From NCBI GenBank assembly GCA_019695095.1, contig JAIBAQ010000006.1:1-64000 (forward strand): a DNA stretch of 64,000 nt. The letters run 5' to 3'. Shown in pieces: positions 1 to 64,000 of the stretch. Source of the stretch: Candidatus Hydrogenedentota bacterium (GTDB taxonomy: Bacteria; Hydrogenedentota; Hydrogenedentia; Hydrogenedentales; SLHB01). Made by a program: the position numbers and the translations under genes. Position 1 is the first letter of the stretch. Every line of letters starts with the position of its first letter. Below the pieces are notes generated by a model that was given only the letters and a program-made list of their open reading frames with translations, ran no database searches and was not told the origin of the DNA.

Positions 1-60
1 TTCGCGTCGTTGCCGCGAATCTCACCCCAGGCTGGAGTCTGCCGTGCCTACGGCACTCCG
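1..60. repeat. Edge of a chained-hairpin intergenic repeat
   Basis: Bases 1-38 match the reverse complement of 48395-48433 with about one difference, so this is a second copy of the structured repeat at 48.4 kb, cut by the window edge. The next module is a hairpin (arms TGCCGT at 40-45 and ACGGCA at 50-55). In the other copy the same place holds a hairpin of different sequence (GCGCT/AGCGC), while the flanks CTGGAGT and CTC(C/T)GGAG are kept. No gene is visible in bases 1-175. Confidence 0.75.
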
Positions 61-173
61 GAGAATGAGACGCGGCGAGTCATTGCGGCAGGGGGCTAAC
101 GTGTCCTCGTCACGCCATGGAAGAGACCGCGCCACAACAAGCTATGGTTGTCTTGCGCGGGTTTCTCAGGGCA

Positions 174-216
174 AACAAAATCAAAAGAGAGGAGGGAATC
201 GCTCCCCTCCTCTCTC
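174..216 (-). terminator. Intrinsic terminator after rho
   Basis: Read on the minus strand there is a perfect 11 bp stem (bases 205-215 with 186-196; arm AGAGAGGAGGG) around an 8-base loop, followed by a T-rich run (TTTTGATTTTG). It lies 25 bases after the rho stop codon and would end the lpxA-lpxB-polA-rho transcript. Confidence 0.85.
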
Positions 217-240
217 GTGTAAATTGAGTTTCGGTGCCGG

Positions 241-1689
241 TTACATCTTCTGCATCATCTGCAGGAATTCGGAGTTGCTCTTGGTCTTCTTGAGTTTGTC
301 GACCAGGAGTTCCGTGGCTTCGGTGACGCTGAGCGGGCTGAGCACTTTCAGCAAGAGCCAGATGCGCTGCAACTCGTCGTCGTTGACCAGCAGCTCTTCT
401 TTGCGTGTGCGCGACTTGAGCACGTCGATGGCCGGGAACACGCGTTTCTCCATCAGGCGGCGGTCAAGGTGGATTTCCATATTGCCCGTGCCTTTGAATT
501 CTTCGAAGATGACGTCGTCCATGCGGCTGCCGGTTTCGATGAGGGCCGTCGCAAGAATCGTCAAGCTGCCGCCTTCTTCGATGTTGCGCGCCGCGCCGAA
601 GAAGCGCTTTGGACGTTGCAGTGCGTTTGCGTCGACACCACCCGACAAGACCTTGCCGCTGGCCGGCACGATGACGTTGTAGGCGCGGGCGAGGCGCGTA
701 ATCGAGTCGAGCAGAATGACCACGTCGCGCTTGTGCTCGACGAGACGGCGCGCCTTTTCGAGCACCATCTCGGCGACCTGCACGTGGCGCTCTGGCGGTT
801 CGTCGAATGTCGATGCAATCACTTCGCCCTTCACCGAACGCGACATGTCGGTCACTTCTTCGGGGCGTTCGTCGATGAGCAGCACGATCACGTGCGCTTC
901 GGGGTGGTTGATGGTGATGCTGTTCGCAATCTTCTGCAGCAGCACGGTCTTTCCGGTAAACGGCGCGGCCACGATCAATCCGCGCTGGCCCTTACCGATG
1001 GGAGAGATCAGGTCCATGATGCGCATGGCCGTTTCTTTGGGTTCGGTTTCCAGGCGCAGCCGTTCGTTGGGATGCAACGGCGTCAGGTTGTCGAACAGGA
1101 CGCGTTCGCGGGCGACTTCCGGGCTTTCGTAGTTGACCGCCTCGACTTTGAGCAAGGCGAAGTAGCGTTCGCCTTCTTTTGGCGGACGGACATGGCCCTG
1201 AATGGTATCGCCGGTACGCAGGCCGAACTTGCGGATTTGAGAGGGAGACACGTAGATGTCGTCGGGGCCGGGCAGGTACGAATACGAACCCGAGCGCAGG
1301 AACCCGAATCCATCGGGGAGGATTTCGAGCGTACCTTCGCCGTACAACGACCCTGTCGCTTCGATGCCCTGTTGCAGGATTCGGAAGATGAGATCCTGCT
1401 TCTTCATGCCGCTGTAGCCTTCGACGTTCAGTTGGCGCGCGGCTTCGAAGAGCTCTGCCATCGTCATCTTTTTGAGATCGGCGATGGACAGTTCGGGGCC
1501 CGTCCGTTCGATCATCTCGCCATTCTCGCCTTCCAACTCGTTGGCGACATCCAACACGGGTTGGTGGCTCCGGGGGCGGTCGCGATTAGGGCGTCCGCCT
1601 GGGCCGCGCCCACCGCCGCCTTGTCCGGGACGCCTCATGCGATTGTGCGATTTCGATTGGGGTCGGTCGTGCATAGTTCTCTCAGCCAT
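241..1689 (-). CDS. rho: Transcription termination factor Rho
   Basis: A 482-residue hexameric RNA-dependent ATPase that ends transcription at C-rich unstructured RNA. Order of parts: an Arg/Gly-rich tail (about 16-42) absent from E. coli Rho, the Rho N-terminal helical domain (about 66-110), the cold-shock-like RNA-binding domain (about 115-187, with the GFGFLR motif), and the RecA-type motor (about 205-470). The Walker A loop is [12 protein letters not shown] (237-248), with Phe-Thr where many Rho proteins have Lys-Ala or Arg-Thr; the essential GKT is kept. Walker B ([10 protein letters not shown]) and the R-loop region (GTGNMEI) are intact. The ATG follows an AAAGGA site. It is the last gene of a minus-strand run after polA (75-base gap) and is followed by its own hairpin terminator. 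Confidence 0.97.
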
Positions 1690-1764
1690 TCAACATCCTT
1701 TCGTCGCCCCGAGCGACAATAGGCCCACAGGCCTTTGGTTCCTTTTCATTCTCCCCAGTAATCC

Positions 1765-4473
1765 TCAGTGTATTTCCGCCCAATTCGCGCCTACCCCAAC
1801 GTCTACCTTCAGAGGAACACTCAAGGTAACGGCGCCTTCCATAATCGTTTTCATCTTTTGGGCCGTCTCGTCCGCCGTATCGGCTGGAGCTTCGACGACC
1901 AATTCGTCGTGCACTTGTAAAATCATTCGGGCTTCCGAGTCCCGCAAGACTTCGTCCAACTGGACCATTGCCAGTTTGATGATGTCTGCCGCGCTGCCCT
2001 GCACGGGCGTGTTCATCGCGACGCGTTCCGCGGCTTTCCTGACGCCCACGTTGCTGCTGGTCAAGTCCGGCACATACCGGCGCCGGTTGAGCAATGTCGT
2101 GACGTATCCATCCGCGGCGGCGTTAGCCAGCGTTTCGGCAATCCATTCCTGAATACGTGGATACTTCGCGAAATACTGCTCGATGAAGCGCGCGGCCTGC
2201 GCGTTTGCGATACCTAGGTTGCGGGCAAGACCAAACGCGCTGATTCCATAGACGACGCCGAAATTGACCGCTTTGGCTTGCCGCCGCATTTCCGGTGTGA
2301 CCAATTGGGGCATCACGTCGAAGACTCGCGCGGCTGTTTCCTGGTGGATATCCGCGTCGTGTTCGAAGGCTTCGCGCAAATGTTCGTCGCCGGACAGGTG
2401 GGCCAGAATCCGTAATTCAATTTGTGAATAGTCGGCAGAGATTAATCTGTGGGACCGGTCGCCTGGAACAAATCCCTCTCGAATGCGCTTGCCGATTTCG
2501 GTCCGAACCGGGATATTCTGCAGATTCGGGTCGCTGCTGGACAGGCGGCCTGTCGCCGCAACGGCCTGATTGAACGACGTATGAATACGCCCGGTTTCCG
2601 GATGTCTCAGTTTGGGAAGCGCCTCGATGTAGGTGCTCCGCAACTTCTCGAATGTGCGGTACTCCAGGATCTTCTCAGGGAGTGGATGCTCCCTCGCTAA
2701 CTCCTCAAGGACTTCGACGTCTGTCGAGTATCCCGTTTTCGTTTTCCGGAGCGGTTTGAGCCCCAGCTTTCCAAACAGAAGTTCCTGCAATTGCTTGGGG
2801 GAATTGATCTGAAACGGCTCACCGGCCGCCTCATATATCTCGCTTTCCAGGGACCGCAGCCGCCCTTCAACTTCTCGCTGCAGACCCGCGAACACGTCGA
2901 GGTCAATCGCAACCCCCGTCATCTCCATCCGCTTGAGCACGCCGATTAATGGAAGCTCGACGCGTTCGAACAGGTCCATCAGTCCCCGTTCGCGAAGGAT
3001 CGGACGGAACGTATCCCCCAGCCGTCCTGTCACATCGGCGTCTTCACTCGCGTACGCGCAGGCTTGATCGACGGGAACCTCGTCAAAGGTTATGGTTTTG
3101 GATCCCTTGCCGATTACGTCGGAGATAGGGATGAGCTTGCGCTTGAGGTAGTGAAGACTGATTTCGTCTAGATTATGCCTCAGCCGGGATGGGTCTGTCA
3201 AATAGGATGCAACCATCGTATCCAGGCGAATTCCGCGAATTTGGACCCCGGCGCGTTCGAGCACAATCAGGTCGTATTTGATGTTCTGGCCGATCTTCCC
3301 GATCGATTCGTCTTCAAGAAGCGGACGCAAGAGATCGAGCGCACGCTGCATTGGTATCTGCTCGGCGGGTCGCCCGGTGTTGGCCAGCACGGACATCGCC
3401 ATGAGGGAATGCCCCAGCGGGATGTAGTAGCCAGTATTGGGCTTGCAGCTCAGCGATATGCCGACCAAGTGCGCGCGCATCGGGTCGGTGTGCGTCGTCT
3501 CCGTATCGACGGCGAATTCACCGGCGGCCCGCATTTCGGCGATGGCCGTCTTGAGCTCGTCTTCTGTGAGAATCAAACGGTAGTCGAGTTCCTCAACGGT
3601 GGCCGCTTCGGGCAGGTACTCCTGGAGCAACGATTGAAACTCGAGGTTGCCAAACACTTCGACTAGCTTCTCGCGGTCAGCGTCGCGCCGCGCACAGTCC
3701 TCAATACTGACCTCCAGCGGCACATCGGTCTTGATGGTTACGAGCTTGCGGCTGAGCATTGCTTGATCGTGGTCTTCCAGCAAGCGTTCCTTTTGCTTGC
3801 CTGAGATCTCGTCGATGTGTGCGTAGATGCCCTCGATGGTGCCGTATTTTTCGAGGAGGGTACGCGCGGTCTTGGGTCCGATGCCGCGCACGCCGGGAAC
3901 GTTGTCGGCGGTGTCGCCCATAAGGCCGAGTGCTTCGACCACGCGCTCGGGGGGCACGCCAAAGCGCTCTCTAACCTCATCGATACCGATCCATTGGCCT
4001 TCGTCTTCCTTGTTCGGATCGAACACGGTAACGGAATCGGTCACGAGCTGGAGCATGTCCTTGTCGCCGGTCACAACGGCCACGCTAAAACCCGCTTCGG
4101 CTCCCTGGCGCGCGAGCGTTCCGATGACGTCATCCGCTTCAACTCCCGGCTCCATGAGCAACCGGATGTTGAATGCCTTCACGACCTCGTGCATCAGCGG
4201 GAATTGCGCGCGGAGGTCTTCGGGGGTCTCCGGACGCGTCGCCTTGTATTCGGCATACATATCGTCGCGGAACGTCTTGCCTGGGGCGTCGAACACCACC
4301 GCGATATGGCTGGGATCGTGTTCGCGCAGAATTTTGATCAGCACGCGCGCAAACCCGTACACCGCGTTGGTGGGGACCCCTTTCGAGTTGGTGAGATTGC
4401 GAATCGCAAAATACGCCCGGTAGGCGAACGCGCTGCCGTCTATGAGGAAGAGCCTGTCAGCCACGGGTGGCAT
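1765..4473 (-). CDS. polA: DNA polymerase I
   Basis: A 902-residue repair and Okazaki-fragment polymerase. All three activities look intact. The 5' nuclease domain (1-290) has GVEADDVIGTLA, TGDKDMLQL and MGDTADNVPGVRGIGPKTA. The 3'-5' exonuclease domain (about 300-490) keeps the DEDDy residues in VDTETTHTDP, GQNIKYDLIVL and YASEDAD, so proofreading should work. The polymerase domain has motif A (DYSQIELRILAHLSGD), the O-helix (RRQAKAVNFGVVYG) and motif C (QVHDELVVE). The length matches E. coli (928). Its ATG lies inside the end of lpxB (17-base overlap), which suggests coupled translation. A GTG four codons later is an alternative start. Confidence 0.97.
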   Translation of the reverse strand: MPPVADRLFLIDGSAFAYRAYFAIRNLTNSKGVPTNAVYGFARVLIKILREHDPSHIAVVFDAPGKTFRDDMYAEYKATRPETPEDLRAQFPLMHEVVKAFNIRLLMEPGVEADDVIGTLARQGAEAGFSVAVVTGDKDMLQLVTDSVTVFDPNKEDEGQWIGIDEVRERFGVPPERVVEALGLMGDTADNVPGVRGIGPKTARTLLEKYGTIEGIYAHIDEISGKQKERLLEDHDQAMLSRKLVTIKTDVPLEVSIEDCARRDADREKLVEVFGNLEFQSLLQEYLPEAATVEELDYRLILTEDELKTAIAEMRAAGEFAVDTETTHTDPMRAHLVGISLSCKPNTGYYIPLGHSLMAMSVLANTGRPAEQIPMQRALDLLRPLLEDESIGKIGQNIKYDLIVLERAGVQIRGIRLDTMVASYLTDPSRLRHNLDEISLHYLKRKLIPISDVIGKGSKTITFDEVPVDQACAYASEDADVTGRLGDTFRPILRERGLMDLFERVELPLIGVLKRMEMTGVAIDLDVFAGLQREVEGRLRSLESEIYEAAGEPFQINSPKQLQELLFGKLGLKPLRKTKTGYSTDVEVLEELAREHPLPEKILEYRTFEKLRSTYIEALPKLRHPETGRIHTSFNQAVAATGRLSSSDPNLQNIPVRTEIGKRIREGFVPGDRSHRLISADYSQIELRILAHLSGDEHLREAFEHDADIHQETAARVFDVMPQLVTPEMRRQAKAVNFGVVYGISAFGLARNLGIANAQAARFIEQYFAKYPRIQEWIAETLANAAADGYVTTLLNRRRYVPDLTSSNVGVRKAAERVAMNTPVQGSAADIIKLAMVQLDEVLRDSEARMILQVHDELVVEAPADTADETAQKMKTIMEGAVTLSVPLKVDVGVGANWAEIH

Positions 4474-5575
4474 CCCGCGCGACCGCTAAGACGGCCAATG
4501 CGGCGCGTTTGCTGGCGCCTGGGCCTCCGATTTGGACGCGCACCTTGTTGAGATCTTCAATCATCTGGTTCCGCCTGGGTCCGTCTTCGAGCAATGCGAG
4601 GGCTTCGGGCAATATCGATTCCGCGGTTGCCGCGCCTTGTATGAATTCGGGCACGATTCGCTTTCCCGCCAGAATGTTCACCATACCGATGTGTTCGACG
4701 TGCACCAGCAGCCGCGCCAAGGCGTATGTGACGGGGGCCACCTTGTACATCACGATCATGGGCACGCCCAGGAGCGCCGCTTCGACGGTAGCCGTACCAG
4801 ACGCGACAAGACAGAATCGGGCGCCGCCGAGCACTTCGTAGGATTTTCCGACCGTCGTCTCAAGAGGGAAATCCCCGGCCATGGCACGAACTTGCGTTTC
4901 GCGTTCCGCATCTACGCACGGTACAACGAACCGGGCATGGGGATATCTGTCACGTATACCACGGGCGACGCCAATCATCACACCCAGCAGGCGACCGATT
5001 TCCTGTTCCCGGCTTCCGGGCAGCAGGCCGATGGTCAGCCCGTCGCGGTATTGGCCAGTCAGCGTCAATGAGGCCAGGTGATCGACCAGGGGGTGCCCCA
5101 CGTATTCGCACGACACACCCGCATTCCGATAGATGGCTTCCTCAAACGGAAGGATGACGAGCATCTTTCGAACGATTTGAGCGATGGTCTTCACGCGTCC
5201 CTTTTTCCAAGCCCATACCTGGGGGCTGATGTACCAAACGACCGGGATGCCCAATCGTTTTGCCTCGCGCGCGAGCCGAATGTTAAACCCCGGGTAGTCC
5301 ACCACCACAAGACAATCGGGGCGTTCCCGTTCCAAGCGCGCCACGGTGTCGTTGAAGAGCGTGCGGATGAATCCCAAATGCCGAACGACCTCGACAAACC
5401 CCATGATGGCGTGTTCCGCGAGATTAAAATCGAGCCGCATGCCCGCATCGGCCATCTGACGCCCGCCTACGCCCGCGCATTCGACGGAGGGATCTTCCTC
5501 TCGCAGGGCGCGAATCAGATTGGCCCCGTGTATATCTCCCGAGGTCTCGCCTGCGAACAGATAGATTCGAGTCAC
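4457..5575 (-). CDS. lpxB: Lipid-A-disaccharide synthase
   Basis: Joins UDP-2,3-diacylglucosamine to lipid X to form the lipid A disaccharide on the inner membrane. The family signature AGETSGDIHGANLI stands at the very N-terminus, followed by GVGGRQM, MGFVEV, the PGFN segment and the GSREQEIGRLL loop. The frame stays open upstream to 5674, but the start is best placed at GTG 5575: this gives 372 residues (E. coli 382), begins just before the signature, and forms a GTGA overlap with the stop of the dehydrogenase upstream. The 3' end overlaps polA by 17 bases. Its place beside lpxA marks a lipid A operon. Confidence 0.95.
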   Translation of the reverse strand: MTRIYLFAGETSGDIHGANLIRALREEDPSVECAGVGGRQMADAGMRLDFNLAEHAIMGFVEVVRHLGFIRTLFNDTVARLERERPDCLVVVDYPGFNIRLAREAKRLGIPVVWYISPQVWAWKKGRVKTIAQIVRKMLVILPFEEAIYRNAGVSCEYVGHPLVDHLASLTLTGQYRDGLTIGLLPGSREQEIGRLLGVMIGVARGIRDRYPHARFVVPCVDAERETQVRAMAGDFPLETTVGKSYEVLGGARFCLVASGTATVEAALLGVPMIVMYKVAPVTYALARLLVHVEHIGMVNILAGKRIVPEFIQGAATAESILPEALALLEDGPRRNQMIEDLNKVRVQIGGPGASKRAALAVLAVARDATRG

Positions 5576-6525
5576 GATGGTTTCCGAATGGATTCGACGA
5601 CACGCGTAGCCAGGCGCAATGCGGCCAAGGCGTCTTCGCCGGTTACGACGGGACGTTGCCGCGTGCGCACACAATCGAGAAAAGACGCCAGCTCACGTTT
5701 TAGAGGTTCGTCCTTGTGAACTTCCAAGGGTTCGACCGTAATGAGCTCCATGGGCGACATGCCCGGCTCGAGCTTACCGGCCTTCTTTTTGTAAACGATG
5801 ACTTCCTGGGCGCTGTAGTCGGTGGAGACGTACATGTCTTCGGCGAAGATGCGGATCTTGCGCATGCGCTCCATGGACACGCGGCTGCTTGTGATATTGG
5901 CCACACAACCCGACGCAAAACGTATGCGGGCGTTTGCGATGTCTTCCAGTCCGGAGAATACGGAAACACCCACGGCATCGACGGAGGCCACCTCGGAGCG
6001 GACGAGCGCCTGCACAATTTCGAGATCGTGAATCATCAGGTCCAAGACGACACTGACGTCGTCTCCGCGATTGGGATAGGGGCTCAGGCGGTGGCATTCG
6101 ATGAAGCGCGGTTGAGTGACCGCATCCATCAGGGCGACGACCGCGCCGTTGAATCGTTCGATGTGCCCGACCTGCAGCAGACGTCCCGCGCGATTGGCGG
6201 CGGCAACGATCTCCTCCGCTTCCAGCACCGAGGCCGCAATGGGCTTCTCCACGATGATATCGACACCCGCTTCGAGCGCCTTCAATGCGACGGCATGATG
6301 AAAGCTGGTCGGGGCGGCTATCGACAGGGCATCGACTCCCGCTTCCAGCAGGGCTTCAATGGAGTCGAAACCCTTTGTCTGAAAGTCTTCGGAGGCTTTT
6401 GTCCTCTTGCCTTCGTCAGGGTCGGCAACCCCTACGAGCTTGACGTTGGGTAATGAGGCATAGATGCGGGCATGGTGATAGCCGAGGTGGCCTACGCCGG
6501 CCACGCCGGCGCGAACGGTGTTCAT
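5572..6525 (-). CDS. Gfo/Idh/MocA-family sugar dehydrogenase (GnnA-like position)
   Basis: A 317-residue NAD(P)-dependent dehydrogenase. The Rossmann fold opens with AGVGHLGYHHARIYA, the catalytic-lysine motif is VEKPIAAS, and GHIERFN follows. It sits between lpxA and lpxB. In Acidithiobacillus ferrooxidans the related gnnA is also found between lpxA and lpxB, where GnnA oxidises the 3-position of UDP-GlcNAc and GnnB aminates it to make amide-linked lipid A (established knowledge). No GnnB aminotransferase is adjacent here, so the same role is inferred, not shown. Family assignment is secure; substrate is open. It ends in a 4-base overlap with lpxB. Confidence 0.9.
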   Translation of the reverse strand: MNTVRAGVAGVGHLGYHHARIYASLPNVKLVGVADPDEGKRTKASEDFQTKGFDSIEALLEAGVDALSIAAPTSFHHAVALKALEAGVDIIVEKPIAASVLEAEEIVAAANRAGRLLQVGHIERFNGAVVALMDAVTQPRFIECHRLSPYPNRGDDVSVVLDLMIHDLEIVQALVRSEVASVDAVGVSVFSGLEDIANARIRFASGCVANITSSRVSMERMRKIRIFAEDMYVSTDYSAQEVIVYKKKAGKLEPGMSPMELITVEPLEVHKDEPLKRELASFLDCVRTRQRPVVTGEDALAALRLATRVVESIRKPS

Positions 6526-6597
6526 ACGAGTGTCCTTCAGGCGGGCGCCACGAAGTGTTCCGGGTTTACGTTCCTGCGGCCGGTCAGGCCGCTATGG

Positions 6598-7386
6598 TTA
6601 CGGCGTGATGCCGCGAATCGACTTGCCGATGAAGTCCAGGAGATAGCTGCGTTCGTCGCTATCTTCCACGGTGGCTTCAATTTCGTGCGTGGCCTGGGTC
6701 GTGTTGAGGCCCGAACGATACAGGATCTTGTACATTGCCTTGATGCGGGCGCGGGACTCGTCGGTCAGGCCATTCCGTTTGAGGCCAACGACGTTCAGAC
6801 CGCAGCATCGGGCCGGGTTTCCGTCCACCAGCATATACGGCAGCACGTCGTGCCAGATGCGCGTCATTCCGCCGACCATTGACATGGTTCCCACAACACA
6901 GAACTGATGTACGGCGCTGAGGCCGCCGATGTTGGCCCGGTCTTCGACGCGCACGTGCCCCGCCAGCGCAACGCTGTTGGCCATGATGACGTTGTTGCCC
7001 AACGAGCAGTCGTGCGCGACATGAGAATTGGCCATGAGGAGGCAACCGTTCCCGATGGTGGTGATTCGGTGCTCGTCCTCGTAGCTGCTCATGGTGCTGG
7101 CGCTGATGGTGACGTATTCCCGGATCATGTTGCCGTCGCCCAGTTCGCAGCGTCCGATGAATTCCGACTTGTGTTTCAAGTCCTGGCAACGGACGCCAAT
7201 CTGCGCTCCCGCGAAGAAGACGTTGTTCTTTCCGATGATGGTCCGGCCGTCGATCACGCAATGCGGGCCGACCACGGTGCCAGAGCCGATGCGGACGTGG
7301 GGTCCGATAATGCTATACGGCTGAACTTCGACGCCCTCGTCCAACTCCGCTTTGGGATCGACGATGGCCGTAGGATGTATCTTCAT
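6598..7386 (-). CDS. lpxA: Acyl-ACP--UDP-N-acetylglucosamine O-acyltransferase
   Basis: First enzyme of lipid A synthesis; adds a 3-hydroxyacyl chain to UDP-GlcNAc (or an amino analogue). The 262 residues (same length as E. coli LpxA) are mostly left-handed beta-helix hexapeptides. The catalytic histidine is in NSHVAHDCSLG, and the GGLSAVHQFC and VGGMTRIWHD segments that line the acyl pocket are recognisable, as is the C-terminal helical part with LKRNGLTDE. It appears to lead a run lpxA - dehydrogenase - lpxB - polA - rho. lpxD and lpxC are not in this window. Confidence 0.95.
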   Translation of the reverse strand: MKIHPTAIVDPKAELDEGVEVQPYSIIGPHVRIGSGTVVGPHCVIDGRTIIGKNNVFFAGAQIGVRCQDLKHKSEFIGRCELGDGNMIREYVTISASTMSSYEDEHRITTIGNGCLLMANSHVAHDCSLGNNVIMANSVALAGHVRVEDRANIGGLSAVHQFCVVGTMSMVGGMTRIWHDVLPYMLVDGNPARCCGLNVVGLKRNGLTDESRARIKAMYKILYRSGLNTTQATHEIEATVEDSDERSYLLDFIGKSIRGITP

Positions 7387-7966
7387 ACGTTGAAAACTTC
7401 CCGAATTTGCCGGTCACTTGCCCCTGTCATACGGTCCGCGGTACGCGGCCCCATCCGCGAACTGTCCCGTTCCCCAACGTGCGGACTCGTATGCCGTGCC
7501 AATTGAACGAGTGACGCCGCCGTCATTGCCCGTTCCCGACGGACCGGACACCCGCTGACGCTGCGTCAACACCTTGCACATAACTCCTGGATGCACCGTT
7601 GGACTTGGGATTGTGTACCGGGACATCTTAGGAGGTCTGTTAGGCTTGGGTAGCGATGGAATAACACAATTGGCCGTAGAATTCAAGCCGACTATCCAAT
7701 CTCGGGCTGATGTAAGGGTCCTTTTGGTCCGAATTTTGACAGAAACGCGGGACCCCATTTCGCGGCTTCGGGTTGGCCGGAAGTCCGCAATTTGCACCGG
7801 CACGATTGAGCACCGACGCAAATTGCTCACGTGCAAGACGTTAAGGTTATGCCATGAGGATTTCTCGCGAACGCATTGGTTACGAAAGGGGATCAAGAGT
7901 GTTCGTGAGAAATCCGGGGAGTTGTTGCCTACCGTGTACAGGCGATCGAGCGGCGTTCGCACGTAT
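7387..7966. other. Long gene-free stretch upstream of lpxA
   Basis: About 580 bases with no convincing gene. It should contain the lpxA promoter and leader, but I found no clear -35/-10 pair. Its one recognisable element is a hairpin repeat at 7785-7880 (listed separately). Short open frames here share a peptide-like string with frames at 8.7 kb only because they translate copies of that repeat. Confidence 0.6.
7785..7880 (-). repeat. Dispersed hairpin repeat, copy A
   Basis: Minus-strand copy of a ~90 bp element found again at 8757 and 9961. Shared core, in order: AATGCGTTCGCGAGAA, CCTCATGGCATAAC, AACGTCTTGCACGTGAGC, then a terminal hairpin. In this copy the hairpin has perfect 9-base arms GCAATTTGC (7818-7826, read on minus) and GCAAATTGC (7787-7795). 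Confidence 0.8.
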
Positions 7967-8007
7967 CAAATGAAAGCCACCCGGGGAAATCTCCGCCGGG
8001 TGGCTTG
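7967..8007 (-). terminator. Intrinsic terminator after the RRM gene
   Basis: Perfect 11 bp stem: AAGCCACCCGG at 7974-7984 pairs with CCGGGTGGCTT at 7996-8006, with an 11-base loop and a short T-rich tail on the minus strand. It lies 28 bases after the stop codon of the RNA-binding protein. Confidence 0.8.
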
Positions 8008-8034
8008 ATTGCTGTTTATATGGGGTATGAGGAC

Positions 8035-8337
8035 TTAGCGTCCGCGATAGCCGCCGCGGTCTCCGCCGCGTCCGCCGCCGCCGCCACCTTCAGTCTTCGG
8101 TCGGGCTTCGTTCACGCGGAGCGAACGGCCACCCTGTTGTTTGCCATCAAGCCCGCTGATTGCTGCCTGAGCTTCTGCTGCATTCGGCATCTCGACAAAA
8201 CCGAATCCTTTGGACTGATTCGTGAACTTGTCGAAAATGACGCGCGCGGAGTCAACCCGGCCGAACGCCTCAAAGTTTTGCCTCAGCTCTTCCTCTGTTG
8301 TGGAGTACGGCAGATTGCCCACATAAATGTTCATCAC
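8035..8337 (-). CDS. RRM-type RNA-binding protein with Gly/Arg tail
   Basis: A 100-residue protein of the small bacterial glycine-rich RNA-binding type, likely an RNA chaperone active in stress or cold. One RNA recognition motif (about 2-80) shows RNP2 (IYVGNLP) and RNP1 (KGFGFVEM), and a Gly/Arg tail follows (about 83-100). Two adjacent ATG codons (8337 and 8334) are both possible starts. It has its own promoter about 170 bases upstream and its own terminator, so it is probably transcribed alone. Confidence 0.92.
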   Translation of the reverse strand: MMNIYVGNLPYSTTEEELRQNFEAFGRVDSARVIFDKFTNQSKGFGFVEMPNAAEAQAAISGLDGKQQGGRSLRVNEARPKTEGGGGGGRGGDRGGYRGR

Positions 8338-8482
8338 GCGATCCTTTTCCTTTTCTTAAACCAAAAGACATTCCACGGGTTCAGGACTACTGTGGTAGAG
8401 GATTGACCAAGGATGAGCATTGAGGTAGGATTCACGTCAAGCAGGACTTTGATAGCAATCAACACCAATAGTCACGAACACC

Positions 8483-8501
8483 AGACGCCCCCACGGCGTC
8501 T
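8483..8501 (-). promoter_or_regulatory. Hairpin at the 5' end of the RRM mRNA leader
   Basis: AGACGCC (8483-8489) and GGCGTCT (8495-8501) form a 7 bp stem with a 5-base loop, only a few bases after the predicted transcription start. Such a stem could protect the RNA from 5' decay or respond to temperature (inference). Confidence 0.55.
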
Positions 8502-8512
8502 CTTCATTGGAT

Positions 8513-8541
8513 GTTATAGCACACGTCTTTCTTTCTAGCAA
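8513..8541 (-). promoter_or_regulatory. Sigma-70-type promoter for the RRM gene
   Basis: Minus strand: -35 TTGCTA (8541-8536), 17-base spacer, -10 TATAAC (8518-8513). The transcript would begin near 8506 and carry a leader of about 170 bases. Confidence 0.65.
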
Positions 8542-8756
8542 GGCTTTTTTCACAGATTGAGACCCCTTTATCCCAATCGTGACCGGCTGTTTTGCTTTGA
8601 AACCGAGGGGAGCCGTCTGTGGGGGAAAAGCAGTGGTCTACGCTGACACCTGCATCGCTTGCATAGTCTGGAATTCCCGCAAACGCACCCAGACGCGTCG
8701 GGCGACCGTTGCGTACACGAGCCTTCCAGCGAAAGGGAAGGTAGTCCTACGTACGC

Positions 8757-8846
8757 AGAGTGTGTTCCCGAGAAGTCCTCATGGCATAACTCTAACGTCT
8801 TGCACGTGAGCGATTTGCGACGGCGTTCCGGCGCTGCAAATTACGG
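8757..8846 (+). repeat. Dispersed hairpin repeat, copy B
   Basis: Plus-strand copy of the same ~90 bp element as 7785 and 9961. It ends in a hairpin with arms ATTTGC and GCAAAT. It begins 13 bases beyond the stop codon of the response regulator, antisense to that gene. Confidence 0.8.
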
Positions 8847-8859
8847 CACGGTCGCAGGG

Positions 8860-9240
8860 CTACTCCTGGGAGGCGGGCAAGTGACGCCGAATCTGGGCCA
8901 CGAGTTCCGCGGGCGTAAACGGTTTCAGGACCAAGGTGGCGGCGCCGGCGTTGATGCTTTTGACCAAGGCATCGTGACTGTGGGCGGAGGAGAGCGTGAG
9001 CACCGGGATATTCTGGGTTTGCGGGTTAGCTTTAAGTTGTTCGCAGACTTCGTACCCGCTCATCATGGGCATCATGATATCGAGCAATACGAGATCCGGT
9101 CGCTCGGTTTCGGCCAAGTCGACGGCGCTGATGCCATCATAGGCGCTCACGACGTCAAATCCCTCGGTCTTGAGGGCGCGCGCAATCAGCATGACAGTAT
9201 CGGGTTCATCATCCACAACGAGGATCTTCGGCGCTTTCAC
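8860..9240 (-). CDS. Single-domain response regulator (CheY-like)
   Basis: A receiver domain alone, about 126 residues, with no output domain. The acidic pocket is VVDDEPD, the phospho-acceptor Asp is in LVLLDIMMP, the conserved Ser/Thr position lies in TLSSAH, and the conserved lysine in LVLKPF. GTG 9240 is preferred over an in-frame TTG at 9267 because AGGAGG lies directly before it and the domain begins at once. It lies downstream of a PilZ gene on the same strand, so it may relay a phosphorylation signal linked to cyclic-di-GMP behaviour (inference). No histidine kinase is encoded in the window. Confidence 0.9.
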   Translation of the reverse strand: MKAPKILVVDDEPDTVMLIARALKTEGFDVVSAYDGISAVDLAETERPDLVLLDIMMPMMSGYEVCEQLKANPQTQNIPVLTLSSAHSHDALVKSINAGAATLVLKPFTPAELVAQIRRHLPASQE

Positions 9241-9360
9241 GGGCCTCCTATCCCGCAACCTGCACAAGGATGGCAGGGTGCGAATACGCGAATCCTACAC
9301 TCCACACTTCAGTTTCGCCTCGTCATGGGTTGCTGACCGCCCCCTTGCCGGCGAAGCTGC

Positions 9361-9816
9361 TCACTTACGGCGCTTTGGCGTTCCCCCAATCCGAATATCG
9401 ATCGTATGCATTCGGGTGCGGCTGCGTTTTGCGGGGGTAGACGACCTCTTTGCGTATAGAGGACGAGTCTCCTGCCGCTCGATCTGTTTTTGCAGCAACT
9501 GCACCCCGTGGTCCAAGAACCCCTCGGGATCGTCCGCGACGCGGACAATTAATCCGTCGACGGGCGGTGACAGCGGTTCGTTGAATTGTTCGTCGCGCAT
9601 CAATTGAACGGAGACTTCCGTTCCCACGGGAAAGCTCTCCATCATCCGTATGCACATTCCGTAGGGCGTAATGTTGATGATCACGCCTTGGGTAAACAAC
9701 TCAGCCGCATCTTTCGGCCACATACGGCAGGGCCTGCACGTTTCCGTGCGCTGTGCGCGGCGACGCCCCCGACGCAGCGACTTATTGTCGTCGCTCAGGA
9801 ACATTTCGTCCGTCAT
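9361..9816 (-). CDS. PilZ-domain protein
   Basis: A 151-residue protein with one PilZ domain (about 17-115), the usual receptor for cyclic-di-GMP. The N-terminal Arg cluster (RRGRRRAQR, fitting RxxxR) and the later N-I-T-x-x-G element (INITPYG) are the two ligand-contact motifs. A basic, probably flexible tail follows. There is no membrane or catalytic part, so it should act as a small cytoplasmic adaptor. ATG 9816 follows a GAGG site. Target unknown. Confidence 0.82.
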   Translation of the reverse strand: MTDEMFLSDDNKSLRRGRRRAQRTETCRPCRMWPKDAAELFTQGVIINITPYGMCIRMMESFPVGTEVSVQLMRDEQFNEPLSPPVDGLIVRVADDPEGFLDHGVQLLQKQIERQETRPLYAKRSSTPAKRSRTRMHTIDIRIGGTPKRRK

Positions 9817-9960
9817 AAGGAGACCTCGTAGTTTCCTCTACGTCCTGACTGCAATATCGGCGCACCTCGTCCGGGTATCTCTCGAACTCGCGCGAACATT
9901 GCTGACCAGCAGTCGTTTGCGAGACTTGCAGCGAACAACAAGGCCGTTCCCCGCAAACGG

Positions 9961-10053
9961 AATGCGTTCGCGAGAAGCCCTCCTGGCATAGCCTCAACGT
10001 CTTGCGCGAGAGCGATTTGCGCCGGCGCTCAGTTAGGCCGGTACGAATTACGG
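9961..10053 (+). repeat. Dispersed hairpin repeat, copy C
   Basis: Third copy of the ~90 bp element. It starts AATGCGTTCGCGAGAAG and ends in a hairpin around CCGGC/GCCGG. The hairpin sequence differs from copies A and B while pairing is kept. Confidence 0.8.
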
Positions 10054-10146
10054 GCCAGACTTTTGCCGGTCATACTTTAACACACCATGCACCGCGTTGT
10101 ATGCCATTAACTTACGAGCTTCTGCAAATAACCCGGACTTCTCTTA

Positions 10147-10208
10147 GCGCGGCATAGCCGCAACCAAAGGGTTGGCAATTTTGGATTTTAGATTTTCGAT
10201 TTTGGATT
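10147..10208 (+). repeat. GCGGC-ATA-GCCGC hairpin motif and AT-rich oligomer
   Basis: Bases 10147-10169 are identical to 48308-48330 (a GCGGC/GCCGC hairpin with ATA loop, then AACCAAAG). They are followed by an imperfect tandem of TTTTNGAT units up to 10208. It looks like another dispersed intergenic family. Confidence 0.7.
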
Positions 10209-10463
10209 AAAGAGAAGTGGGGCACGGTCAGGACATGGGGTGCAGTGGGGCGCGGCGTTGAGTCTCCCGAAGAGTGCCTGCGACTCATCTTCCGCGAAAG
10301 AAACGAGGAAGTTGCCAGATAGTAGTACGAACACGCAGATGGCCATCTCGTGAGGAATATGTTTGCGGGTTTGGGGCCAAGACAGAGGCAGTTCTCCACA
10401 AACGCTTCCGTTGTTGGACGGCCCGCGTTGGAATTAAATGGCTTTGACTCGTAAACTGACCCA

Positions 10464-13400
10464 ATGCGAATCATGTGCACATCGCGCCGCGTCTGCTCCA
10501 TGATGGCGGCATCTTTGCTGTTATTTGTGTACGCGTTAAATGCGCACGCTCTGCAACTGCCTTTGTTGGGAATCGGGGGCGAAAAGGAGGATCCGCGCGA
10601 TACGGCGTTTGCCGGGGCCGCGCTGACTCCCGCCGCGGAAGGCGTTGTGTGGGGAAGACCGTTGGACGCCGGCCCCATCCGCGTCTTGTTTCTCGCGCCA
10701 CGATTTACGATGCGGGATGCCAGCGAACTCTTACGACGGCTCGACGTGGAGCTGATTCCGGTTTCCCTTTGGAGTGACACGCAACTTGGCCAACCGGAGA
10801 ACTCGGGTCCAGCCGTTGCGGGATGCTCAGCCCAAGAGACGTTGTCCCGCCTTCATGACGCGCTGCAACGCCGGATAGACGTAATCGTCGCCGCGGATTT
10901 CGATTTCCACGCGCTGCCCCAGGAAGATTTTGCCGCCCTAACGGAGAAAGTGCGGACAGGGACGGGTTTGCTTCTCGCCAACCATCAATATGATGCCCCT
11001 GAACACGTGATGCAGTTTCTCAACGCGCTCACGCCGGCGGAGGACGGGGACTACGTGACGCGAGGGGTTGGTGAGTCGTTGTCGCCGGAATGGCGCAAGG
11101 GGCTCGACTTTGTCGTGCTTGAGCATCACGGCGAGGGCCGAGTTGTCGAATTGGACTACTCCGGTGGCCGCCCGCTTTCGCACTGCCTGCTGCCGGTGCT
11201 CGAGAACCCGACGCTTGCCGAGCCCGAACATCTGGATACCTACCTTTCGCTAATCGCGCGGGCGGTGCGGTGGTTGGCAAAGCGCGAGCCCGCGGTTGCG
11301 GTGGAGTCCATTACGGCCTTGGCGCCCGCGGCTCCGAACGAGGCGGAAATTCCTCTCAACATTGCGGATGAGCCCGCGCAGGTGCCGCAGATGACTGCGC
11401 GTTCGCAGTACTTCCGCCCGTATGAGCTTCGGCTGCGGAAACCTGCCGAGCGCGACTACTTAGTGCGCTCTCAATTGAGGCAGCCAGGCCGAGCGCACCC
11501 CTTTGAGATCATCTACAAAGCGATTCTGCACAAGGGAGAAAGCACCTATCGGCTGTACGCGCCAGCGACTTCGGGCAAATTCTACATGGATGTTTGGCTG
11601 CTGGATGGCGAGAAGGTCGTGGAATGGCATACGGAAGCGATCGAAGTCGAAGGACGTCCATTCATCATCAAGGCCCGAGTCAGCAAGCCCCTCGTGCAGA
11701 CTCAGGATACGCTCGGCGTGGAAGTGGCGTTGCTGTCGAGTCCACGGCCGTGCACGATTCACGTGCGGGCCATCGATTCGCTGGGGCGGCTGGTTGCGCG
11801 CGCAACAGAGACCATCGATACAGGCGTAACCGTCGCGCAAGTAGCGCTCAGTCTTTCCGATCTGCTTACGACCTCGTTAAAGATAGAAGCGTATGCAGTG
11901 GATCGAGAGACCTCGGAAGTGGGCGATTGGGATTTGAGGCAGGCGGCCTTCGCGTGCGAGTACGTGCCGGTGCGTCTCCCAATCGATCCCGGGGACTTTG
12001 CGTGGGGGGTCGTGGAAGACGGTTCCGCAGAGTACAACAAGCGATACGCGTACAGAACGCTGACCGAATTGGGTGTGACGTATGTCGATACTATCGGCAA
12101 TGAAGTCGCCACGGGGGTTCTGGGACGGGCGGGTCTGCGTTCGTTCGCTCGCGTAACGCAATACCTTCCGGATAGTCCGGCCATCGATTTGGTTCGGCAG
12201 CCTTGCCTGAACGATCCGCGCTTTGTGCAGTCGGACACGGATTCGCTCACTTCGATGGCCACCGCGTTGCGCACACAGGGACTGGCCGGTTACTCCATCG
12301 GCAGCAGGAATACGCTCACCAAGAACGATGAAGATGTCTGCCATTCACCGGAATGCGTGGAGGCTTATTGGAATCGGCTTCAACAAACGTACGGCGGCTT
12401 GGAGCACGTGAATGCGAGGTGGGCGACGTCTTATCCCGATTGGGATTCCGTGCGGCCGCCGTTGCGCGATGCGGCGGCAACCTCGGGGAACTACGCGCCG
12501 TGGGTAGATTTTCGCGCCAGCATGAATGCGGTGTTTGAAGACACCCACGCACGTGCGCGCAAAACCTTGCGCAACGTCGATCCGCGCGCGTGGGTCGGAT
12601 TCCGCGCGTATCCGAACGCGAGCGCCTTGCAGGGATACGACTGGGGGCGTTTGACGCCGGCGATGGACTGGATGACGGTCGACCCCGATCCCGTGTCTGT
12701 TGAGCGCGTGCGCTCGTTCAAGCGAAAGGATGCGTCGGCTGGCATGGTGTTGGACTACGGCGCGCATGAAAACGATGCGGTGTGGCAACGATGGGAGCCG
12801 TGGTACGCAGTTCTGCACGGCTTCGGAACCGTTTGGTATCCAGGCGCACTGGGGTCGAGCGCATACGCCAATCGGAACGTGCTGCTCAGTCCCGATGGCA
12901 ATCCGTTGCCGTCTCCTTCCCCGGCATTGCCGGAAATCGAAGCGATACAGGGAGGAATCTCTTCGCTTGTTGCACAAGCCGAGAGGATGAACTCAGGGAT
13001 CGCCCTGTTCGACGATGCCGCCAGCGAGATTCTGAGTTATGTAGAAGGCGAATCGAGTGGCCATAGTCAAGACGAATTGCTGGCGTTCATGGAACTGATC
13101 CATGGGCTGGGGTACCAATTCGATCTCGTAAACGACGAGCAGATCGCGAACGGGGCATTGAGTGCGTATCGAGTTCTCGTGCTTCCGAAAGCCCGCGCGT
13201 TGAGCAACAAGACCGTGGAAGCGATCGCGCAATTTCACCAACAGGGCGGAAGCCTGATTGCCGGGTACGCACCCGGCGTCTACGACGAGCACGGCCTTGT
13301 TCGGGCCGGGAACCCGTTGCCTGCTCTGTTTGGGGCAGCCATTTCCAAACCGGGGACGTGGACTCCCCCATCCAATGGCGAGGCCTCCGTTTCGCTCGAC

Positions 13401-14222
13401 GAAAAGACATTCAATGCCAACTTGGAGGGCGCGATTGCCGAGACGGGGCTGCAGGCGCAAGAGGGAATCACGCCGGGCGGGACCGCGGGTGAGACTCCGG
13501 TGTGGTTTGTCCGGCGCGGCGAGCAGGGAGTCGCGGCGCTTCTAAATCACAGCGTAATACCGTGGCAAGCGAAGCCCGCGGGGGGCGACGCGCTGCTTCG
13601 CGCCCTGTTGCGCGCAGGGGGAGCGGAGCCTGTGGCCGAATTCGCGAAGAAAGGGACGAGGCTGTTTCGGGGAGAGGTGGTTGGGTACCGGCTGGGCAAC
13701 GTGCGCATTTACGGCGTGATCGCGCGGCCGGATGCCGGCGAACAGAAGCTACAAATGAAGCTGGACGATCCGGGCGCGGTGTTCAACGTGCGAACCGGCA
13801 CGCGAGTGGTGCGCCCCAAGTCGATGACCATGTCGCTGGGCGCGGGCATGTCGGAGGTCTACGCTTCGCTGCCGTATGACGTGACGGGGCTCGATTTGGA
13901 AATGCCGAAGAGTATGGTTTTGGGAGAACGCTTCCCGATGGTGTTCAAGGTCAATGCGCGCAAGGAGACGCCTAGAGTTCACGTTATTCACGTCGAGCTT
14001 CGTTTCGTTCAGGGCGACCAGGAAACGCTGTTGCGGCATTACACAAAAGACGTTGTGTGTGCGGAGGGAACGGGCAACGCCTTCATCCCGTTTGCCTTGA
14101 ACGAACTGCCGGGAGTCTACAAGCTGACGGCCCGCGATGTTCTGTCGGGCAAGACCGCGGAGACCATCATTCAAGTGCTGAAGACGGGCGAAGTCATCAA
14201 CGGTCCGGCGAACCTGATGTAA
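10464..14222 (+). CDS. Very large exported GH42-like (beta-galactosidase-fold) protein
   Basis: A 1252-residue protein with an N-terminal export signal (hydrophobic AASLLLFVYALNAHA). About 70-270 resembles a glutamine-amidotransferase/ThuA-like Rossmann domain (PIRVLFLAP...). About 320-500 is beta-rich. About 510-830 resembles a GH42-type TIM barrel (VEAYWNRLQQTYGG, WYAVLHGFGTVWYPGALG). About 850-990 resembles the GH42 trimerisation domain (YRVLVLPKARALS...GGSLIAGYAPG), with beta domains to the end. Where relatives usually have an Asp-Glu-Asn acid/base motif, this one reads YSIGSRNTL, so the proton-donor Glu may be lost. Substrate unknown. ATG 10464 was chosen; ATG 10473 is also possible. Confidence 0.75.
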   Translation: MRIMCTSRRVCSMMAASLLLFVYALNAHALQLPLLGIGGEKEDPRDTAFAGAALTPAAEGVVWGRPLDAGPIRVLFLAPRFTMRDASELLRRLDVELIPVSLWSDTQLGQPENSGPAVAGCSAQETLSRLHDALQRRIDVIVAADFDFHALPQEDFAALTEKVRTGTGLLLANHQYDAPEHVMQFLNALTPAEDGDYVTRGVGESLSPEWRKGLDFVVLEHHGEGRVVELDYSGGRPLSHCLLPVLENPTLAEPEHLDTYLSLIARAVRWLAKREPAVAVESITALAPAAPNEAEIPLNIADEPAQVPQMTARSQYFRPYELRLRKPAERDYLVRSQLRQPGRAHPFEIIYKAILHKGESTYRLYAPATSGKFYMDVWLLDGEKVVEWHTEAIEVEGRPFIIKARVSKPLVQTQDTLGVEVALLSSPRPCTIHVRAIDSLGRLVARATETIDTGVTVAQVALSLSDLLTTSLKIEAYAVDRETSEVGDWDLRQAAFACEYVPVRLPIDPGDFAWGVVEDGSAEYNKRYAYRTLTELGVTYVDTIGNEVATGVLGRAGLRSFARVTQYLPDSPAIDLVRQPCLNDPRFVQSDTDSLTSMATALRTQGLAGYSIGSRNTLTKNDEDVCHSPECVEAYWNRLQQTYGGLEHVNARWATSYPDWDSVRPPLRDAAATSGNYAPWVDFRASMNAVFEDTHARARKTLRNVDPRAWVGFRAYPNASALQGYDWGRLTPAMDWMTVDPDPVSVERVRSFKRKDASAGMVLDYGAHENDAVWQRWEPWYAVLHGFGTVWYPGALGSSAYANRNVLLSPDGNPLPSPSPALPEIEAIQGGISSLVAQAERMNSGIALFDDAASEILSYVEGESSGHSQDELLAFMELIHGLGYQFDLVNDEQIANGALSAYRVLVLPKARALSNKTVEAIAQFHQQGGSLIAGYAPGVYDEHGLVRAGNPLPALFGAAISKPGTWTPPSNGEASVSLDEKTFNANLEGAIAETGLQAQEGITPGGTAGETPVWFVRRGEQGVAALLNHSVIPWQAKPAGGDALLRALLRAGGAEPVAEFAKKGTRLFRGEVVGYRLGNVRIYGVIARPDAGEQKLQMKLDDPGAVFNVRTGTRVVRPKSMTMSLGAGMSEVYASLPYDVTGLDLEMPKSMVLGERFPMVFKVNARKETPRVHVIHVELRFVQGDQETLLRHYTKDVVCAEGTGNAFIPFALNELPGVYKLTARDVLSGKTAETIIQVLKTGEVINGPANLM

Positions 14223-14250
14223 TGTAGTTGAGAGGAAGAGAAACGCGCGC

Positions 14251-14967
14251 ATGTTGGGTTCCATTCATCAATTGCACTATCTGCCGTGGCTGCGGTACTT
14301 CGAGAAGATCGCACGCGCCGGCGTGTTCATCGTGCTCGACAACATCCAGTACAACAAGAATGGCTGGCAGAACCGCAATCGAGTCAAGACGCCGTCCGGT
14401 CCGGTGATACTGACCGTTCCCGTACACGCGCCGCTGGCTTGTACGCTCGATGAAGTTGGTATAGACAACTCGCAACATTGGCGCCGGAAGCACTGGAGTA
14501 CGTTGAAACAAAGTTACGGCAAGGCGCCGTACTTTGCTCAGTACGCGCCGTTTTTTGAGGACGTATACGGCAGGGAGTGGAGCAGCCTCAACGAGATCAA
14601 CCGCCACATGCTCACGTGGTATGTGCAGACCCTGGGGATCGAGACGCGTATTGTATATGCTTCCGAGCTCAGCGTTCCGGGAATCGCAACCGAACGTCTG
14701 ATCAATCTCCTCAAAGCCGTGGGCGCCGATTGTTACTACAGCGGCGCATACGCGTTGGAGCAATACCTCGATGCGGCGCAACTGGAAGCAGCGGGAATTG
14801 GCCTCGAATTGCAGCATTGGACCGCGCCCGTGTATCCGCAGTCGCATGGCGCGTTCGTAGCCGATCTGTCGATCGTCGATTTGCTGTTTCACTGCGGTCC
14901 GGATTCGCTGCGGGTGCTGCTGAGCGAGGACTTCAGGCCCAACGCTGTAAAGCGAGCCGCGGAATGA
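14251..14967 (+). CDS. WbqC-family protein
   Basis: A 238-residue protein matching the WbqC family, found in O-antigen and other surface-glycan clusters. The N-terminal signature is clear: HQLHYLPWLRYFEKI, then VFIVLDNIQYNKNGWQNRNR. The biochemical role of the family is poorly defined; acylation or modification of an amino-sugar has been suggested. It starts 28 bases after the large upstream gene and its stop overlaps the next start (ATGA), so it is translated with the aminotransferase. Confidence 0.9.
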   Translation: MLGSIHQLHYLPWLRYFEKIARAGVFIVLDNIQYNKNGWQNRNRVKTPSGPVILTVPVHAPLACTLDEVGIDNSQHWRRKHWSTLKQSYGKAPYFAQYAPFFEDVYGREWSSLNEINRHMLTWYVQTLGIETRIVYASELSVPGIATERLINLLKAVGADCYYSGAYALEQYLDAAQLEAAGIGLELQHWTAPVYPQSHGAFVADLSIVDLLFHCGPDSLRVLLSEDFRPNAVKRAAE

Positions 14968-15953
14968 AGATTGGTCACAGCGCTCCGACGATTGGCCACG
15001 AAGAGCGCGAGGCCGCCGCGCGTGTGCTTGCCTCCGGGCGTTTGGCGCAAGGAGCGGAAGTTGCCGCGTTTGAGGCGGAGTGCGCCGCGGTTACCGGACG
15101 CGCCTATGGCGTGGCGACGAGCAGCGGCACCGCCGCGTTGCACTTGGCACTGGAGGCATTGGGTTGCACGCGACAGAGTCGCGTCGCCCTGCCGACGTAC
15201 GGGTGCGTCTCGTTGGCAACCGCCGTCGACCTGGCAGGCGGACAGCCGGTTCTTTGTGAGGTGGGTCACGATTTCAATCTCGATCCGGCGGCGGTTCCTG
15301 TCGACTGCCACAGCGTCATTCTGGCGCACCTGTTTGGCGCGCGCGCGCAGATGCCGGACAACAAGCGCGTGATCGAGGATATCGCGCAGTCCATCGGGGG
15401 ACCGACGGGCGGCGATTCGATTGTTGCCGTAGCGTCCTTTTACGCGACGAAGCTCATAACCGCCGGCGGCGAGGGCGGCATGGTCCTGACGGACGATTCC
15501 GGCATTGCGGAGTATGTGCGCGATCGCCGCGACTATGACAACCGAGACAGCTACGTCCGCCGCTACAACTACAAGCTCACGGAAGTACAGGCAGCGGTGG
15601 GACGTGTGCAACTACGACGGTTGCCGGAGTTTATCGAGCGCAGACGGTCCATTGCGGCGCGTTACGAAGAAGCACTTCGCGGATATCCCCTGCGTTTGCC
15701 TTCGGGCGACGGACACGTCTACTTCCGATACGTTGTGCAGACACCGCGCCGCGACGAGTTGGAGCGCGCGCTCAACGAGAAGGGTATCGAGGCCAAACGT
15801 CCGGTCTATCTCCCGGCGCATCGCTATCTTGGCGGGCATTTCCCCGTGGCCGACGAGGTTCACGAGCGATGCCTGTCGCTTCCCATCTATCCCTCATTGA
15901 CAGACGACGCGGTAACGTTCATCATCGATGGGGTGAAGCGCTGCTTTTCATGA
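14964..15953 (+). CDS. DegT/DnrJ/EryC1/StrS-family sugar aminotransferase
   Basis: A 329-residue PLP enzyme that usually transfers an amino group to a nucleotide-linked keto-sugar. It has the N-terminal ATSSGTAALHLALEALG phosphate-binding segment, the Asp/Gln pair in IEDIAQSIGG, and the Schiff-base lysine in FYATKLITAGGEGG. The frame is open much further upstream, but ATG 14964 gives a family-typical N-terminus and a 4-base overlap with the WbqC stop. At 329 residues it is slightly short for the family (about 360-400) but complete in its motifs. With WbqC and the transferase downstream it points to amino-sugar synthesis for a surface glycan. Confidence 0.93.
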   Translation: MKIGHSAPTIGHEEREAAARVLASGRLAQGAEVAAFEAECAAVTGRAYGVATSSGTAALHLALEALGCTRQSRVALPTYGCVSLATAVDLAGGQPVLCEVGHDFNLDPAAVPVDCHSVILAHLFGARAQMPDNKRVIEDIAQSIGGPTGGDSIVAVASFYATKLITAGGEGGMVLTDDSGIAEYVRDRRDYDNRDSYVRRYNYKLTEVQAAVGRVQLRRLPEFIERRRSIAARYEEALRGYPLRLPSGDGHVYFRYVVQTPRRDELERALNEKGIEAKRPVYLPAHRYLGGHFPVADEVHERCLSLPIYPSLTDDAVTFIIDGVKRCFS

Positions 15954-15986
15954 GCGGCGCAAGCGGGTTGGCAAAAGGGGCGGGGT

Positions 15987-17141
15987 ATGCTGCAGCAATT
16001 GCACTATTGGCCGAGAACGTACATCCAGGTTGGGTGCATTGCGTTCTTGGTAGCGGTGGCGTTGATGCCGATTGCCATTCGCCTGCTGGGCCGCCTCGGC
16101 GTTTTGGACCAGGTCGCCGCGAACAAGATTCATACGAGGCCTGTGGCGCGCGGTGGCGGCATCGTCATCTTCATCGCGTTTGCCGTCGCTGTCTTATTCC
16201 CCAACTACCGAGACAACCCCATGAAGGGCGTGTTGCTGGGATCGGCGATTTGCCTGGTTGTCGGCGCCATTGACGATATCAGGGGAGGCATCCCCGCGAC
16301 CTTGAAGTTCTTCACGCTTGTTGGAGTGACGGTCATCATGTCGCAATACGGGGTGCTAATCCGCGTAGCGGGTTCGTATCCTATCGATCTTCTTCTGACG
16401 ATATTCTGGGTTGTCGGCGTCACGAGCGCGATTAACGGCATCGACAACATGGACGGGCTCGCGGGGGGCATATCCGCCATCGTGTCCACGATGTATTTGG
16501 TGATCGCCCTGCAAGCATTCATCGCGGCCGGCACCGAAACCAGCTTATCGTGGTTTGGGCTTCTTGCGGCGGGCCTGATTGGATCGAACTTGGGGTTCCT
16601 CGTCTATAACACAAAACCCGCGCGCATTTTCATGGGAGACTCCGGAAGCTTCTTCCTGGGGTTCACGCTGGCGGCATTGGGTGTTATGGGCGAATGGAGC
16701 CGCAATCCGGTCGTATCGTTCAGCATTCCAATGCTGATTCTCGGGGTGCCCATTTTCGACTTCATCTACATACTGGTCGCACGCGTTATTCGGGGCGACA
16801 CCCGGACTATTCGCCAGGTCATCGATCATTGTGCAACCGATCACCTTTCGCACCGACTGGTGTGGATGGGGTTTGGCCAGTACCAGGCGGTCCTCTTCAT
16901 CTACCTGCTGTGCGTGGTGATGGGCGTCAGCGGCGTTTTGCTGCGCAATAGCACGAGTCTGGTTGATACCGCTCTTGCATTGTTTCAAGGCCTGACTATC
17001 ATATCGCTGGTTTTCATACTGATGGCGATTGCGGCGCGCAAGCCTCGCGAGCAATTCGCCGAACGGGAACCGGTTGCTTCGGCAACTGTTTCGGATATAC
17101 GAGAAACGGACAATCACGGGTTCAAGGGGGGAAAGTCATGA
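15987..17141 (+). CDS. WecA/MraY-family polyprenyl-phosphate sugar-1-phosphate transferase
   Basis: An integral membrane protein of 384 residues with about ten membrane segments. It starts glycan assembly by moving a HexNAc-1-phosphate from UDP to undecaprenyl phosphate. Family motifs: HTRPVARGGG, GAIDDIRGG (Asp pair), the INGIDNMDGLAGG loop, ARIFMGDSGS, and the basic DHLSHRL segment near the C-terminal side. It looks more like WecA/TagO than MraY because of that loop and the glycan neighbours. It follows the aminotransferase by 33 bases and overlaps the beta-helix gene by ATGA. Confidence 0.93.
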   Translation: MLQQLHYWPRTYIQVGCIAFLVAVALMPIAIRLLGRLGVLDQVAANKIHTRPVARGGGIVIFIAFAVAVLFPNYRDNPMKGVLLGSAICLVVGAIDDIRGGIPATLKFFTLVGVTVIMSQYGVLIRVAGSYPIDLLLTIFWVVGVTSAINGIDNMDGLAGGISAIVSTMYLVIALQAFIAAGTETSLSWFGLLAAGLIGSNLGFLVYNTKPARIFMGDSGSFFLGFTLAALGVMGEWSRNPVVSFSIPMLILGVPIFDFIYILVARVIRGDTRTIRQVIDHCATDHLSHRLVWMGFGQYQAVLFIYLLCVVMGVSGVLLRNSTSLVDTALALFQGLTIISLVFILMAIAARKPREQFAEREPVASATVSDIRETDNHGFKGGKS

Positions 17142-18457
17142 GTCGATGGAACGCAGTGTTGGGATGTTCGCTGATGGCGTTATGGGGGACCGTTGTTTTG
17201 TCCGCCCAAGAGCCGCAGGCGAAGGAGGGGACCGCCTTGGACCGCAAGACTACGTGGAGTGTCATGGAATTTGGAGCCGTACCTGACGAGACTACCGACA
17301 ATACCGCGGCCTTTCAGAAGGCGCTAGAGGCGGCGTCGGCTGTGGGAGGCGGCATTGTTGAAGTACCCGCGGGCAAATTCGGATTCGACGGTTCGCTGAA
17401 GTTTCCGAAGGACGTCACCTTGCGCGGAGTGTTCGCGTACTCGCCTGCCCACGCGGGCATTCGCGATAAGCGCGACGACGAAATGCCTGTATTCGGCACC
17501 GTGTTGTTGCCGCGCGCAGGCGCCGGTTCCGAGGAGGGCGCACCGTTCATTTCGCTGGATTCGAACTCCGTGCTGCAGGGCGTGTGCGTACACTACCCCA
17601 ATCAGAAAGCCGACGCGGAAGTGCCGACGCCTTATCCGTATACGGTTGCGATGCGCGGCAACAACTCGGCGGTGATCGATGTTGAGCTGCTCAATCCTTT
17701 TAATGCCATTGACGCCAGCCAGAACCAGCGCGTACTCATTCGCAACGTGCACGGACAGCCTATCCACATCGGCCTCTACATCGATCACATCTACGACATC
17801 GGGCGCGTCGAGAACGTGCACTGGAACCCGTGGTGGTCGTTGAACACGCCGGTATTCAAGTGGCAGATGGAACACGGAATCGCGTTCATCTTCGGGAAGA
17901 GCGACTGGCACTATGTGCTGAACACGTTCTGCTTCGGCTACAACATCGGCTATCAGTTCATCGAAACCAAGTCCGGTGTCACGAACGGAAACTTCGTTGG
18001 CATTGGCGCGGACAACTGCCGGATTGCCGTGTCGGTCGAGAATTCGTCGCCCATCGGCATCTTAATTACGAGCGGCGAGTTTGTGTCGTTCGATGGCCCC
18101 GACCCGACTATGGTGCGCGTCGAGAAGACCAACTCGGGGGCGGTCCGCTTCGTGAATTGCGCGTTCTGGGGGCCCTGCAACCGTATCGCCGTGATTGATG
18201 GTACCGGCGTAATCGGATTCAGCGACTGCACATTCCAGAACTGGGGCCACCGCGACAAGCCCGTTCACGCGATTGAGGCTGTTGGCGGCACGGTGCTGGT
18301 GCGCGGGTGTGAGTTCCACGAGGACAAGCCGCAGGTACTGCTCGGCGAAGGCGTCAAGCGCGCGATTGTCACGGAGAATGTTGTCGAGGGCCAAGTGCGA
18401 ATCGCCAACGAATCCAAGGGCAAGACCGTGGTAGACCAGAACATCGGCACGGAATAA
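17138..18457 (+). CDS. Exported right-handed beta-helix protein (pectate-lyase-3 type)
   Basis: A 439-residue secreted protein. The signal peptide ends near VVLSAQ. The first strand region, MEFGAVPDETTDNTAAFQKAL with GGGIVEVPAGKF, is the classic start of the pectate lyase superfamily/rhamnogalacturonase-like helix. The rest is repetitive beta-helix with short turns. No lyase residues could be assigned, so it may cut a polysaccharide or act as a sugar epimerase or binding scaffold. Its start overlaps the stop of the WecA-like gene by 4 bases, which ties it to surface-glycan synthesis or trimming rather than foreign pectin use (inference). Confidence 0.82.
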   Translation: MSRWNAVLGCSLMALWGTVVLSAQEPQAKEGTALDRKTTWSVMEFGAVPDETTDNTAAFQKALEAASAVGGGIVEVPAGKFGFDGSLKFPKDVTLRGVFAYSPAHAGIRDKRDDEMPVFGTVLLPRAGAGSEEGAPFISLDSNSVLQGVCVHYPNQKADAEVPTPYPYTVAMRGNNSAVIDVELLNPFNAIDASQNQRVLIRNVHGQPIHIGLYIDHIYDIGRVENVHWNPWWSLNTPVFKWQMEHGIAFIFGKSDWHYVLNTFCFGYNIGYQFIETKSGVTNGNFVGIGADNCRIAVSVENSSPIGILITSGEFVSFDGPDPTMVRVEKTNSGAVRFVNCAFWGPCNRIAVIDGTGVIGFSDCTFQNWGHRDKPVHAIEAVGGTVLVRGCEFHEDKPQVLLGEGVKRAIVTENVVEGQVRIANESKGKTVVDQNIGTE

Positions 18458-18464
18458 GCTCGCG

Positions 18465-19343
18465 TTAATCCGCACTCCAACGGCTTCCGTCGGCGAATAC
18501 GGTAACGAAATCGAATCGCGCGGAAGCCGTATCTATTTCCACGAGCGTGGCTCCCTTGCGCAGACGGTCCGCGCCGTAACCGCCGTGTCCCGCAGCGCGG
18601 CCATACGACAATACGATGCCATCCTCTTCGAACCAGAAGTCATTTGCGTGGCTGTGCCCGACGAAGCATGCGCGCACGTTGCCCGCGCGGCGTATGCCGT
18701 CGAAGAGCGTGCCGTCATCGTCCCAATACAAGACCTCCTCCTGGGCATAGCCTCGCGCGCGACCGTCGAGCCGCGCGGACTCGTATTGCTTCAGCGGAAT
18801 GTGGAAGTACGCGATGGCCGGAATCGCGCGGCCGCGTAGTAGTTGCAGGCGGTTCGATTCGTGCTCCAACCACGCGACGTCTTCTTGCGCGAGGGACCGG
18901 GCGCGCGAGTTCAGGAAGAAGATGTCCCAACACGCGACGCCCTCCGCCTGCACTTCCACGCGATAGTCTCCGTCGCCGTTCCCCAACGGCAACGACGCTC
19001 CCAGGGATGCCGCGCTGCGTGCCAACGCTTCGGCAACGGTGTCCGGATGGTCGTGATTGCCCGGCGTGAACGCCCAGGGGACGCCCAGCGACTCCACGAA
19101 GGCAAGGTCGCGCCGCATGACGAACGGCGCTCGCTCCGCGTCGTCGTCGCAGCACCAGATGTCGCCCGTCACCGCGAGCAGGGATGGCTGTGTGTGGTCC
19201 ACGATGGCACGCACGTCGGCGTAGGTCTGCTCCGCCGGTTCGTCTCCCTTGTCGCTGTGGAAGTCCGTAAGCTGCAGAATTCGAACGGATCGGTAACCGG
19301 AGGCATTTAGGACGGCATATGGATGTTCCAGTGATGGTGACAT
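18465..19343 (-). CDS. Metallophosphoesterase
   Basis: A calcineurin-like two-metal phosphoesterase of about 292 residues. The metal motifs occur in order: LTDFHSD (DxH), VTGDIW (GD), TPGNHDH (GNHD), and FVGHSHAND (GHxH). There is no signal peptide, so it is probably cytoplasmic. It resembles the Icc/Dcr2-type predicted phosphohydrolases; the substrate (nucleotide, phosphoprotein or other) cannot be told. ATG 19343 is chosen over in-frame GTG 19355. It converges with the beta-helix gene with only 7 bases between stops. Confidence 0.9.
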   Translation of the reverse strand: MSPSLEHPYAVLNASGYRSVRILQLTDFHSDKGDEPAEQTYADVRAIVDHTQPSLLAVTGDIWCCDDDAERAPFVMRRDLAFVESLGVPWAFTPGNHDHPDTVAEALARSAASLGASLPLGNGDGDYRVEVQAEGVACWDIFFLNSRARSLAQEDVAWLEHESNRLQLLRGRAIPAIAYFHIPLKQYESARLDGRARGYAQEEVLYWDDDGTLFDGIRRAGNVRACFVGHSHANDFWFEEDGIVLSYGRAAGHGGYGADRLRKGATLVEIDTASARFDFVTVFADGSRWSAD

Positions 19344-19457
19344 GATGCCCTTCACCTTATTTCGGATAGCGAATGGTACCGGAAACGGAGAGTCTGTTCG
19401 ACTTGGCCAGCCTCGGGACCCGTTCTGCCCTTTCCGTAGTTGACAGTTCCCCGGCTC

Positions 19458-19479
19458 CTTTCAGATGGCTTTCAGATGG
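19458..19479 (+). repeat. Two tandem 11 bp repeats upstream of a GH67N-like gene
   Basis: CTTTCAGATGG occurs twice back to back (19458-19468, 19469-19479), one helical turn apart. It lies between a TTGACA (19440) and a TTGACC (19483), ahead of the gene starting at 19552. A regulator-binding site is possible. The only -10 candidate (TACCCT, 19506) is weak. Confidence 0.45.
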
Positions 19480-19551
19480 CTGTTGACCTTTGGCGTGCCA
19501 ATGCTTACCCTATGCCAAATGTAATGACAATTTTTTTGGAAGGTCCGCAGC

Positions 19552-21450
19552 ATGAAGCACACCGTAGTCTATGGCGCTAACGCAACTCCCTTGGAACGAA
19601 ACGCTTGCGAAGATCTGAAGGCCGACCTCGAGAGAGTCGTAGGCGTTCCAGTCGCGCTTCATGAAGAGAGCGCCGGAAATCGCGACGAAGGAGCGGTCTA
19701 CCTCGTGGGTACCCCAGCGTCGTGCGGATGGGTGAGCATGTTGGCCGACCGCGGCGAGATTGAGATCTCGCGGGATATGCCCGGCAGCCAGGGCGGCATC
19801 ATGAAGCGTATTGAGCGCCCGGGGCTGGGGCCGCTCGTTGTGCTTGCCGGCAGCGACGCCAAAGGGGCGCAAAACGTCGTCTACGACTTCTCGCGTGACG
19901 TGCTTGGCGTGGACCCCTACCAGTACTTCACCGACTACTCGCCGGCGCTGCGTCCCGAGTTTCTTCCCAAGACGCTCGACCGCACCGTTGCGCCCCCCAA
20001 GGTTCCCATACTTTGCTATTTCGACAACGACGATGATGAGTTGGCCAACATGACGCAGCCGTATCTCCAGTTCGACAAAGCGACCTGGAAGGGCGTGCTC
20101 GACACGCTGGCGCGCACGCGCTACAACGCCATCGACCTGCACGACCATTTGGGGCGCAGCGAGTTCTTTCTCTGGGAGGACTACATCAAGTTGCGGCCCG
20201 ACTACCACACCGATCTGGAGTTGCTGGATTGGGTGATCGACTACGCCCACTCAAAAGGGATCATGGTGCAGATCCCCATGTATCTTGCCTGGGAGTTCAA
20301 GCACATCACCGAAGAAGAGGGCGTCTGCTGGTCGAAGTACAAGCACCGCTGGATCGAAACGTGGCAGTACTACATGAAGGATTCGCCGATCGGCAAGGCC
20401 GACCTCTTCTTAGACCGTCCGCGCAGCCAGATTTGGGATTGCCAATACAAGAGCGCCTGCGGTGAAGACACGGGCGCGGTGATGACGGAGGCGTTTACGG
20501 CCTTGCGCGACGTGGTGTTGGAGCACAATCCCCGCGCAACGCTCCTGTGCGATTTGTACGCGCACGGGCAGGACCTTTGGACCTCGGGCGCGTTTAGGCC
20601 TCCGAAGGACTACATCCTTCTGTGGCCGAACAACGGCTGGGGGCTGTTCAAACCCTTCCCGAAGGACAAGCGCGGCTATCGATTCGGCACGTACATGCAC
20701 GCGGGGTTCTGGCTGAATCACGTGGTTCAGGACCCCTATCCACGGCGCATTGAGCAGAGCATGAAGGAACTGCTCCTCACGCACGAAGCCGCGGAGTACT
20801 GTCTCGTTAACGGGCAGACGTTTCGCCATTTCATCCTCAACCTCGAAGCCTATTCGCGCGCCACGTATGCGCCGGAATCCTTCGACGGCGACGCCTTCTT
20901 CCGGCAGTGGGCCGCGCGTTACTTTGGGGACGCTGCGGCTCCGCACGTGGTCCGCGCGTTCGACCTGCTGCATGAAGTCAGCGGCGAAGGCTATGTCCGC
21001 CTGATCCACGAAGTCGTGGCCGCGGAGAAGGCGTGTCTCGCGAAAGAGGTTCCGGCAGATCTGGCGGCGCTTGAGAAGTCGGTAAAGGACACAGAAGCGC
21101 GGCTGGAGACGCTTCGCGCGGCGTTGCAGGAGGCTGAACAGGCCGATCAGGCAGCCAAGGACCAGGCGCATTTCTGCCACGACCACGTTGTGTTGCCGAT
21201 CCGCGTGTTTGCCGAGACCGTGGCGTTGCATTTGGAGCTGCAGAAGGCGTTGCTCGCGTGGGGACGCGACACGTCTACAGAGAATGCCAACGCGCATCTT
21301 CGCGAAGCGGCGCGGATTCTTCGCGCGCATTTAAAGACGCGCGAGGATGGCGATAAGAATCCCATGTGGAAGACGTGGTACGACCCGAAGAAGCGCAGAC
21401 CGAACGGGGGGTTCCCGGATTTGGGGAAACTGGAAGCCGCGCGCTTCTGA
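19552..21450 (+). CDS. GH67N/GH20-like glycosidase, apparently cytoplasmic
   Basis: A 632-residue protein. Residues 1-150 resemble the N-terminal domain shared by alpha-glucuronidases and hexosaminidases (ERNACEDLKADLERVVG..., GSDAKGAQNVVYDFSRDVLG). About 165-480 reads as a TIM barrel (ARTRYNAIDLHDHLGRSEFFLWEDY; YAHSKGIMVQIPMYL). About 490-620 is helical, probably coiled coil. There is no signal peptide, unlike the similar protein at 45.7 kb, so it may act on imported oligosaccharides. Its catalytic acids cannot be named safely. The start follows a GGAAGG site. Family level only. Confidence 0.7.
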   Translation: MKHTVVYGANATPLERNACEDLKADLERVVGVPVALHEESAGNRDEGAVYLVGTPASCGWVSMLADRGEIEISRDMPGSQGGIMKRIERPGLGPLVVLAGSDAKGAQNVVYDFSRDVLGVDPYQYFTDYSPALRPEFLPKTLDRTVAPPKVPILCYFDNDDDELANMTQPYLQFDKATWKGVLDTLARTRYNAIDLHDHLGRSEFFLWEDYIKLRPDYHTDLELLDWVIDYAHSKGIMVQIPMYLAWEFKHITEEEGVCWSKYKHRWIETWQYYMKDSPIGKADLFLDRPRSQIWDCQYKSACGEDTGAVMTEAFTALRDVVLEHNPRATLLCDLYAHGQDLWTSGAFRPPKDYILLWPNNGWGLFKPFPKDKRGYRFGTYMHAGFWLNHVVQDPYPRRIEQSMKELLLTHEAAEYCLVNGQTFRHFILNLEAYSRATYAPESFDGDAFFRQWAARYFGDAAAPHVVRAFDLLHEVSGEGYVRLIHEVVAAEKACLAKEVPADLAALEKSVKDTEARLETLRAALQEAEQADQAAKDQAHFCHDHVVLPIRVFAETVALHLELQKALLAWGRDTSTENANAHLREAARILRAHLKTREDGDKNPMWKTWYDPKKRRPNGGFPDLGKLEAARF

Positions 21451-21594
21451 TTGGGATTCTGCGGTAATGTTTCAAGCTAGGTCCTTCGTCCGCCTGAGGC
21501 GGACTCAGGATGACAAGCTGGCGTAACGTAGCCTCGTTGGCTGCAGTTCGGTAGCGCCCGCGATCGGCGAACAATGCAGTTGTCGTCATGCAGG

Positions 21595-21855
21595 ACTTGT
21601 AGCGGAATGGAGACCTGACGGTCGTAAGAGTGGCTGGGTCAGGAGACCCCGCCACAGCGTGGTGAGACTTGTAGTGGAACGGAGACCTGACGGTCGTAAG
21701 AGTGGCTGGGGTCAGGAGACCCCGCCACAGCGTTGTGAGACTTGTAGTGGAATGGAGACCTGACGGTCGTAAGAGTGGCTGGGGTCAGGAGACCCCGCCA
21801 CAGCGTGGTCGTAAGAGTGGCTGGGTCAGGAGTCCCCGCCACAGCGTGGTTGCGG
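21595..21855 (+). repeat. 72-73 bp tandem repeat, about 3.6 copies, each a strong hairpin
   Basis: Units begin at 21595, 21667 and 21740; a partial unit starts at 21809. Each holds GACCTGACGGTC and then a long hairpin: outer arms GTGGC/GCCAC, inner arms GGGGTC/GACCCC with loop AGGA. Copies differ by single bases and one inserted G. There are no unique spacers. Confidence 0.93.
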
Positions 21856-21884
21856 TTTGGTAGCGTCCACGCTTGTATGAAAGA

Positions 21885-21903
21885 GGCAGGCAGGATGCCT
21901 GCC
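21885..21903. repeat. Perfect 8 bp hairpin
   Basis: GGCAGGCA and TGCCTGCC with a GGA loop, just after the tandem array and 96 bases before the next start codon. It may terminate or stabilise RNA, but no T-run follows. Confidence 0.6.
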
Positions 21904-21998
21904 ACACGTTGTTCGGAGAGCGGTGGATGGCGGAAGCGGTTGACACGTTTCGCGGTGGTGCCTAGACTGGCTCGGGGGCGATGCAAGGAGAAGGCGGC

Positions 21999-22598
21999 AT
22001 GAGGTCGGGCGGTGTTGTGTGGGTATGCGGGATTGCGATGGTTGTCGCGCCGTCGGTGGTCAATGCCCATGATTCGCTTGAGCGGTATGTTCAGCATGCG
22101 GCCGTTGTGAGTGTCACTCCCGAGAACATCGACATTACGCTTGAAATCTCGTTCAACTCGCATGATTCGCAGGATGAGCGTCGCATCATGGATACGAATC
22201 GTGATGCGGTCCTTTCGGATGAGGAAAAGAAAGTCTATCTCAACCAGGTCCTCGCGGACGTTGCGAAGCGCGTGGCGCTTCGCGTCGACAACGAGGAAGT
22301 GCGGTTGGTTCCGCTGTATGACCCGGAGTTGGATTTCTACGATTCGAGCGATCTGGAGGAGCATCCCCATCTCCTTCGAATCTTCTTGTTCGCGCGAACG
22401 CCCGCGACGTTGAACAAAGGCAGCGATATCCAACTGGAAGATCGCCTTTGGGAAGCCAAGCCTGCGATGCTTCAAGCGCGCGTGAAAGACAGCAGCGGCA
22501 TTAATTTGGTTGCCAAGCAATCAGGTACCGCCTTGCGTCTGGATGACGGAAGAGACAAGCGGTTTTTGCATTGGACGTGTACCGCGTTTCGCAAGTAA
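21999..22598 (+). CDS. Exported protein of unknown function with one EF-hand-like loop
   Basis: A 199-residue protein with a signal peptide (VWVCGIAMVVAPSVVNA). Residues about 58-72 contain DTNRDAVLSDEE, which fits an EF-hand calcium loop (D-x-N-x-D, Glu at position 12). The rest is beta-rich with no family I recognise. ATG 21999 is chosen over ATG 21981 because AAGGAG lies 8 bases before it. It precedes the CehA/McbA-like gene by 38 bases on the same strand and both are exported, so they may be co-expressed. Confidence 0.65.
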   Translation: MRSGGVVWVCGIAMVVAPSVVNAHDSLERYVQHAAVVSVTPENIDITLEISFNSHDSQDERRIMDTNRDAVLSDEEKKVYLNQVLADVAKRVALRVDNEEVRLVPLYDPELDFYDSSDLEEHPHLLRIFLFARTPATLNKGSDIQLEDRLWEAKPAMLQARVKDSSGINLVAKQSGTALRLDDGRDKRFLHWTCTAFRK

Positions 22599-22636
22599 CT
22601 CGCGGCGAGTGGTCGCCGCACACGAGGAGAATGCCC

Positions 22637-24781
22637 ATGAGACGGATAGCGCTGGTTCTTGCCTTCCTTGCAGGTTCATCGTGTTTTGCGCTCGATGAAG
22701 TGCTTAAGGGCGCCACCGACATGACCGGCGAGCTGTCACGTGCCGGGAAACATCTGTTCGATGGGGCGGTCCAAGGAGAATTGGACGCGGTGAACCGCGA
22801 GCTGCGCGAGTCGCAGGACGCGTATAACCAGGCCAACGATGAGGCAGGCAAGACGGCCGCGATGGAACGGCGCAATCGGATGGCGACACACTTGCAGGAA
22901 CTTTTGGAAGCGTGCCCCGGTAAGCTGCCAATCGGTTTTGGCGAGACGTACACGGTTCTTCCGGCAACGACGCCGCCCGCGTTTCCGGGCGATGCAGGGG
23001 TGATGTTGTTTCGTGTGGATGCGGGAGATGGCCCGCAACGGTGCGCGCGCGTCGATTTCGATTTCTCAAAGGTGTCGCATCCGCATTTGCAGGTTAAGGT
23101 AAAGCCGGGTTGCGTGACGTGGGTATTGCTGAACTTCACGCACGTCCCTTTGCTGAAGACGCAGGCAGAACTTGAGTTCGCCGTCGAAGACAGTGAGAAA
23201 AAGACGCTGCTTCCGCTGACCATCACGTCGCAGGCCCCGGGAACATTGCGCATAAGCGTCCTCTCGGAAGCAACAGGCAAGCCGGTCCCCGCGATGGTTC
23301 GTATCGTGCGGAAGTCCGATCAGCATTTTGTCGAGCCGCCGAACGCCGTGGATTTCGGGCCGCTGTTCGATAGTCAAGGAATGGCAACCGCGCGGCGCAA
23401 CTCGAACTTGCCGGGAAAACTGGCGGGGTCATGCTGGTGTGTGCCGGGTCCTTTCGACGCGACGGTGTCGCCGGGCGAGTACGAGGTCGTGGTCCATCTG
23501 GGTATCGAGCACTTGCCGGTATTCGACACGGTCGCGATTGCATCGTGTGAGACCGTGGAGCGAACGTACCGGTTGCGGCGGTGGGAGAACATGACGAAGC
23601 GGGGCTGGTATTCCGGCGACGACCACGTGCATTGCCAGATTCTCAGCGACTCGGACGCGCGGCGGCTTATGACCTGGATCAAAGCGGAGGACGTTCACGT
23701 CGCCAACGTCGTCAAGATGGGGGACATCTATCGTACGTGGTTTGAGCAACGCGGGTTTGGTCCCAAGTACCGCGTGCAGGACGGCACCTACGTGTTGTCG
23801 CCGGGCCAGGAGTGTCCGCGCACCCACGATGAGCTTGGCCACACGTTGCACATGAACATCAAAGACATGATTCGCGACACGGGCCAGTATTATCTGTACG
23901 ACACCGTCTTTGATGAAGTGCAGCGGCAAGGCGGGCTTTCCGGTTACGCTCACGTGAATTCCGGAATCTTCTACGTTCACCGCGACATGACTCTCAACAT
24001 CCCCAAGGGGAAAGTCGATTTCGTCGAATTGCTGCAGTTCGCGGCGTTGGGCACGGACATCTACTATGACTTTCTCAACCTGGGGTATAAGGTGACGGCA
24101 TCGGCGGGCAGCGACGTGCCGTGGGGCGGCACGGTCGGCGAGGTGCGCGCATACGCCTATCTCGGGAAGAAGAAATTTACGGTCGACCGCTGGTTTGACG
24201 CCGTCGGCAAAGGACGGACATTCGTCACCAATGGGGTGATGCTTGAATTGACGGTGGACAAAGCCCTTCCCGGCGACGAGATGGAGATCGATGGAGAGCG
24301 GGAACTGAAGGTTCACGCCAAGGCGTGGGACAGCGGCGAGTATGCGACGCCCACGGCGCTGGAACTCGTTGTGCTCGGTGACACCTTTAAGCGCGAACAG
24401 TCCGCCGATCCCAACAAGACCGAATTGAGCATCGACTGCACGATACCCTCCGGAAACGGGTTCTGGATCGCGGCGCGCGCCGAAGGCAGCGATGGATCGC
24501 GGGCGCATACCACGCCGATCTACGTTGTGCGCAAAGGGCTGCGTTTCTGGAAATACGATGCGGTGGATGACCTCATCGCGAAACGCATGGCGAGCCTGGC
24601 GGAGATTGAGACCATCGTTGCCGAGGCTGTCGATAAAGACAAGCGCGGAGAACTCGAAGGCAAGCGCGTGAAGAAATTGCTTGCGGAACAGGGTCCGGCA
24701 TTGTTGGAACGTGTCGCGGCCGCACGGGCGATCTACGAGGATCTCAAGGCCGTGGCCGCGAAAGAAGCGTCGTTGCGGTAA
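22637..24781 (+). CDS. CehA/McbA-family exported metallohydrolase-like protein
   Basis: About 714 residues. Signal peptide MRRIALVLAFLAGSSCFA; a helical, coiled-coil-like stretch follows (about 30-95). A beta domain (about 200-310) precedes a PHP-type metal-dependent domain (about 325-560) with GDDHVHCQ as the first metal motif, ANVVKMGD, GYAHVNSG, and SAGSDVPWGG near its end. The family includes CehA and McbA, which cleave carbaryl-type esters, but most members have unknown substrates. An Ala/Lys/Glu-rich helical tail closes the protein. ATG 22637 is preferred because AGGAG stands 7 bases upstream. Confidence 0.75.
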   Translation: MRRIALVLAFLAGSSCFALDEVLKGATDMTGELSRAGKHLFDGAVQGELDAVNRELRESQDAYNQANDEAGKTAAMERRNRMATHLQELLEACPGKLPIGFGETYTVLPATTPPAFPGDAGVMLFRVDAGDGPQRCARVDFDFSKVSHPHLQVKVKPGCVTWVLLNFTHVPLLKTQAELEFAVEDSEKKTLLPLTITSQAPGTLRISVLSEATGKPVPAMVRIVRKSDQHFVEPPNAVDFGPLFDSQGMATARRNSNLPGKLAGSCWCVPGPFDATVSPGEYEVVVHLGIEHLPVFDTVAIASCETVERTYRLRRWENMTKRGWYSGDDHVHCQILSDSDARRLMTWIKAEDVHVANVVKMGDIYRTWFEQRGFGPKYRVQDGTYVLSPGQECPRTHDELGHTLHMNIKDMIRDTGQYYLYDTVFDEVQRQGGLSGYAHVNSGIFYVHRDMTLNIPKGKVDFVELLQFAALGTDIYYDFLNLGYKVTASAGSDVPWGGTVGEVRAYAYLGKKKFTVDRWFDAVGKGRTFVTNGVMLELTVDKALPGDEMEIDGERELKVHAKAWDSGEYATPTALELVVLGDTFKREQSADPNKTELSIDCTIPSGNGFWIAARAEGSDGSRAHTTPIYVVRKGLRFWKYDAVDDLIAKRMASLAEIETIVAEAVDKDKRGELEGKRVKKLLAEQGPALLERVAAARAIYEDLKAVAAKEASLR

Positions 24782-24868
24782 AGGCTGGGATCAAAGGACA
24801 GCAGGGACAGCAATGACAACAAAGACGATAAGCAGGTAGGAGTTGTATCCGGAAGAGTCTCTCGTCGT

Positions 24869-24945
24869 GAGTCTGTCAGACTCTGTGCCGGTCCGTGTCA
24901 GTCTTTGTTCGTCTGTGTGAGTCCGTGGCGGTCCGTGTAAATCTA
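24869..24945. repeat. Degenerate GTCxGTG repeats with a palindrome between convergent genes
   Basis: GAGTCTG-T-CAGACTC (24869-24883) is a perfect odd palindrome. After it, GTCCGTG/GTCTGTG units recur and GGTCCGTGT occurs twice. It lies between the ends of the CehA-like and FeoB-associated genes. Confidence 0.6.
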
Positions 24946-24948
24946 CGG

Positions 24949-25086
24949 CTATCGGGAAGTCTCTTGCTTTTCGTTGGCCCCGCAGCCTGAACAATGGCAG
25001 GACTTGCCGCTGAGCGTGCGGCTTACCGACCACACGACATAGGCCACGCTTGCTGCAACGATGATGAGGGCAACGGCAAGTTCCAT
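24949..25086 (-). CDS. FeoB-associated Cys-rich membrane peptide
   Basis: A 45-residue peptide with one membrane helix (LAVALIIVAASVAYVVWSV) followed by a cytoplasmic tail with a C-x-C-x2-C cluster (SCHCSGCG). This matches the small FeoB-associated Cys-rich proteins that take the place of FeoC in many bacteria and may bind iron or help FeoB assemble. The frame is open to 25242, but ATG 25086, 2 bases after the feoB stop, gives the family-like peptide. It is the last gene of the feo operon. Confidence 0.85.
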   Translation of the reverse strand: MELAVALIIVAASVAYVVWSVSRTLSGKSCHCSGCGANEKQETSR

Positions 25087-25088
25087 GA

Positions 25089-27320
25089 CTATGCCCCCCA
25101 CCCCATCCACGTGGTCGCGTGGTATGTGACCATCGCGCCGACGTAAGCCAACGTGGTCATATAGGCGAAGGTGAACAGCGGCCACCGGAGCGAGCGGGTC
25201 TCGCGGCGGATAATGGCAAGCGTGGCGCCGCACTGACAGCACAGCGCAAAGAAGACCATGATCGACAGCGCGACAGGGATGTTGAACAGTTTTGTTCCGT
25301 CCGGGCGCTCCACAGTTTGAAGCACAGTCCGAAGATTGTCCGAATTCTCATCGACTTCGCCGCCGATATAGAAGATGGTGCCCATGGTCGCAATGACGAC
25401 CTCGCGCGCGGGGAACGACGAGATGGCGGCCATGCCGATGCGCCAATCCCATCCCAGCGGGGCCACCGCCGGCTCTATTGCGTGACCCATCGCTGCCAGA
25501 TAGCTGTTGTGGATGTGCGCGCCACTCTCCTCGTTGTCAATCGCCTTGACGGCCTCTTCGCGTTCCGTATCGCTCATCACGGCGTGTTCCAGCGCGGCGC
25601 GCTTTTGATCGAACTCTTGCGTGATACTTTGCGAATGCGGGAAGTACGAAAGCGCCCACACGATGATGCTGATCGAGAGAATGATCGTGCCCGCGCGCCA
25701 CAGGAACTCCCGGCCCTGCGTGTAGACTTTCCGGCCCACGGTGCCCCACTGCGGCAGCTTGTACGAAGGCAATTCCAGCAAGAACGGCGGGGTGTCGCCC
25801 TTGAGCAAGGTTTTCTTCACGATCCAAGCCACGGGGATGGCGATGGTGATTCCAAGGCAATACATGAGGAATAGCGTCAGTCCCTGCAAGCCGATGAGGC
25901 CGCCCGCGATTTTGTGCGCGGGAATGAACGCGGCAATCATTACCGTGTAGACCGGCAAGCGCGCCGAACAACTCATCAGCGGAGCAACGAGGATGGTCGC
26001 AAACCGGTCGCGGCGGTTGGCGATGGTGCGCGTGGCCATGATGCCTGGAATTGCGCACGCGAAACTGGACAACAGCGGGATGAACGATTGGCCCGATAGA
26101 CCGCACTTACTGAGCAGCCGGTCCATCAGAAACGCGGCGCGCGCCATGTAACCGCAGTCTTCGAGAATGGCGACGAACAAGGTAAGGATGAGGATCTGCG
26201 GGACGAAGATGACCACGCTTCCGACGCCCGCGATGATACCGTCGACGATGAGGCTTTTCAGCACGCCATCGGACATGTGACCGCCGACCCAGTCGCCCAG
26301 TCCGCCAAACGTCGCATCCACCAAGTCCATAATTGGGGAGGCCCACGCGAAGATGGCTTGGAACACCGTGGCCATAAGCAAAGCGAACAGGAGCGTACCG
26401 TAGACTTTGTGAGTCAAGTACGTGTCAATTTTGTCCGAGGTTGTTGTGATGCGAGTCGAAGGTTTGCGCACGCCGGCAGACACGATGCGCCGGATCCACG
26501 CGTAGCGGCTGCGCGCTTCGACCGCCGCCAGGGATCCATTGAACCCGACGCGCGTGCGCCGTTCGTCGAGGGGCGCGCCCAGGAGATCGGGCACGCGGTG
26601 CTTCAAGCGTTGTTCGGCATATCCGCCGCGGTCGACCAGCAATCGGAACGCTTCCATGTTCTGGACCGGCCGGCCCAGGGTATCGCGGCGCGCGTTGAGT
26701 TCCTTCTCAAGCGCTGCCACTTCATCCAATAGCGCTTTCGGATACTCGGGACCGTCAATCGAATCCGAGCGTCCCCGGCACACGGCTTCGATTACCGCTT
26801 GCTTCAAGGAGTCGATCCCGATGCGTTTGTGCGCGCAAATGGGAACAACCGGTGCGCCGATCTCGCGAGCGAGGGTCTCGGCGTCGACGACGATTTGCCG
26901 CTTCTCGGCGAGGTCCGTCATGTTCAACGCGATGACAATTGGTTTGCCAAGTTCTTTGACTTGGGACACCAAGTAGAGATTCCGCTCAAGGTTGGTCGCG
27001 TCTACCACGGCCAAGACGGCGTCGACGGGCTTTTCTCCCGACTGCTGACCGAGCAACACGTCCACCACGATCATTTCATCGGGAGAGCGCGCGGCAAGGC
27101 TGTAGGTGCCGGGGAGGTCGATCAACTGGGCCGTGCATCCCCCGGCTTTCATCTGACCGCTCTTGCGTTCCACGGTTACGCCGGGGTAATTGCCCGTGAC
27201 TTGATTGAGGCCGGTGAGGGCATTGAACAAGGTCGTTTTGCCGACGTTGGGATTGCCCACCACGGCGACAACGCCCACAGAACGGGATGTGCCGGATTCG
27301 GGTTCCATGGTCTTCAACAT
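25089..27320 (-). CDS. feoB: Ferrous iron transporter B
   Basis: A 743-residue inner-membrane Fe(II) transporter. The N-terminal G domain has G1 (GNPNVGKTT), switch I (NYPGVTVERKSG), G3 (DLPGTYSL) and G4 (NMTD). A helical linker (about 170-290) leads to the gate regions and a C-terminal membrane domain with Cys-containing segments (SSFACAIPGIMATR; FFALCCQCGATLA). The ATG overlaps the feoA stop by 7 bases (ATGTTGA), a common translational coupling. Confidence 0.97.
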   Translation of the reverse strand: MLKTMEPESGTSRSVGVVAVVGNPNVGKTTLFNALTGLNQVTGNYPGVTVERKSGQMKAGGCTAQLIDLPGTYSLAARSPDEMIVVDVLLGQQSGEKPVDAVLAVVDATNLERNLYLVSQVKELGKPIVIALNMTDLAEKRQIVVDAETLAREIGAPVVPICAHKRIGIDSLKQAVIEAVCRGRSDSIDGPEYPKALLDEVAALEKELNARRDTLGRPVQNMEAFRLLVDRGGYAEQRLKHRVPDLLGAPLDERRTRVGFNGSLAAVEARSRYAWIRRIVSAGVRKPSTRITTTSDKIDTYLTHKVYGTLLFALLMATVFQAIFAWASPIMDLVDATFGGLGDWVGGHMSDGVLKSLIVDGIIAGVGSVVIFVPQILILTLFVAILEDCGYMARAAFLMDRLLSKCGLSGQSFIPLLSSFACAIPGIMATRTIANRRDRFATILVAPLMSCSARLPVYTVMIAAFIPAHKIAGGLIGLQGLTLFLMYCLGITIAIPVAWIVKKTLLKGDTPPFLLELPSYKLPQWGTVGRKVYTQGREFLWRAGTIILSISIIVWALSYFPHSQSITQEFDQKRAALEHAVMSDTEREEAVKAIDNEESGAHIHNSYLAAMGHAIEPAVAPLGWDWRIGMAAISSFPAREVVIATMGTIFYIGGEVDENSDNLRTVLQTVERPDGTKLFNIPVALSIMVFFALCCQCGATLAIIRRETRSLRWPLFTFAYMTTLAYVGAMVTYHATTWMGWGA

Positions 27321-27544
27321 CCCTGTTCCACCTCGACGAAAGCCGCTTCCGCTTTGCGGAGAGAAAGATGATAGCCTTGAACGATGATTTCGATAGGGTC
27401 GCCCAGCGGGGCAATACGGACTACTTCCACTTCGGCGCCTTCAATGACGCCCATTTCCTGAAGCCGCTGATGAAGCGAACTGTCCCCAAGAAGACCCTGT
27501 ACGACGCCTCGGTCGCCGGGACGCAATTGATTCAATGTGTGCAT
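27314..27544 (-). CDS. feoA: FeoA, SH3-like iron transport protein
   Basis: A 76-residue cytoplasmic SH3-like protein that helps FeoB. The sequence shows the core pattern LRPGDRGVVQGLLG...LHQRLQEMGVIEGAEVEVVRIAPLGDP, then HLSLRKAEA near the end. It overlaps the feoB start by 7 bases and follows a second FeoA gene by 33 bases. Confidence 0.93.
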   Translation of the reverse strand: MHTLNQLRPGDRGVVQGLLGDSSLHQRLQEMGVIEGAEVEVVRIAPLGDPIEIIVQGYHLSLRKAEAAFVEVEQGC

Positions 27545-27577
27545 GGGTGTGTTACTGCCGTTGACCGCTGTGCGCGC

Positions 27578-27898
27578 CTACACCCACTCCGCGCGTTCGG
27601 CGTAGTGATGCGGCTTTGAGGTCTCCGACGGTATGGGTACTTCGAGGAACTCGGCGGGCAACTGCGGGCGCACGGTGACGCGCGCGGCGTCTTCGCCACG
27701 AAGACAGAATCGCGATTCGCCCACTTCCAGAATCATCGGAGAACCGGCCCGCGCGACGCGCACCGGCGCTCCGGGAACCATTCCCAACTCCCTCAGACGC
27801 GCGCATAATGCCGTGTCCGCGGTCATCTCCACGACTTCAACTTCTTCCCCCGACCCACAATCGGTAAGCGGAAGGGTGAACAGGTCCGAATCCTCCAT
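27578..27898 (-). CDS. Second FeoA-domain protein
   Basis: A 106-residue FeoA paralogue with the same fold: LTDCGSGEEVEVVEMT, LCARLRELGMVPGAPVRVARAGSP, FCLRGEDAARVTV. A short C-terminal extension (about 20 residues) is absent from the 76-residue FeoA beside it. ATG 27898 is chosen; the frame is open to 27991 but the added residues do not resemble the family. Two FeoA proteins with one FeoB suggests division of work or a hetero-complex (inference). Confidence 0.85.
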   Translation of the reverse strand: MEDSDLFTLPLTDCGSGEEVEVVEMTADTALCARLRELGMVPGAPVRVARAGSPMILEVGESRFCLRGEDAARVTVRPQLPAEFLEVPIPSETSKPHHYAERAEWV

Positions 27899-27921
27899 GA
27901 ATCCTAACTCTCCCGGCCGGC

Positions 27922-27937
27922 AAACGCCCTGGCGTTT
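27922..27937 (-). promoter_or_regulatory. Hairpin between the regulator gene and feoA genes
   Basis: AAACGCC/GGCGTTT arms with a 2-base centre in the 98-base gap between the DtxR-family gene and the second feoA. It could be an RNA processing or partial termination point that sets regulator versus transporter levels (inference). Confidence 0.4.
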
Positions 27938-27996
27938 CCTGCCTTCAACAAGCGGAATGCAGAGCCTTAAAGCATGCGCTTGCGGCCCCATCTCCG

Positions 27997-28578
27997 TTAA
28001 TCGTGCGAACTTCTACCCAGCAGCTTGTCGTACGCCTCGCAGGAGATGTTCCCTGAAAGGCATTCACCCGACTCGCACAGGGGGCACTGTTCCACCGATT
28101 CGCAGCCCGGTTTGAAGCAGGCCATGACATCGTGGATCTTTGCCGCGCGCGACTCGTCGCTCAGGATATAGCGCATGAGCCACACCATGCGGCGGCCTGT
28201 TTCCAGGCTCATCAAGTGTTCCATTTTGCAGGCGTCAGAAAGCGCCACGTTGGGCGAAACGCCCAGCACTTCCTGGAAGAATTTCGATAGGATGCGGAAG
28301 TTGTGCTCCACGAGGCGGGCAATTTCCCGGCCTTCTTCGGTAAGCAGGAGGAAACGATTCGGGTCTTCCGTCACCCATCCCCGCTTCTTGAGCTGGGAGA
28401 TTGACATTGACGCTGCGCCGCGCGACACTTCGAGCATGCGGGACACATCTGTAACCCGGGCATAGCCGAATTCATCCTTCAAGGCGTCAATGGCCATAAG
28501 GTAGTGCGCCGCGGAGTGCGTGACGTCGTTCTTTTCGAACTCACGCCAGTATGTGGAGTCATTAATGGGCTTTGTCAT
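27997..28578 (-). CDS. DtxR/MntR-family metal-dependent repressor with Cys-rich tail
   Basis: A 193-residue regulator heading the feo operon. The N-terminal winged helix (about 20-80; VTDVSRMLEVSRGAASMSISQLKKRGWV) binds DNA, and the dimer/metal domain (about 85-155; VEHNFRILSKFFQEVLGV, ACKMEHLMSLETGRRM) has Cys, Glu and His in the usual metal-site places. The last ~40 residues hold six cysteines (C-x4-C-x5-C-x2-C-x4-C-x6-C) instead of the SH3 domain of long DtxR proteins. It is probably an iron sensor that represses its own operon; a perfect inverted repeat lies 14 bases upstream of its ATG. Confidence 0.9.
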   Translation of the reverse strand: MTKPINDSTYWREFEKNDVTHSAAHYLMAIDALKDEFGYARVTDVSRMLEVSRGAASMSISQLKKRGWVTEDPNRFLLLTEEGREIARLVEHNFRILSKFFQEVLGVSPNVALSDACKMEHLMSLETGRRMVWLMRYILSDESRAAKIHDVMACFKPGCESVEQCPLCESGECLSGNISCEAYDKLLGRSSHD

Positions 28579-28592
28579 GAGGTCGGCCTCTT

Positions 28593-28608
28593 GTTTAGCA
28601 TACTAAAC
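28593..28608. promoter_or_regulatory. Candidate operator for the DtxR-family regulator
   Basis: GTTTAG-CATA-CTAAAC is a perfect inverted repeat with a 4-base centre, much like known DtxR-family operators (TTTAGG/CCTAAA types). It lies just after the predicted transcription start, so binding would block transcription of regulator and feo genes. Confidence 0.7.
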
Positions 28609-28622
28609 CGCCGTTCAAAGGT

Positions 28623-28652
28623 ATTATAATCCGCTCACACCCCCTCCGTCAA
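28623..28652 (-). promoter_or_regulatory. Sigma-70-type promoter of the feo operon
   Basis: Minus strand: -35 TTGACG (28652-28647), 18-base spacer, -10 TATAAT (28628-28623). The start would be near 28615, with the operator from about +7 to +22. Confidence 0.8.
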
Positions 28653-28862
28653 GGTCTTTACCTAGTTCCTCTTTGGGCTGCTCCTATCAAACGCTAATTA
28701 TCCAAGCCCAAATGTCCGGTACTTCTCGACGGTGCTAATCGGAGAACAACGTGAAGGTGTGCCCTGCGGACTGCTTTTGGGTTCGTGACAATTCCGATTC
28801 TTGATACTTGGAATGGCATTCCATCCGGCAGTCCGTGAAGAGTCTATTCAGGGCGAAACGAA

Positions 28863-29213
28863 ATGATCGAGCGCGATTTGGCATCTCATAGCAAGCTCGG
28901 GGCATTGCGGGAAGGGTTCGCGCTGGAGACAGCCGCGCGCATGATCGGCAAGAGAGGCGAGGAGCTTTACTTCTGGTCGACCCACGCGGGCGCAGAGGTA
29001 GATCTCTTTTGGCAGAGTAGCGGCAAGAACTGGGCAATTGAGGTCAAGTACGCGGATGCGCCGAGTTTCACACCGTCCATGCAGAGCGCGCTGAAGGACC
29101 TGCAACTGGAACACCTCTGGGTCGTACATCCGGGAGACCGTGCATATCCTCTTGCGCAGAACGTCACTACGATTCCTTTGACGCACATTGGATACACCTG
29201 GCGCTACGCGTGA
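28863..29213 (+). pseudogene. Remnant of an AAA/DUF4143 protein (C-terminal domain only)
   Basis: A 116-residue frame matching the DUF4143 C-terminal half of large ATP-binding proteins: GALREGFALETAARMI, FWSTHAGAEVDLFW, AIEVKYADAPSF. These proteins normally have an N-terminal AAA ATPase with a Walker A loop, which is missing. The DUF4143 nuclease-like residues (E-V-D and E-V-K) remain. Probably the decayed 3' end of a lost gene; a free-standing small protein is less likely. Confidence 0.7.
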
Positions 29214-29268
29214 ATCTTTGCCGACCTGATGGGCGCTCCCTATAATGGCCCGATAAGGAGTACCCGCC

Positions 29269-31986
29269 ATGACATCTAGATGTAGCCTCGCTCTGCTTAT
29301 AGTGCTTTCCGCAGCATGCGCCGTCTGCGGTTTGGCGCATGCCCAGGATGAAGCCTTGATGACCCCGACGAATCTGCTCTGCGAATACCGCGTTAACCCG
29401 ATGGGGATCGACGCGACGCCACCGCGCTTGAGCTGGACACTGCAGTCCGACCGGCGAGGGGCAAAGCAGACCGCCTACCAGATTCTGGTGGCGTCTACGG
29501 AAGAGGGGCTTTCAAAGGATCAGGGCGACCTGTGGGACAGCGGAAAGGTCGCGTCGCCGAGTGGGACGTTGCAGCCGTTTGGCGGGGCGGCGTTGCAGTC
29601 GCGGCAGCGCTGCTTTTGGAAGGTGCGCGTGTGGGACGAGAACGATCGCGTTGGAGCTTGGAGCGAGCCTGCGCGCTGGAGCATGGGGCTGTTGAACGCC
29701 GCCGACTGGCAATGCTCGTATATCAAGTTCAACGAAGCGGACGGGGATCCGAATTGTCCGTGGATGCGGAAGACGTTCACGCTGGACTACCAGCCCTCCG
29801 ACGCGCGCGTGTATGTGAACACGCTCGGATACTACGAGTTGTACATCAACGGCGCCAAGATCGACGAAAATCCGATGACGCCCGCGCCAACGCAATTTTC
29901 GAAGCGGTCGTACTACCTCGTTCATGACGTCGCGAAGTACTTGAAGCCGGGAAAGAACTGCATCGGGCTCTGGATCTCGCGTGGATGGTTTGCGCCGGGT
30001 CTCTTTGGCGTCACACACAATGGGCCTATCGCGCGCGCACAGCTTGAAATCGGAGGACCGGACGGACAGAAACAGACGATTGGCACCGGGGCCGATTGGA
30101 AGACGCGGATGAGCAGCATTACCGTGCTTGGGAAGGGCAGTAGCGGGCATTACGGCGGCGAGAAGGTGGAGATGGTGAAATATGAGCCGGCATGGGCAAC
30201 GCCGGATTACGACGACAGTGCGTGGCTCGCTGTGCAAGTTGTGAACGATGTACCCGAGCATACGGTGTGCGCGCAGCGCGTGGGGCCGAACCGCGTGAGG
30301 AAGTCGTTTGCGCCGCGCGTCATCCGCCCCTTCGGCGAGAAGACGTGGCTCATCGATTTCGGCACCTGCCTGACGGGATCGTTCGATATTCGATTTGTGG
30401 CGCCCAAAGCGGGCGAGGAGGTCGCGTTCGACTTCTACGACAGCATCGCGAATGAAAACGATCTGCACAACTTCAGCCAGCGCGACGTGTACGTGAGCGA
30501 CGGAAAAACCGAAGGACATTTCGCCACGCACTTCAACTATCACGCTTATCGTTACGCGCGTGTGACGGGTATCGAGACTCCGCCGCGCGAGGAAGATGTT
30601 ACGGCGGGGTTGATCTACTCCGAGCACGAGCCGCTGACTACGTTTGCGTGCTCCAATCCGCTGCTGACCGATATCCACGACATGATCTTCTACACGTTCC
30701 AGTGCTTGAGCCTTGGCGGGAATCTCGTTGACTGCCCGCACATCGAGAGGCTGGGATACGGCGGCGACGGTCACGCGAGCACGCCTTCCATGCTGACAAT
30801 GTACAACTCTGGAGCGATGTATACCGGCTGGCTGGAACACTGGCAGGATTGTCAGCGCGAAGACGGCGATATGCCTCATACGGCGCCCAATACGGAGAAC
30901 GCGGGCGGCGGTCCGTTCTGGTGCGCGTTCATCATCGGCGCGTCGCGGCACGTGGCGACGTTGTACAACGATCATCGCATCCTGGAATCGAACTATCCGG
31001 CAATGCAGCGCTGGCTGGACGGGTATGTAGAGAGCCGGTGCAAGGACGATCTTCTAATGGGCTGGGAGAACAAACCCTATCGCAATTGGTACTTGGGCGA
31101 TTGGGCGCAGCCCGGACGCCTTGAGAAAGAACGCGAGAAGTCCACGCATCTCGTGAACAACTGCGTGCGAATCATGTGTTACGACTACATGGCGAGCATC
31201 GCCACGGAGTTGGGCAAAGCGGACGATGCCAAGCGCTACAAGGTCAAGGCCGACGCGTTGCGGCCCAAGGTTCACGCCAAGTTCTACGACGAAGCCAACG
31301 GCACCTATGCCGACGACACGCAGATCGATCTTGCGTATGCCCTGTTGGTCGACGTTGTTCCCGAGAATCTGCGCGGGCAGATGCTCAAGCGTCTTGAGGA
31401 TGACATTGTCGTGAAACGGCAGGGGCACCTGGATGTCGGACTGGTCGGAATCCCGATTCTTGTCGCATGCGCGTTGAAATACGACCGGAGCGACCTGATT
31501 TTCACGGTGCTGAATCAGGACACCTTCCCGGGTTACGGCCACATGTTGAAGAACGGCGCAACGACAACGTGGGAGCATTGGGACGGAGACCGTTCGCTTA
31601 TTCACAATTGCTACAACGGCATCGGCGTGTGGTTCTATCGCGGCCTGGCGGGCATTCTGCCCGACGCGGAGGCCGGCTTCGTGCGGCCCACCTTGCGACC
31701 GGCCATCGTTGGAGATCTGACCTGGGCACAGGCCCGCCAAGAGACGGTTGCGGGAACATTCGCCAGCCATTGGCGAGTCGAGCAGGGAAACCTGGTTTGG
31801 AACATCGAGGTTCCGCCCGGCGTCGAGTCTGCAACCGTGATGGTCCCCGCGAGCAAGGCGGACGCCGTGCAGGAATCGGGCAAACCGGCAGCGGAGAGCG
31901 AAGGGGTCAGCGCCAAGGGAATGCAAGGAGCGTACGCGGTTTTCGAAGTGAAGTCGGGAAAGTACGAGTTCACCGCGCCACGGTAG
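29269..31986 (+). CDS. Exported alpha-L-rhamnosidase (GH78), first copy
   Basis: A 905-residue enzyme with a signal peptide (LALLIVLSAACAVCGLAHA). The Bac_rhamnosid_N-type fibronectin-like part (about 30-150: NLLCEYRVNPMGIDATPPRLSW) is followed by beta domains and an (alpha/alpha)6 barrel (about 460-800). The acids that act in GH78 are present: Asp, Glu and Asp in DCPHIERLGYGGD, and Glu in GATTTWEHWDGD. It should release terminal alpha-L-rhamnose outside the cytoplasm. AAGGAG lies 8 bases before the ATG. An alpha/beta hydrolase gene follows, and a divergent paralogue is at 48.7 kb. Confidence 0.95.
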   Translation: MTSRCSLALLIVLSAACAVCGLAHAQDEALMTPTNLLCEYRVNPMGIDATPPRLSWTLQSDRRGAKQTAYQILVASTEEGLSKDQGDLWDSGKVASPSGTLQPFGGAALQSRQRCFWKVRVWDENDRVGAWSEPARWSMGLLNAADWQCSYIKFNEADGDPNCPWMRKTFTLDYQPSDARVYVNTLGYYELYINGAKIDENPMTPAPTQFSKRSYYLVHDVAKYLKPGKNCIGLWISRGWFAPGLFGVTHNGPIARAQLEIGGPDGQKQTIGTGADWKTRMSSITVLGKGSSGHYGGEKVEMVKYEPAWATPDYDDSAWLAVQVVNDVPEHTVCAQRVGPNRVRKSFAPRVIRPFGEKTWLIDFGTCLTGSFDIRFVAPKAGEEVAFDFYDSIANENDLHNFSQRDVYVSDGKTEGHFATHFNYHAYRYARVTGIETPPREEDVTAGLIYSEHEPLTTFACSNPLLTDIHDMIFYTFQCLSLGGNLVDCPHIERLGYGGDGHASTPSMLTMYNSGAMYTGWLEHWQDCQREDGDMPHTAPNTENAGGGPFWCAFIIGASRHVATLYNDHRILESNYPAMQRWLDGYVESRCKDDLLMGWENKPYRNWYLGDWAQPGRLEKEREKSTHLVNNCVRIMCYDYMASIATELGKADDAKRYKVKADALRPKVHAKFYDEANGTYADDTQIDLAYALLVDVVPENLRGQMLKRLEDDIVVKRQGHLDVGLVGIPILVACALKYDRSDLIFTVLNQDTFPGYGHMLKNGATTTWEHWDGDRSLIHNCYNGIGVWFYRGLAGILPDAEAGFVRPTLRPAIVGDLTWAQARQETVAGTFASHWRVEQGNLVWNIEVPPGVESATVMVPASKADAVQESGKPAAESEGVSAKGMQGAYAVFEVKSGKYEFTAPR

Positions 31987-32066
31987 TGACAGGTTTCGCG
32001 AATGACACAGGCCATAGGACGAATCGGTCGGATCCGATTGATCCGTCCCATCGAGGATCTAATTCC

Positions 32067-33095
32067 GTGAATCGCAGACAATTCATGCAAGCAGCCGCTG
32101 TGGCCGCGAGTGCAGTCGTAACCATGAAAGGGGAAGCGGTCATGCGATCATCTCCTGAGTTTGCGGAGTACCAGAAGAAGCGCCGCGAGGAGTTATGGTC
32201 GCTGCTGGGTGATCTGCCGGAGAAGCGTCCGCCAACGGCGAGACTGCTCTCTACGGAGCGCGGCAATGGGTTCACGCTTGAGCATCTTGTACTGGACCTC
32301 AACGGCATTCAACCGGTCCCGGCACTCATGCTGATTCCGGATCGCATCCAGAAGCCCGCGCCAGCGGTGCAATACATCCATTGGCACGGCGGCGACTACT
32401 TCGTGGGTAAGCAAGAACTGTTGAAGGGCACGAGCGCGATGCAGGCGTATGCGCCGGTGTACGCCGAGAAGGGCATTGTGGCGCTGGCCATCGACAGTTG
32501 GTGCTTCGGCGAGCGTGCGCCGTACCCGAACGAGGGGAGCCGTGGCGAGAGCGACACCTTCAAGGAAATGCTGTGGAAGGGCCAGGTCCTTTTCGGGATG
32601 ATGATGTTCGACGAATGGCAGGCGCTCAATTACCTGTGCACGCGGCCCGAAGTCGACACGAACCGAATCGGCAGTTTCGGGATTTCGATGGGGTCGACCA
32701 AATCGTGGTGGCTTGCCGCGATCGACGAACGCATTAAAGTCTGCATCGACCTTTGTTGCTTGACCGATTACGAAGCGTTGATCGCCGCAAAGGGGCTGTC
32801 GCACCACAGCATTTACTACTACGTGCCAAGCCTTTTGAAACACTTTCAGACCCACGAGATCAACGAACTCATCGTGCCGCGTCCGCGGCTAAGCCTGGAC
32901 GGCAGGCAAGACACGCTTACGCCACCGCAGGGCGTCGAACGCATCCGCGATTACTTGCTGCCGCTTTATCGCGAGTACGGCAAGGAAGAAGACTGCCGTA
33001 TCGAACTCTTCGATTGCGGACACAAGGAACTGCCGGAAATGCGCACGATTATTCTGGAATGGTTGGACAAGTACTTGGTAGATGCGCGCGGATAG
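32067..33095 (+). CDS. Exported alpha/beta hydrolase (acetyl-xylan-esterase/dienelactone-hydrolase-like)
   Basis: About 342 residues starting at GTG 32067; the frame is open upstream into the rhamnosidase end but the start fits the signal MNRRQFMQAAAVAASAVV, which resembles a Tat-type leader (N-R-R-Q-F). The hydrolase core has the nucleophile elbow GSFGISMGS, an Asp candidate in LSLDGRQDTLTPP, and His in FDCGHKELPE. It has the size and layout of carbohydrate acetyl esterases. Placed 80 bases after the rhamnosidase, it may strip acetyl groups from the same polysaccharide (inference). Confidence 0.82.
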   Translation: MNRRQFMQAAAVAASAVVTMKGEAVMRSSPEFAEYQKKRREELWSLLGDLPEKRPPTARLLSTERGNGFTLEHLVLDLNGIQPVPALMLIPDRIQKPAPAVQYIHWHGGDYFVGKQELLKGTSAMQAYAPVYAEKGIVALAIDSWCFGERAPYPNEGSRGESDTFKEMLWKGQVLFGMMMFDEWQALNYLCTRPEVDTNRIGSFGISMGSTKSWWLAAIDERIKVCIDLCCLTDYEALIAAKGLSHHSIYYYVPSLLKHFQTHEINELIVPRPRLSLDGRQDTLTPPQGVERIRDYLLPLYREYGKEEDCRIELFDCGHKELPEMRTIILEWLDKYLVDARG

Positions 33096-33132
33096 AATTA
33101 TCCCGAATGCAGTCCGTAGAACTCTTCGAGGA

Positions 33133-33417
33133 CTATCTGTAGGCGTCTTTTCGATTTTCGAGCGACACGATGGAGACGACTTTGGTTTCCTCGCTAACAA
33201 CGTAGAATAACCGGTAGTCGCCAAGGCGGTATCTCCAAGTGACCGGATCGTATCCGCGAAGCCTCTTGATATTGCCGCCGAAGTAGGGCTGCTTCCTGAG
33301 TTGTGGATATACGCGCGCCTTGAGCGTTGCTTCAAGCCGATTCCTGGTGGTTGAATCAAGCCGTTTCATGCAACGCGTGAACTCATCGGTCTCGAAAATC
33401 CTGAAGCTAGTCAACAA
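33133..33417 (-). CDS. RelE/ParE-family toxin
   Basis: A 94-residue basic protein with the RelE fold pattern: F-x-R-C-M-K-R-L, LKARVYPQLRKQPYFGGNIKRLRG, then WRYRLGDYRLFYVVSEETKVVSIVSLENRKDAYR. RelE-type toxins cut mRNA on the ribosome; ParE-type poison gyrase; the sequence does not decide between them. The start is TTG 33417 (TTG 33414 possible), overlapping the antitoxin stop by 11 bases. The module is AT-richer than its neighbours, a sign of transfer. Confidence 0.88.
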   Translation of the reverse strand: MLTSFRIFETDEFTRCMKRLDSTTRNRLEATLKARVYPQLRKQPYFGGNIKRLRGYDPVTWRYRLGDYRLFYVVSEETKVVSIVSLENRKDAYR

Positions 33418-33649
33418 AACGACCCCTACCCATTTGGGCGTCGCGATACCCTTTCTTCAGGCTCCGATTCAAAGCGGGGTTGCTTACGATTTCACCCATC
33501 TCAAATTCGTCCACAAACTCACTATCCTCGATGTAGCGCTTTGCGGCTGTTTCTATGAAGTTCGATAGAGGACGATTGTCGTCCTTGGCCATTTGTCGAA
33601 ACAGTCGGTACGTTTCGTCATCGAGTCGCAACGTAACGGTCTTCGGCAT
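33407..33649 (-). CDS. Ribbon-helix-helix antitoxin
   Basis: An 80-residue protein with an N-terminal RHH DNA-binding domain (PKTVTLRLDDETYRLFRQMA...LSNFIETAAKRYI) and a short C-terminal part for toxin binding (about 50-80). ATG 33649, with a GAGGTG site just upstream, is preferred over the longer frame to 33712. It is cotranscribed with the toxin and should repress its own promoter. Confidence 0.88.
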   Translation of the reverse strand: MPKTVTLRLDDETYRLFRQMAKDDNRPLSNFIETAAKRYIEDSEFVDEFEMGEIVSNPALNRSLKKGYRDAQMGRGRFVD

Positions 33650-33664
33650 AGAGACACCTCGCAT

Positions 33665-33722
33665 GAATACATTCGAACATATTCCTAGATAAAAGAATAC
33701 GTGTTTCTTCATCCGTCGTCAA
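33665..33722 (-). promoter_or_regulatory. Promoter and operator of the toxin-antitoxin pair
   Basis: Minus strand: -35 TTGACG (33722-33717), 17-base spacer, -10 TATTCT (33699-33694). Around and after the start lie half-sites GAATA (33665), TATTC (33680) and GAATA (33695), whose starts are 15 bases apart. 33665-33684 is an imperfect palindrome centred on TTCGAA. This suits cooperative RHH binding. Confidence 0.65.
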
Positions 33723-33922
33723 GGACCGCTAGCTGAGCTGCATCCGTCTCGATGACGGTTTCAAAGATCGCTGTTTGAAAGAAAACGCCGTCGTTATTCG
33801 TGTCGCATGTCCCGCGAAGCACTCGATTTGCGGCCGGCGGCGGTGCGCAATACGAGGAAGCGTGCGACTGCAAAGGATACAATGAACAAAACTGGGCTCT
33901 CGCGCGACTTATCTTCTGAAGT

Positions 33923-34453
33923 ATGAGCAAGCAGGAACACATAGCCAACGATTTGCTGGTTCTGCGGGCGCAGGACGGCGATGCAGGCGCAATGGAACAG
34001 CTTGTGGATGCGTGGCAATCGCGGTTGTGGGCATTTGCACGGGTGTTGACGCGAGATGATGCGGAAGCCTGGGACGTGCTGCAAGAAGCCTGGCTGGCCG
34101 TGGTGAGCGGCTTGCGGCACTTGCACGACCCCTCGCGGTTTCGTCCGTGGATTTTTCGAATTGTGCGGCACAAAGCCACCGACCGGATACGCATGCGGCA
34201 ACGCCAGCGCAGACTCGAAAGCGAACAGATGGAGCGGGTTGCGAGTGAGAGAACCTATGCAGACACCGATATGCGCGACATGCTGGGCGCGCTGCCCGAT
34301 CAGAGCGGCAGTCTTCTGGCGCTCCATTATCTCGAAGGCTTCGACTACGAGGAACTCGCCGCGATACTCGAGGTGCCACTCGGCACCGTGAAGTCGCGCC
34401 TGTATAAGGCAAGGCAAGACCTCAAAACCATGTTGGAACAGGGCCATGGATGA
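33923..34453 (+). CDS. ECF-type RNA polymerase sigma factor
   Basis: A 176-residue sigma factor with region 2 (about 10-85: AWDVLQEAWLAVVSGLRHLHDPSRFRPWIFRIVRHKATDRIR; quoted in pieces the key parts are DVLQEAW and FRPWIFRI) and region 4 (about 115-170: LHYLEGFDYEELAAILEVP, then GTVKSRLYKAR). There is no region 3 or long extension. Its stop overlaps the next gene by 8 bases, the usual place of an anti-sigma partner. Signal unknown. Confidence 0.93.
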   Translation: MSKQEHIANDLLVLRAQDGDAGAMEQLVDAWQSRLWAFARVLTRDDAEAWDVLQEAWLAVVSGLRHLHDPSRFRPWIFRIVRHKATDRIRMRQRQRRLESEQMERVASERTYADTDMRDMLGALPDQSGSLLALHYLEGFDYEELAAILEVPLGTVKSRLYKARQDLKTMLEQGHG

Positions 34454-34865
34454 ATTCGATCGACATATTCGCGAAAGGCTGATGACAATGCCTCCCGCTT
34501 GGGAAAGCCGTACATCCGATGTTAAGGAAAGGGTAAAAGCCATGTACGAGGAAAAGAGAAAGAAAGCGGCTACGTGGACGTGGATTGGCACGGCAATCGG
34601 CATCGCCCTGCTGCTGCTAGGCGTGGTTGCGCTCATCATCGGTCTCGTTGAAGGCAACGCGTCTGTCACGGTAATTGGCGCCATGATGTTTCTCTTTGGC
34701 GACGGATGGATGACCGGAAGCAAGCTGCTTTATTGGACGTGGAACACGCGATTCCAGCTCGAACGCGACATCAAAGAGGTTCACGTGGACGTATTGAGCG
34801 TGCTCGAGCGAATCGAACGCCTCGAACATGCCGCGACTGCGAAGACCGCTCCGAACGGCAACTAG
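34446..34865 (+). CDS. Two-helix membrane protein partnered with the ECF sigma factor
   Basis: 139 residues: a short charged N-terminal part (MDEFDRHIRERLMTMPPAW), two membrane helices (about 45-68 and 74-95; IGIALLLLGVVALIIGLV and VIGAMMFLFGDGW), and a C-terminal amphipathic helix (about 100-130) with heptad character. It has no zinc-binding anti-sigma motif (H-x3-C-x2-C). The 8-base overlap with the sigma gene implies a functional pair, perhaps an unusual membrane anti-sigma factor. I recall DUF6768-type proteins in this position but am not sure of the family. Confidence 0.65.
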   Translation: MDEFDRHIRERLMTMPPAWESRTSDVKERVKAMYEEKRKKAATWTWIGTAIGIALLLLGVVALIIGLVEGNASVTVIGAMMFLFGDGWMTGSKLLYWTWNTRFQLERDIKEVHVDVLSVLERIERLEHAATAKTAPNGN

Positions 34866-34968
34866 TCCGCACTTCCACGCACAGCATCGCGGCGTTGCAT
34901 CGCAAACGCACATCCTCCAGAATGGGCGCCGTAATCCGAAATACAGCTGACTAAAGGCGACCCTATCC

Positions 34969-36702
34969 ATGAAGAAGACCGCTGTGACGTTAGTCTGCTT
35001 TATCTTCGTGTTGACGCCCCGGGGGGATTCACAAACAACGTCACTCTCGGGAGAGCTTCGGAAGTGGCGGCCGGTGACGCTTACATTTCACGGACCGGAT
35101 ACCTCCGAAACCGCAGCGCAGAATCCGTTCGCGGACTATCGGTTGACAGTCCGCTTCTCGCATGAAGGCCGGACCGTTGCCGTGCCCGGGTTCTTTGCCG
35201 CGGACGGCGATGCCGCGGAATCGGGCGCGGAAAGCGGTAGTGTGTGGAAGGCGATCTTCGTTCCGGACGAACAAGGGAAGTGGGAGTACGTCGCCGAATT
35301 CAGAACTGCCCCTGGAATAGCTGTGGCATCCGAAGACGAGAAGGGGCAACCTGCCGATTTTGATGGCACGACTGGTTCATTCGAGGTAGGCCCGATCGAC
35401 AAGAACGCACCGGGATTCCTTGCTAAGGGGATGTTATGCAATTTAGGATCGCGGTACCCGCAATTCGTCGAGACGAAAGAGTACTTCATTAAAGGCGGGG
35501 CCGACAGTCCGGAAAATGTCTTGGCGTTTGCCGATTTCGATGGGACGACGCCCACGCACCGGTTCGATCCGCACGCAGGCGATTGGAAAGAAGGCGATCC
35601 CACTTGGCGAGGAGGCAAGGGCAAGAACCTGATCGGCGCGTTGAATTATCTCGCGTCGAAGGGTGTCAATTCGGTCTACTTCCTGACGATGAACGTGGGC
35701 GGGGACGGCAACGATGTGTGGCCCTGGGCCGGCGCAACCGACCGCAGTCGTTTCGACTGCAGCAAACTGGACCAGTGGGAGATCGTATTCTCGCACATGG
35801 ATCGTCTGGGGCTGATGCTGCACGTGGTTCAGCAGGAACAGGAAAACGATCAGCTTCTGGACGGCGGCGATCTCGGGCCGGAACGCAGGCTCTACTACCG
35901 CGAACTTGTTGCGCGGTTTGCGCATCATCCCGCGCTTGTGTGGAACCTTGGCGAAGAGAACACAAACACCGATGAGCAACGCAAGGCGTTCGCCGAGTAC
36001 ACTCGGTCGCTCGATCCCTACGATCATCCCATCGTTGTGCACACGTATCCGAGCGAATACGAGAACATCTATCGTCCACTGCTGGGCTTCGCCGCCATCG
36101 ACGGGCCGTCGCTTCAGATTGCCAACATGAAAACGACCCACGACGAAACATTAAAGTGGGTAAGCGAATCCGCGCGGTCAGGGCACCCGTGGATGGTGTG
36201 TCTTGACGAAATCGGTCCGCCCGATATCGGCGTCAAGCCGGATTCAGAGGATCCCGCGCACGACGATGTGCGGCGTTTTGCGCTGTGGGGAAATCTTATG
36301 GCGGGCGGCGCAGGTTGCGAGTGGTTCTTTCAACCGGACGTTGGGTGCGAAGATTGGCGTTCGCGCGACGCGATGTGGGACCTCACGCGGATTGCCTTGA
36401 CCTTTTTTCAACGCGACATTCCCTTCGTGGAGATGGAAGCGCACGACGAGTTAGTCCACGGCGGCAACGCGTGGTGCCTTGCGAAACCGGGCGACGTGTA
36501 CGCCGTCTACGCGGCGACGCCGGCCGAATGCCGCATCAAGCTCGCGCCGGGTGAATACGATCTCTTCTGGTACGATCCCCGAAAAGGCGGCGCACTTCAA
36601 AAGGGCGGCGTAATCCGGGGCGGGGAGTCTCGAGAACTCGGGACTCCTCCCGCAGACGGCGACAAAGACTGGGCCGCGGTGATACGCTCGAAGAGGCGGT
36701 AA
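34969..36702 (+). CDS. Exported DUF5060-type glycoside hydrolase
   Basis: A 577-residue secreted protein. After a short signal peptide (about 1-22), residues about 28-140 match the DUF5060 beta domain (KWRPVTLTFHGPDTSE...NPFADYRLTV). A TIM barrel follows (about 150-470) with HPALVWNLGEENT carrying a likely catalytic Asn-Glu-Glu, and MVCLDEIG as the likely second acid. The C-terminal beta domain resembles the collagen-binding-2 fold (GEYDLFWYDPRKGG). The set is typical of GH families that act on side chains of plant or algal polysaccharides. Convergent with the next gene, 6 bases apart. Confidence 0.82.
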   Translation: MKKTAVTLVCFIFVLTPRGDSQTTSLSGELRKWRPVTLTFHGPDTSETAAQNPFADYRLTVRFSHEGRTVAVPGFFAADGDAAESGAESGSVWKAIFVPDEQGKWEYVAEFRTAPGIAVASEDEKGQPADFDGTTGSFEVGPIDKNAPGFLAKGMLCNLGSRYPQFVETKEYFIKGGADSPENVLAFADFDGTTPTHRFDPHAGDWKEGDPTWRGGKGKNLIGALNYLASKGVNSVYFLTMNVGGDGNDVWPWAGATDRSRFDCSKLDQWEIVFSHMDRLGLMLHVVQQEQENDQLLDGGDLGPERRLYYRELVARFAHHPALVWNLGEENTNTDEQRKAFAEYTRSLDPYDHPIVVHTYPSEYENIYRPLLGFAAIDGPSLQIANMKTTHDETLKWVSESARSGHPWMVCLDEIGPPDIGVKPDSEDPAHDDVRRFALWGNLMAGGAGCEWFFQPDVGCEDWRSRDAMWDLTRIALTFFQRDIPFVEMEAHDELVHGGNAWCLAKPGDVYAVYAATPAECRIKLAPGEYDLFWYDPRKGGALQKGGVIRGGESRELGTPPADGDKDWAAVIRSKRR

Positions 36703-36708
36703 AGCTCC

Positions 36709-37956
36709 TTACTTGCCAGGTTCGAGCGTTTGCGTCTTGACCCAATCCGCCAGCAGTTGAGCTGCCGGAGTCGTATTGCCCCCTTCGCGCACAACCGTTC
36801 CCAGATCCTGTGCGCGAATCAGGCGGCGCGCGATTTCGTCTTTGGCTTGTTGTTCCGGGGATAGTTCAGGCTTTGCCAGCGAGGGCGCGAAGGCAACAAC
36901 GTCCCACTCTTGATATCCGAAGCTTAGCGCGTGGTTCATCACCCAACGATACGATCGCCCGTACTGGTCCGGAGTATCCGCGTCTGCTTCGATGGGAATC
37001 GCAACGACGACGAGGTCCACACCTATCCCGCGTATGGCCTTCGCGTCTTCTTCCAGTTGCGGCACGGTCTTTCCGTCAGTCTGCCACGGCGTTACGACTA
37101 GACTCGCTGACGGGAAGCTGCTCCGCAGCGCGTCGGCGATGAGCGCATCATAGGGCGGCATTGCGTACACGCGAACGGGCTTGCCTTCCTTCAGCAGGGC
37201 CAATGTCTTGGGGATTGCGGGAAACGGCGAGGGCTCGTCGCTCAATGACACCGGCTTGCCGGTGATGGTCTCGGCCATCATCTCCGCGAAGTACTTGTGT
37301 CCATCCATGTTGGGATGGATTTCATCGCTCATGAGGAAACCGAAGGCGCCTGCATCCTGTTCGCGCACCTTTTGAAATCCTGCGTAGCACTCCGCGACCG
37401 GCGCATTCTGCTTCTTGGCGACGTCATGCAGCGCGGCGATGTAGTCCTCCAGTTTCGAGCTTGGGCGCGACTCCGTATCGAAGACGGCGTTGGGCGTGCA
37501 GAGCAAGACTTCCGAACCGACGGCCCTGCACTTTTCGATAATCGTAGAGAGGTTGTTCGCGTAGTCTTCTTTGGCAACCCGGGTGATATCGTTCAAGCCG
37601 AACATGACGGTTACGAGGTGCGGCTTGTGAGCCAGCACATCCTTATCGATGCGGGCAAGCCCGTCCACGGTTGTATGGCCGCTGACGCCCGCGTTGATGA
37701 CCTCAACCTTTGCGGAGGGATACAGGCGTTTCAGCGCGATCCCGAGCATGTCCGCATAGGCCCGCCGCCCGCCCGTGTGGTAGTAGACGCCGGTCACGCT
37801 GTCACCAAAGCACACAATGCGGACAGGCTCGACGCCTTGGTTGAGCATGTCCACGATCTTCGGGAACGCGGCCGGTTGAGTAGTTTGTCCCAGTGCCAAC
37901 GGAGATGCCGCCACCATCGCCAGGAGCGCGGCGAGAACGCGTACCTCGAATCTCAT
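36709..37956 (-). CDS. Exported SGNH/GDSL hydrolase
   Basis: A 415-residue protein with a signal peptide (VLAALLAMVAASPLALG). The SGNH blocks are all present: block I CFGDSVTG (Ser), block II VINAGVSGHT (Gly), block III FGLNDI (Asn), block V SDEIHPN (Asp and His). The N-terminal ~240 residues form the esterase; the remaining ~170 form a second, alpha/beta part (VRVYAMPPYDALIADALRS...) without clear motifs. It probably deacylates a carbohydrate. A strong GGGGGG site lies before the ATG. Confidence 0.9.
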   Translation of the reverse strand: MRFEVRVLAALLAMVAASPLALGQTTQPAAFPKIVDMLNQGVEPVRIVCFGDSVTGVYYHTGGRRAYADMLGIALKRLYPSAKVEVINAGVSGHTTVDGLARIDKDVLAHKPHLVTVMFGLNDITRVAKEDYANNLSTIIEKCRAVGSEVLLCTPNAVFDTESRPSSKLEDYIAALHDVAKKQNAPVAECYAGFQKVREQDAGAFGFLMSDEIHPNMDGHKYFAEMMAETITGKPVSLSDEPSPFPAIPKTLALLKEGKPVRVYAMPPYDALIADALRSSFPSASLVVTPWQTDGKTVPQLEEDAKAIRGIGVDLVVVAIPIEADADTPDQYGRSYRWVMNHALSFGYQEWDVVAFAPSLAKPELSPEQQAKDEIARRLIRAQDLGTVVREGGNTTPAAQLLADWVKTQTLEPGK

Positions 37957-38000
37957 GGAAATGTCCCCCCTGTTGGAAAAGCCGTGATTGAACCGGCAAC

Positions 38001-38372
38001 TCAGAACGTTACCTCATTGAGTTGGCTGAGGAACGAGAGTTCCCAGACAAGTATCTTGTAAGCGGAATATACGCAGAACACGCTGTAGATTGCGATCATT
38101 ATCGCCATGACCGCCTTCACGGGCGGAGTCATCCTTTGCGATCTCCATACCAATGGAAGCGCAAAGGGACCTATCGCGAGGAAGGCAAGAAGCAGAATAG
38201 AGACCGGATGGTAGTACCACGATTCGCCAACTCGCTGTCGTTTGCCGCAATAGGGGCAGAAGGCATACGCCGGATTGATGAACGCTCGGCACGAATAGCA
38301 CCCCACGCTTCGCGGCGTGTGTTCCAGCGGGGGCGGCTGTGCGCCCGATTGTGGAGTCACCTCGTTCGACAT
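38001..38372 (-). CDS. Zinc-ribbon membrane protein
   Basis: A 123-residue protein: a zinc ribbon (C-x2-C near 25-28 and FCPYCGKRQ near 39-45), then two membrane helices (about 58-75 and 86-108). Similar ribbon-plus-helix proteins are common in this type of genome, but the role is unknown. It lies 24 bases downstream of the ABC transporter genes on the same strand and may be the last gene of that operon. Confidence 0.7.
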   Translation of the reverse strand: MSNEVTPQSGAQPPPLEHTPRSVGCYSCRAFINPAYAFCPYCGKRQRVGESWYYHPVSILLLAFLAIGPFALPLVWRSQRMTPPVKAVMAIMIAIYSVFCVYSAYKILVWELSFLSQLNEVTF

Positions 38373-38396
38373 ACGGCATACCCTCCTAAGGCGCTT

Positions 38397-39086
38397 CTAC
38401 GGAAGCATCGTTCCCTTGTCGAGATGCCGGGTAATGGATGCGTACGTGGACGCTTTGGGGTCGTGCGTCACCATGATGATAGTCTTGCCGAAGTCCTGAT
38501 TCAGCTTACGGAGGATCGTCATCACGTCCTCGGCGGAGTGCGCGTCGAGATCCCCGGTCGGCTCATCCGCGAGGATCATGTCGGGATCGGCGATTAGTGC
38601 CCGCGCGATGGCCACGCGCTGCTCTTGTCCGCCCGACAGTTGGCGCGGGTAGTGGTCCATGCGATCGCCAAGGCCGACAATGCCGAGGGCGGTGCGCACG
38701 TTGGCTTCGCGCTCGCGTCTCGTCAGACTGGTCAAGAGAAGCGGCATTTCGACGTTTTCGAACGCGGTCAGCACGGGGATCAAGTTGAACGATTGAAAGA
38801 TGAAGCCGATGTGCATGTTCCGCCACGCCGACAATTCATCTTCCGAAAGCGATTGGATGTCGTAACCCAGCACACGGCACGTGCCGCTGGTCGCGCGGTC
38901 GATGCCCGCGAGTATGTACAGCAGCGTGGACTTGCCCGAACCGGAGGGGCCCATCAGGCACACGAACTCTCCCTGGTGGACATCGAGGTCTACATGGTCC
39001 AGCGCAATCACGTCTGTGCCGCCGTGCTCGAAAACCTTGCACAGGTTCCGCACGTGAACGATGGGCTCTCCCGTTAACGGCTGCAT
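38397..39086 (-). CDS. ABC transporter ATP-binding protein (LolD/MacB type)
   Basis: A 229-residue ATPase for the two permeases upstream. Walker [10 protein letters not shown], signature [15 protein letters not shown], Walker [13 protein letters not shown], and the switch His in MVTHDPKA are all present. The [19 protein letters not shown] pattern places it in the LolD/MacB/FtsE group, which powers mechanotransmission rather than classical import. It is the fourth transporter gene in transcription order. Confidence 0.95.
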
Positions 39087-39104
39087 ACTGTTATTGTTCT
39101 CGTC

Positions 39105-40457
39105 TCATGAGGCGGCCGCGACACGGGCCTCTTCTTTCAAGTTTTTCGGCGGAGACACGATGAGCGTCTCGTCGCCCGTAAGCCCTTCGGCAACCGAAAC
39201 GCCCTTCTCGCCCGACAACCCGAGCGTCACGCGTTTGGAGCGTGCCATGCCGTTCTCAATCACGAACACGGTCGTCTCCGAACCGTTTTGCACGACCGCG
39301 GACTTGGGAATCCATAGCCGCACACCGGCTTTCGCAGCGGATTCCTCAGGTTCAGCGTCGCCCAGGAACGTCACCCGCGCGTTCAATTCCGGACGTATCA
39401 GGTCGTCCGGGTCCTTCACGCGGACCTTCACTTGAATCGAGCCTTTTTGGCGATCGCCTTGAGGCGCAATCTCGTCGACTTCGCCCGCGTAGGCCTTCTC
39501 GGGATTGATGTCGAGACGAACCGTTGCCGCCTGCCCCGGCTTCACCTTTGGCAGCTCCGATTCGTTGAGATCGACTTCGACCTGAAGGTCCTTAATATCT
39601 GCCATGGTGACGACGGAGTTCTTGGCGCCGCGCGTCCCGCCGAAGTTGGTATTCGTGACCAACTCGCCCACATCGGCGAGCTTTTCCAGAATCGTGCCGC
39701 TGATGGGGGCGTGTATGACCGTATAGCCTAGCTCTGTCTTCGTCAATTCCAGATTCGCCTCGGCTTCGCGCAACTGGGCCTCGGCCGCCTCGATCTGTTC
39801 TTTGCGCGTGCCTATCTTCAGCAGCTCGGCGGTGCTGCGGCGCGAATCCAAATCCGCCGCCGCCACATCGCGCGCGGCGCGAGCCCGGTCCAGCTCTTGC
39901 TTGGAAACGGCGCCCTGCTTTACCAAGGCTTCAAGTCGCTGAAGGTCCAGGTCCGCGCTCTTGAGCGATGCCTGAGCGGATGCGACCGCCGCATTCGCCG
40001 CTTGAATCTCCTGCGGGCGCGATCCCGCGCGCAGTTCCGCCAACCGCGCGCGCAATGTCGCCACCTGCGATTCGGCCGACAACACGCGCGCCTTGAAATC
40101 ATCATCCTCGATACGAATGAGAACGTCGCCTGCGTTCACGTAATCGCCTCGGCGGATGTTCATCTCCACGATGCGCCCCATGATTTTCGAGCTGACTTCA
40201 ACGTTGTGTCTTGGCACCACGTAGCCGCTCGCCGTCACCAGCGCCGGTCCCTGTCCAGGAACCACCGTTTCCTTTTCCACTCGCGCAGTCTGCACGGATA
40301 CAGCGGCGTTCATCTGGCGAAATCCGCCATATGCAATCAGTACCGCCAGGACTGGCAAGACGATCCAGCGCAATCGGCCCCTACGGCGCACCGGCGACTT
40401 CCGGCCTTTATCAATCCGCAATTGGGACAACTGGTCTTCAAGATTCGGCTGTGTCAT
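39105..40457 (-). CDS. Periplasmic adaptor (membrane fusion) subunit
   Basis: A 450-residue HlyD/MacA/DevB-type protein: one N-terminal membrane helix (about 28-45), a lipoyl half-motif (VSSKIMGRIVEMNIRRGDYV), a long alpha-helical hairpin (about 115-250), the second lipoyl half (VIHAPISGTILEKLADVGE), a beta-barrel (about 300-380) and a C-terminal membrane-proximal domain. It would link the FtsX-type permeases to the cell wall or an outer-membrane channel; no TolC-like gene is in the window. Confidence 0.92.
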   Translation of the reverse strand: MTQPNLEDQLSQLRIDKGRKSPVRRRGRLRWIVLPVLAVLIAYGGFRQMNAAVSVQTARVEKETVVPGQGPALVTASGYVVPRHNVEVSSKIMGRIVEMNIRRGDYVNAGDVLIRIEDDDFKARVLSAESQVATLRARLAELRAGSRPQEIQAANAAVASAQASLKSADLDLQRLEALVKQGAVSKQELDRARAARDVAAADLDSRRSTAELLKIGTRKEQIEAAEAQLREAEANLELTKTELGYTVIHAPISGTILEKLADVGELVTNTNFGGTRGAKNSVVTMADIKDLQVEVDLNESELPKVKPGQAATVRLDINPEKAYAGEVDEIAPQGDRQKGSIQVKVRVKDPDDLIRPELNARVTFLGDAEPEESAAKAGVRLWIPKSAVVQNGSETTVFVIENGMARSKRVTLGLSGEKGVSVAEGLTGDETLIVSPPKNLKEEARVAAAS

Positions 40458-40559
40458 ATCACGTTTGTACCTGTTGGAGTCACGCTCCAGTTCAAGGTTT
40501 CTACCTCAACGGCAGCCTTCAAAACAATTTCCTCGATAGTTCGCATTTCCCGTTGCCGA

Positions 40560-41720
40560 TCAGACTTGCCTCAAAGCGGCCAGCACCGGTTGCTTCGATG
40601 CCGACCACGCCGGAGGGAAGCCGCCTGCGAGGCCCATGATAGCCGCGAACAGCATGCCTTTCATCATGAGCGAAGGAGTGATCGTAAAGTAAAACAGGAC
40701 TTCGCTGAACGAATCGAAGTTTGTCGTGCCCGTGGCCAATCCATTGATAGGAAGCGCCATGACGCAGCCCAGTGCCCCGCCGATTAGCGCCAAACATACG
40801 GACTCCAAGAGGAAGCTCGCGAGCACGGCCGTTGGGGTGAATCCGAGAATACGCAACGTGCCGATTTCTCGCACGCGGTTCGCCACATTTGCGTACATCG
40901 TATTCATCCCGGCGAAACACGCGCCAATCGCCATGGTCATCGCCAGAAACGAGGCGAAGGCTTGTACCGGCCTCGCGGTCTTCGTTTGTTCCGCGTAGTA
41001 TTCGACTTCATCCTTGGCTTTGAGCTTAAGCCGAGGGTCGCTATCCATATATTCGCGGATACGGCCAATCGCGTCGCGATCGATCGCCCGCGCCACGACG
41101 CTGCTGTAGTTCGCGCGATCGAACTCTTGCATCACTTCGCGCACGTCGCCCCACACCTCCGATTCGTAGGCGGTGCCTTCGGCCTCGAACAGGCCGACTA
41201 CCGTGAATGTACCCCGCCCCAGCCGAGGCTGGTCGCCCAATCCAAATCCTTGAAAGCGTTGCGACACCGCCCGCGCCACGATGACTTCTCGCATGCCCGG
41301 CATCAATGCGCGTCCTTCTACTATCTTAAGTGCGGGCCGCATCGTGTACACCTGCGGATCGACGCCTCGTATAAGGATGTTGGATGTCTTGCCGTCGAGA
41401 CGCGGCTTATTGACCAGCGTGATGACCTCCGGGGGCGCGAGGGGTTCTCCCCTCGCGTCGCGCGCAATGCCCGGCGCATTTCGGACTATCTCGTACTGCT
41501 GTTTGAGAATTTCACTTTGCGCTTCCGACTGTGCGCCCGAACGCAATATTACGACGTTCAGGGGGTGCCCCGTTTTCGTCAGGGCCCGGTTGATGCCTTC
41601 CGCGAGCGACATGGTGATCACGAACGTCGCCACGACCATGCCGAAGGTCGCGGCGGTCAGGCAGGTGCTTTTCCAGCGGACGACCAGGTAGCGCAAGTTG
41701 TATCGAATTGGCACCAGCAT
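40560..41720 (-). CDS. ABC transporter permease, FtsX/MacB-like (second)
   Basis: A 386-residue permease with one N-terminal membrane helix, a large periplasmic MacB_PCD-like domain (about 45-260), and three C-terminal helices holding the FtsX core (VREIGTLRILGFTPTAVLASFLLESVCLALIGG). The VREIGTLR segment is the coupling region to the ATPase. It starts 2 bases after the upstream permease gene ends. Confidence 0.93.
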   Translation of the reverse strand: MLVPIRYNLRYLVVRWKSTCLTAATFGMVVATFVITMSLAEGINRALTKTGHPLNVVILRSGAQSEAQSEILKQQYEIVRNAPGIARDARGEPLAPPEVITLVNKPRLDGKTSNILIRGVDPQVYTMRPALKIVEGRALMPGMREVIVARAVSQRFQGFGLGDQPRLGRGTFTVVGLFEAEGTAYESEVWGDVREVMQEFDRANYSSVVARAIDRDAIGRIREYMDSDPRLKLKAKDEVEYYAEQTKTARPVQAFASFLAMTMAIGACFAGMNTMYANVANRVREIGTLRILGFTPTAVLASFLLESVCLALIGGALGCVMALPINGLATGTTNFDSFSEVLFYFTITPSLMMKGMLFAAIMGLAGGFPPAWSASKQPVLAALRQV

Positions 41721-41722
41721 GG

Positions 41723-42862
41723 CTAATCCAGCCGCCGCATCGCGTGGGTGATGGTCAGGTTCACCGCTTGCCAGGCAGGAAGGAACCCCGAGAGGAGTCC
41801 GATGGCAAGGCCTGAGCCGATCACGGCGGCATAGGTCGTCAGGGCTGGCTCGAATCGCGTGATGAATCCCTGGGTAATGCCGGTAAGGTCGACCAGACGC
41901 AGGGACTCGCCCATCCCCACGCCCAACACGACCCCGACGAGCGAGATGAACATGGCTTCGCCAACGACGAGAATCAGTATGGTTTGCCGTGAAAACCCGA
42001 TGGTCTTGAGGATGGCGACTTCGCGCATGCGCTCGCGCACGGTCATTGCCATGGTACTCACCGCGACGAGCAGCATCGTGAAGACAACGACGCTCGCAAC
42101 CGAACCGATGATGGTCTGTATGTTTCCGAGCATGGCAACGAATCCAAGCACAAATGCCTTTTCCGTTTCCGTCTTCGTCTCGTTGGGCGAATTGCGGAAC
42201 ATCTCGTCGATGGTCTGTTCGATGACGGGCACGGACGCCATATCGCGCGCTTTTACGCTGAAGGCTCCGGAAATAGCCGGATTACCCATTGCCTCGTTCA
42301 GGTAGTCGAAATGGAAGTACATAGACTCCTGCGACAACGGATCGTAGAACGTGCCGACGAGCAGTAGATCAAGGTCCACCGGAAAGATGGTGCCTTGCAG
42401 CACGATGCGATCGCCGACCTTCCATTGGTACCGTTCGGCCAGTTTTGTACTCGCCACGCAGGCGGTGCGGTCGCCGATAAAGGCCGCTTTCTCCTCGGGA
42501 CTGATGATCTGTTCGGTGTAGATATTGAAGATCTCTTTGGGATCGACGGCGAAATTCGCGAACAGGTAGTTGGGGTCCTTGTAGATGCCATTGAACCATT
42601 GCAGGGTGGAGACGTGTTCGACGCCCGGCACCCGCTTGATCTTGTCTCGGTATGCCAACGGCAAGATGTCGGCGATGGACGTCGCGGGGGCCACAATCAG
42701 GCGCAACGCACTATCCGCGTCGCTCACGGGATTCAGTAATTGCTCCATGAACGTGAGGAGCGCCATCAACAGAAAGAGCGAGAAGCCGATGCTGAGCATC
42801 GTCAGCCCGGTACGCCGCTTGTTGCGCAGTGCGTTCTTCCAGATGAATCGCCGTAACGTCAC
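41723..42862 (-). CDS. ABC transporter permease, FtsX/MacB-like (first)
   Basis: A 379-residue FtsX-type permease: N-terminal helix (RRTGLTMLSIGFSLFLLMAL), periplasmic domain (about 45-240), then three helices with the coupling segment MREVAILKTIGFSRQTILILVVGE. It is the first gene of the transporter operon (permease, permease, adaptor, ATPase). Two different permeases suggest a hetero-dimeric transporter. Cargo unknown; lipids, peptides or polysaccharides are all possible for this group. Confidence 0.93.
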   Translation of the reverse strand: MTLRRFIWKNALRNKRRTGLTMLSIGFSLFLLMALLTFMEQLLNPVSDADSALRLIVAPATSIADILPLAYRDKIKRVPGVEHVSTLQWFNGIYKDPNYLFANFAVDPKEIFNIYTEQIISPEEKAAFIGDRTACVASTKLAERYQWKVGDRIVLQGTIFPVDLDLLLVGTFYDPLSQESMYFHFDYLNEAMGNPAISGAFSVKARDMASVPVIEQTIDEMFRNSPNETKTETEKAFVLGFVAMLGNIQTIIGSVASVVVFTMLLVAVSTMAMTVRERMREVAILKTIGFSRQTILILVVGEAMFISLVGVVLGVGMGESLRLVDLTGITQGFITRFEPALTTYAAVIGSGLAIGLLSGFLPAWQAVNLTITHAMRRLD

Positions 42863-42961
42863 GGGAAAGTCCTTGATGCGGAATTACACCGAATAGACGC
42901 GTTACGCTACCACGCCGCCGCAACGCCCGTCCATTCTCACTTCATTGGCAGATAGTACGGA

Positions 42962-45622
42962 CTATTCCGTCTGCGTCCACAAACCGTACACGTTGGCCTT
43001 CTCCGGCTCGCTCGCTTCTTTGTATGCATTCATAACACGCTCGAAGCCCTGGCAAATCTTCATCGCGGTATCCACATAGAGCTGATCCGCCGCGGCCCGG
43101 CGCGAGTCTTCGATCGGAGTAATCTTTCCGTCGGCGATTAGCCGTTGCCGGTCCACAATCGCCGTCACGGCATCCGCTGCAAGCTGCGCATGACGTCCCT
43201 CGTAGGTTTCGCCCAAGCCTTTAGCTTCGAGAGTTTTCGCGAGCGACGTCACCCGTTTTACCAACGCCACACCCGGTTGTGGCTCGCACGGCCTCGAAGC
43301 CACGCACTTCCCGTCGATGTAGATCCGCAGGTCGCCCGCGGCATCCCATGTCGCGGCAACAGTCGTCATCTTCTCCGCGGGAATCGCGACATCCGTGGAC
43401 AACGTGCCGCTGCACGTGATCAACCGCAGCTTACGGTCGGCCCCGATATCGAGCAGGTATCCATTGTCCGACCCGACAGGAATCTTGTCGACGAGCCGTG
43501 CACTCATCTGGAAACCCTCATCTGCGGTTACCACAAGGAATATCGACCCACGATTGGCCAGACTGAGTTTTGCGTTGTGGGGCGTCTCCAGCCATCCATG
43601 TCCGGTGAAGTTGGCGCATCCGCGAATCCAGTCGAAGCCTGGTTCGGGGTCGATGGCGTATCCAACGGACTTCACAGAACCCTCCATCTTCAGGGCGAAA
43701 TTCTGCCCAACCCAGTTCTTGAAGTGGCCGCTCTCGCCATACTCAAAGGTCCACGCGCATATAGGTTTCAGCGCATCGGCGGGGAGGGGAAGAGGTTCCC
43801 TACGCGCTGTCTTAAGTTGCTCCGCAGTCAATGCTTCTTCATAGATTCGCACCTGCCAAATCTTACCCACAAACTTGTTCCCGCCTTGGCTGTCTGCGCC
43901 AATCCGGAGAGGCAGCGTGTTCGTGCCCGACATCTTCAGCGCCTGCGCCAACGCATCCTGATCCAACAGCGCGACTGCCCGCTTAGGCGGTTTGCTGGAC
44001 ACTGCGCCAAGGGCCGCGCCGCCAAGCGCGACATCGACGAACGCCGTATCCGGCAGTTGATCGTAGGCCAATCGAATCGCCTGCCCATCAAATGCCGTCC
44101 ACGCCTTGCCGTTCACATTCACCGCGGTCACCGGACCCTGGCCTGTCGTTGTGAAGTACAACAGCTTCGTGCCAAACCGAATCGGGAACTTCTGTTCCAG
44201 CCGCGTGATACCGGAGGGGATGTGCGGGTAGACGGTCAACGCATCGGCTTTGTAGACGTATTCGAACAGGCCGCGAATCAGTGCTGCCATCGGCCCGAGC
44301 GAATCGTAACAGAGGTTCGTCATTTCCTTGGGTTGATAGACTGCGTTACCGAAATCCACGAGCGGATTGTCGAGGCGGAAATCGCGCGCGAAGGTCATCA
44401 TGTGCTTCATCGAGCGGCGCGCGTCTTCGTACTTGCCCAGCCGGTAGTAGCCCATGATCATCCGCGCCTCGCACGTCGACCAGTGTCCGCCGTTGACCCA
44501 GGTTCCGTGCTGCCACAGCCACGAAGTCGGCTCCTCGTACATATCGTCCAAGCCGGGTTCATTGGCGATGATGATGTCATGCCGCCTCAGAAGGGGTATC
44601 GAGGCAATCTTGTCATAGATCTTCGCGGCCTGCGCGTCGTCCACGACACGAAACGCAATCGCGTCATGATTCGGCGATGCCTCGAAGTATCCGTGCTTTG
44701 CCGCGCCATACACGCCGTGCTTCGTGCCGTCGGGGTCAAGCGACTTAATGAAGTAGCCCTCGTCAGTCGTCAGCAGCTTCAGTCCTTCCCTGGCCCGGTC
44801 GCGCCGCTCCGCATACAATGCCGCCTTGTCTGCCGCACCGGCGAGCTTTTCCACTTCAATCAACCGATCGAGCGCGGCGATGTACGTGATGGAGAGACCG
44901 GTCAGGTATGCCTTGTCGTAGGAGCCGTCCGGCTTTTTCCAGCCCGCGTAGCTTGGCGCAAGCAGGTTGCCTGCCGGACCGGCAAGAAACAGGTTGTTGC
45001 TTGGGTCGCGCCGCGTCTCGATGAAGTTCGCGCTGCGCTCAAGCAACGGCACGTAATGAGCTATTGCCTTTGCGTCCCGGCTGATGAGCAGCAGTTCCGA
45101 CTGCATCAGGACGCCCGCCGCCGTGAATTCCATACCCCAGTCGTGAATGTCGGTGCGTCCGTCGCCTTGTTTGTAGACAATCCACCCCGGGGAGGCGGCA
45201 TCACACAGGCAACCATCCGGTGCGACCCAGTCTTTATACCCCTTGCGCTGGCCGTCGCCCATTTGGCTGAACCAGAGGTCGTGCGAGTTTTGCAGGAAGG
45301 TGACGAACGGCTCCTCAAAGAACGGCAACGCGCAATACGTCGTGCCGTAGCTGTTTTGTATCCACCATGCGCCCCACGTTGGCCCTTCCACCAAACCGTT
45401 CCAGGAGGGCATGTACAACATGGTCAAGTTTTGAAACTCGGGATCGGCCGTAAACATGCGCCGCGCGATATCCAAGAGTTGAACGTATTCGACGTCCCCC
45501 TCGCCGGAATAGTATGGCCCCGAGAACGTCTGTGACGGCGCATCTTGCGCCGAAGCCGCCGGGGCACACCATGGCGCCATCGCCACCAATGTCAACACTG
45601 CGATCGTGTTCACGCACTTCAT
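42962..45622 (-). CDS. Exported six-hairpin glycosidase with LamG-type domain
   Basis: About 886 residues from ATG 45622 (GGGGGGAG upstream; the frame is open to 45661). Signal peptide VNTIAVLTLVAMAPWCAPAASA. An (alpha/alpha)6 barrel (about 30-470) shows repeated helix-turn units and aromatic/acidic motifs (WLWQHGTWVNGGHWSTCEARM). A beta domain follows, then a concanavalin-like domain (about 670-800, TAEQL and FTGHGWLETPHNAKLSL). A LamG-like closing segment (IGADSQGGNKFVGKIW) comes before the opening one, so the order looks permuted or duplicated. Family number uncertain. Confidence 0.72.
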   Translation of the reverse strand: MKCVNTIAVLTLVAMAPWCAPAASAQDAPSQTFSGPYYSGEGDVEYVQLLDIARRMFTADPEFQNLTMLYMPSWNGLVEGPTWGAWWIQNSYGTTYCALPFFEEPFVTFLQNSHDLWFSQMGDGQRKGYKDWVAPDGCLCDAASPGWIVYKQGDGRTDIHDWGMEFTAAGVLMQSELLLISRDAKAIAHYVPLLERSANFIETRRDPSNNLFLAGPAGNLLAPSYAGWKKPDGSYDKAYLTGLSITYIAALDRLIEVEKLAGAADKAALYAERRDRAREGLKLLTTDEGYFIKSLDPDGTKHGVYGAAKHGYFEASPNHDAIAFRVVDDAQAAKIYDKIASIPLLRRHDIIIANEPGLDDMYEEPTSWLWQHGTWVNGGHWSTCEARMIMGYYRLGKYEDARRSMKHMMTFARDFRLDNPLVDFGNAVYQPKEMTNLCYDSLGPMAALIRGLFEYVYKADALTVYPHIPSGITRLEQKFPIRFGTKLLYFTTTGQGPVTAVNVNGKAWTAFDGQAIRLAYDQLPDTAFVDVALGGAALGAVSSKPPKRAVALLDQDALAQALKMSGTNTLPLRIGADSQGGNKFVGKIWQVRIYEEALTAEQLKTARREPLPLPADALKPICAWTFEYGESGHFKNWVGQNFALKMEGSVKSVGYAIDPEPGFDWIRGCANFTGHGWLETPHNAKLSLANRGSIFLVVTADEGFQMSARLVDKIPVGSDNGYLLDIGADRKLRLITCSGTLSTDVAIPAEKMTTVAATWDAAGDLRIYIDGKCVASRPCEPQPGVALVKRVTSLAKTLEAKGLGETYEGRHAQLAADAVTAIVDRQRLIADGKITPIEDSRRAAADQLYVDTAMKICQGFERVMNAYKEASEPEKANVYGLWTQTE

Positions 45623-45662
45623 CGTGATCTCCCCCCTCAATGCCCTCTTCGGACTGCACACT

Positions 45663-48104
45663 TCATGGCTTCGTATCGGAATCGGGAACCGTCTTGATCA
45701 GCCACACTTCCGCGACTTGGCATCCCCGACCGGAACTGCCGCGGCCCGGCGTTTGCGTCCACGTTAATGTGAGTTTGCCGTCGGCTGTGGCGGCCTTCGG
45801 AACAGCGAATTCCACGGGCTCGATTGGCTGCTTCTTGTCGAGGAATGGATGCACCTCGATGTCCTCATCGGCCACCAGCCGCATCTGCGTGTCGAACTTG
45901 TCGCCCGCGTACACGGCCCGGACCTTGTACTCGGCATTTGGATCAAGGTTGTCGTACTGCATCACGAGTGGCGCTTCAAATCGCGTCTCCGCATCGCTGA
46001 ACCACGAATAGCGCCTGTCCGCGGGGGCGTCCTCGTATCCCAGCAGCGGGTTCGCGCGGTTTTCAGGGTCAAACTCCGTAGTCATCGCGCGCACGAGATG
46101 CGGCTGGTTGAGCGGATCGCCCAGGTCATCGTAGAAACCGCCCGGACCCGGATCTGTCCACTCCGCAATGCAGCGCAGCGCTTCGAGCCGGTCGCGCTCG
46201 GTGGGCAAGGCCCGTACCGCGGCGAACCGCGACGCAAGCCACAACCGGTTGTTCAGCGGGCGGTCAATCAGATCGAAATTCGCGCCCCGCCCGACGTCGA
46301 TGGCCTTGTATCTCGGCACGCTGAGCTGCATGTGGATGCTCTGATAGAGGGCTTCGGCCATGTCGCTTACGCGCCCGCGTAAATCCTGGCCGACGGGTTC
46401 CAACACGGCGCGATCGAGAATGCGGGCGGCCTCGTCCATCGCCAGTTGCGATCCGATTGCCTCCGCGCGCCGCAGCACGTCCATGGCTTGCGCTTCCAGC
46501 GCCGTTTCGTTAATGAGACGGCGGCGAACATACGCGTCGTAGTAAGCGCGATAGAGAATTTGTTGGAACCGCCAGTTCAGCAAGATCTGCGGCGGCACGT
46601 TGCGTTCCAGCGTCTGCACTTGTTGCAGGGTAGTATCCACGCCGGTGTTGGAAAGTAGCGGCCCTTGCCAGTTCTTTTCCAACGACATCAGTGCGTGCGC
46701 TATATCGTTTTCGAATTGCGCGCCGACAAAGTAGCGGCCATATTGCCGCAGGATATCGAATACGGCCGCATCGGGATCCCAACCCAACGCGCTCCAAAGC
46801 ATCTTGTTGCAGTCGTCGTTGACGCCTTCCGAATAGGTGAGGAAGCCGCAGGTATATGGGTTGCTCCACCGGAAGATGTCCGCATACGCCTGAGGGCGCG
46901 GATTGATGACCTCCCGGTCCTGGGTAAGCTTGTATGCCGTGTCCCAGTCCTGCACGGCGTATTGACACGAATACGTGTGCGTGATGTCGGGATAATGCCG
47001 GATGGGATACTGTTCGGGAACGGCAGCGCGAAAGTCCGGGAAGCTCATGCGATTTTGTGGCGCAAAAACAACTCCGGTAAGCCACGCGGGTTTGTCCTTC
47101 TGCAGAATGCCCAGGAACTCGTCCATCCATTCCTTGGTGAACCCTTGCGGCGACACCCACATCTGCGCCTTCGGATGCGACCGGTGCAGCACTTCCGTTT
47201 CTTTCTCCAACAGCTCCATCAGCACCTTCGGCTGCGTGTGCCCGGGGTCGCCGCCCGGAACGAAGACCGCGTCGAGCCGCGGCAACTTCTCGAATACCTC
47301 CCCCCACTCCGCCAACGCGCGTTTCACGGTTGCCGCATCCGAGTAGTCTTTCTCCATCGCGGGATACCAGAGCCACACGTCGAGGCCGTAATCGCCGGCG
47401 ATCTGCGAGGTGCGCGCGATCATATCGATCTGCGGCAGCGAAAAGTGCGGACTGTAATCGTCGTCGTCGCTTTTGGGCGGCATCATTTCGATGGCATTGG
47501 TGCCAAACACGGCCATGTCGCGGATGTACTGTTCCCACATCGGAACGGTCCACGCATCGTACGTGTTCACTTTCGGGCGATACCCGAATTGATGTCCGCG
47601 CAATGCCGTCTTGGGAGCGGTGGCAATCGAGAGCGATGCCGCCAGTTTTGCGGAGCCGCGCGACAAATCCAGCTCGCGCAAGAGCCGTCCAACACCGAAG
47701 AGTGCTCCGCGCGGATCGGCGCCTACCACCATCACGCCATTCCCCGTGGCGCGAAGCACGAACCCCTCGGGTCCGGGCGGCACAGCCTCCTTGATAGCGG
47801 CACTCATCGGCCCGGCCAACCCGGCAAGCGACGCGCTTGTCCCCACGGCGATTACGGGTTTCGAGCCTTCTGGCCAAGCGTTCTGTATCGTCCAATGAAG
47901 CGTTGTGCGCTTTTCGACTTCATCCACGAGCATCTCCGCCGCTTTCTGCTCGGGGCGCGCTGCTCCGTCCGGCAGCACGATGACCGCATTGCTCAAATCG
48001 GCCAAGGACTCGGCCTGCGCGCGACTTTCCGGCGCAAGCAGTGCCAATGCCGCGCACAAGCCCAGCGCGATCCTTTTCCCTCGTTTGCTGAAGCACGGTC
48101 GCAT
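45663..48104 (-). CDS. Exported GH67N-like glycosidase
   Basis: An 813-residue protein with a signal peptide (GLCAALALLAPESRAQA). Residues about 35-150 match the N-terminal domain of alpha-glucuronidases/hexosaminidases (NAVIVLPDGAARPEQKAAEM..., GNGVMVVGADPRGALFGVGRLL). A TIM barrel follows (about 165-480: FGTNAIEMMPPKSDDD, YGLDVWLWYPAMEKDY, FVPGGDPGHTQP). A helical C-terminal part and a beta-sandwich end (NAEYKVRAVYAGDKFD) complete it. It probably acts on uronate- or hexosamine-containing side chains. Upstream of, and 40 bases from, the six-hairpin gene; likely cotranscribed. Confidence 0.78.
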   Translation of the reverse strand: MRPCFSKRGKRIALGLCAALALLAPESRAQAESLADLSNAVIVLPDGAARPEQKAAEMLVDEVEKRTTLHWTIQNAWPEGSKPVIAVGTSASLAGLAGPMSAAIKEAVPPGPEGFVLRATGNGVMVVGADPRGALFGVGRLLRELDLSRGSAKLAASLSIATAPKTALRGHQFGYRPKVNTYDAWTVPMWEQYIRDMAVFGTNAIEMMPPKSDDDDYSPHFSLPQIDMIARTSQIAGDYGLDVWLWYPAMEKDYSDAATVKRALAEWGEVFEKLPRLDAVFVPGGDPGHTQPKVLMELLEKETEVLHRSHPKAQMWVSPQGFTKEWMDEFLGILQKDKPAWLTGVVFAPQNRMSFPDFRAAVPEQYPIRHYPDITHTYSCQYAVQDWDTAYKLTQDREVINPRPQAYADIFRWSNPYTCGFLTYSEGVNDDCNKMLWSALGWDPDAAVFDILRQYGRYFVGAQFENDIAHALMSLEKNWQGPLLSNTGVDTTLQQVQTLERNVPPQILLNWRFQQILYRAYYDAYVRRRLINETALEAQAMDVLRRAEAIGSQLAMDEAARILDRAVLEPVGQDLRGRVSDMAEALYQSIHMQLSVPRYKAIDVGRGANFDLIDRPLNNRLWLASRFAAVRALPTERDRLEALRCIAEWTDPGPGGFYDDLGDPLNQPHLVRAMTTEFDPENRANPLLGYEDAPADRRYSWFSDAETRFEAPLVMQYDNLDPNAEYKVRAVYAGDKFDTQMRLVADEDIEVHPFLDKKQPIEPVEFAVPKAATADGKLTLTWTQTPGRGSSGRGCQVAEVWLIKTVPDSDTKP

Positions 48105-48307
48105 GATGTCATCCTCGCGTTGTTGGAGTCTGGTTGCCGCCCACGGAACAAATCCATGATGACATGGCCCCGGAGCTTGTTCCAGTGTTATTCGCCAATC
48201 GGCGAACCGTTGCGGACCTGCGCGCGCATGCGTAATGGAAATAAGAACGACGGATTCCCTGCGGTTCTTGTCTCCTTACATCGAAGGGGTTTTGTCTCCT
48301 TAGTCCG

Positions 48308-48330
48308 GCGCGGCATAGCCGCAACCAAAG
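48308..48330 (+). repeat. GCGGC-ATA-GCCGC hairpin motif, second copy
   Basis: 23 bases identical to 10147-10169, including the 5 bp hairpin with ATA loop and the AACCAAAG tail. Confidence 0.85.
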
Positions 48331-48360
48331 TGACTCAACCACCGATAAACTCCAACGATT

Positions 48361-48530
48361 TGACCCGATACTCCAGAGCGCTGCAAGCGCGAAATACTCC
48401 AGCCTGGGGTGAGATTCGCGTCAACGACGCGAATCGAAACCCCAGGTACCCGCCCCGCCCAACGAGCGCCCTGTCAGGGCGCAAGCAACACGCCGCGGTC
48501 ATCGACCGCGTCGCTACCGGCGCCGCGTTT
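48361..48530. repeat. Chained-hairpin repeat element
   Basis: Four perfect hairpins in a row: GCGCT/AGCGC (48378-48390); a nested one with outer arms CCTGGGGT (48403-48410) and ACCCCAGG (48439-48446) and inner arms ATTCGCGTC (48414-48422) and GACGCGAAT (48426-48434); GCGCCCTG/CAGGGCGC (48466-48482); CGCGGTC/GACCGCG (48494-48510). Part of it recurs inverted at bases 1-60. Confidence 0.9.
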
Positions 48531-48722
48531 CGCATAGGAGGCTCATGCAGTGTCTTTTGCGTTTGGGCTCACGCCGCGCCCGTACATTGAACGTCAGTCG
48601 CGAACTTTGTAGCGCCAGGTCTCCGCCGGCACACCTGTCGGCACGCCGGGTGTGCCCGGCGTTTGCTAGAGAATCTTCGCGCGCAGTTGGTACTATGGAC
48701 CCTTCACTTAAGGGGGTACATC

Positions 48723-51335
48723 ATGGTCCGTTCGGCATCTTTCGCGGCGGTTGTTATGGGGTTGGTCTTGAACATGGCGGCGCATGCAGCCAGCGTGACG
48801 AACCTTCGGTGCGAATTCCTTCAAGACCCGCTGGGGCTCGACACGAAACAGCCGCGGTTAAGCTGGGTAATCGACAGCAAGGCGTCCGGCGCGGCGCAGT
48901 CGGCCTATCGCGTTCTGGTTGCCAGCGACCCCCAGAGACTGCGCGCGGACTCTGGCGACAGGTGGGATTCGGGCAAGGTGGCCAGCGACCAGAGTCAGTT
49001 GGTCGCGTATGCGGGGAAGCCGTTGCAGGCCCGGGATGTCTGCTGGTGGAAAGTGAAGATCTGGGATCAGGATGGCCGCGAATCGGCCTGGAGCAAGCCC
49101 GCGCGCTGGACCATGGGTCCGGATTGGGCGCAAGAGGCCAAGTGGATTGGCTGCGATTGGATGCGCGATGGCGGACCGCTGCCGTGGCTGCGCAAGACAT
49201 TCGACCTGCCGTCGAAGCCTGCGCGCGCGGAAATCAGCGTGTGCGCCCTGGGTTACTTCGAACTCTATGTAAACGGGAAGAAGGTCAGCGATGACGTGTT
49301 GTGTCCGGCAACGTCGGACTACTCAAAGCGCGGGCTATACCTCACGTATGACGTTGCCCGCATGCTCAAGCCGGGGAAGAACTGCCTGGGGCTGTGGCTG
49401 GGCCGGGGTTGGGCCAAACTGATTCTGGATAAGGTGGGACCGGATGGTCCCATGGTGCGCGCGCAGTTGGACTTGGCGTTCGCTTCCGGCGAGACGGCCC
49501 GGGTTGTCACAGACGAGTCGTGGAAGGTGCACAAGAGTTGTATCACGCCCATCGACACGCTTCAGAGCAACCATTATGGCGGCGAAGGCTACGACGCGCG
49601 TTTGGAGATGGATGACTGGAATCAGACGGGCCTAGACGATAGTCAGTGGGGTGCTGCTACGGTGTTCGCGCCGACGACCCCGGTGATTGCGGCGCAGCCC
49701 GTCGAACCCAACCGAATCATTGGGAAGATTAAGCCGGTGTCTATCGTGCCGCACGGCACGGGGTATCTCGTCGACATGGGCCGGAACTACACGGGTTGGT
49801 TCAAGATCAAGTTCCCTGGCCTCAAAGAAGGACAGGAAGTCCACATGCAGTTTGCCGACAAGCGGTTTCCCGACGGCAAATTCCAGACCTATAGCCAGCG
49901 CGACACCTACATCGGGCGCGCGGAAGGCAACCGCACATTCTGCAACCGCTTCAATTACCACGCGTTTCGGTATGCAATCATTGACGGCGTCGCGAGTGCG
50001 CCAAAGCTTACGGATATCGTCGGACTGCCCATCAGCACGGATTACGAAAGGACCGCGGATTTCGAATGCTCCAATCCACTGCTCAACACCATCTACGACA
50101 CGACGGTTTGGACGTACCGCTGCCTGAGCTTGGGCGGCTACACCGTTGACTGTCCGCATCGCGAGCGGCTTGGGTATGGCGGCGATTCGGGCACGTCCAT
50201 GGAAATGGGGATGACCAATTTCGCGCTGGCGCCGTTCTACAACAAGTGGGCGGCCGATTGGCGCGATTCGCAGAATGAAGCAGGCGATGTGCCCTACACG
50301 GCGCCCCATGCGCAGGACGCGGGCGGCGGCCCGGTGTGGAGCGGCTTCTGCGTCACGATGCCGTGGCAGGTCTATGTTCAGTACGGCGACCGCCGTATCC
50401 TGGAGCAATCGTATCCGACCATGCAGAAGTGGCTTGCCTTCATCGACACGAAGTTCAAGGACGGAATCCTGCAGCCTTATGTTGGCATTGGTTGCAGCAT
50501 GCCGGAGTGGAACTTCCTGGGCGACTGGGTGCCGCCTGGCCGCAAGCAAGGCAGCGAAGGCCGCGTGGACGAGCGATCCACACTCTTCTTCAACAACTGC
50601 TATCTGGTTCACTGCCTGCAAATCGCATCCAAGGTAGCCGCGCTGATGAATGATGACGCCAATGCCCGTGCCTACAACGAGAAGGCAACGGCGCTGGCCG
50701 CGCGCATCCACGAACAGTTCCTGAATCCGGGCGAGGCCACCTATGTCAACAGGGAACAGCCCTATCTCGCGATGCCGCTGCTGTTCAACATCACGCCGGA
50801 ACCTCTGCGCGCTCAGGTGTTGTCGAACCTCGCGCAGGATATTCTCGTCACGCACAAGGGGCATCTGAATTCCGGTATGCACGGCACGTATTACATGACG
50901 AAGTATCTCATGCAAAACGGCCGCAACGATCTCGTGTACTCCATGGTGTCACAAGACACGTACCCCAGTTGGGGCTTCATGCTCAAGAACGGCGCCACGA
51001 CGATCTGGGAAGAATGGGACGGCGACAATTCGCACATTCACAACACGCTCATCTCGATTGGCATGTGGTTTATTCAGGGGCTTGGCGGCATACGCTGGGA
51101 CGAAAACGAACCCGGCTACAAGAACATCATTATCAATCCCGGTGTTGTGGACGGGCTTGACTATGTGAAGAGCAGTCAACGATCCCCGTACGGACAGATC
51201 GTCAGCAATTGGGCCAGAAAGGGCGATCAAATCGAATTCGACATCACCGTGCCGGCGAACAGCCGTGCCACAATCGTGCTGCCCAACAGCGAGACGATCA
51301 AAGTGGGCGCGGGCAAGCACACGTTCCGGAGGTAA
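48723..51335 (+). CDS. Exported alpha-L-rhamnosidase (GH78), second copy
   Basis: An 870-residue GH78 enzyme, paralogous to the one at 29.3 kb but clearly divergent. Signal peptide FAAVVMGLVLNMAAHA; N-terminal fibronectin-like part (LRCEFLQDPLGLDTKQPRLSW); (alpha/alpha)6 barrel about 430-770. Catalytic acids are retained in DCPHRERLGYGGD and GATTIWEEWDGD. ATG 48723 with AAGGGGG just upstream is preferred; the frame is open to 48663. Two secreted rhamnosidases suggest a rhamnose-rich target with different linkages. Confidence 0.95.
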   Translation: MVRSASFAAVVMGLVLNMAAHAASVTNLRCEFLQDPLGLDTKQPRLSWVIDSKASGAAQSAYRVLVASDPQRLRADSGDRWDSGKVASDQSQLVAYAGKPLQARDVCWWKVKIWDQDGRESAWSKPARWTMGPDWAQEAKWIGCDWMRDGGPLPWLRKTFDLPSKPARAEISVCALGYFELYVNGKKVSDDVLCPATSDYSKRGLYLTYDVARMLKPGKNCLGLWLGRGWAKLILDKVGPDGPMVRAQLDLAFASGETARVVTDESWKVHKSCITPIDTLQSNHYGGEGYDARLEMDDWNQTGLDDSQWGAATVFAPTTPVIAAQPVEPNRIIGKIKPVSIVPHGTGYLVDMGRNYTGWFKIKFPGLKEGQEVHMQFADKRFPDGKFQTYSQRDTYIGRAEGNRTFCNRFNYHAFRYAIIDGVASAPKLTDIVGLPISTDYERTADFECSNPLLNTIYDTTVWTYRCLSLGGYTVDCPHRERLGYGGDSGTSMEMGMTNFALAPFYNKWAADWRDSQNEAGDVPYTAPHAQDAGGGPVWSGFCVTMPWQVYVQYGDRRILEQSYPTMQKWLAFIDTKFKDGILQPYVGIGCSMPEWNFLGDWVPPGRKQGSEGRVDERSTLFFNNCYLVHCLQIASKVAALMNDDANARAYNEKATALAARIHEQFLNPGEATYVNREQPYLAMPLLFNITPEPLRAQVLSNLAQDILVTHKGHLNSGMHGTYYMTKYLMQNGRNDLVYSMVSQDTYPSWGFMLKNGATTIWEEWDGDNSHIHNTLISIGMWFIQGLGGIRWDENEPGYKNIIINPGVVDGLDYVKSSQRSPYGQIVSNWARKGDQIEFDITVPANSRATIVLPNSETIKVGAGKHTFRR

Positions 51336-51442
51336 TTGACACCTCTGCTAAAAGGTAGCGATTCCCCGCATAAAATGGACTATAATGCGGCTGGCAGTCC
51401 TGGAGTCGGAGTTGCCAGTTCTATAACACCCAGCGTGCCCAC

Positions 51443-52822
51443 GTGAAAGGAAGGGTGTTCTTGAGGGGTTTTGCCTATACTGCCCGATCTGTGCATCGCC
51501 CGCGCAATAGGGAGTTGCTATATCTTTCGCGCGTCTCTGTCATGCTCGCGCAAGTGCTCGTTTTTGTCGCGCAGAGTCTGGCTCAACCCACGGCATCGGG
51601 CGATAACCTCGATGACGTCACCCTTCAACTGAAGTGGAAGCATCAGTTTCAGTTTGCGGGATTCTACGCGGCCATCGAGAAGGGTTTCTATCGCGAAGCA
51701 GGCTTGAACGTAACCTTGCGCGAGGCCGAATCCAGCGAAGGTTCTGTAAAGAACGTGTTGTCCGGAGAAGCGCAATTTGGTGTGGCCTCATCCGAACTGG
51801 TTGTGATGCGCGCCGAGGGTAAGCCTGTCGTGGCCCTTGCGCCTATCTTTCAGCACTCCCCGCTGATTCTTCTTGTGCTCCGGGATTCCGGAATCGAGAA
51901 CCTGCACGAACTCTCCGGCAAGCGCATCATGCTCGAACCACAGGAAGCGGAACTCTACGCGTATTTCGAATCGGAAGGTATCTCGCTGTCGAAATTGATC
52001 GTCGTGCCCAACACCTTCGACGCCGCCGATCTGATTGCCGGGAAAGTCGATGCCATGTCGGCCTACTCGACGGACGAGCCATTCCGACTAAGGGAAGCGG
52101 GAAAAGAGTACCTGGTGTTCAATCCGCGCGCGGGGGGCATCGATTTCTACGGCGACACACTTTTCACGTCGGAAGACCAGATTCAGCGGGATCCCGATCG
52201 GGTGCGCAGGTTTCTGGACGCCTCTCTCAAAGGATGGGATTACGCACTTCATCACAGCGATGAGATTATTGAACTCATCCTGGCGAAATACAGCACGCGC
52301 CACAGCCGCGAACACCTGCAATTCGAGGCTGAAGCAGCAAGAAGACTGATAGAACCGGATTTGGTGGAAATCGGTTACGTGAATCCCGGCCGCTGGCGCA
52401 GCATTGCCGAAACTTACGCGCGTCATGGGATGATGCCGGCCAACGCCTCGCTGCAAGGATTCCTGTACGAACGGTCTCCCAGTATCATTCCGAAGTGGAT
52501 GACCACGGCGCTGATCGCTTCGATCATTGCTACCGTCGTCGTGCTCATAATTGCCATCTATCTGTTCAATCTGTACCGGATTATTCGCAAGCAAAAGGAA
52601 CTGCTTCAAGCGGCCGTCGATGATATCAAGATCCTGCGCGGCATCATTCCGGTCTGCTCCTACTGCAAGAAGATTCGAGACGACAAGGGTGCGTGGCAAG
52701 GGATGGAAGAGTACATTACCGAACATTCCCATGTGCTTTTCAGCCACGGAATCTGCAGCGATTGCATGACGAAGGAATTTGGCGTTTCCCACCGCCCCGA
52801 TATTCGCCCCAAGCAGGGTTAG
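51443..52822 (+). CDS. NMT1/THI5-like periplasmic sensor with transmembrane helix and Cys4 output module
   Basis: About 459 residues. After a signal or anchor (about 34-50), residues 55-340 form an NMT1/THI5-like solute-binding domain (LKWKHQFQFAGFYAAIEKGFYREAGLNV). One membrane helix (about 352-372) leads to a short linker helix and a ~55-residue cytoplasmic module with C-x2-C (VCSYCKKIRDDKG) and C-x2-C (ICSDCM). This module is known at the ends of many bacterial signalling proteins but has no assigned activity. There is no kinase or cyclase. The start is uncertain: GTG 51443, TTG 51461 (AAGGAAGG upstream) or ATG 51542. Convergent with the next gene. Confidence 0.8.
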   Translation: MKGRVFLRGFAYTARSVHRPRNRELLYLSRVSVMLAQVLVFVAQSLAQPTASGDNLDDVTLQLKWKHQFQFAGFYAAIEKGFYREAGLNVTLREAESSEGSVKNVLSGEAQFGVASSELVVMRAEGKPVVALAPIFQHSPLILLVLRDSGIENLHELSGKRIMLEPQEAELYAYFESEGISLSKLIVVPNTFDAADLIAGKVDAMSAYSTDEPFRLREAGKEYLVFNPRAGGIDFYGDTLFTSEDQIQRDPDRVRRFLDASLKGWDYALHHSDEIIELILAKYSTRHSREHLQFEAEAARRLIEPDLVEIGYVNPGRWRSIAETYARHGMMPANASLQGFLYERSPSIIPKWMTTALIASIIATVVVLIIAIYLFNLYRIIRKQKELLQAAVDDIKILRGIIPVCSYCKKIRDDKGAWQGMEEYITEHSHVLFSHGICSDCMTKEFGVSHRPDIRPKQG

Positions 52823-52830
52823 GGGATCGC

Positions 52831-53838
52831 TTACTCGCCCCGCGCGTATTTCCTCAAGGCGTGCACGTTCTCCGGGGGTGTGTCGGCGGGGACTTCGCAG
52901 CCCGCGCTGACGATATACCGCGCGCCCGCTTCTTCGTGGCATTTCGCGATGGCGGCGCGAATCGCTTCGGGTGTACTGTCTCGCAACGCACGGACCGGGT
53001 CGATGTTGCCGAGCAACACTTGATTAGGACCCATCGCGGCGCGCCCCGCCGCGATTGACGGATAGTAGTCGAGGTCGACAATGTCGCAGCCCAGGCGCCC
53101 CATGCCCTCCAGAATCGGCGTGGTGTCTCCGCAAATGTGAAGGCGCACCTTTGTCCCCAAGGCGTGCAATGCGTCCACCATTCTTTTTTCGTACGACCAA
53201 ACGTATTCTTCATATAGGGCGGGACCAATCAACGACGCTGCCGCATCGCCCACGCCAATAATGTCAACGCCCGCATCGACCTGCGCCTTCGCGAACTGCA
53301 ATTCCATTTCCAGCACGAATTCGAAGAGATCCTTCACGAAGGCGGGGTCTTCAAAGAAGTCCGTCATGAGTGTATTGATGCCGCGCAAGTCAGCCGCTTC
53401 GGCTACCGGACCTTCAATCCACCCCTCGACGAGTTTGTCCTTGCCTACCTTCTCGCGCAGCAACGCCGCGCCCATCACGCGATCGTGCATGCGTCCGCCA
53501 CCGAGGGGGTCCGGCATTTGAAGGCGCGCGAGCGCCGTCTTGTCGTGCAGCAGGGCGTTGGCCTCATTTACGGCAGGGGGTTGATCCTCGAAGTAGTGGA
53601 TGTCCGCGCCGCAATCGGCGGCTTCGCGGGCCGGGTCGGAGATACACGACACGAAGTCGAAATCGAAGTCTTCTGCCACTCGAATCTGCGTTTCCGCGAG
53701 CACGCGGTAGTACGACGCATACCGCCCGTAGGCGACGCCGGCGTGTTTCGCGGCAAACATCATCGTAATCGGCATAAGCGGCAAACTGTCGGTGGGTTGC
53801 CCGGCTATCGTCGCAAGTACACGTTCGCGTCCGTTCAT
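52831..53838 (-). CDS. URO-D-fold protein of the methylcobamide:thiol methyltransferase type
   Basis: A 335-residue (beta/alpha)8 protein of the uroporphyrinogen decarboxylase superfamily. It resembles the MtaA/MtbA/CmuA methyltransferases more than HemE: it has a zinc-type H-x-C (LHICGDTTPIL) and a later Cys (VSAGCEVP), and it lacks the N-terminal HemE motif. Such enzymes move methyl groups between a corrinoid protein and a thiol. No corrinoid protein is encoded nearby, so the partner is unknown. AAGGGGGA lies before the ATG. Confidence 0.82.
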   Translation of the reverse strand: MNGRERVLATIAGQPTDSLPLMPITMMFAAKHAGVAYGRYASYYRVLAETQIRVAEDFDFDFVSCISDPAREAADCGADIHYFEDQPPAVNEANALLHDKTALARLQMPDPLGGGRMHDRVMGAALLREKVGKDKLVEGWIEGPVAEAADLRGINTLMTDFFEDPAFVKDLFEFVLEMELQFAKAQVDAGVDIIGVGDAAASLIGPALYEEYVWSYEKRMVDALHALGTKVRLHICGDTTPILEGMGRLGCDIVDLDYYPSIAAGRAAMGPNQVLLGNIDPVRALRDSTPEAIRAAIAKCHEEAGARYIVSAGCEVPADTPPENVHALRKYARGE

Positions 53839-53915
53839 GATTCAATCCCCCTTCGCTCGACATCATAGCATGAGAGAGCGTTAAGTACGCCGCATCGATT
53901 CAGCGAAGCCGGCAA

Positions 53916-54992
53916 CTAATCTGCCTCTCTGTTCACGTCCATGAGGTAGGCGCCGGCCCAGCGCGCCGCCGAGGAACCGGGCGCTTTCTGGAGAAGCAAC
54001 CGCGCGGTGGCGCGAGCCTCGTCCGGGCGGTGCAGGTGGTTGATGCAAATTAACGCGGCACGGTGCGCGGCCAGCGCCCAGTCTGGCACATCCTGCGGAA
54101 ACCTGCGCATGATTTCCCGGTACAGGGCATACGCTTCGTCCAGACGACCTTCGGACTCGAGCGCCACGGCTGCGGCCTTGATTGCGTGCGGTGAAGAAGG
54201 ATGCGCGCGATCGATTTCCTGAAACAACCGAACGGCCTCATCGGTCATGCCCCTTCCCGCCATCGTTCGCGCGCGGTCCATCTTGAACGCGGCTTCCGAG
54301 CGCGACATCGCACTTTTGGAGGGTTGCGGTTCGCCGCCGCGTTTCGCGATCTCGGTTAGCAGGTAATCCGCGCTTTCGGGTTCATCGAAATGGTTTTGGA
54401 GAAGATCGGCAAGAAGATGCGCGGATGGCTTCCACTCGGCCGTGTTGTCACGGTTGATGCGCATGATTTCGCGCAGTAGATCCGCGGCCTCCTGATGACG
54501 CTGCTTACGCATCAACAATACCGCGGCATCGAACAAAGGCCGCGTGGACTGCGGATACTGGCGATAGAAACGCTTGTACGCCTGGACCGCACCATCGACA
54601 TCGCCGGTCGTTACAAGGCGCTCCGCTTCGGCGCACACGGACGGTATAGGAGACGCGGGGCGATCTCCGCTGAGTGCCGCGGTGAAGCTGTGCGCGAATC
54701 CCGCGGCAACGAGATACCCCAGTATCATCACGGGAATGGCTCCGCCCGCCAAGCCGGCCATCGTGAGCGACAATTGTTCGGTTGCAGACCACGAGCCGTC
54801 GGTGAGTTGCGTTATTACGCCGCACGCAAGCACAGCCAGCGCATGTATGACCAAGGCTCCTACCAGCAACATGACGGACTCGAATGCGCGCAATGCGCCG
54901 ACGGTGTTGGGCCCTCGGCGAACGAGAATCCACACGGCGCCGACTGCCAACGCAGCATCCACACAGAATAGAACTATCAAGCCGATGCCCAT
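53916..54992 (-). CDS. Membrane-anchored TPR-like protein
   Basis: 358 residues from ATG 54992. Three membrane helices at the N-terminus (about 1-100), then tetratricopeptide-like repeats (about 115-350; AVQAYKRFYRQYPQSTRPLFDAA, DEAVRLFQEIDRAHPSSPHAIKAAA, DEAYALYREIMRRFPQDVPDWALAA are in register). Probably a scaffold at the membrane. The frame is open to 55079, but that would run into the upstream glycosidase, whose stop lies 10 bases before this ATG. Likely cotranscribed with it. Confidence 0.78.
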   Translation of the reverse strand: MGIGLIVLFCVDAALAVGAVWILVRRGPNTVGALRAFESVMLLVGALVIHALAVLACGVITQLTDGSWSATEQLSLTMAGLAGGAIPVMILGYLVAAGFAHSFTAALSGDRPASPIPSVCAEAERLVTTGDVDGAVQAYKRFYRQYPQSTRPLFDAAVLLMRKQRHQEAADLLREIMRINRDNTAEWKPSAHLLADLLQNHFDEPESADYLLTEIAKRGGEPQPSKSAMSRSEAAFKMDRARTMAGRGMTDEAVRLFQEIDRAHPSSPHAIKAAAVALESEGRLDEAYALYREIMRRFPQDVPDWALAAHRAALICINHLHRPDEARATARLLLQKAPGSSAARWAGAYLMDVNREAD

Positions 54993-55002
54993 CGCGCGCG
55001 AG

Positions 55003-57684
55003 TTATCCCTTCGGCTCGATAACCGTGCCCGTGGCAGCATCCGCGCTGTGATGACGCAACACTCCGTCAACATACACACGGTAGCCCTTCAACGAGTCGG
55101 GGGTGGGCGATTCGTCGTTGGGCGGGTTCCAGGCAATCGTCACATCGTGGTTGTGATAGCGGATACCGTCGACGACGAACGCGGGCATCGACGGCGCAAC
55201 AATCGGCCTGACCTCGATGAGCTCGTCGGATCGCGGGCGCAGGCCGGCAAGGTCGGCAATGAGGATGTCAATGTAGGTGGAGTGATCGTAATCGCGCTGG
55301 TCGGTGCGCCATGCGGCCGTGTCGCCGTTATAGAATTCGCCGGTCCACGGGTACGCAAGGTCGCCGTCCAGGAATTGCGCCTTCGTGAACGACAAGAGAA
55401 GGTCCTGGAAATCGCGCGGTGACAGTGGACTCTTCTCGAAATCGCGCAAGGCTGCGGCCATGGCCGACAACACGATACTGTTCGCATGCGGCCACGTGGG
55501 GCCGTTCCACATGCAGCCCGTCGCTTTCTTTCCGTGGAACAACTCGCCCTGGGAATACGCCGGGCACTTCTTGGAGGCGGAAGCGACGGGCCACGTGGTC
55601 CAGAATTCTTCGGAACTCAGGATCGATTTCCACGCCTCCGCGTAAGGCTGTTCCTCTTCACCCGCGAACATCGAGAAGTAGAAGGGATACACGCCGACTA
55701 CTTCCTTGACCATGGCCTTCTCGTGCGAGTCCGGCGCGACGGAGTAGAAGTACTTCGAAGCATCGTCCCACAGGATCGCCTTGGTTGCCTCGCGAATCGT
55801 GTCCGCAATGGCGTCGTAGTGTTTTGCGCCCTCGGCGTCGCCGATGAGCGCGAGTATATGCGCGAGGCTTCGAGCGTTGCCGTAGACGTATGACGTCAGA
55901 TCGACGCGCTCCAATTGCTGGTCTTGTTTTTCCGCATCAAACCCATTGAAGAAGAAGAACGACGGTTGCCACTCCATGCCCGTCCACCAATGGCTATCCA
56001 CGAGCAACAATCCATCGTTGTCCTTGTCGTAGGTACTCAGCCACCCATCGACGTTGCGTTTCAGCGCATCGGCCCATTTCTTCAGCGCTTCCACATCGGG
56101 ATGGACGCAATGCGCATCCCAAACCGTTGACGTGATCCAATCGGTATATTGTCCGTCGCCAATGCTGCTTGGGCGAATATGGCTCGGGAAAATGCCGTTG
56201 TCCTTTTCGTTCGCGCACCACGTCGAGACGATGCCGCGCACATACTGCGGGTCACGCAGCCAACGCGCCTCGCGGATCTGGTGGCCCGCGCCGTAGGAAA
56301 TCATGTTGGCGTACCATTCCGACGTCCATCGCCCTTCCGAAATACCCCAATCCATAAGCCTCCCTTCGCCGACGCGAAAGAGGTTCTTTCGGAGGATACT
56401 GGTGGCTCGGTGCCAATACTGGCGCTGCAACGCTTCGTCCGATGAGGTGAACGAAGGGAGCGTCTCGTTATTCCAGCCGACGTATTCGTTGACGTGAGCG
56501 CCCAACGGGTCTTTCTGCGCTGCAACACGCCGCAGCGCGAAGTCGGCTTCGCGCGATTTCGTGCTCACGGCAAGATAGAGCGACACGGTCTCGGTTGCGC
56601 CGGATTTCAGGTCCACGTTTCGCAGGCAGATGGTTTCCCCGCCGGTGGCGTCGGGTAAGGCTGAACCTTCCGCGTGCACGTACAACGTGTCTATGTTCAC
56701 GTTTGAGTTTGCCGCCAAGGATACGGCGCGCACGCGCAAGGGGCCCTTTTCCACGGCGCCCAACGGGAGGGTGACGATACCGAATTCATTCGTACGCGAT
56801 CCCCAGCCGCCGGTACTGGCAAAGGCGATGTCCTCGGTGTGGCGTCCGTCGCCGATTTGCACTTTGAACGCGGCATCGCCTTCGGTTGCGCGCGCATACC
56901 GAACGGACAATACGGCCTTTTCGATAGGCTCAGTCACATCGATGGTCCATACAGCGTAATCATCGGCAACACTTCCGAACCCGCTACCGAGTACGCGCCC
57001 TCCGTTTGCCGCCGCCTTCTCGTCATCTCCCGAGCTTCCGCGTTGAATGCGCGGGGTTTCGCCTTCCGTCCAGAAAGCTTGCGTCAGACTGCCTTCATGG
57101 GGCTCCGCGGAGAATCCAGGGATCTGACCGCGGCAGTGAAGCGTCATTCCGTTGCGGAGCACGGTCCACGATACGGCGTCGTCTTTAAGACTGGGTGACG
57201 CAGCCGGTAGCGCAGCTTTCAATACAACGCGCTTGTCTTCGGTTCCGCTATTGGAGAGGGCGAGTTGAACGGCGAGTACGTTGTCGCGGGTGATCCATTT
57301 CGCGCCCGATACCGAGACTCCGCTGGCTGCGCCTGACATGCGGACGTGGCTCGGACGCAATGTGGCTTCGGAAGGAGCAATGGGCGATTCGTCGACGATG
57401 AGCGACACATCGAACCCAAGGCCCCACGAGGTAATCAGATAGTAATTCACTTCTTTCGAGGGAAAGGCCCAGCCATCCGGATGTGCGGCCCAAAGGCAAG
57501 TCCCGCTGCATGTCATGGGCACCTGCGGAAGGTAGGGGCGTTGCAGCAGCGCCTCGACGTCCGGTGTGTTGAAAATGCGTCCTCCCGCGCCGACTTCGAA
57601 CTTTGCGTCATCGGCGCGCGAGATGGCGCAGGCGACAATGAGGAGTAGTATCGCAGTCAGCCCGATCGTGTGTTTCCCCCGCAT
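55003..57684 (-). CDS. Exported MGH1/GH63-like glycosidase
   Basis: An 893-residue secreted protein (signal IGLTAILLLIVACAISRA). The N-terminal half (about 25-400) is beta-sandwich. The C-terminal half (about 410-800) is an (alpha/alpha)6 barrel of the MGH1/GH63-like type, with DWGISEGRWTSEWYANM, DNDGLLLVDSHWWTGMEW, CMWNGPTWPHANSIVL and DYDHSTYIDI. A fibronectin-like end (YRVYVDGVLRHHS) closes it. It probably acts on alpha-linked sugars. AAAGGAG stands 9 bases before the ATG. Confidence 0.8.
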   Translation of the reverse strand: MRGKHTIGLTAILLLIVACAISRADDAKFEVGAGGRIFNTPDVEALLQRPYLPQVPMTCSGTCLWAAHPDGWAFPSKEVNYYLITSWGLGFDVSLIVDESPIAPSEATLRPSHVRMSGAASGVSVSGAKWITRDNVLAVQLALSNSGTEDKRVVLKAALPAASPSLKDDAVSWTVLRNGMTLHCRGQIPGFSAEPHEGSLTQAFWTEGETPRIQRGSSGDDEKAAANGGRVLGSGFGSVADDYAVWTIDVTEPIEKAVLSVRYARATEGDAAFKVQIGDGRHTEDIAFASTGGWGSRTNEFGIVTLPLGAVEKGPLRVRAVSLAANSNVNIDTLYVHAEGSALPDATGGETICLRNVDLKSGATETVSLYLAVSTKSREADFALRRVAAQKDPLGAHVNEYVGWNNETLPSFTSSDEALQRQYWHRATSILRKNLFRVGEGRLMDWGISEGRWTSEWYANMISYGAGHQIREARWLRDPQYVRGIVSTWCANEKDNGIFPSHIRPSSIGDGQYTDWITSTVWDAHCVHPDVEALKKWADALKRNVDGWLSTYDKDNDGLLLVDSHWWTGMEWQPSFFFFNGFDAEKQDQQLERVDLTSYVYGNARSLAHILALIGDAEGAKHYDAIADTIREATKAILWDDASKYFYSVAPDSHEKAMVKEVVGVYPFYFSMFAGEEEQPYAEAWKSILSSEEFWTTWPVASASKKCPAYSQGELFHGKKATGCMWNGPTWPHANSIVLSAMAAALRDFEKSPLSPRDFQDLLLSFTKAQFLDGDLAYPWTGEFYNGDTAAWRTDQRDYDHSTYIDILIADLAGLRPRSDELIEVRPIVAPSMPAFVVDGIRYHNHDVTIAWNPPNDESPTPDSLKGYRVYVDGVLRHHSADAATGTVIEPKG

Positions 57685-57792
57685 CTGTGGCTATCTCCTT
57701 TCGCCATCCAACGGTGACTTCGAGTCTATGCAGCTCCTTTCAGTTGCGCCGGTACAAAATGCGGGGCTGTGTCGCCTTCACGCAGTCACCGG

Positions 57793-57842
57793 GAAAATAA
57801 AACCGCGGCGCTTCGCGCCCGATTCGGAGCGGAAGCGCCGCG
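57793..57842 (-). terminator. Intrinsic terminator after the GspF-N-like gene
   Basis: Perfect 11 bp stem on the minus strand: CGCGGCGCTTC (57842-57832) with GAAGCGCCGCG (57814-57804), loop of 17 bases, then GTTTTATTTT. It begins 18 bases after the small gene's stop. Confidence 0.85.
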
Positions 57843-57860
57843 ACGTCATGTTTGGACACG

Positions 57861-58055
57861 TCACCGTATGTCGGCGTCAAGCCACTTGAGGAGGGCCATG
57901 ACGCCTCGGGCCTTCTTGAGCATGGTTGCTTTCAGGCCCAGCTCGCGCAGTTTCTCTTTGGCTTCGTGGCGGGACTTTGCGACTACAACTCCCCCCACAA
58001 ACGACTTTTCTTCGTCGCCTTCGGCGCGAATTGCGTGATACTCGAAGGTAGGCAT
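57861..58055 (-). CDS. Orphan GspF N-terminal-domain peptide
   Basis: A 64-residue protein. Its first ~50 residues, MPTFEYHAIRAEGDEEKSF...AKSRHEAKEKLRELGLKAT, match the opening of GspF/PilC inner-membrane proteins of type II secretion and type IV pili, but no membrane domain follows. GGAGG lies 7 bases before the ATG and a strong terminator follows, so it is a complete gene, not an obvious fragment. It lies about 100 bases downstream of the pilin-like gene on the same strand. Role unknown; it might compete with, or extend, the real GspF. Confidence 0.75.
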   Translation of the reverse strand: MPTFEYHAIRAEGDEEKSFVGGVVVAKSRHEAKEKLRELGLKATMLKKARGVMALLKWLDADIR

Positions 58056-58157
58056 ACACAAACCTCCACCAGACTCTACCTCGATTCTACCACGCGAACC
58101 GCACAATACAAAGGAAATCCGTGCGGCCGCGTTTACGTAAGGCGCGAATTGGCGCTC

Positions 58158-59267
58158 TCAGTTGTAGCCCAAGTCTACTTCCCGTGGAGGCCAAAAACCG
58201 CCGTCGAGCGCCTGCAAGACGCTCACGGTGCGTTCCGTCATCGGCCATTTACCGGGATATCTGATAAATTCGACGTGACCGTCCATGTAGAGAACGTTCG
58301 CGCCCATCGGTACATGGTGGCCGATGCGCTCAATGAGGACGGGGATATCCGCTGCGGCGGTCGCCGGCACGCGGATATCACCCATAAACTCTTGCTCCAC
58401 CCCTTCTCGAAGTCTGTAGATGTAACGGGCTCTGCTTTCCAAGGACGATTCCGAGAGTTGCAGGTTGTGTTCGAAGTCGCCACTCTCGCCGGTAACCTTG
58501 CGGTATTGCTCTGCAAATTCCTCGACTTCGTCGTCGCTTCGCACGACGTAGCCCAGGTAGTAGTAGCACGTGTCGTCCAGGATGGTTTCGGGGTCTTGCG
58601 CGGCCGCAGCGGCTTCCGTATCCGCAGAAGGATCGCTGGGACAAATCAAGATGCTCGCATCCGTAAAGAATTCGGGATACACCGGCGACTTCGATACAGC
58701 GCTCATGTTGGCAAACATGAGCTTGCCCGATTCCGGCGACAATACCGGGTAGTATTCGCCGTCGCTTTCGTTGGCGAACATTTTCACGACTAAACCAAGC
58801 TGCTTAAGGTTGTTCTGGCAGGAGGCGCGGCGAGCCGCCTCTCTGGCGCGCGCGAGCGCGGGCAACATGATTGCCGCCATCATGGGAATCATGACAACGC
58901 ATAGGGCGAGATTGACGCCGCTCAGTACGATCCCTCCTATGGCCAACCCTTCGCCGCGGAGCTTCGGACGCGACTTCCGTATTCGTGACAGCGAAACGAC
59001 CCCCGTGATGATTCCAGGAACGGAGCAGAGCGGCCCCGTACACAAGTAGGAGCAAATGCCCAGAACCAAGCTGGCTATGGCCATGCCGTCGTTGGGGGCG
59101 TCGGGTGCGGGTCCCGTCTGAGCGACGCGAACGGCGGGCCGTGGGGGTGCAATGGGAGGCGGCGAAGGCTCGTTCGATACTGCAAGGCGTTCCCCACACT
59201 GCGGACACTCGGCGCCTTGCCATCCGTCCAATTCTCTGTCGCACTTCGGACATCGTACGGTGCTCAT
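58158..59267 (-). CDS. Zinc ribbon - DUF4190 - pilin-like fusion with H-X9-DG
   Basis: 369 residues from ATG 59267. A zinc ribbon (RCPKCDRELDGWQ, ECPQCGERL) is followed by a Pro-rich linker and a two-helix DUF4190-like segment (about 60-140: GMAIASLVLGICSYLCTGPLCSVPG). The second half (about 150-369) is like the DUF1559/H-X9-DG pseudopilins of planctomycete-type bacteria: MLPALARAREAARRASCQNN, NLKQLGLVVKMFANES, and HVPMGANVLYMDGHVEF (His, nine residues, Asp-Gly). There is no GFTLIE prepilin cleavage site; the DUF4190 helix replaces it. The frame is open to 59360. Confidence 0.8.
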   Translation of the reverse strand: MSTVRCPKCDRELDGWQGAECPQCGERLAVSNEPSPPPIAPPRPAVRVAQTGPAPDAPNDGMAIASLVLGICSYLCTGPLCSVPGIITGVVSLSRIRKSRPKLRGEGLAIGGIVLSGVNLALCVVMIPMMAAIMLPALARAREAARRASCQNNLKQLGLVVKMFANESDGEYYPVLSPESGKLMFANMSAVSKSPVYPEFFTDASILICPSDPSADTEAAAAAQDPETILDDTCYYYLGYVVRSDDEVEEFAEQYRKVTGESGDFEHNLQLSESSLESRARYIYRLREGVEQEFMGDIRVPATAAADIPVLIERIGHHVPMGANVLYMDGHVEFIRYPGKWPMTERTVSVLQALDGGFWPPREVDLGYN

Positions 59268-59445
59268 GAGACCCCCTTTTGTTCTGGCAAATCCACGGAT
59301 CTGTGGCAGATTGCCAATCGTCGCACACCACAGCCGACACGTGCCGAGTGCTACTAGCATGCGGCTACAATATAGCGGCTAAGACACAAACGGCGCAATG
59401 GCAACTGTGGACGACCGGTATTTACCCGTTACCCCTTACGGCATG

Positions 59446-60243
59446 TCACCACCGGCTTACAAAGAACATCCACGCGACGACTAAATTAATCACGTTCACT
59501 ACCACTCCGACGCGGGCGAGTTCCTTTCCCTTCCAGCGGCCACGCGAACCACTGATGCGAACCATTGCGGCCAATCCGAGAAACAAACCCGGGATGGAGA
59601 GTAACGGTCCCAGGCCGCACAGAAACGAGGCAAAGCCACAAACGACACAAATGAGCGCCATGGGATCGACGCGAACGTTATTTTCATTCTCGGACGGGAA
59701 ACCGCGAACCACCCAATCCCTATCAGGGAGAGGCGGCGGTATGTCAGACGGCGGCCGCGCCTTGAGCTCCTCGGCTCTGCGCTTCGCGATACGGTCGGCC
59801 TCCTGCAGTCGTGGCAGGGTGTCGAGCTCATATGCGTCGATAGCGCGCCTAACAGGTGGAGGCTGCGGCACAAACGCCGCTGGCATTATCACCGGTTCCG
59901 GGCTCTCGGCCTGCGGCACGGAATCGCACTCGACCGGCGCCGGCTGGGTCACAGGTTCGTCTGCGGGCGCGGTCCGCCCCGTGGCTTCCAAGTCGACCAC
60001 CGGGTCCAGGACACTGAGCTTTAGAATCGGCCCCTTCCGTTTCGGTCCGCTTTCGGGCTTGGCATGTTTCCGCGTGGCGGTGCGCAGGGTTTCTCTTCGC
60101 TCCGCCAATGTTGCCAGCACTTCAGGTTGGACTTGTGGCGCAAGGATACTGGCCCCACACGATAAACACATGGCGCTATTGGCTTTACCAATGCCGTCCA
60201 TGGACACCCACGCACCGCATTTGGGACACTTCATACTTGCCAC
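59446..60243 (-). CDS. Zinc ribbon - DUF4190-like membrane protein
   Basis: A 265-residue protein: zinc ribbon (KCPKCGAWVSMD, CLSCGAS), a long charged and Pro-rich middle (about 40-185) with no fold, and two C-terminal membrane helices of the DUF4190 type (about 200-262: LICVVCGFASFLCGLGPLLSIPG). It has the same plan as the gene on its downstream side without the pilin-like part. GTG 60243 or ATG 60234 may be the start. It lies 4 bases after the PPK2 gene stop, so the two are likely cotranscribed. Confidence 0.75.
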   Translation of the reverse strand: MASMKCPKCGAWVSMDGIGKANSAMCLSCGASILAPQVQPEVLATLAERRETLRTATRKHAKPESGPKRKGPILKLSVLDPVVDLEATGRTAPADEPVTQPAPVECDSVPQAESPEPVIMPAAFVPQPPPVRRAIDAYELDTLPRLQEADRIAKRRAEELKARPPSDIPPPLPDRDWVVRGFPSENENNVRVDPMALICVVCGFASFLCGLGPLLSIPGLFLGLAAMVRISGSRGRWKGKELARVGVVVNVINLVVAWMFFVSRW

Positions 60244-60247
60244 AAAC

Positions 60248-61720
60248 CTACCCCTTGTCTACTACCGGCTTCAACCGCTCCACGACCACCCGCACCGTCT
60301 TTACGCGCGCGTGATACTTGTCGTCCCCCTCTATGATGATCCAAGGTGCGTGTGTGGTTGACGTGCGTTCCAACATATCGGACGCCGCCAGCCAGTAGTC
60401 GTCCCAACGCTTGCGGTTACGCCAATCCTCGTCCGTGATTTTCCAGTGTTTGCTGGGTTCGGCTTGGCGGTCGTTGAACCGTTGGAGTTGCACTTCTTTC
60501 GAAATATGAAACCAGAACTTAATCAACACGACGCCGCACTCGACGAGTTCGGACTCGAATTCGTTGATTTCCCGGTATGCCCGTTGCCACTCTTCCGGTT
60601 TGGCAAATCCTTCGACGCGCTCCACCAGAACGCGTCCGTACCAACTCCGGTCGAAGATCGCGATGTGGCCTGCTTTGGGCAGAGGTCTCCAGAATCGCCA
60701 TAGATAATGGTGCGTCTTTTCATCGCCTTGCGGGGCGGCAATGGGCACTACTTCCAAACCACGCGGGTCCATTTCTTTTGTGAGACGCCGGATGTTGCCG
60801 CCCTTGCCGGACGCGTCCCATCCTTCGTAGACAATGACTACCGGGGTCCTTCGCACATAACAAAGATGCTGCAACCGCCGCAGTTCATCCTGCAACGGCT
60901 CCAGTTCCTTGTCGTATTTGTCCCGGCTCAGCGCGACACTCGTCTTGACGCGATCCAACGGGCTTGTGCGGCGCACAGGCTCTTTCACTTGCGGCGCGAC
61001 GGGCGGTTCGGTGCGAAGGAGCGCCTGTTCAAAAGCCGCCAGCAGCGTCTCCGCGACTTTCAGTTCGCGAAACCGTTTGTCGGTCGCAGGCACAACCGTC
61101 CACGGCGCGTACGGCGTCGATGTTTCAACGAGCATGTCTTCGACAGCCTGCAAATGCTCATCGTAGCGCTTGTGCTGGCGCAGCTCGTGCTTGCCCACCT
61201 TCCAAGAATAAGCGGGGTCTTTCTTCAGCTTCTTGAAACGGCTCGACTGTTCTTTCTTCGAGATGTGCAGAAAGAACTTCACGATGACGACGCCGTCATC
61301 GGCAAGTTGCCGCTCGAATCGGCGAATGCGTTCGTAGACCGGCTGGCAATCGGCACGCGTGCCTTCTTCTTCGACACGGTCTTCCAGCACTTCCCGGTAC
61401 CAACTGCGGTCGAATACACCGATGGTCCCGTCGGCGGGCAGGCGCGTCCAGAAACGCCACATCGGCGGACGGAATCGCTCTTCCTCTGTGGGCGGCAGAA
61501 TGGTGTGCACCTTGAACCCGCGTGGATCGAGCGGTTGCAGCAGGCGGCTGATGGTCGTGCCCTTGCCCGACGCGTCCCACCCCTCGAAGACCAGCAACAC
61601 TGGGATTCCGGCGGCATGCAGGTCTCGTTGCCGTTGCGCCAGTTGCGGGTCCAGCGCGTTCATGGCCTCTTTGTGCTCAGACTTTGACAGGTTCGCGGAC
61701 AGATCGAGGGTTTCAAGCAT
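60248..61720 (-). CDS. pap: Two-domain PPK2 (polyphosphate:AMP phosphotransferase type)
   Basis: 490 residues from ATG 61720 (the frame is open to 61798 but GGGGAG precedes 61720). Two PPK2 domains in tandem: about 20-235 with FEGWDASGKGTT, FDRSWYREVLEDRVE and KKEQSSRFKKL; about 265-480 with YEGWDASGKGGN and FDRSWYGRVLVERVE. The two-domain form is known as polyphosphate:AMP phosphotransferase, making ADP from AMP and polyphosphate. Both halves here keep the Walker A Lys and the Asp-Arg motif. Its upstream end touches the insertion sequence (about 65 bases). Confidence 0.92.
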   Translation of the reverse strand: MLETLDLSANLSKSEHKEAMNALDPQLAQRQRDLHAAGIPVLLVFEGWDASGKGTTISRLLQPLDPRGFKVHTILPPTEEERFRPPMWRFWTRLPADGTIGVFDRSWYREVLEDRVEEEGTRADCQPVYERIRRFERQLADDGVVIVKFFLHISKKEQSSRFKKLKKDPAYSWKVGKHELRQHKRYDEHLQAVEDMLVETSTPYAPWTVVPATDKRFRELKVAETLLAAFEQALLRTEPPVAPQVKEPVRRTSPLDRVKTSVALSRDKYDKELEPLQDELRRLQHLCYVRRTPVVIVYEGWDASGKGGNIRRLTKEMDPRGLEVVPIAAPQGDEKTHHYLWRFWRPLPKAGHIAIFDRSWYGRVLVERVEGFAKPEEWQRAYREINEFESELVECGVVLIKFWFHISKEVQLQRFNDRQAEPSKHWKITDEDWRNRKRWDDYWLAASDMLERTSTTHAPWIIIEGDDKYHARVKTVRVVVERLKPVVDKG

Positions 61721-61819
61721 GGCGTGCAACTCCCCAGTAGAGGAATGCAGTGTAGCGCGATTTCTCACAAGTAGCAAAGGAGCGACTTGACTCATCATAC
61801 ATCTACTCGAAATGGAATC

Positions 61820-61847
61820 GTTGCCTCATGAAGGAAATCTACTCGAA
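61820..61847 (+). repeat. Inner left terminal site of the insertion sequence
   Basis: GTTGCCTCA (61820-61828) and ATCTACTCGAA (61837-61847). Matches the two right-end sites in inverted orientation; a diverged outer copy lies at 61786-61811. Confidence 0.85.
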
Positions 61848-61878
61848 GGGTTTTGGGATTTTGGTAGAAACGGGTAGT

Positions 61879-61899
61879 TTCCGCCTTAAGGAGGCGGAA
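61879..61899 (+). promoter_or_regulatory. Hairpin covering the transposase ribosome-binding site
   Basis: TTCCGCCT (61879-61886) pairs perfectly with AGGCGGAA (61892-61899), loop TAAGG. The AAGGAGG at 61888-61894 lies in loop and stem, just before the ATG at 61907, so the structure would hide it in read-through RNA. Confidence 0.6.
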
Positions 61900-61906
61900 G
61901 GAATTC

Positions 61907-63184
61907 ATGGGGTTAACGATGCAGGAACGCAGAGTAGTGACGAAGGCCTTGGCGGAACAGTTCCGCCGGGCAGGAAAAAGGGACAAGGGGCGGATGCTGG
62001 ATGATTTCGTGAAAGCCACCGGATACAACCGGTCATACGCGGCCGGGCTGTTGCGCAATCACGGTAGGCGCGTCCAAGTGAAGCCAGGAGTCGCGGTGGA
62101 AGGCAGCGTGCACGTTGTCCGGCTGCCCAAAGCCCGCAAGCGCACGTATGGGGCGGACGTGGCCGCTGCATTGAAGAAAATATGGGAGATTCTCGATTAC
62201 ATCGGCAGCAAGCGCTTAGTGGCAGCCTTGCCCGAGGTGGTGCCACGGCTGGTGGAGTTCAGAGAACTGAAGCTGTCCAAGAGAGTGCAACGGCAATTAC
62301 TGGAGATAAGCCCGGCAACGGTGGACCGTCTGCTCCAGCCCGAACGCCAAAGACACGCCATCAAAGGGCGTTGCCACACCAAGCCCGGAACACTCTTGAA
62401 GCACCAAATCCCGATTCGGACCTTTTCGGATTGGGACGATGCCAAGCCCGGCTTCGTGGAGATGGATCTGGTGGGACACGATGGTGGAGTGGCGGCAGGC
62501 GACTATTGCTTTACTCTGGACATGACGGACGTGGCTACGGGATGGAGCGAACAGTACGCCGCGCTCAATAAGGCGCAAACCCACGTATTCGAAGGCATCC
62601 AACGGCTTCGGGAGCGATTCCCCTTTCCTTTCCTGGGAGTGGACTCGGACAATGGGAGCGAGTTCATTAACCGACAACTTTTCGACTACTGCCAAAGCGA
62701 GGATCTCGCCTTCACGCGTAGCCGTCCCTACCGCAAGAACGACACGTGTTATGTCGAGCAGAAGAACTGGTCCATTGTGCGTCGCTTCGCCGGGTATGCC
62801 CGCTATCAAGGCGAACGGGCACGCAACCTGCTGAACGAGCTGTATGCCGCGCTGAGCGCCTACGTGAACTTCTTCATGCCCTCCGTGAAGCTGGTCGAAA
62901 AGACCCGTGACGGTGCAAAGGTAACTCGCCGGTATGGCAAGCCCAAGACCCCGTATCAACGCGTGCTCGAATCGAACGACGCATCCCACAGTACAAAACA
63001 ACGACTCCGCGTCCGCTACAAAAAGCTCAACCCTGCCCACCTCAAACGGACCATCGAAAGCCTGCAACGCAAGCTCTTGAAAGAAGCCACCCGGCTCACA
63101 GCCGCCCAGACGCAGGCACTGGCCGCGCACGCGCCTGGGCCCAACCACCCCTGGCGCAGCCACGCCCCGGCACGGACGGCGTAA
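61907..63184 (+). CDS. DDE (rve-type) transposase
   Basis: A 425-residue transposase with an integrase-type catalytic core. N-terminal helix-turn-helix region about 5-60 (KRDKGRMLDDFVKATGYNRSYAAGLL). The catalytic acids fit D in VEMDLVGHDGG, D in GVDSDNGSEFI, and E in TCYVEQKN; the last motif (RKNDTCYVEQKNW) is typical of a group of integrase-core transposases outside the best-known IS families. It looks intact. ATG 61907 or 61919 may be used. A perfect GC hairpin follows at 63217. Confidence 0.92.
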   Translation: MGLTMQERRVVTKALAEQFRRAGKRDKGRMLDDFVKATGYNRSYAAGLLRNHGRRVQVKPGVAVEGSVHVVRLPKARKRTYGADVAAALKKIWEILDYIGSKRLVAALPEVVPRLVEFRELKLSKRVQRQLLEISPATVDRLLQPERQRHAIKGRCHTKPGTLLKHQIPIRTFSDWDDAKPGFVEMDLVGHDGGVAAGDYCFTLDMTDVATGWSEQYAALNKAQTHVFEGIQRLRERFPFPFLGVDSDNGSEFINRQLFDYCQSEDLAFTRSRPYRKNDTCYVEQKNWSIVRRFAGYARYQGERARNLLNELYAALSAYVNFFMPSVKLVEKTRDGAKVTRRYGKPKTPYQRVLESNDASHSTKQRLRVRYKKLNPAHLKRTIESLQRKLLKEATRLTAAQTQALAAHAPGPNHPWRSHAPARTA

Positions 63185-63216
63185 TGGAATCGAAAAACAT
63201 GCACACTAGTACAGCA

Positions 63217-63241
63217 AACCCCTCCCCGCGGGGGAGGGGTT
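63217..63241 (+). terminator. Strong hairpin after the transposase gene
   Basis: Perfect 11 bp stem AACCCCTCCCC/GGGGAGGGGTT with a GCG loop, 33 bases after the stop. No T-run follows, so it may act as an RNA stabiliser or weak terminator. Confidence 0.5.
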
Positions 63242-63285
63242 CACGCCAATATCCGGTGGTTATACCCTAAATGCACTCACTCACT

Positions 63286-63348
63286 TTCGAGTAGATTCTT
63301 ACGTGAGGCAACGAATCACCGTTCGAGTAGATTTTCACTTGAGGCAAC
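63286..63348 (-). repeat. Two right terminal sites of the insertion sequence
   Basis: TTCGAGTAGAT-N7-TGAGGCAAC occurs at 63286-63312 and again at 63322-63348, 9 bases apart, inverted relative to the left sites. Confidence 0.9.
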
Positions 63349-63465
63349 AGGAGGAGCTGATGTTTGCCGAGCGTAACGATTCTGACTCCATCCTCAGTGC
63401 TTGCGCCCGTGCCCTCCTCTTCCCCACAATGACGCTGTTCCCCAACCCGTGGAGGCTTGGACGGC

Positions 63466-64000
63466 TTGTCCGATATTGAAGAATCTCAGCTTGCGGAGAC
63501 GCTCGCTTCGGCCCTCGTGTGTCCGCGGACGCATCAGCCGCTGCAAGCCCGCGGTGGCGCGCTCGTGTGCGACGGCGGGTCTTATTTTCGAGGAACGGAC
63601 GGATACTTCGATTTCACGCTGGAATCCGCGTTCTACGACATGGAATCCACGAGCGAAGAATACGCGGTCGAACAGCAAGAGTCGTGGCGGCGGTTTTATG
63701 GAGAGTTCCTGAAACCGTGGGTAGTTCGCGAGAATGCCCGCCGCGTGCTTGAAGTCGGCTGCGGCATGGGGATGGGGATCCGGTTTCTGGCCGAAGACGG
63801 ATTCAACGCTTTCGGTCTCGACATTCCGTGCCTCGCCCGGTTCTGGGCTCGCAATGGAAACGACCCACGCAACTTCATCACGGGTGACGGGGCGTGCATG
63901 CCGTTCCCGGACGGCTACTTCGACGCCGTATACACGCTCGGTACCATCGAGCACATCGGCACGAAGGTCGGCCACTACACGCTGAACGACAACTACTGGG
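63466..64000 (+). CDS. Class I SAM-dependent methyltransferase, cut by the window edge
   Basis: Open to the right edge. Residues about 15-50 look like a Trm112-like lead (LVCPRTHQPL...ALVCDGG...GYFDF). The methyltransferase core follows: motif I VLEVGCGMGMGIRFLA, GLDIP as the acidic end of strand 2, GDGACMPFPDGYFDAVYTL for motif II, and IEHIG. This matches the Methyltransf_11 group. TTG 63466 is chosen because GGAGG lies 10 bases before it; TTG 63457 is the alternative. No in-frame ATG exists before about 63640. Substrate unknown. Confidence 0.8.
   Translation, partial: MSDIEESQLAETLASALVCPRTHQPLQARGGALVCDGGSYFRGTDGYFDFTLESAFYDMESTSEEYAVEQQESWRRFYGEFLKPWVVRENARRVLEVGCGMGMGIRFLAEDGFNAFGLDIPCLARFWARNGNDPRNFITGDGACMPFPDGYFDAVYTLGTIEHIGTKVGHYTLNDNYW

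Follow-up and report, generated by a model that had tools for sequence, protein, structure and literature searches.

The array of hairpins at positions 48361-48530 is very probably a copy of a REP/REPIN-like repeat that is non-autonomous and has as its cognate enzyme a subclass-1.2 Y1 HUH transposase carrying the motif Y---Q--HH. Contig C6 provides the window, i.e., the whole stretch of 64,000 nucleotides analyzed here (its bases 1-64000), and is part of a draft genome of 6.77 Mb in 405 contigs.

The present findings bear on the origin of REP sequences from transposons. When Y1 transposases were surveyed in 2018, subclass 1.2 was listed without repeats and without an assigned role. Our analysis revealed cognate repeats at nearly every subclass-1.2 locus examined, arranged around the gene, as inverted dimers or as solo elements. 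These arrangements sometimes differ inside one genus, so that the step from an insertion sequence to a dispersed repeat becomes comparable. Furthermore, the analysis yields enzyme-substrate pairs that are open to testing, two of them in named Bacteroidota.

Architecture and covariation of the hairpin element

The element has the order short hairpin - long hairpin - short hairpin (S-L-S), and its core runs from the first short hairpin through a foot, the long hairpin and a spacer to the second short hairpin. It lies between divergent genes (45663-48104 on the minus strand and about 48723-51335 on the plus strand). The following features were delineated:

48308..48376, plus strand: left flank common to type-A copies, starting with GCGCGGCATAGCCGCAACCAAAG (repeat search; BLAST matches reach the query start at 48330)
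48369..48498, plus strand: whole S-L-S element, matching positions 1-131 of the R1 covariance model (E 2.7e-36, this copy being a member of the alignment behind that model) and the R2 model (E 1.4e-16)
48378..48390, plus strand: first short hairpin H1, type A, GCGCT-GCA-AGCGC (perfect fold; two of five pairs changed on both sides between types A and B)
48397-48398, plus strand: CT dinucleotide, a candidate cleavage site
48399..48402, plus strand: foot CCAG, adjoining the long hairpin on its 5' side (REPs have GTAG at the equivalent place)
48403..48446, plus strand: long hairpin L (H2), CCTGGGGT...ACCCCAGG, with the 10-bp inner stem ATTCGCGTC/GACGCGAAT (fold; 48 copies with exact arms in the genome)
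48466..48482, plus strand: second short hairpin H3, GCGCCCT-GTC-AGGGCGC (fold; in seven copies a C-G pair has become T-A)
48494..48510, plus strand: fourth hairpin, CGCGGTC-ATC-GACCGCG (fold; in the right flanks of some copies only)
1..56, minus strand: second copy, in which the long hairpin is incomplete (1-31) and H1 is of type B, GTGCC-TAC-GGCAC (44-56) (read from the sequence; the window begins at base 1 of contig C6)

H3 is the hairpin that faces the gene in transposase units. The fourth hairpin lies outside the conserved element and belongs to one of several types of right-hand flank. On the left side, GCGCGGCATAGCCGCAACCAAAG is an exact 23-nt repeat that occurs at 10147-10169 and 48308-48330.

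In comparison with dinucleotide shuffles, folding of the stretch gave z = -5.1 as RNA and -6.0 as DNA, and none of 200 shuffles equalled it. The four perfect hairpins reported by the first-pass annotation were borne out by the fold check, all of them lying within 133 bases (48378-48510). The same annotation saw the outer hairpin kept in the copy at 1-60, but the start of the contig cuts the long hairpin there and leaves a single outer arm visible, which is too little to demonstrate its conservation.

Two forms of H1, A (GCGCT-GCA-AGCGC) and B (GTGCC-GTA-GGCAC), each account for about half of the copies. The sequences AGCGCTGCAAGCGCGAAATACTCCAG and AGTGCCGTAGGCACGGCAGACTCCAG align over 26 nt without gaps, with both members of two pairs replaced (C-G by T-A and T-A by C-G). 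As the two types thus form a collinear 26-nt module, we discarded the idea that hairpin cassettes had been exchanged; what had been described as stem swapping is a matter of two compensatory base-pair changes instead of module exchange. The pairing TGCCGT/ACGGCA, also pointed out at first, represents another register of the type-B form. The forms of H1 and H3 were combined as A-a in 10 copies, A-b in 6, A-c in 5, B-a in 1, B-b in 20 and B-c in 2. This variety of combinations indicates that the copies are mosaic or that the changes recurred.

Within the genome, double changes were present at 5 of the 30 pairs, a number reached by 14 of 500 shuffles. This covariation is real but modest, and one event may account for the difference between types A and B. 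Across genomes, double changes were found at 28 of 30 pairs, with a covariation score of 0.353 vs. 0.126 in shuffles; for 116 elements taken from transposase loci, 18 of 20 pairs were double-changed and the score was 0.475, compared with 0.163 in shuffles and at most 0.086 with slid partners (the cross-genome alignments were fitted to the model, which favors structure, and the alignment and the slid controls have the same fit). The strong covariation across genomes confirms that pairing is kept despite sequence change, as the first-pass annotation had proposed, and it runs counter to the outcome that the annotation had considered damaging to its reading, namely stem differences without significant covariation.

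The repeat family and the transposase genes of the genome

The family is not restricted to the two copies within the window, a possibility raised at first: at least 56 copies were counted in the genome with the R1 covariance model, nearly all of full model length. This model was built from 49 copies, and 56 is a lower bound, as 56 candidates were scored. The arms CCTGGGGT...ACCCCAGG occur at 48 places in the genome and the reversed control pattern at none, and a BLAST search of the genome with the stretch gave 45 matches. None of the 48 copies overlapped frames with coding composition, whereas 516 of 940 positions drawn at random from those loci did. Most copies in this genome are single. The genes around the 48 copies were convergent in 12 cases, tandem in 12 and divergent in 9 (15 were not resolved), and the lack of a preferred gene orientation argues against a dedicated terminator or leader. 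At one locus (L040, G000:C225:1-2400), three copies of the element are intermixed with a CCTTGGGT hairpin and further repeats in the space of 1.1 kb; a transposase gene was looked for at this locus and none was found.

Three Y1_Tnp (PF01797) genes are present in the genome, on contigs C22, C43 and C193. The TnpA gene at C22:18404-18850 lies between inverted copies of the window family, with H3 toward the gene on both sides. It contains an in-frame TGA, and Y replaces the first HUH histidine. Judging from its sequence, this gene is apparently dead, which suggests that the window family may be a fossil, inactive today and probably not mobile any more. With regard to the first-pass suggestion of a non-autonomous mobile hairpin element, the copy number and the covariation agree with non-autonomous multicopy hairpins, whereas the movement is something that we infer.

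The C43 gene is intact and encodes 150 aa; a sister variant of the element (CCTAGGG) adjoins it on one side. We do not claim the C43 protein as the current enzyme of the window family, the elements neighboring it being of the CCTAGGG variant. The sister family, AGCCTAGGGC...GCCCTAGG, is a 66-68-nt hairpin found at 11 places in the genome. It belongs with the intact C43 TnpA (L035, G000:C43) and occurs also on C17, C19, C86, C92, C103, C126, C179 and C359, and its inner stems vary widely with pairing maintained. The C193 TnpA belongs to another subclass and is not accompanied by such a repeat.

According to sequence comparison, the closest solved chain to the C43 protein is ISDra2 TnpA (2xm3, E 3e-4). 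The transposase scored above the cut-offs for PF01797 and for NF033573, the NCBIfam IS200/IS605 model. With the NCBIfam REP-transposase model, which has a cut-off of 80, the best score was 25.5 bits for a relative in genome G053, and the C43 protein was unreported. The motifs DH[IV]H, WQ and Y---Q--HH, together with a length of about 150 aa, are those of subclass 1.2, for which about 148 aa is given, and on these motifs the protein was assigned to subclass 1.2 of Quentin et al. (2018). In 16 aligned proteins, the residues W, Q, Y, Q, H and H and both HUH histidines are invariant. In that survey (Quentin et al., 2018, Table 1, PMC6006769), TnpA_Y1 proteins of this subclass come mostly from Cyanobacteria and Bacteroidetes and are scored "no" for REP, and typical terminal hairpins are said to be lacking as a rule. 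We had first assumed a RAYT identity, which was rejected because neither the Y motif nor the NCBIfam score fits. The Y motif also spoke against class 3 of the survey, which has atypical hairpins and is found in Planctomycetes, and this class was rejected.

Association of the elements with subclass-1.2 genes

Among 46 subclass-1.2 loci of the host phylum, which were the best-scoring matches, elements were present on both sides of the gene at 37 and on at least one side at 45. Of the 37 two-sided loci, 36 had the elements inverted with H3 inward, and one had both elements on the minus strand. Elements on one side were found at eight loci, some of them at contig ends, and the model detected none at a single locus (L094). 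Some of the tested loci had contributed part of the elements behind the R2 model; a model-free test of the flanks, which does not have this bias, revealed inverted repeats at most subclass-1.2 loci, including L094, missed by the model. TnpA loci of other subclasses had no elements (0 of 4). The gap between the gene and the model end at subclass-1.2 loci had a median of 4 bp.

The left and right elements of one gene were also matched to each other. Their median similarity was 0.64, compared with 0.46 for elements of different genes in the same genome and 0.43 for elements of other genomes, and for 26 of the 37 genes the true partner came out first among 37 candidates, where chance predicts one. 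Element and protein distances were correlated (Spearman 0.27; none of 2000 permutations as high), a correlation that could be partly explained by common host ancestry. In another genome (G047), many fragments on several contigs correspond to no more than the final 34-45 transposase residues, and several of them have stops. These are 3' remnants of the gene, possibly carried along with the downstream element.

Gene and elements also co-occur. Among 68 genomes of the host phylum, 43 had a subclass-1.2 gene (at 77 bits or more), and all 43 had elements; of the 25 genomes without the gene, 10 had elements and 15 did not, and consequently all 15 element-free genomes also lacked the gene. The Fisher p-value was 7e-9 by genome and 1.6e-5 by genus (both in 28 genera, gene only in 0, elements only in 7, neither in 9), and both values are optimistic due to the relatedness of the genomes. 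In the 10 genomes with elements and no detected gene, either the drafts are incomplete or the gene was lost. Three genomes (G019, G035, and G056) have 29-48 elements and no strong subclass-1.2 gene detected, the gene being lost or missing from the draft. Within genus g24, G036 alone has the gene and G036 alone has elements. An empty site was sought in the sister genomes of G036; the right flank was found (71-77% identity), and no clean left junction. A corresponding search with G058 ended in an unrelated repeat. Among the listed elements of G016 and G022 are nine inverted dimers (220-222 bp, H3 inward), which correspond to the unit minus the gene.

These data bear on several other explanations of the repeat. 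Former REPs might have been kept by the host for a cellular role, such as gyrase or IHF binding or a function at mRNA 3' ends, with only a historical link to the transposase. The fact that E. coli REPs are bound by host proteins (PMC2817692) and the persistence of at least 56 copies though the gene flanked by the window family is apparently dead are in line with such exaptation. We nevertheless consider it unlikely, since the copies have no bias in gene context and elements adjoin the transposase: all five elements of G026 adjoin its two genes, and two of the four in G058 adjoin the gene. For single copies, exaptation and a REP/REPIN-like nature are compatible.

It is very improbable that the copies are transcribed and that the folded RNA is under selection as a small RNA, an attenuator or a terminator, the structured-RNA alternative named by the first-pass annotation. 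The fold is stable, and the covariation, with some G-U pairs among the elements, would fit RNA as well as DNA. However, no Rfam match at gathering thresholds was found in the window, convergent, tandem and divergent neighbors show no preference, inverted pairs surround the transposase genes, and the presence of elements tracks the transposase across genomes. Mere insertion of transposase genes into pre-existing repeats has even less to recommend it. Some insertion sequences are known to insert in REPs (PMC8450116, PMC1525189), but such an event would split one copy, whereas whole, inverted and mutually matched copies flank the gene at a few base pairs, and the element sequence follows the protein. 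Finally, a MITE mobilized by a DDE transposase would likewise be short, multicopy and intergenic, but is hardly credible, as the association is with a Y1 HUH gene and the element has several separate hairpins and a conserved foot rather than a single terminal inverted repeat.

Linkage of this kind between gene and elements was also seen in two Bacteroidota. In Persicobacter sp. JZB09, a plasmid-borne subclass-1.2 gene (YIQNQKFHH) is framed by two S-L-S elements in inverted orientation (E 3.2e-12 and 1.8e-13), and the element was found at eight places in the plasmid record. In Emticicia aquatilis, the gene (YIQNQKEHH) is followed on its 3' side by arrays of long and short hairpins, and the genome contains 15 elements. 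In Bernardetia, the gene is present (YILNQPEHH) and no element was detected, which indicates that the link between gene and element is not universal. The viral contigs searched contained no subclass-1.2 gene.

Relation to known systems and proposed mechanism

The elements resemble the REPtrons of class-2 TnpA_REP/RAYT proteins (Nunvar, 2010, PMC2817692; Quentin et al., 2018, PMC6006769; PMC8266576) in having many intergenic hairpins, a Y1 HUH gene between inverted copies, a repeat variant of its own for each gene and mosaic arrays. The foot is a partial likeness, as REPtrons have the tetranucleotide GT[AG]G there and the elements mostly a (G)YAG, with CCAG in the window family. The differences lie in the Y motif (Y---NP in REPtrons, Y---Q--HH here), in the REP-transposase model, whose cut-off is not reached here, and in the repeat itself, which in REPtrons is one hairpin of 20-40 nt and here a three-hairpin unit of about 110-130 nt. 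Due to the Y motif and the REP-transposase score, we do not file the system as a class-2 REPtron, although its working is REPtron-like.

The protein agrees with subclass 1.2 (Quentin et al., 2018) in its motifs and length. That subclass was described without REPs, whereas nearly all loci examined here have an element on at least one side, in a further phylum. The flanking elements contradict the description of the subclass, but not the assignment of the protein family. With IS200/IS605 elements (IS608, ISDra2), the system shares a Y1 HUH transposase, an NCBIfam match above the cut-off and hairpins at the ends. However, IS200/IS605 elements are without terminal inverted repeats, whereas the ends here are inverted copies of each other in the model-based and model-free tests, are also dispersed as solo repeats and belong to gene copies that are diverse within one genome. 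Because of the inverted ends, we did not file the system under the standard IS200/IS605 elements.

The discrete inverted dimers of G016 and G022 are a partial likeness to REPINs (Bertels and Rainey, 2011; PMC3116915); in contrast, the genome of the window has mostly single copies, the unit is longer and the transposase is of another subclass. In TIRYTs/TIRtrons (PMC3733652), a tyrosine transposase also lies between long inverted repeats that may recur in the genome and are in some cases self-complementary, but the 26 cases described belong to subclasses 2.1, 2.2 and 2.5 and not to 1.2 (Quentin et al., 2018). No earlier report of repeats linked to subclass 1.2 was found in the open-access papers searched. 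On balance, we are inclined to regard subclass-1.2 TnpA_Y1 as a distinct lineage of single-strand transposition with inverted three-hairpin ends, placed between insertion sequences and REPtrons, occurring as an autonomous unit, a gene-less inverted dimer and solo elements, and present in at least two phyla.

Of 112 elements next to transposase genes, 102 read YAG directly before the long hairpin on its 5' side, with GTAG as the commonest form (39). The foot of the window family is CCAG and not GTAG. REPs have GTAG at their foot, and according to a simple model for TnpA_REP, the final two bases of this foot pair with CT at the site of cleavage (PMC8266576). By analogy, the YAG foot may act as a guide for the cleavage site in the elements described here. 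In the putative autonomous unit, S-L-S elements in inverted orientation enclose the TnpA gene, and their inner short hairpins adjoin it. By analogy with IS200/IS605 and TnpA_REP systems, TnpA probably binds the folded long hairpin on single-stranded DNA, e.g., the lagging-strand template, cleaves at a site presumably set by the foot, and carries elements, singly or as inverted pairs, to other intergenic positions.

Several other repeats were observed in the course of the analysis. At positions 21564-21850 of the window, a 73-nt unit occurs three times in tandem, together with a related repeat of 44 nt with GGGTCAGGAGACCCCGCCACAGCGT, and a family of direct or inverted repeats of 70-110 nt, 75-87% alike, is present at 7785-7877, 8718-8828 and 9920-10053. 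An unrelated repeat of ~183 bp (L155:1448-1630), noted for G058, G059 (dozens of copies) and G067 (fewer), matches on both strands and looks like a palindromic MITE.
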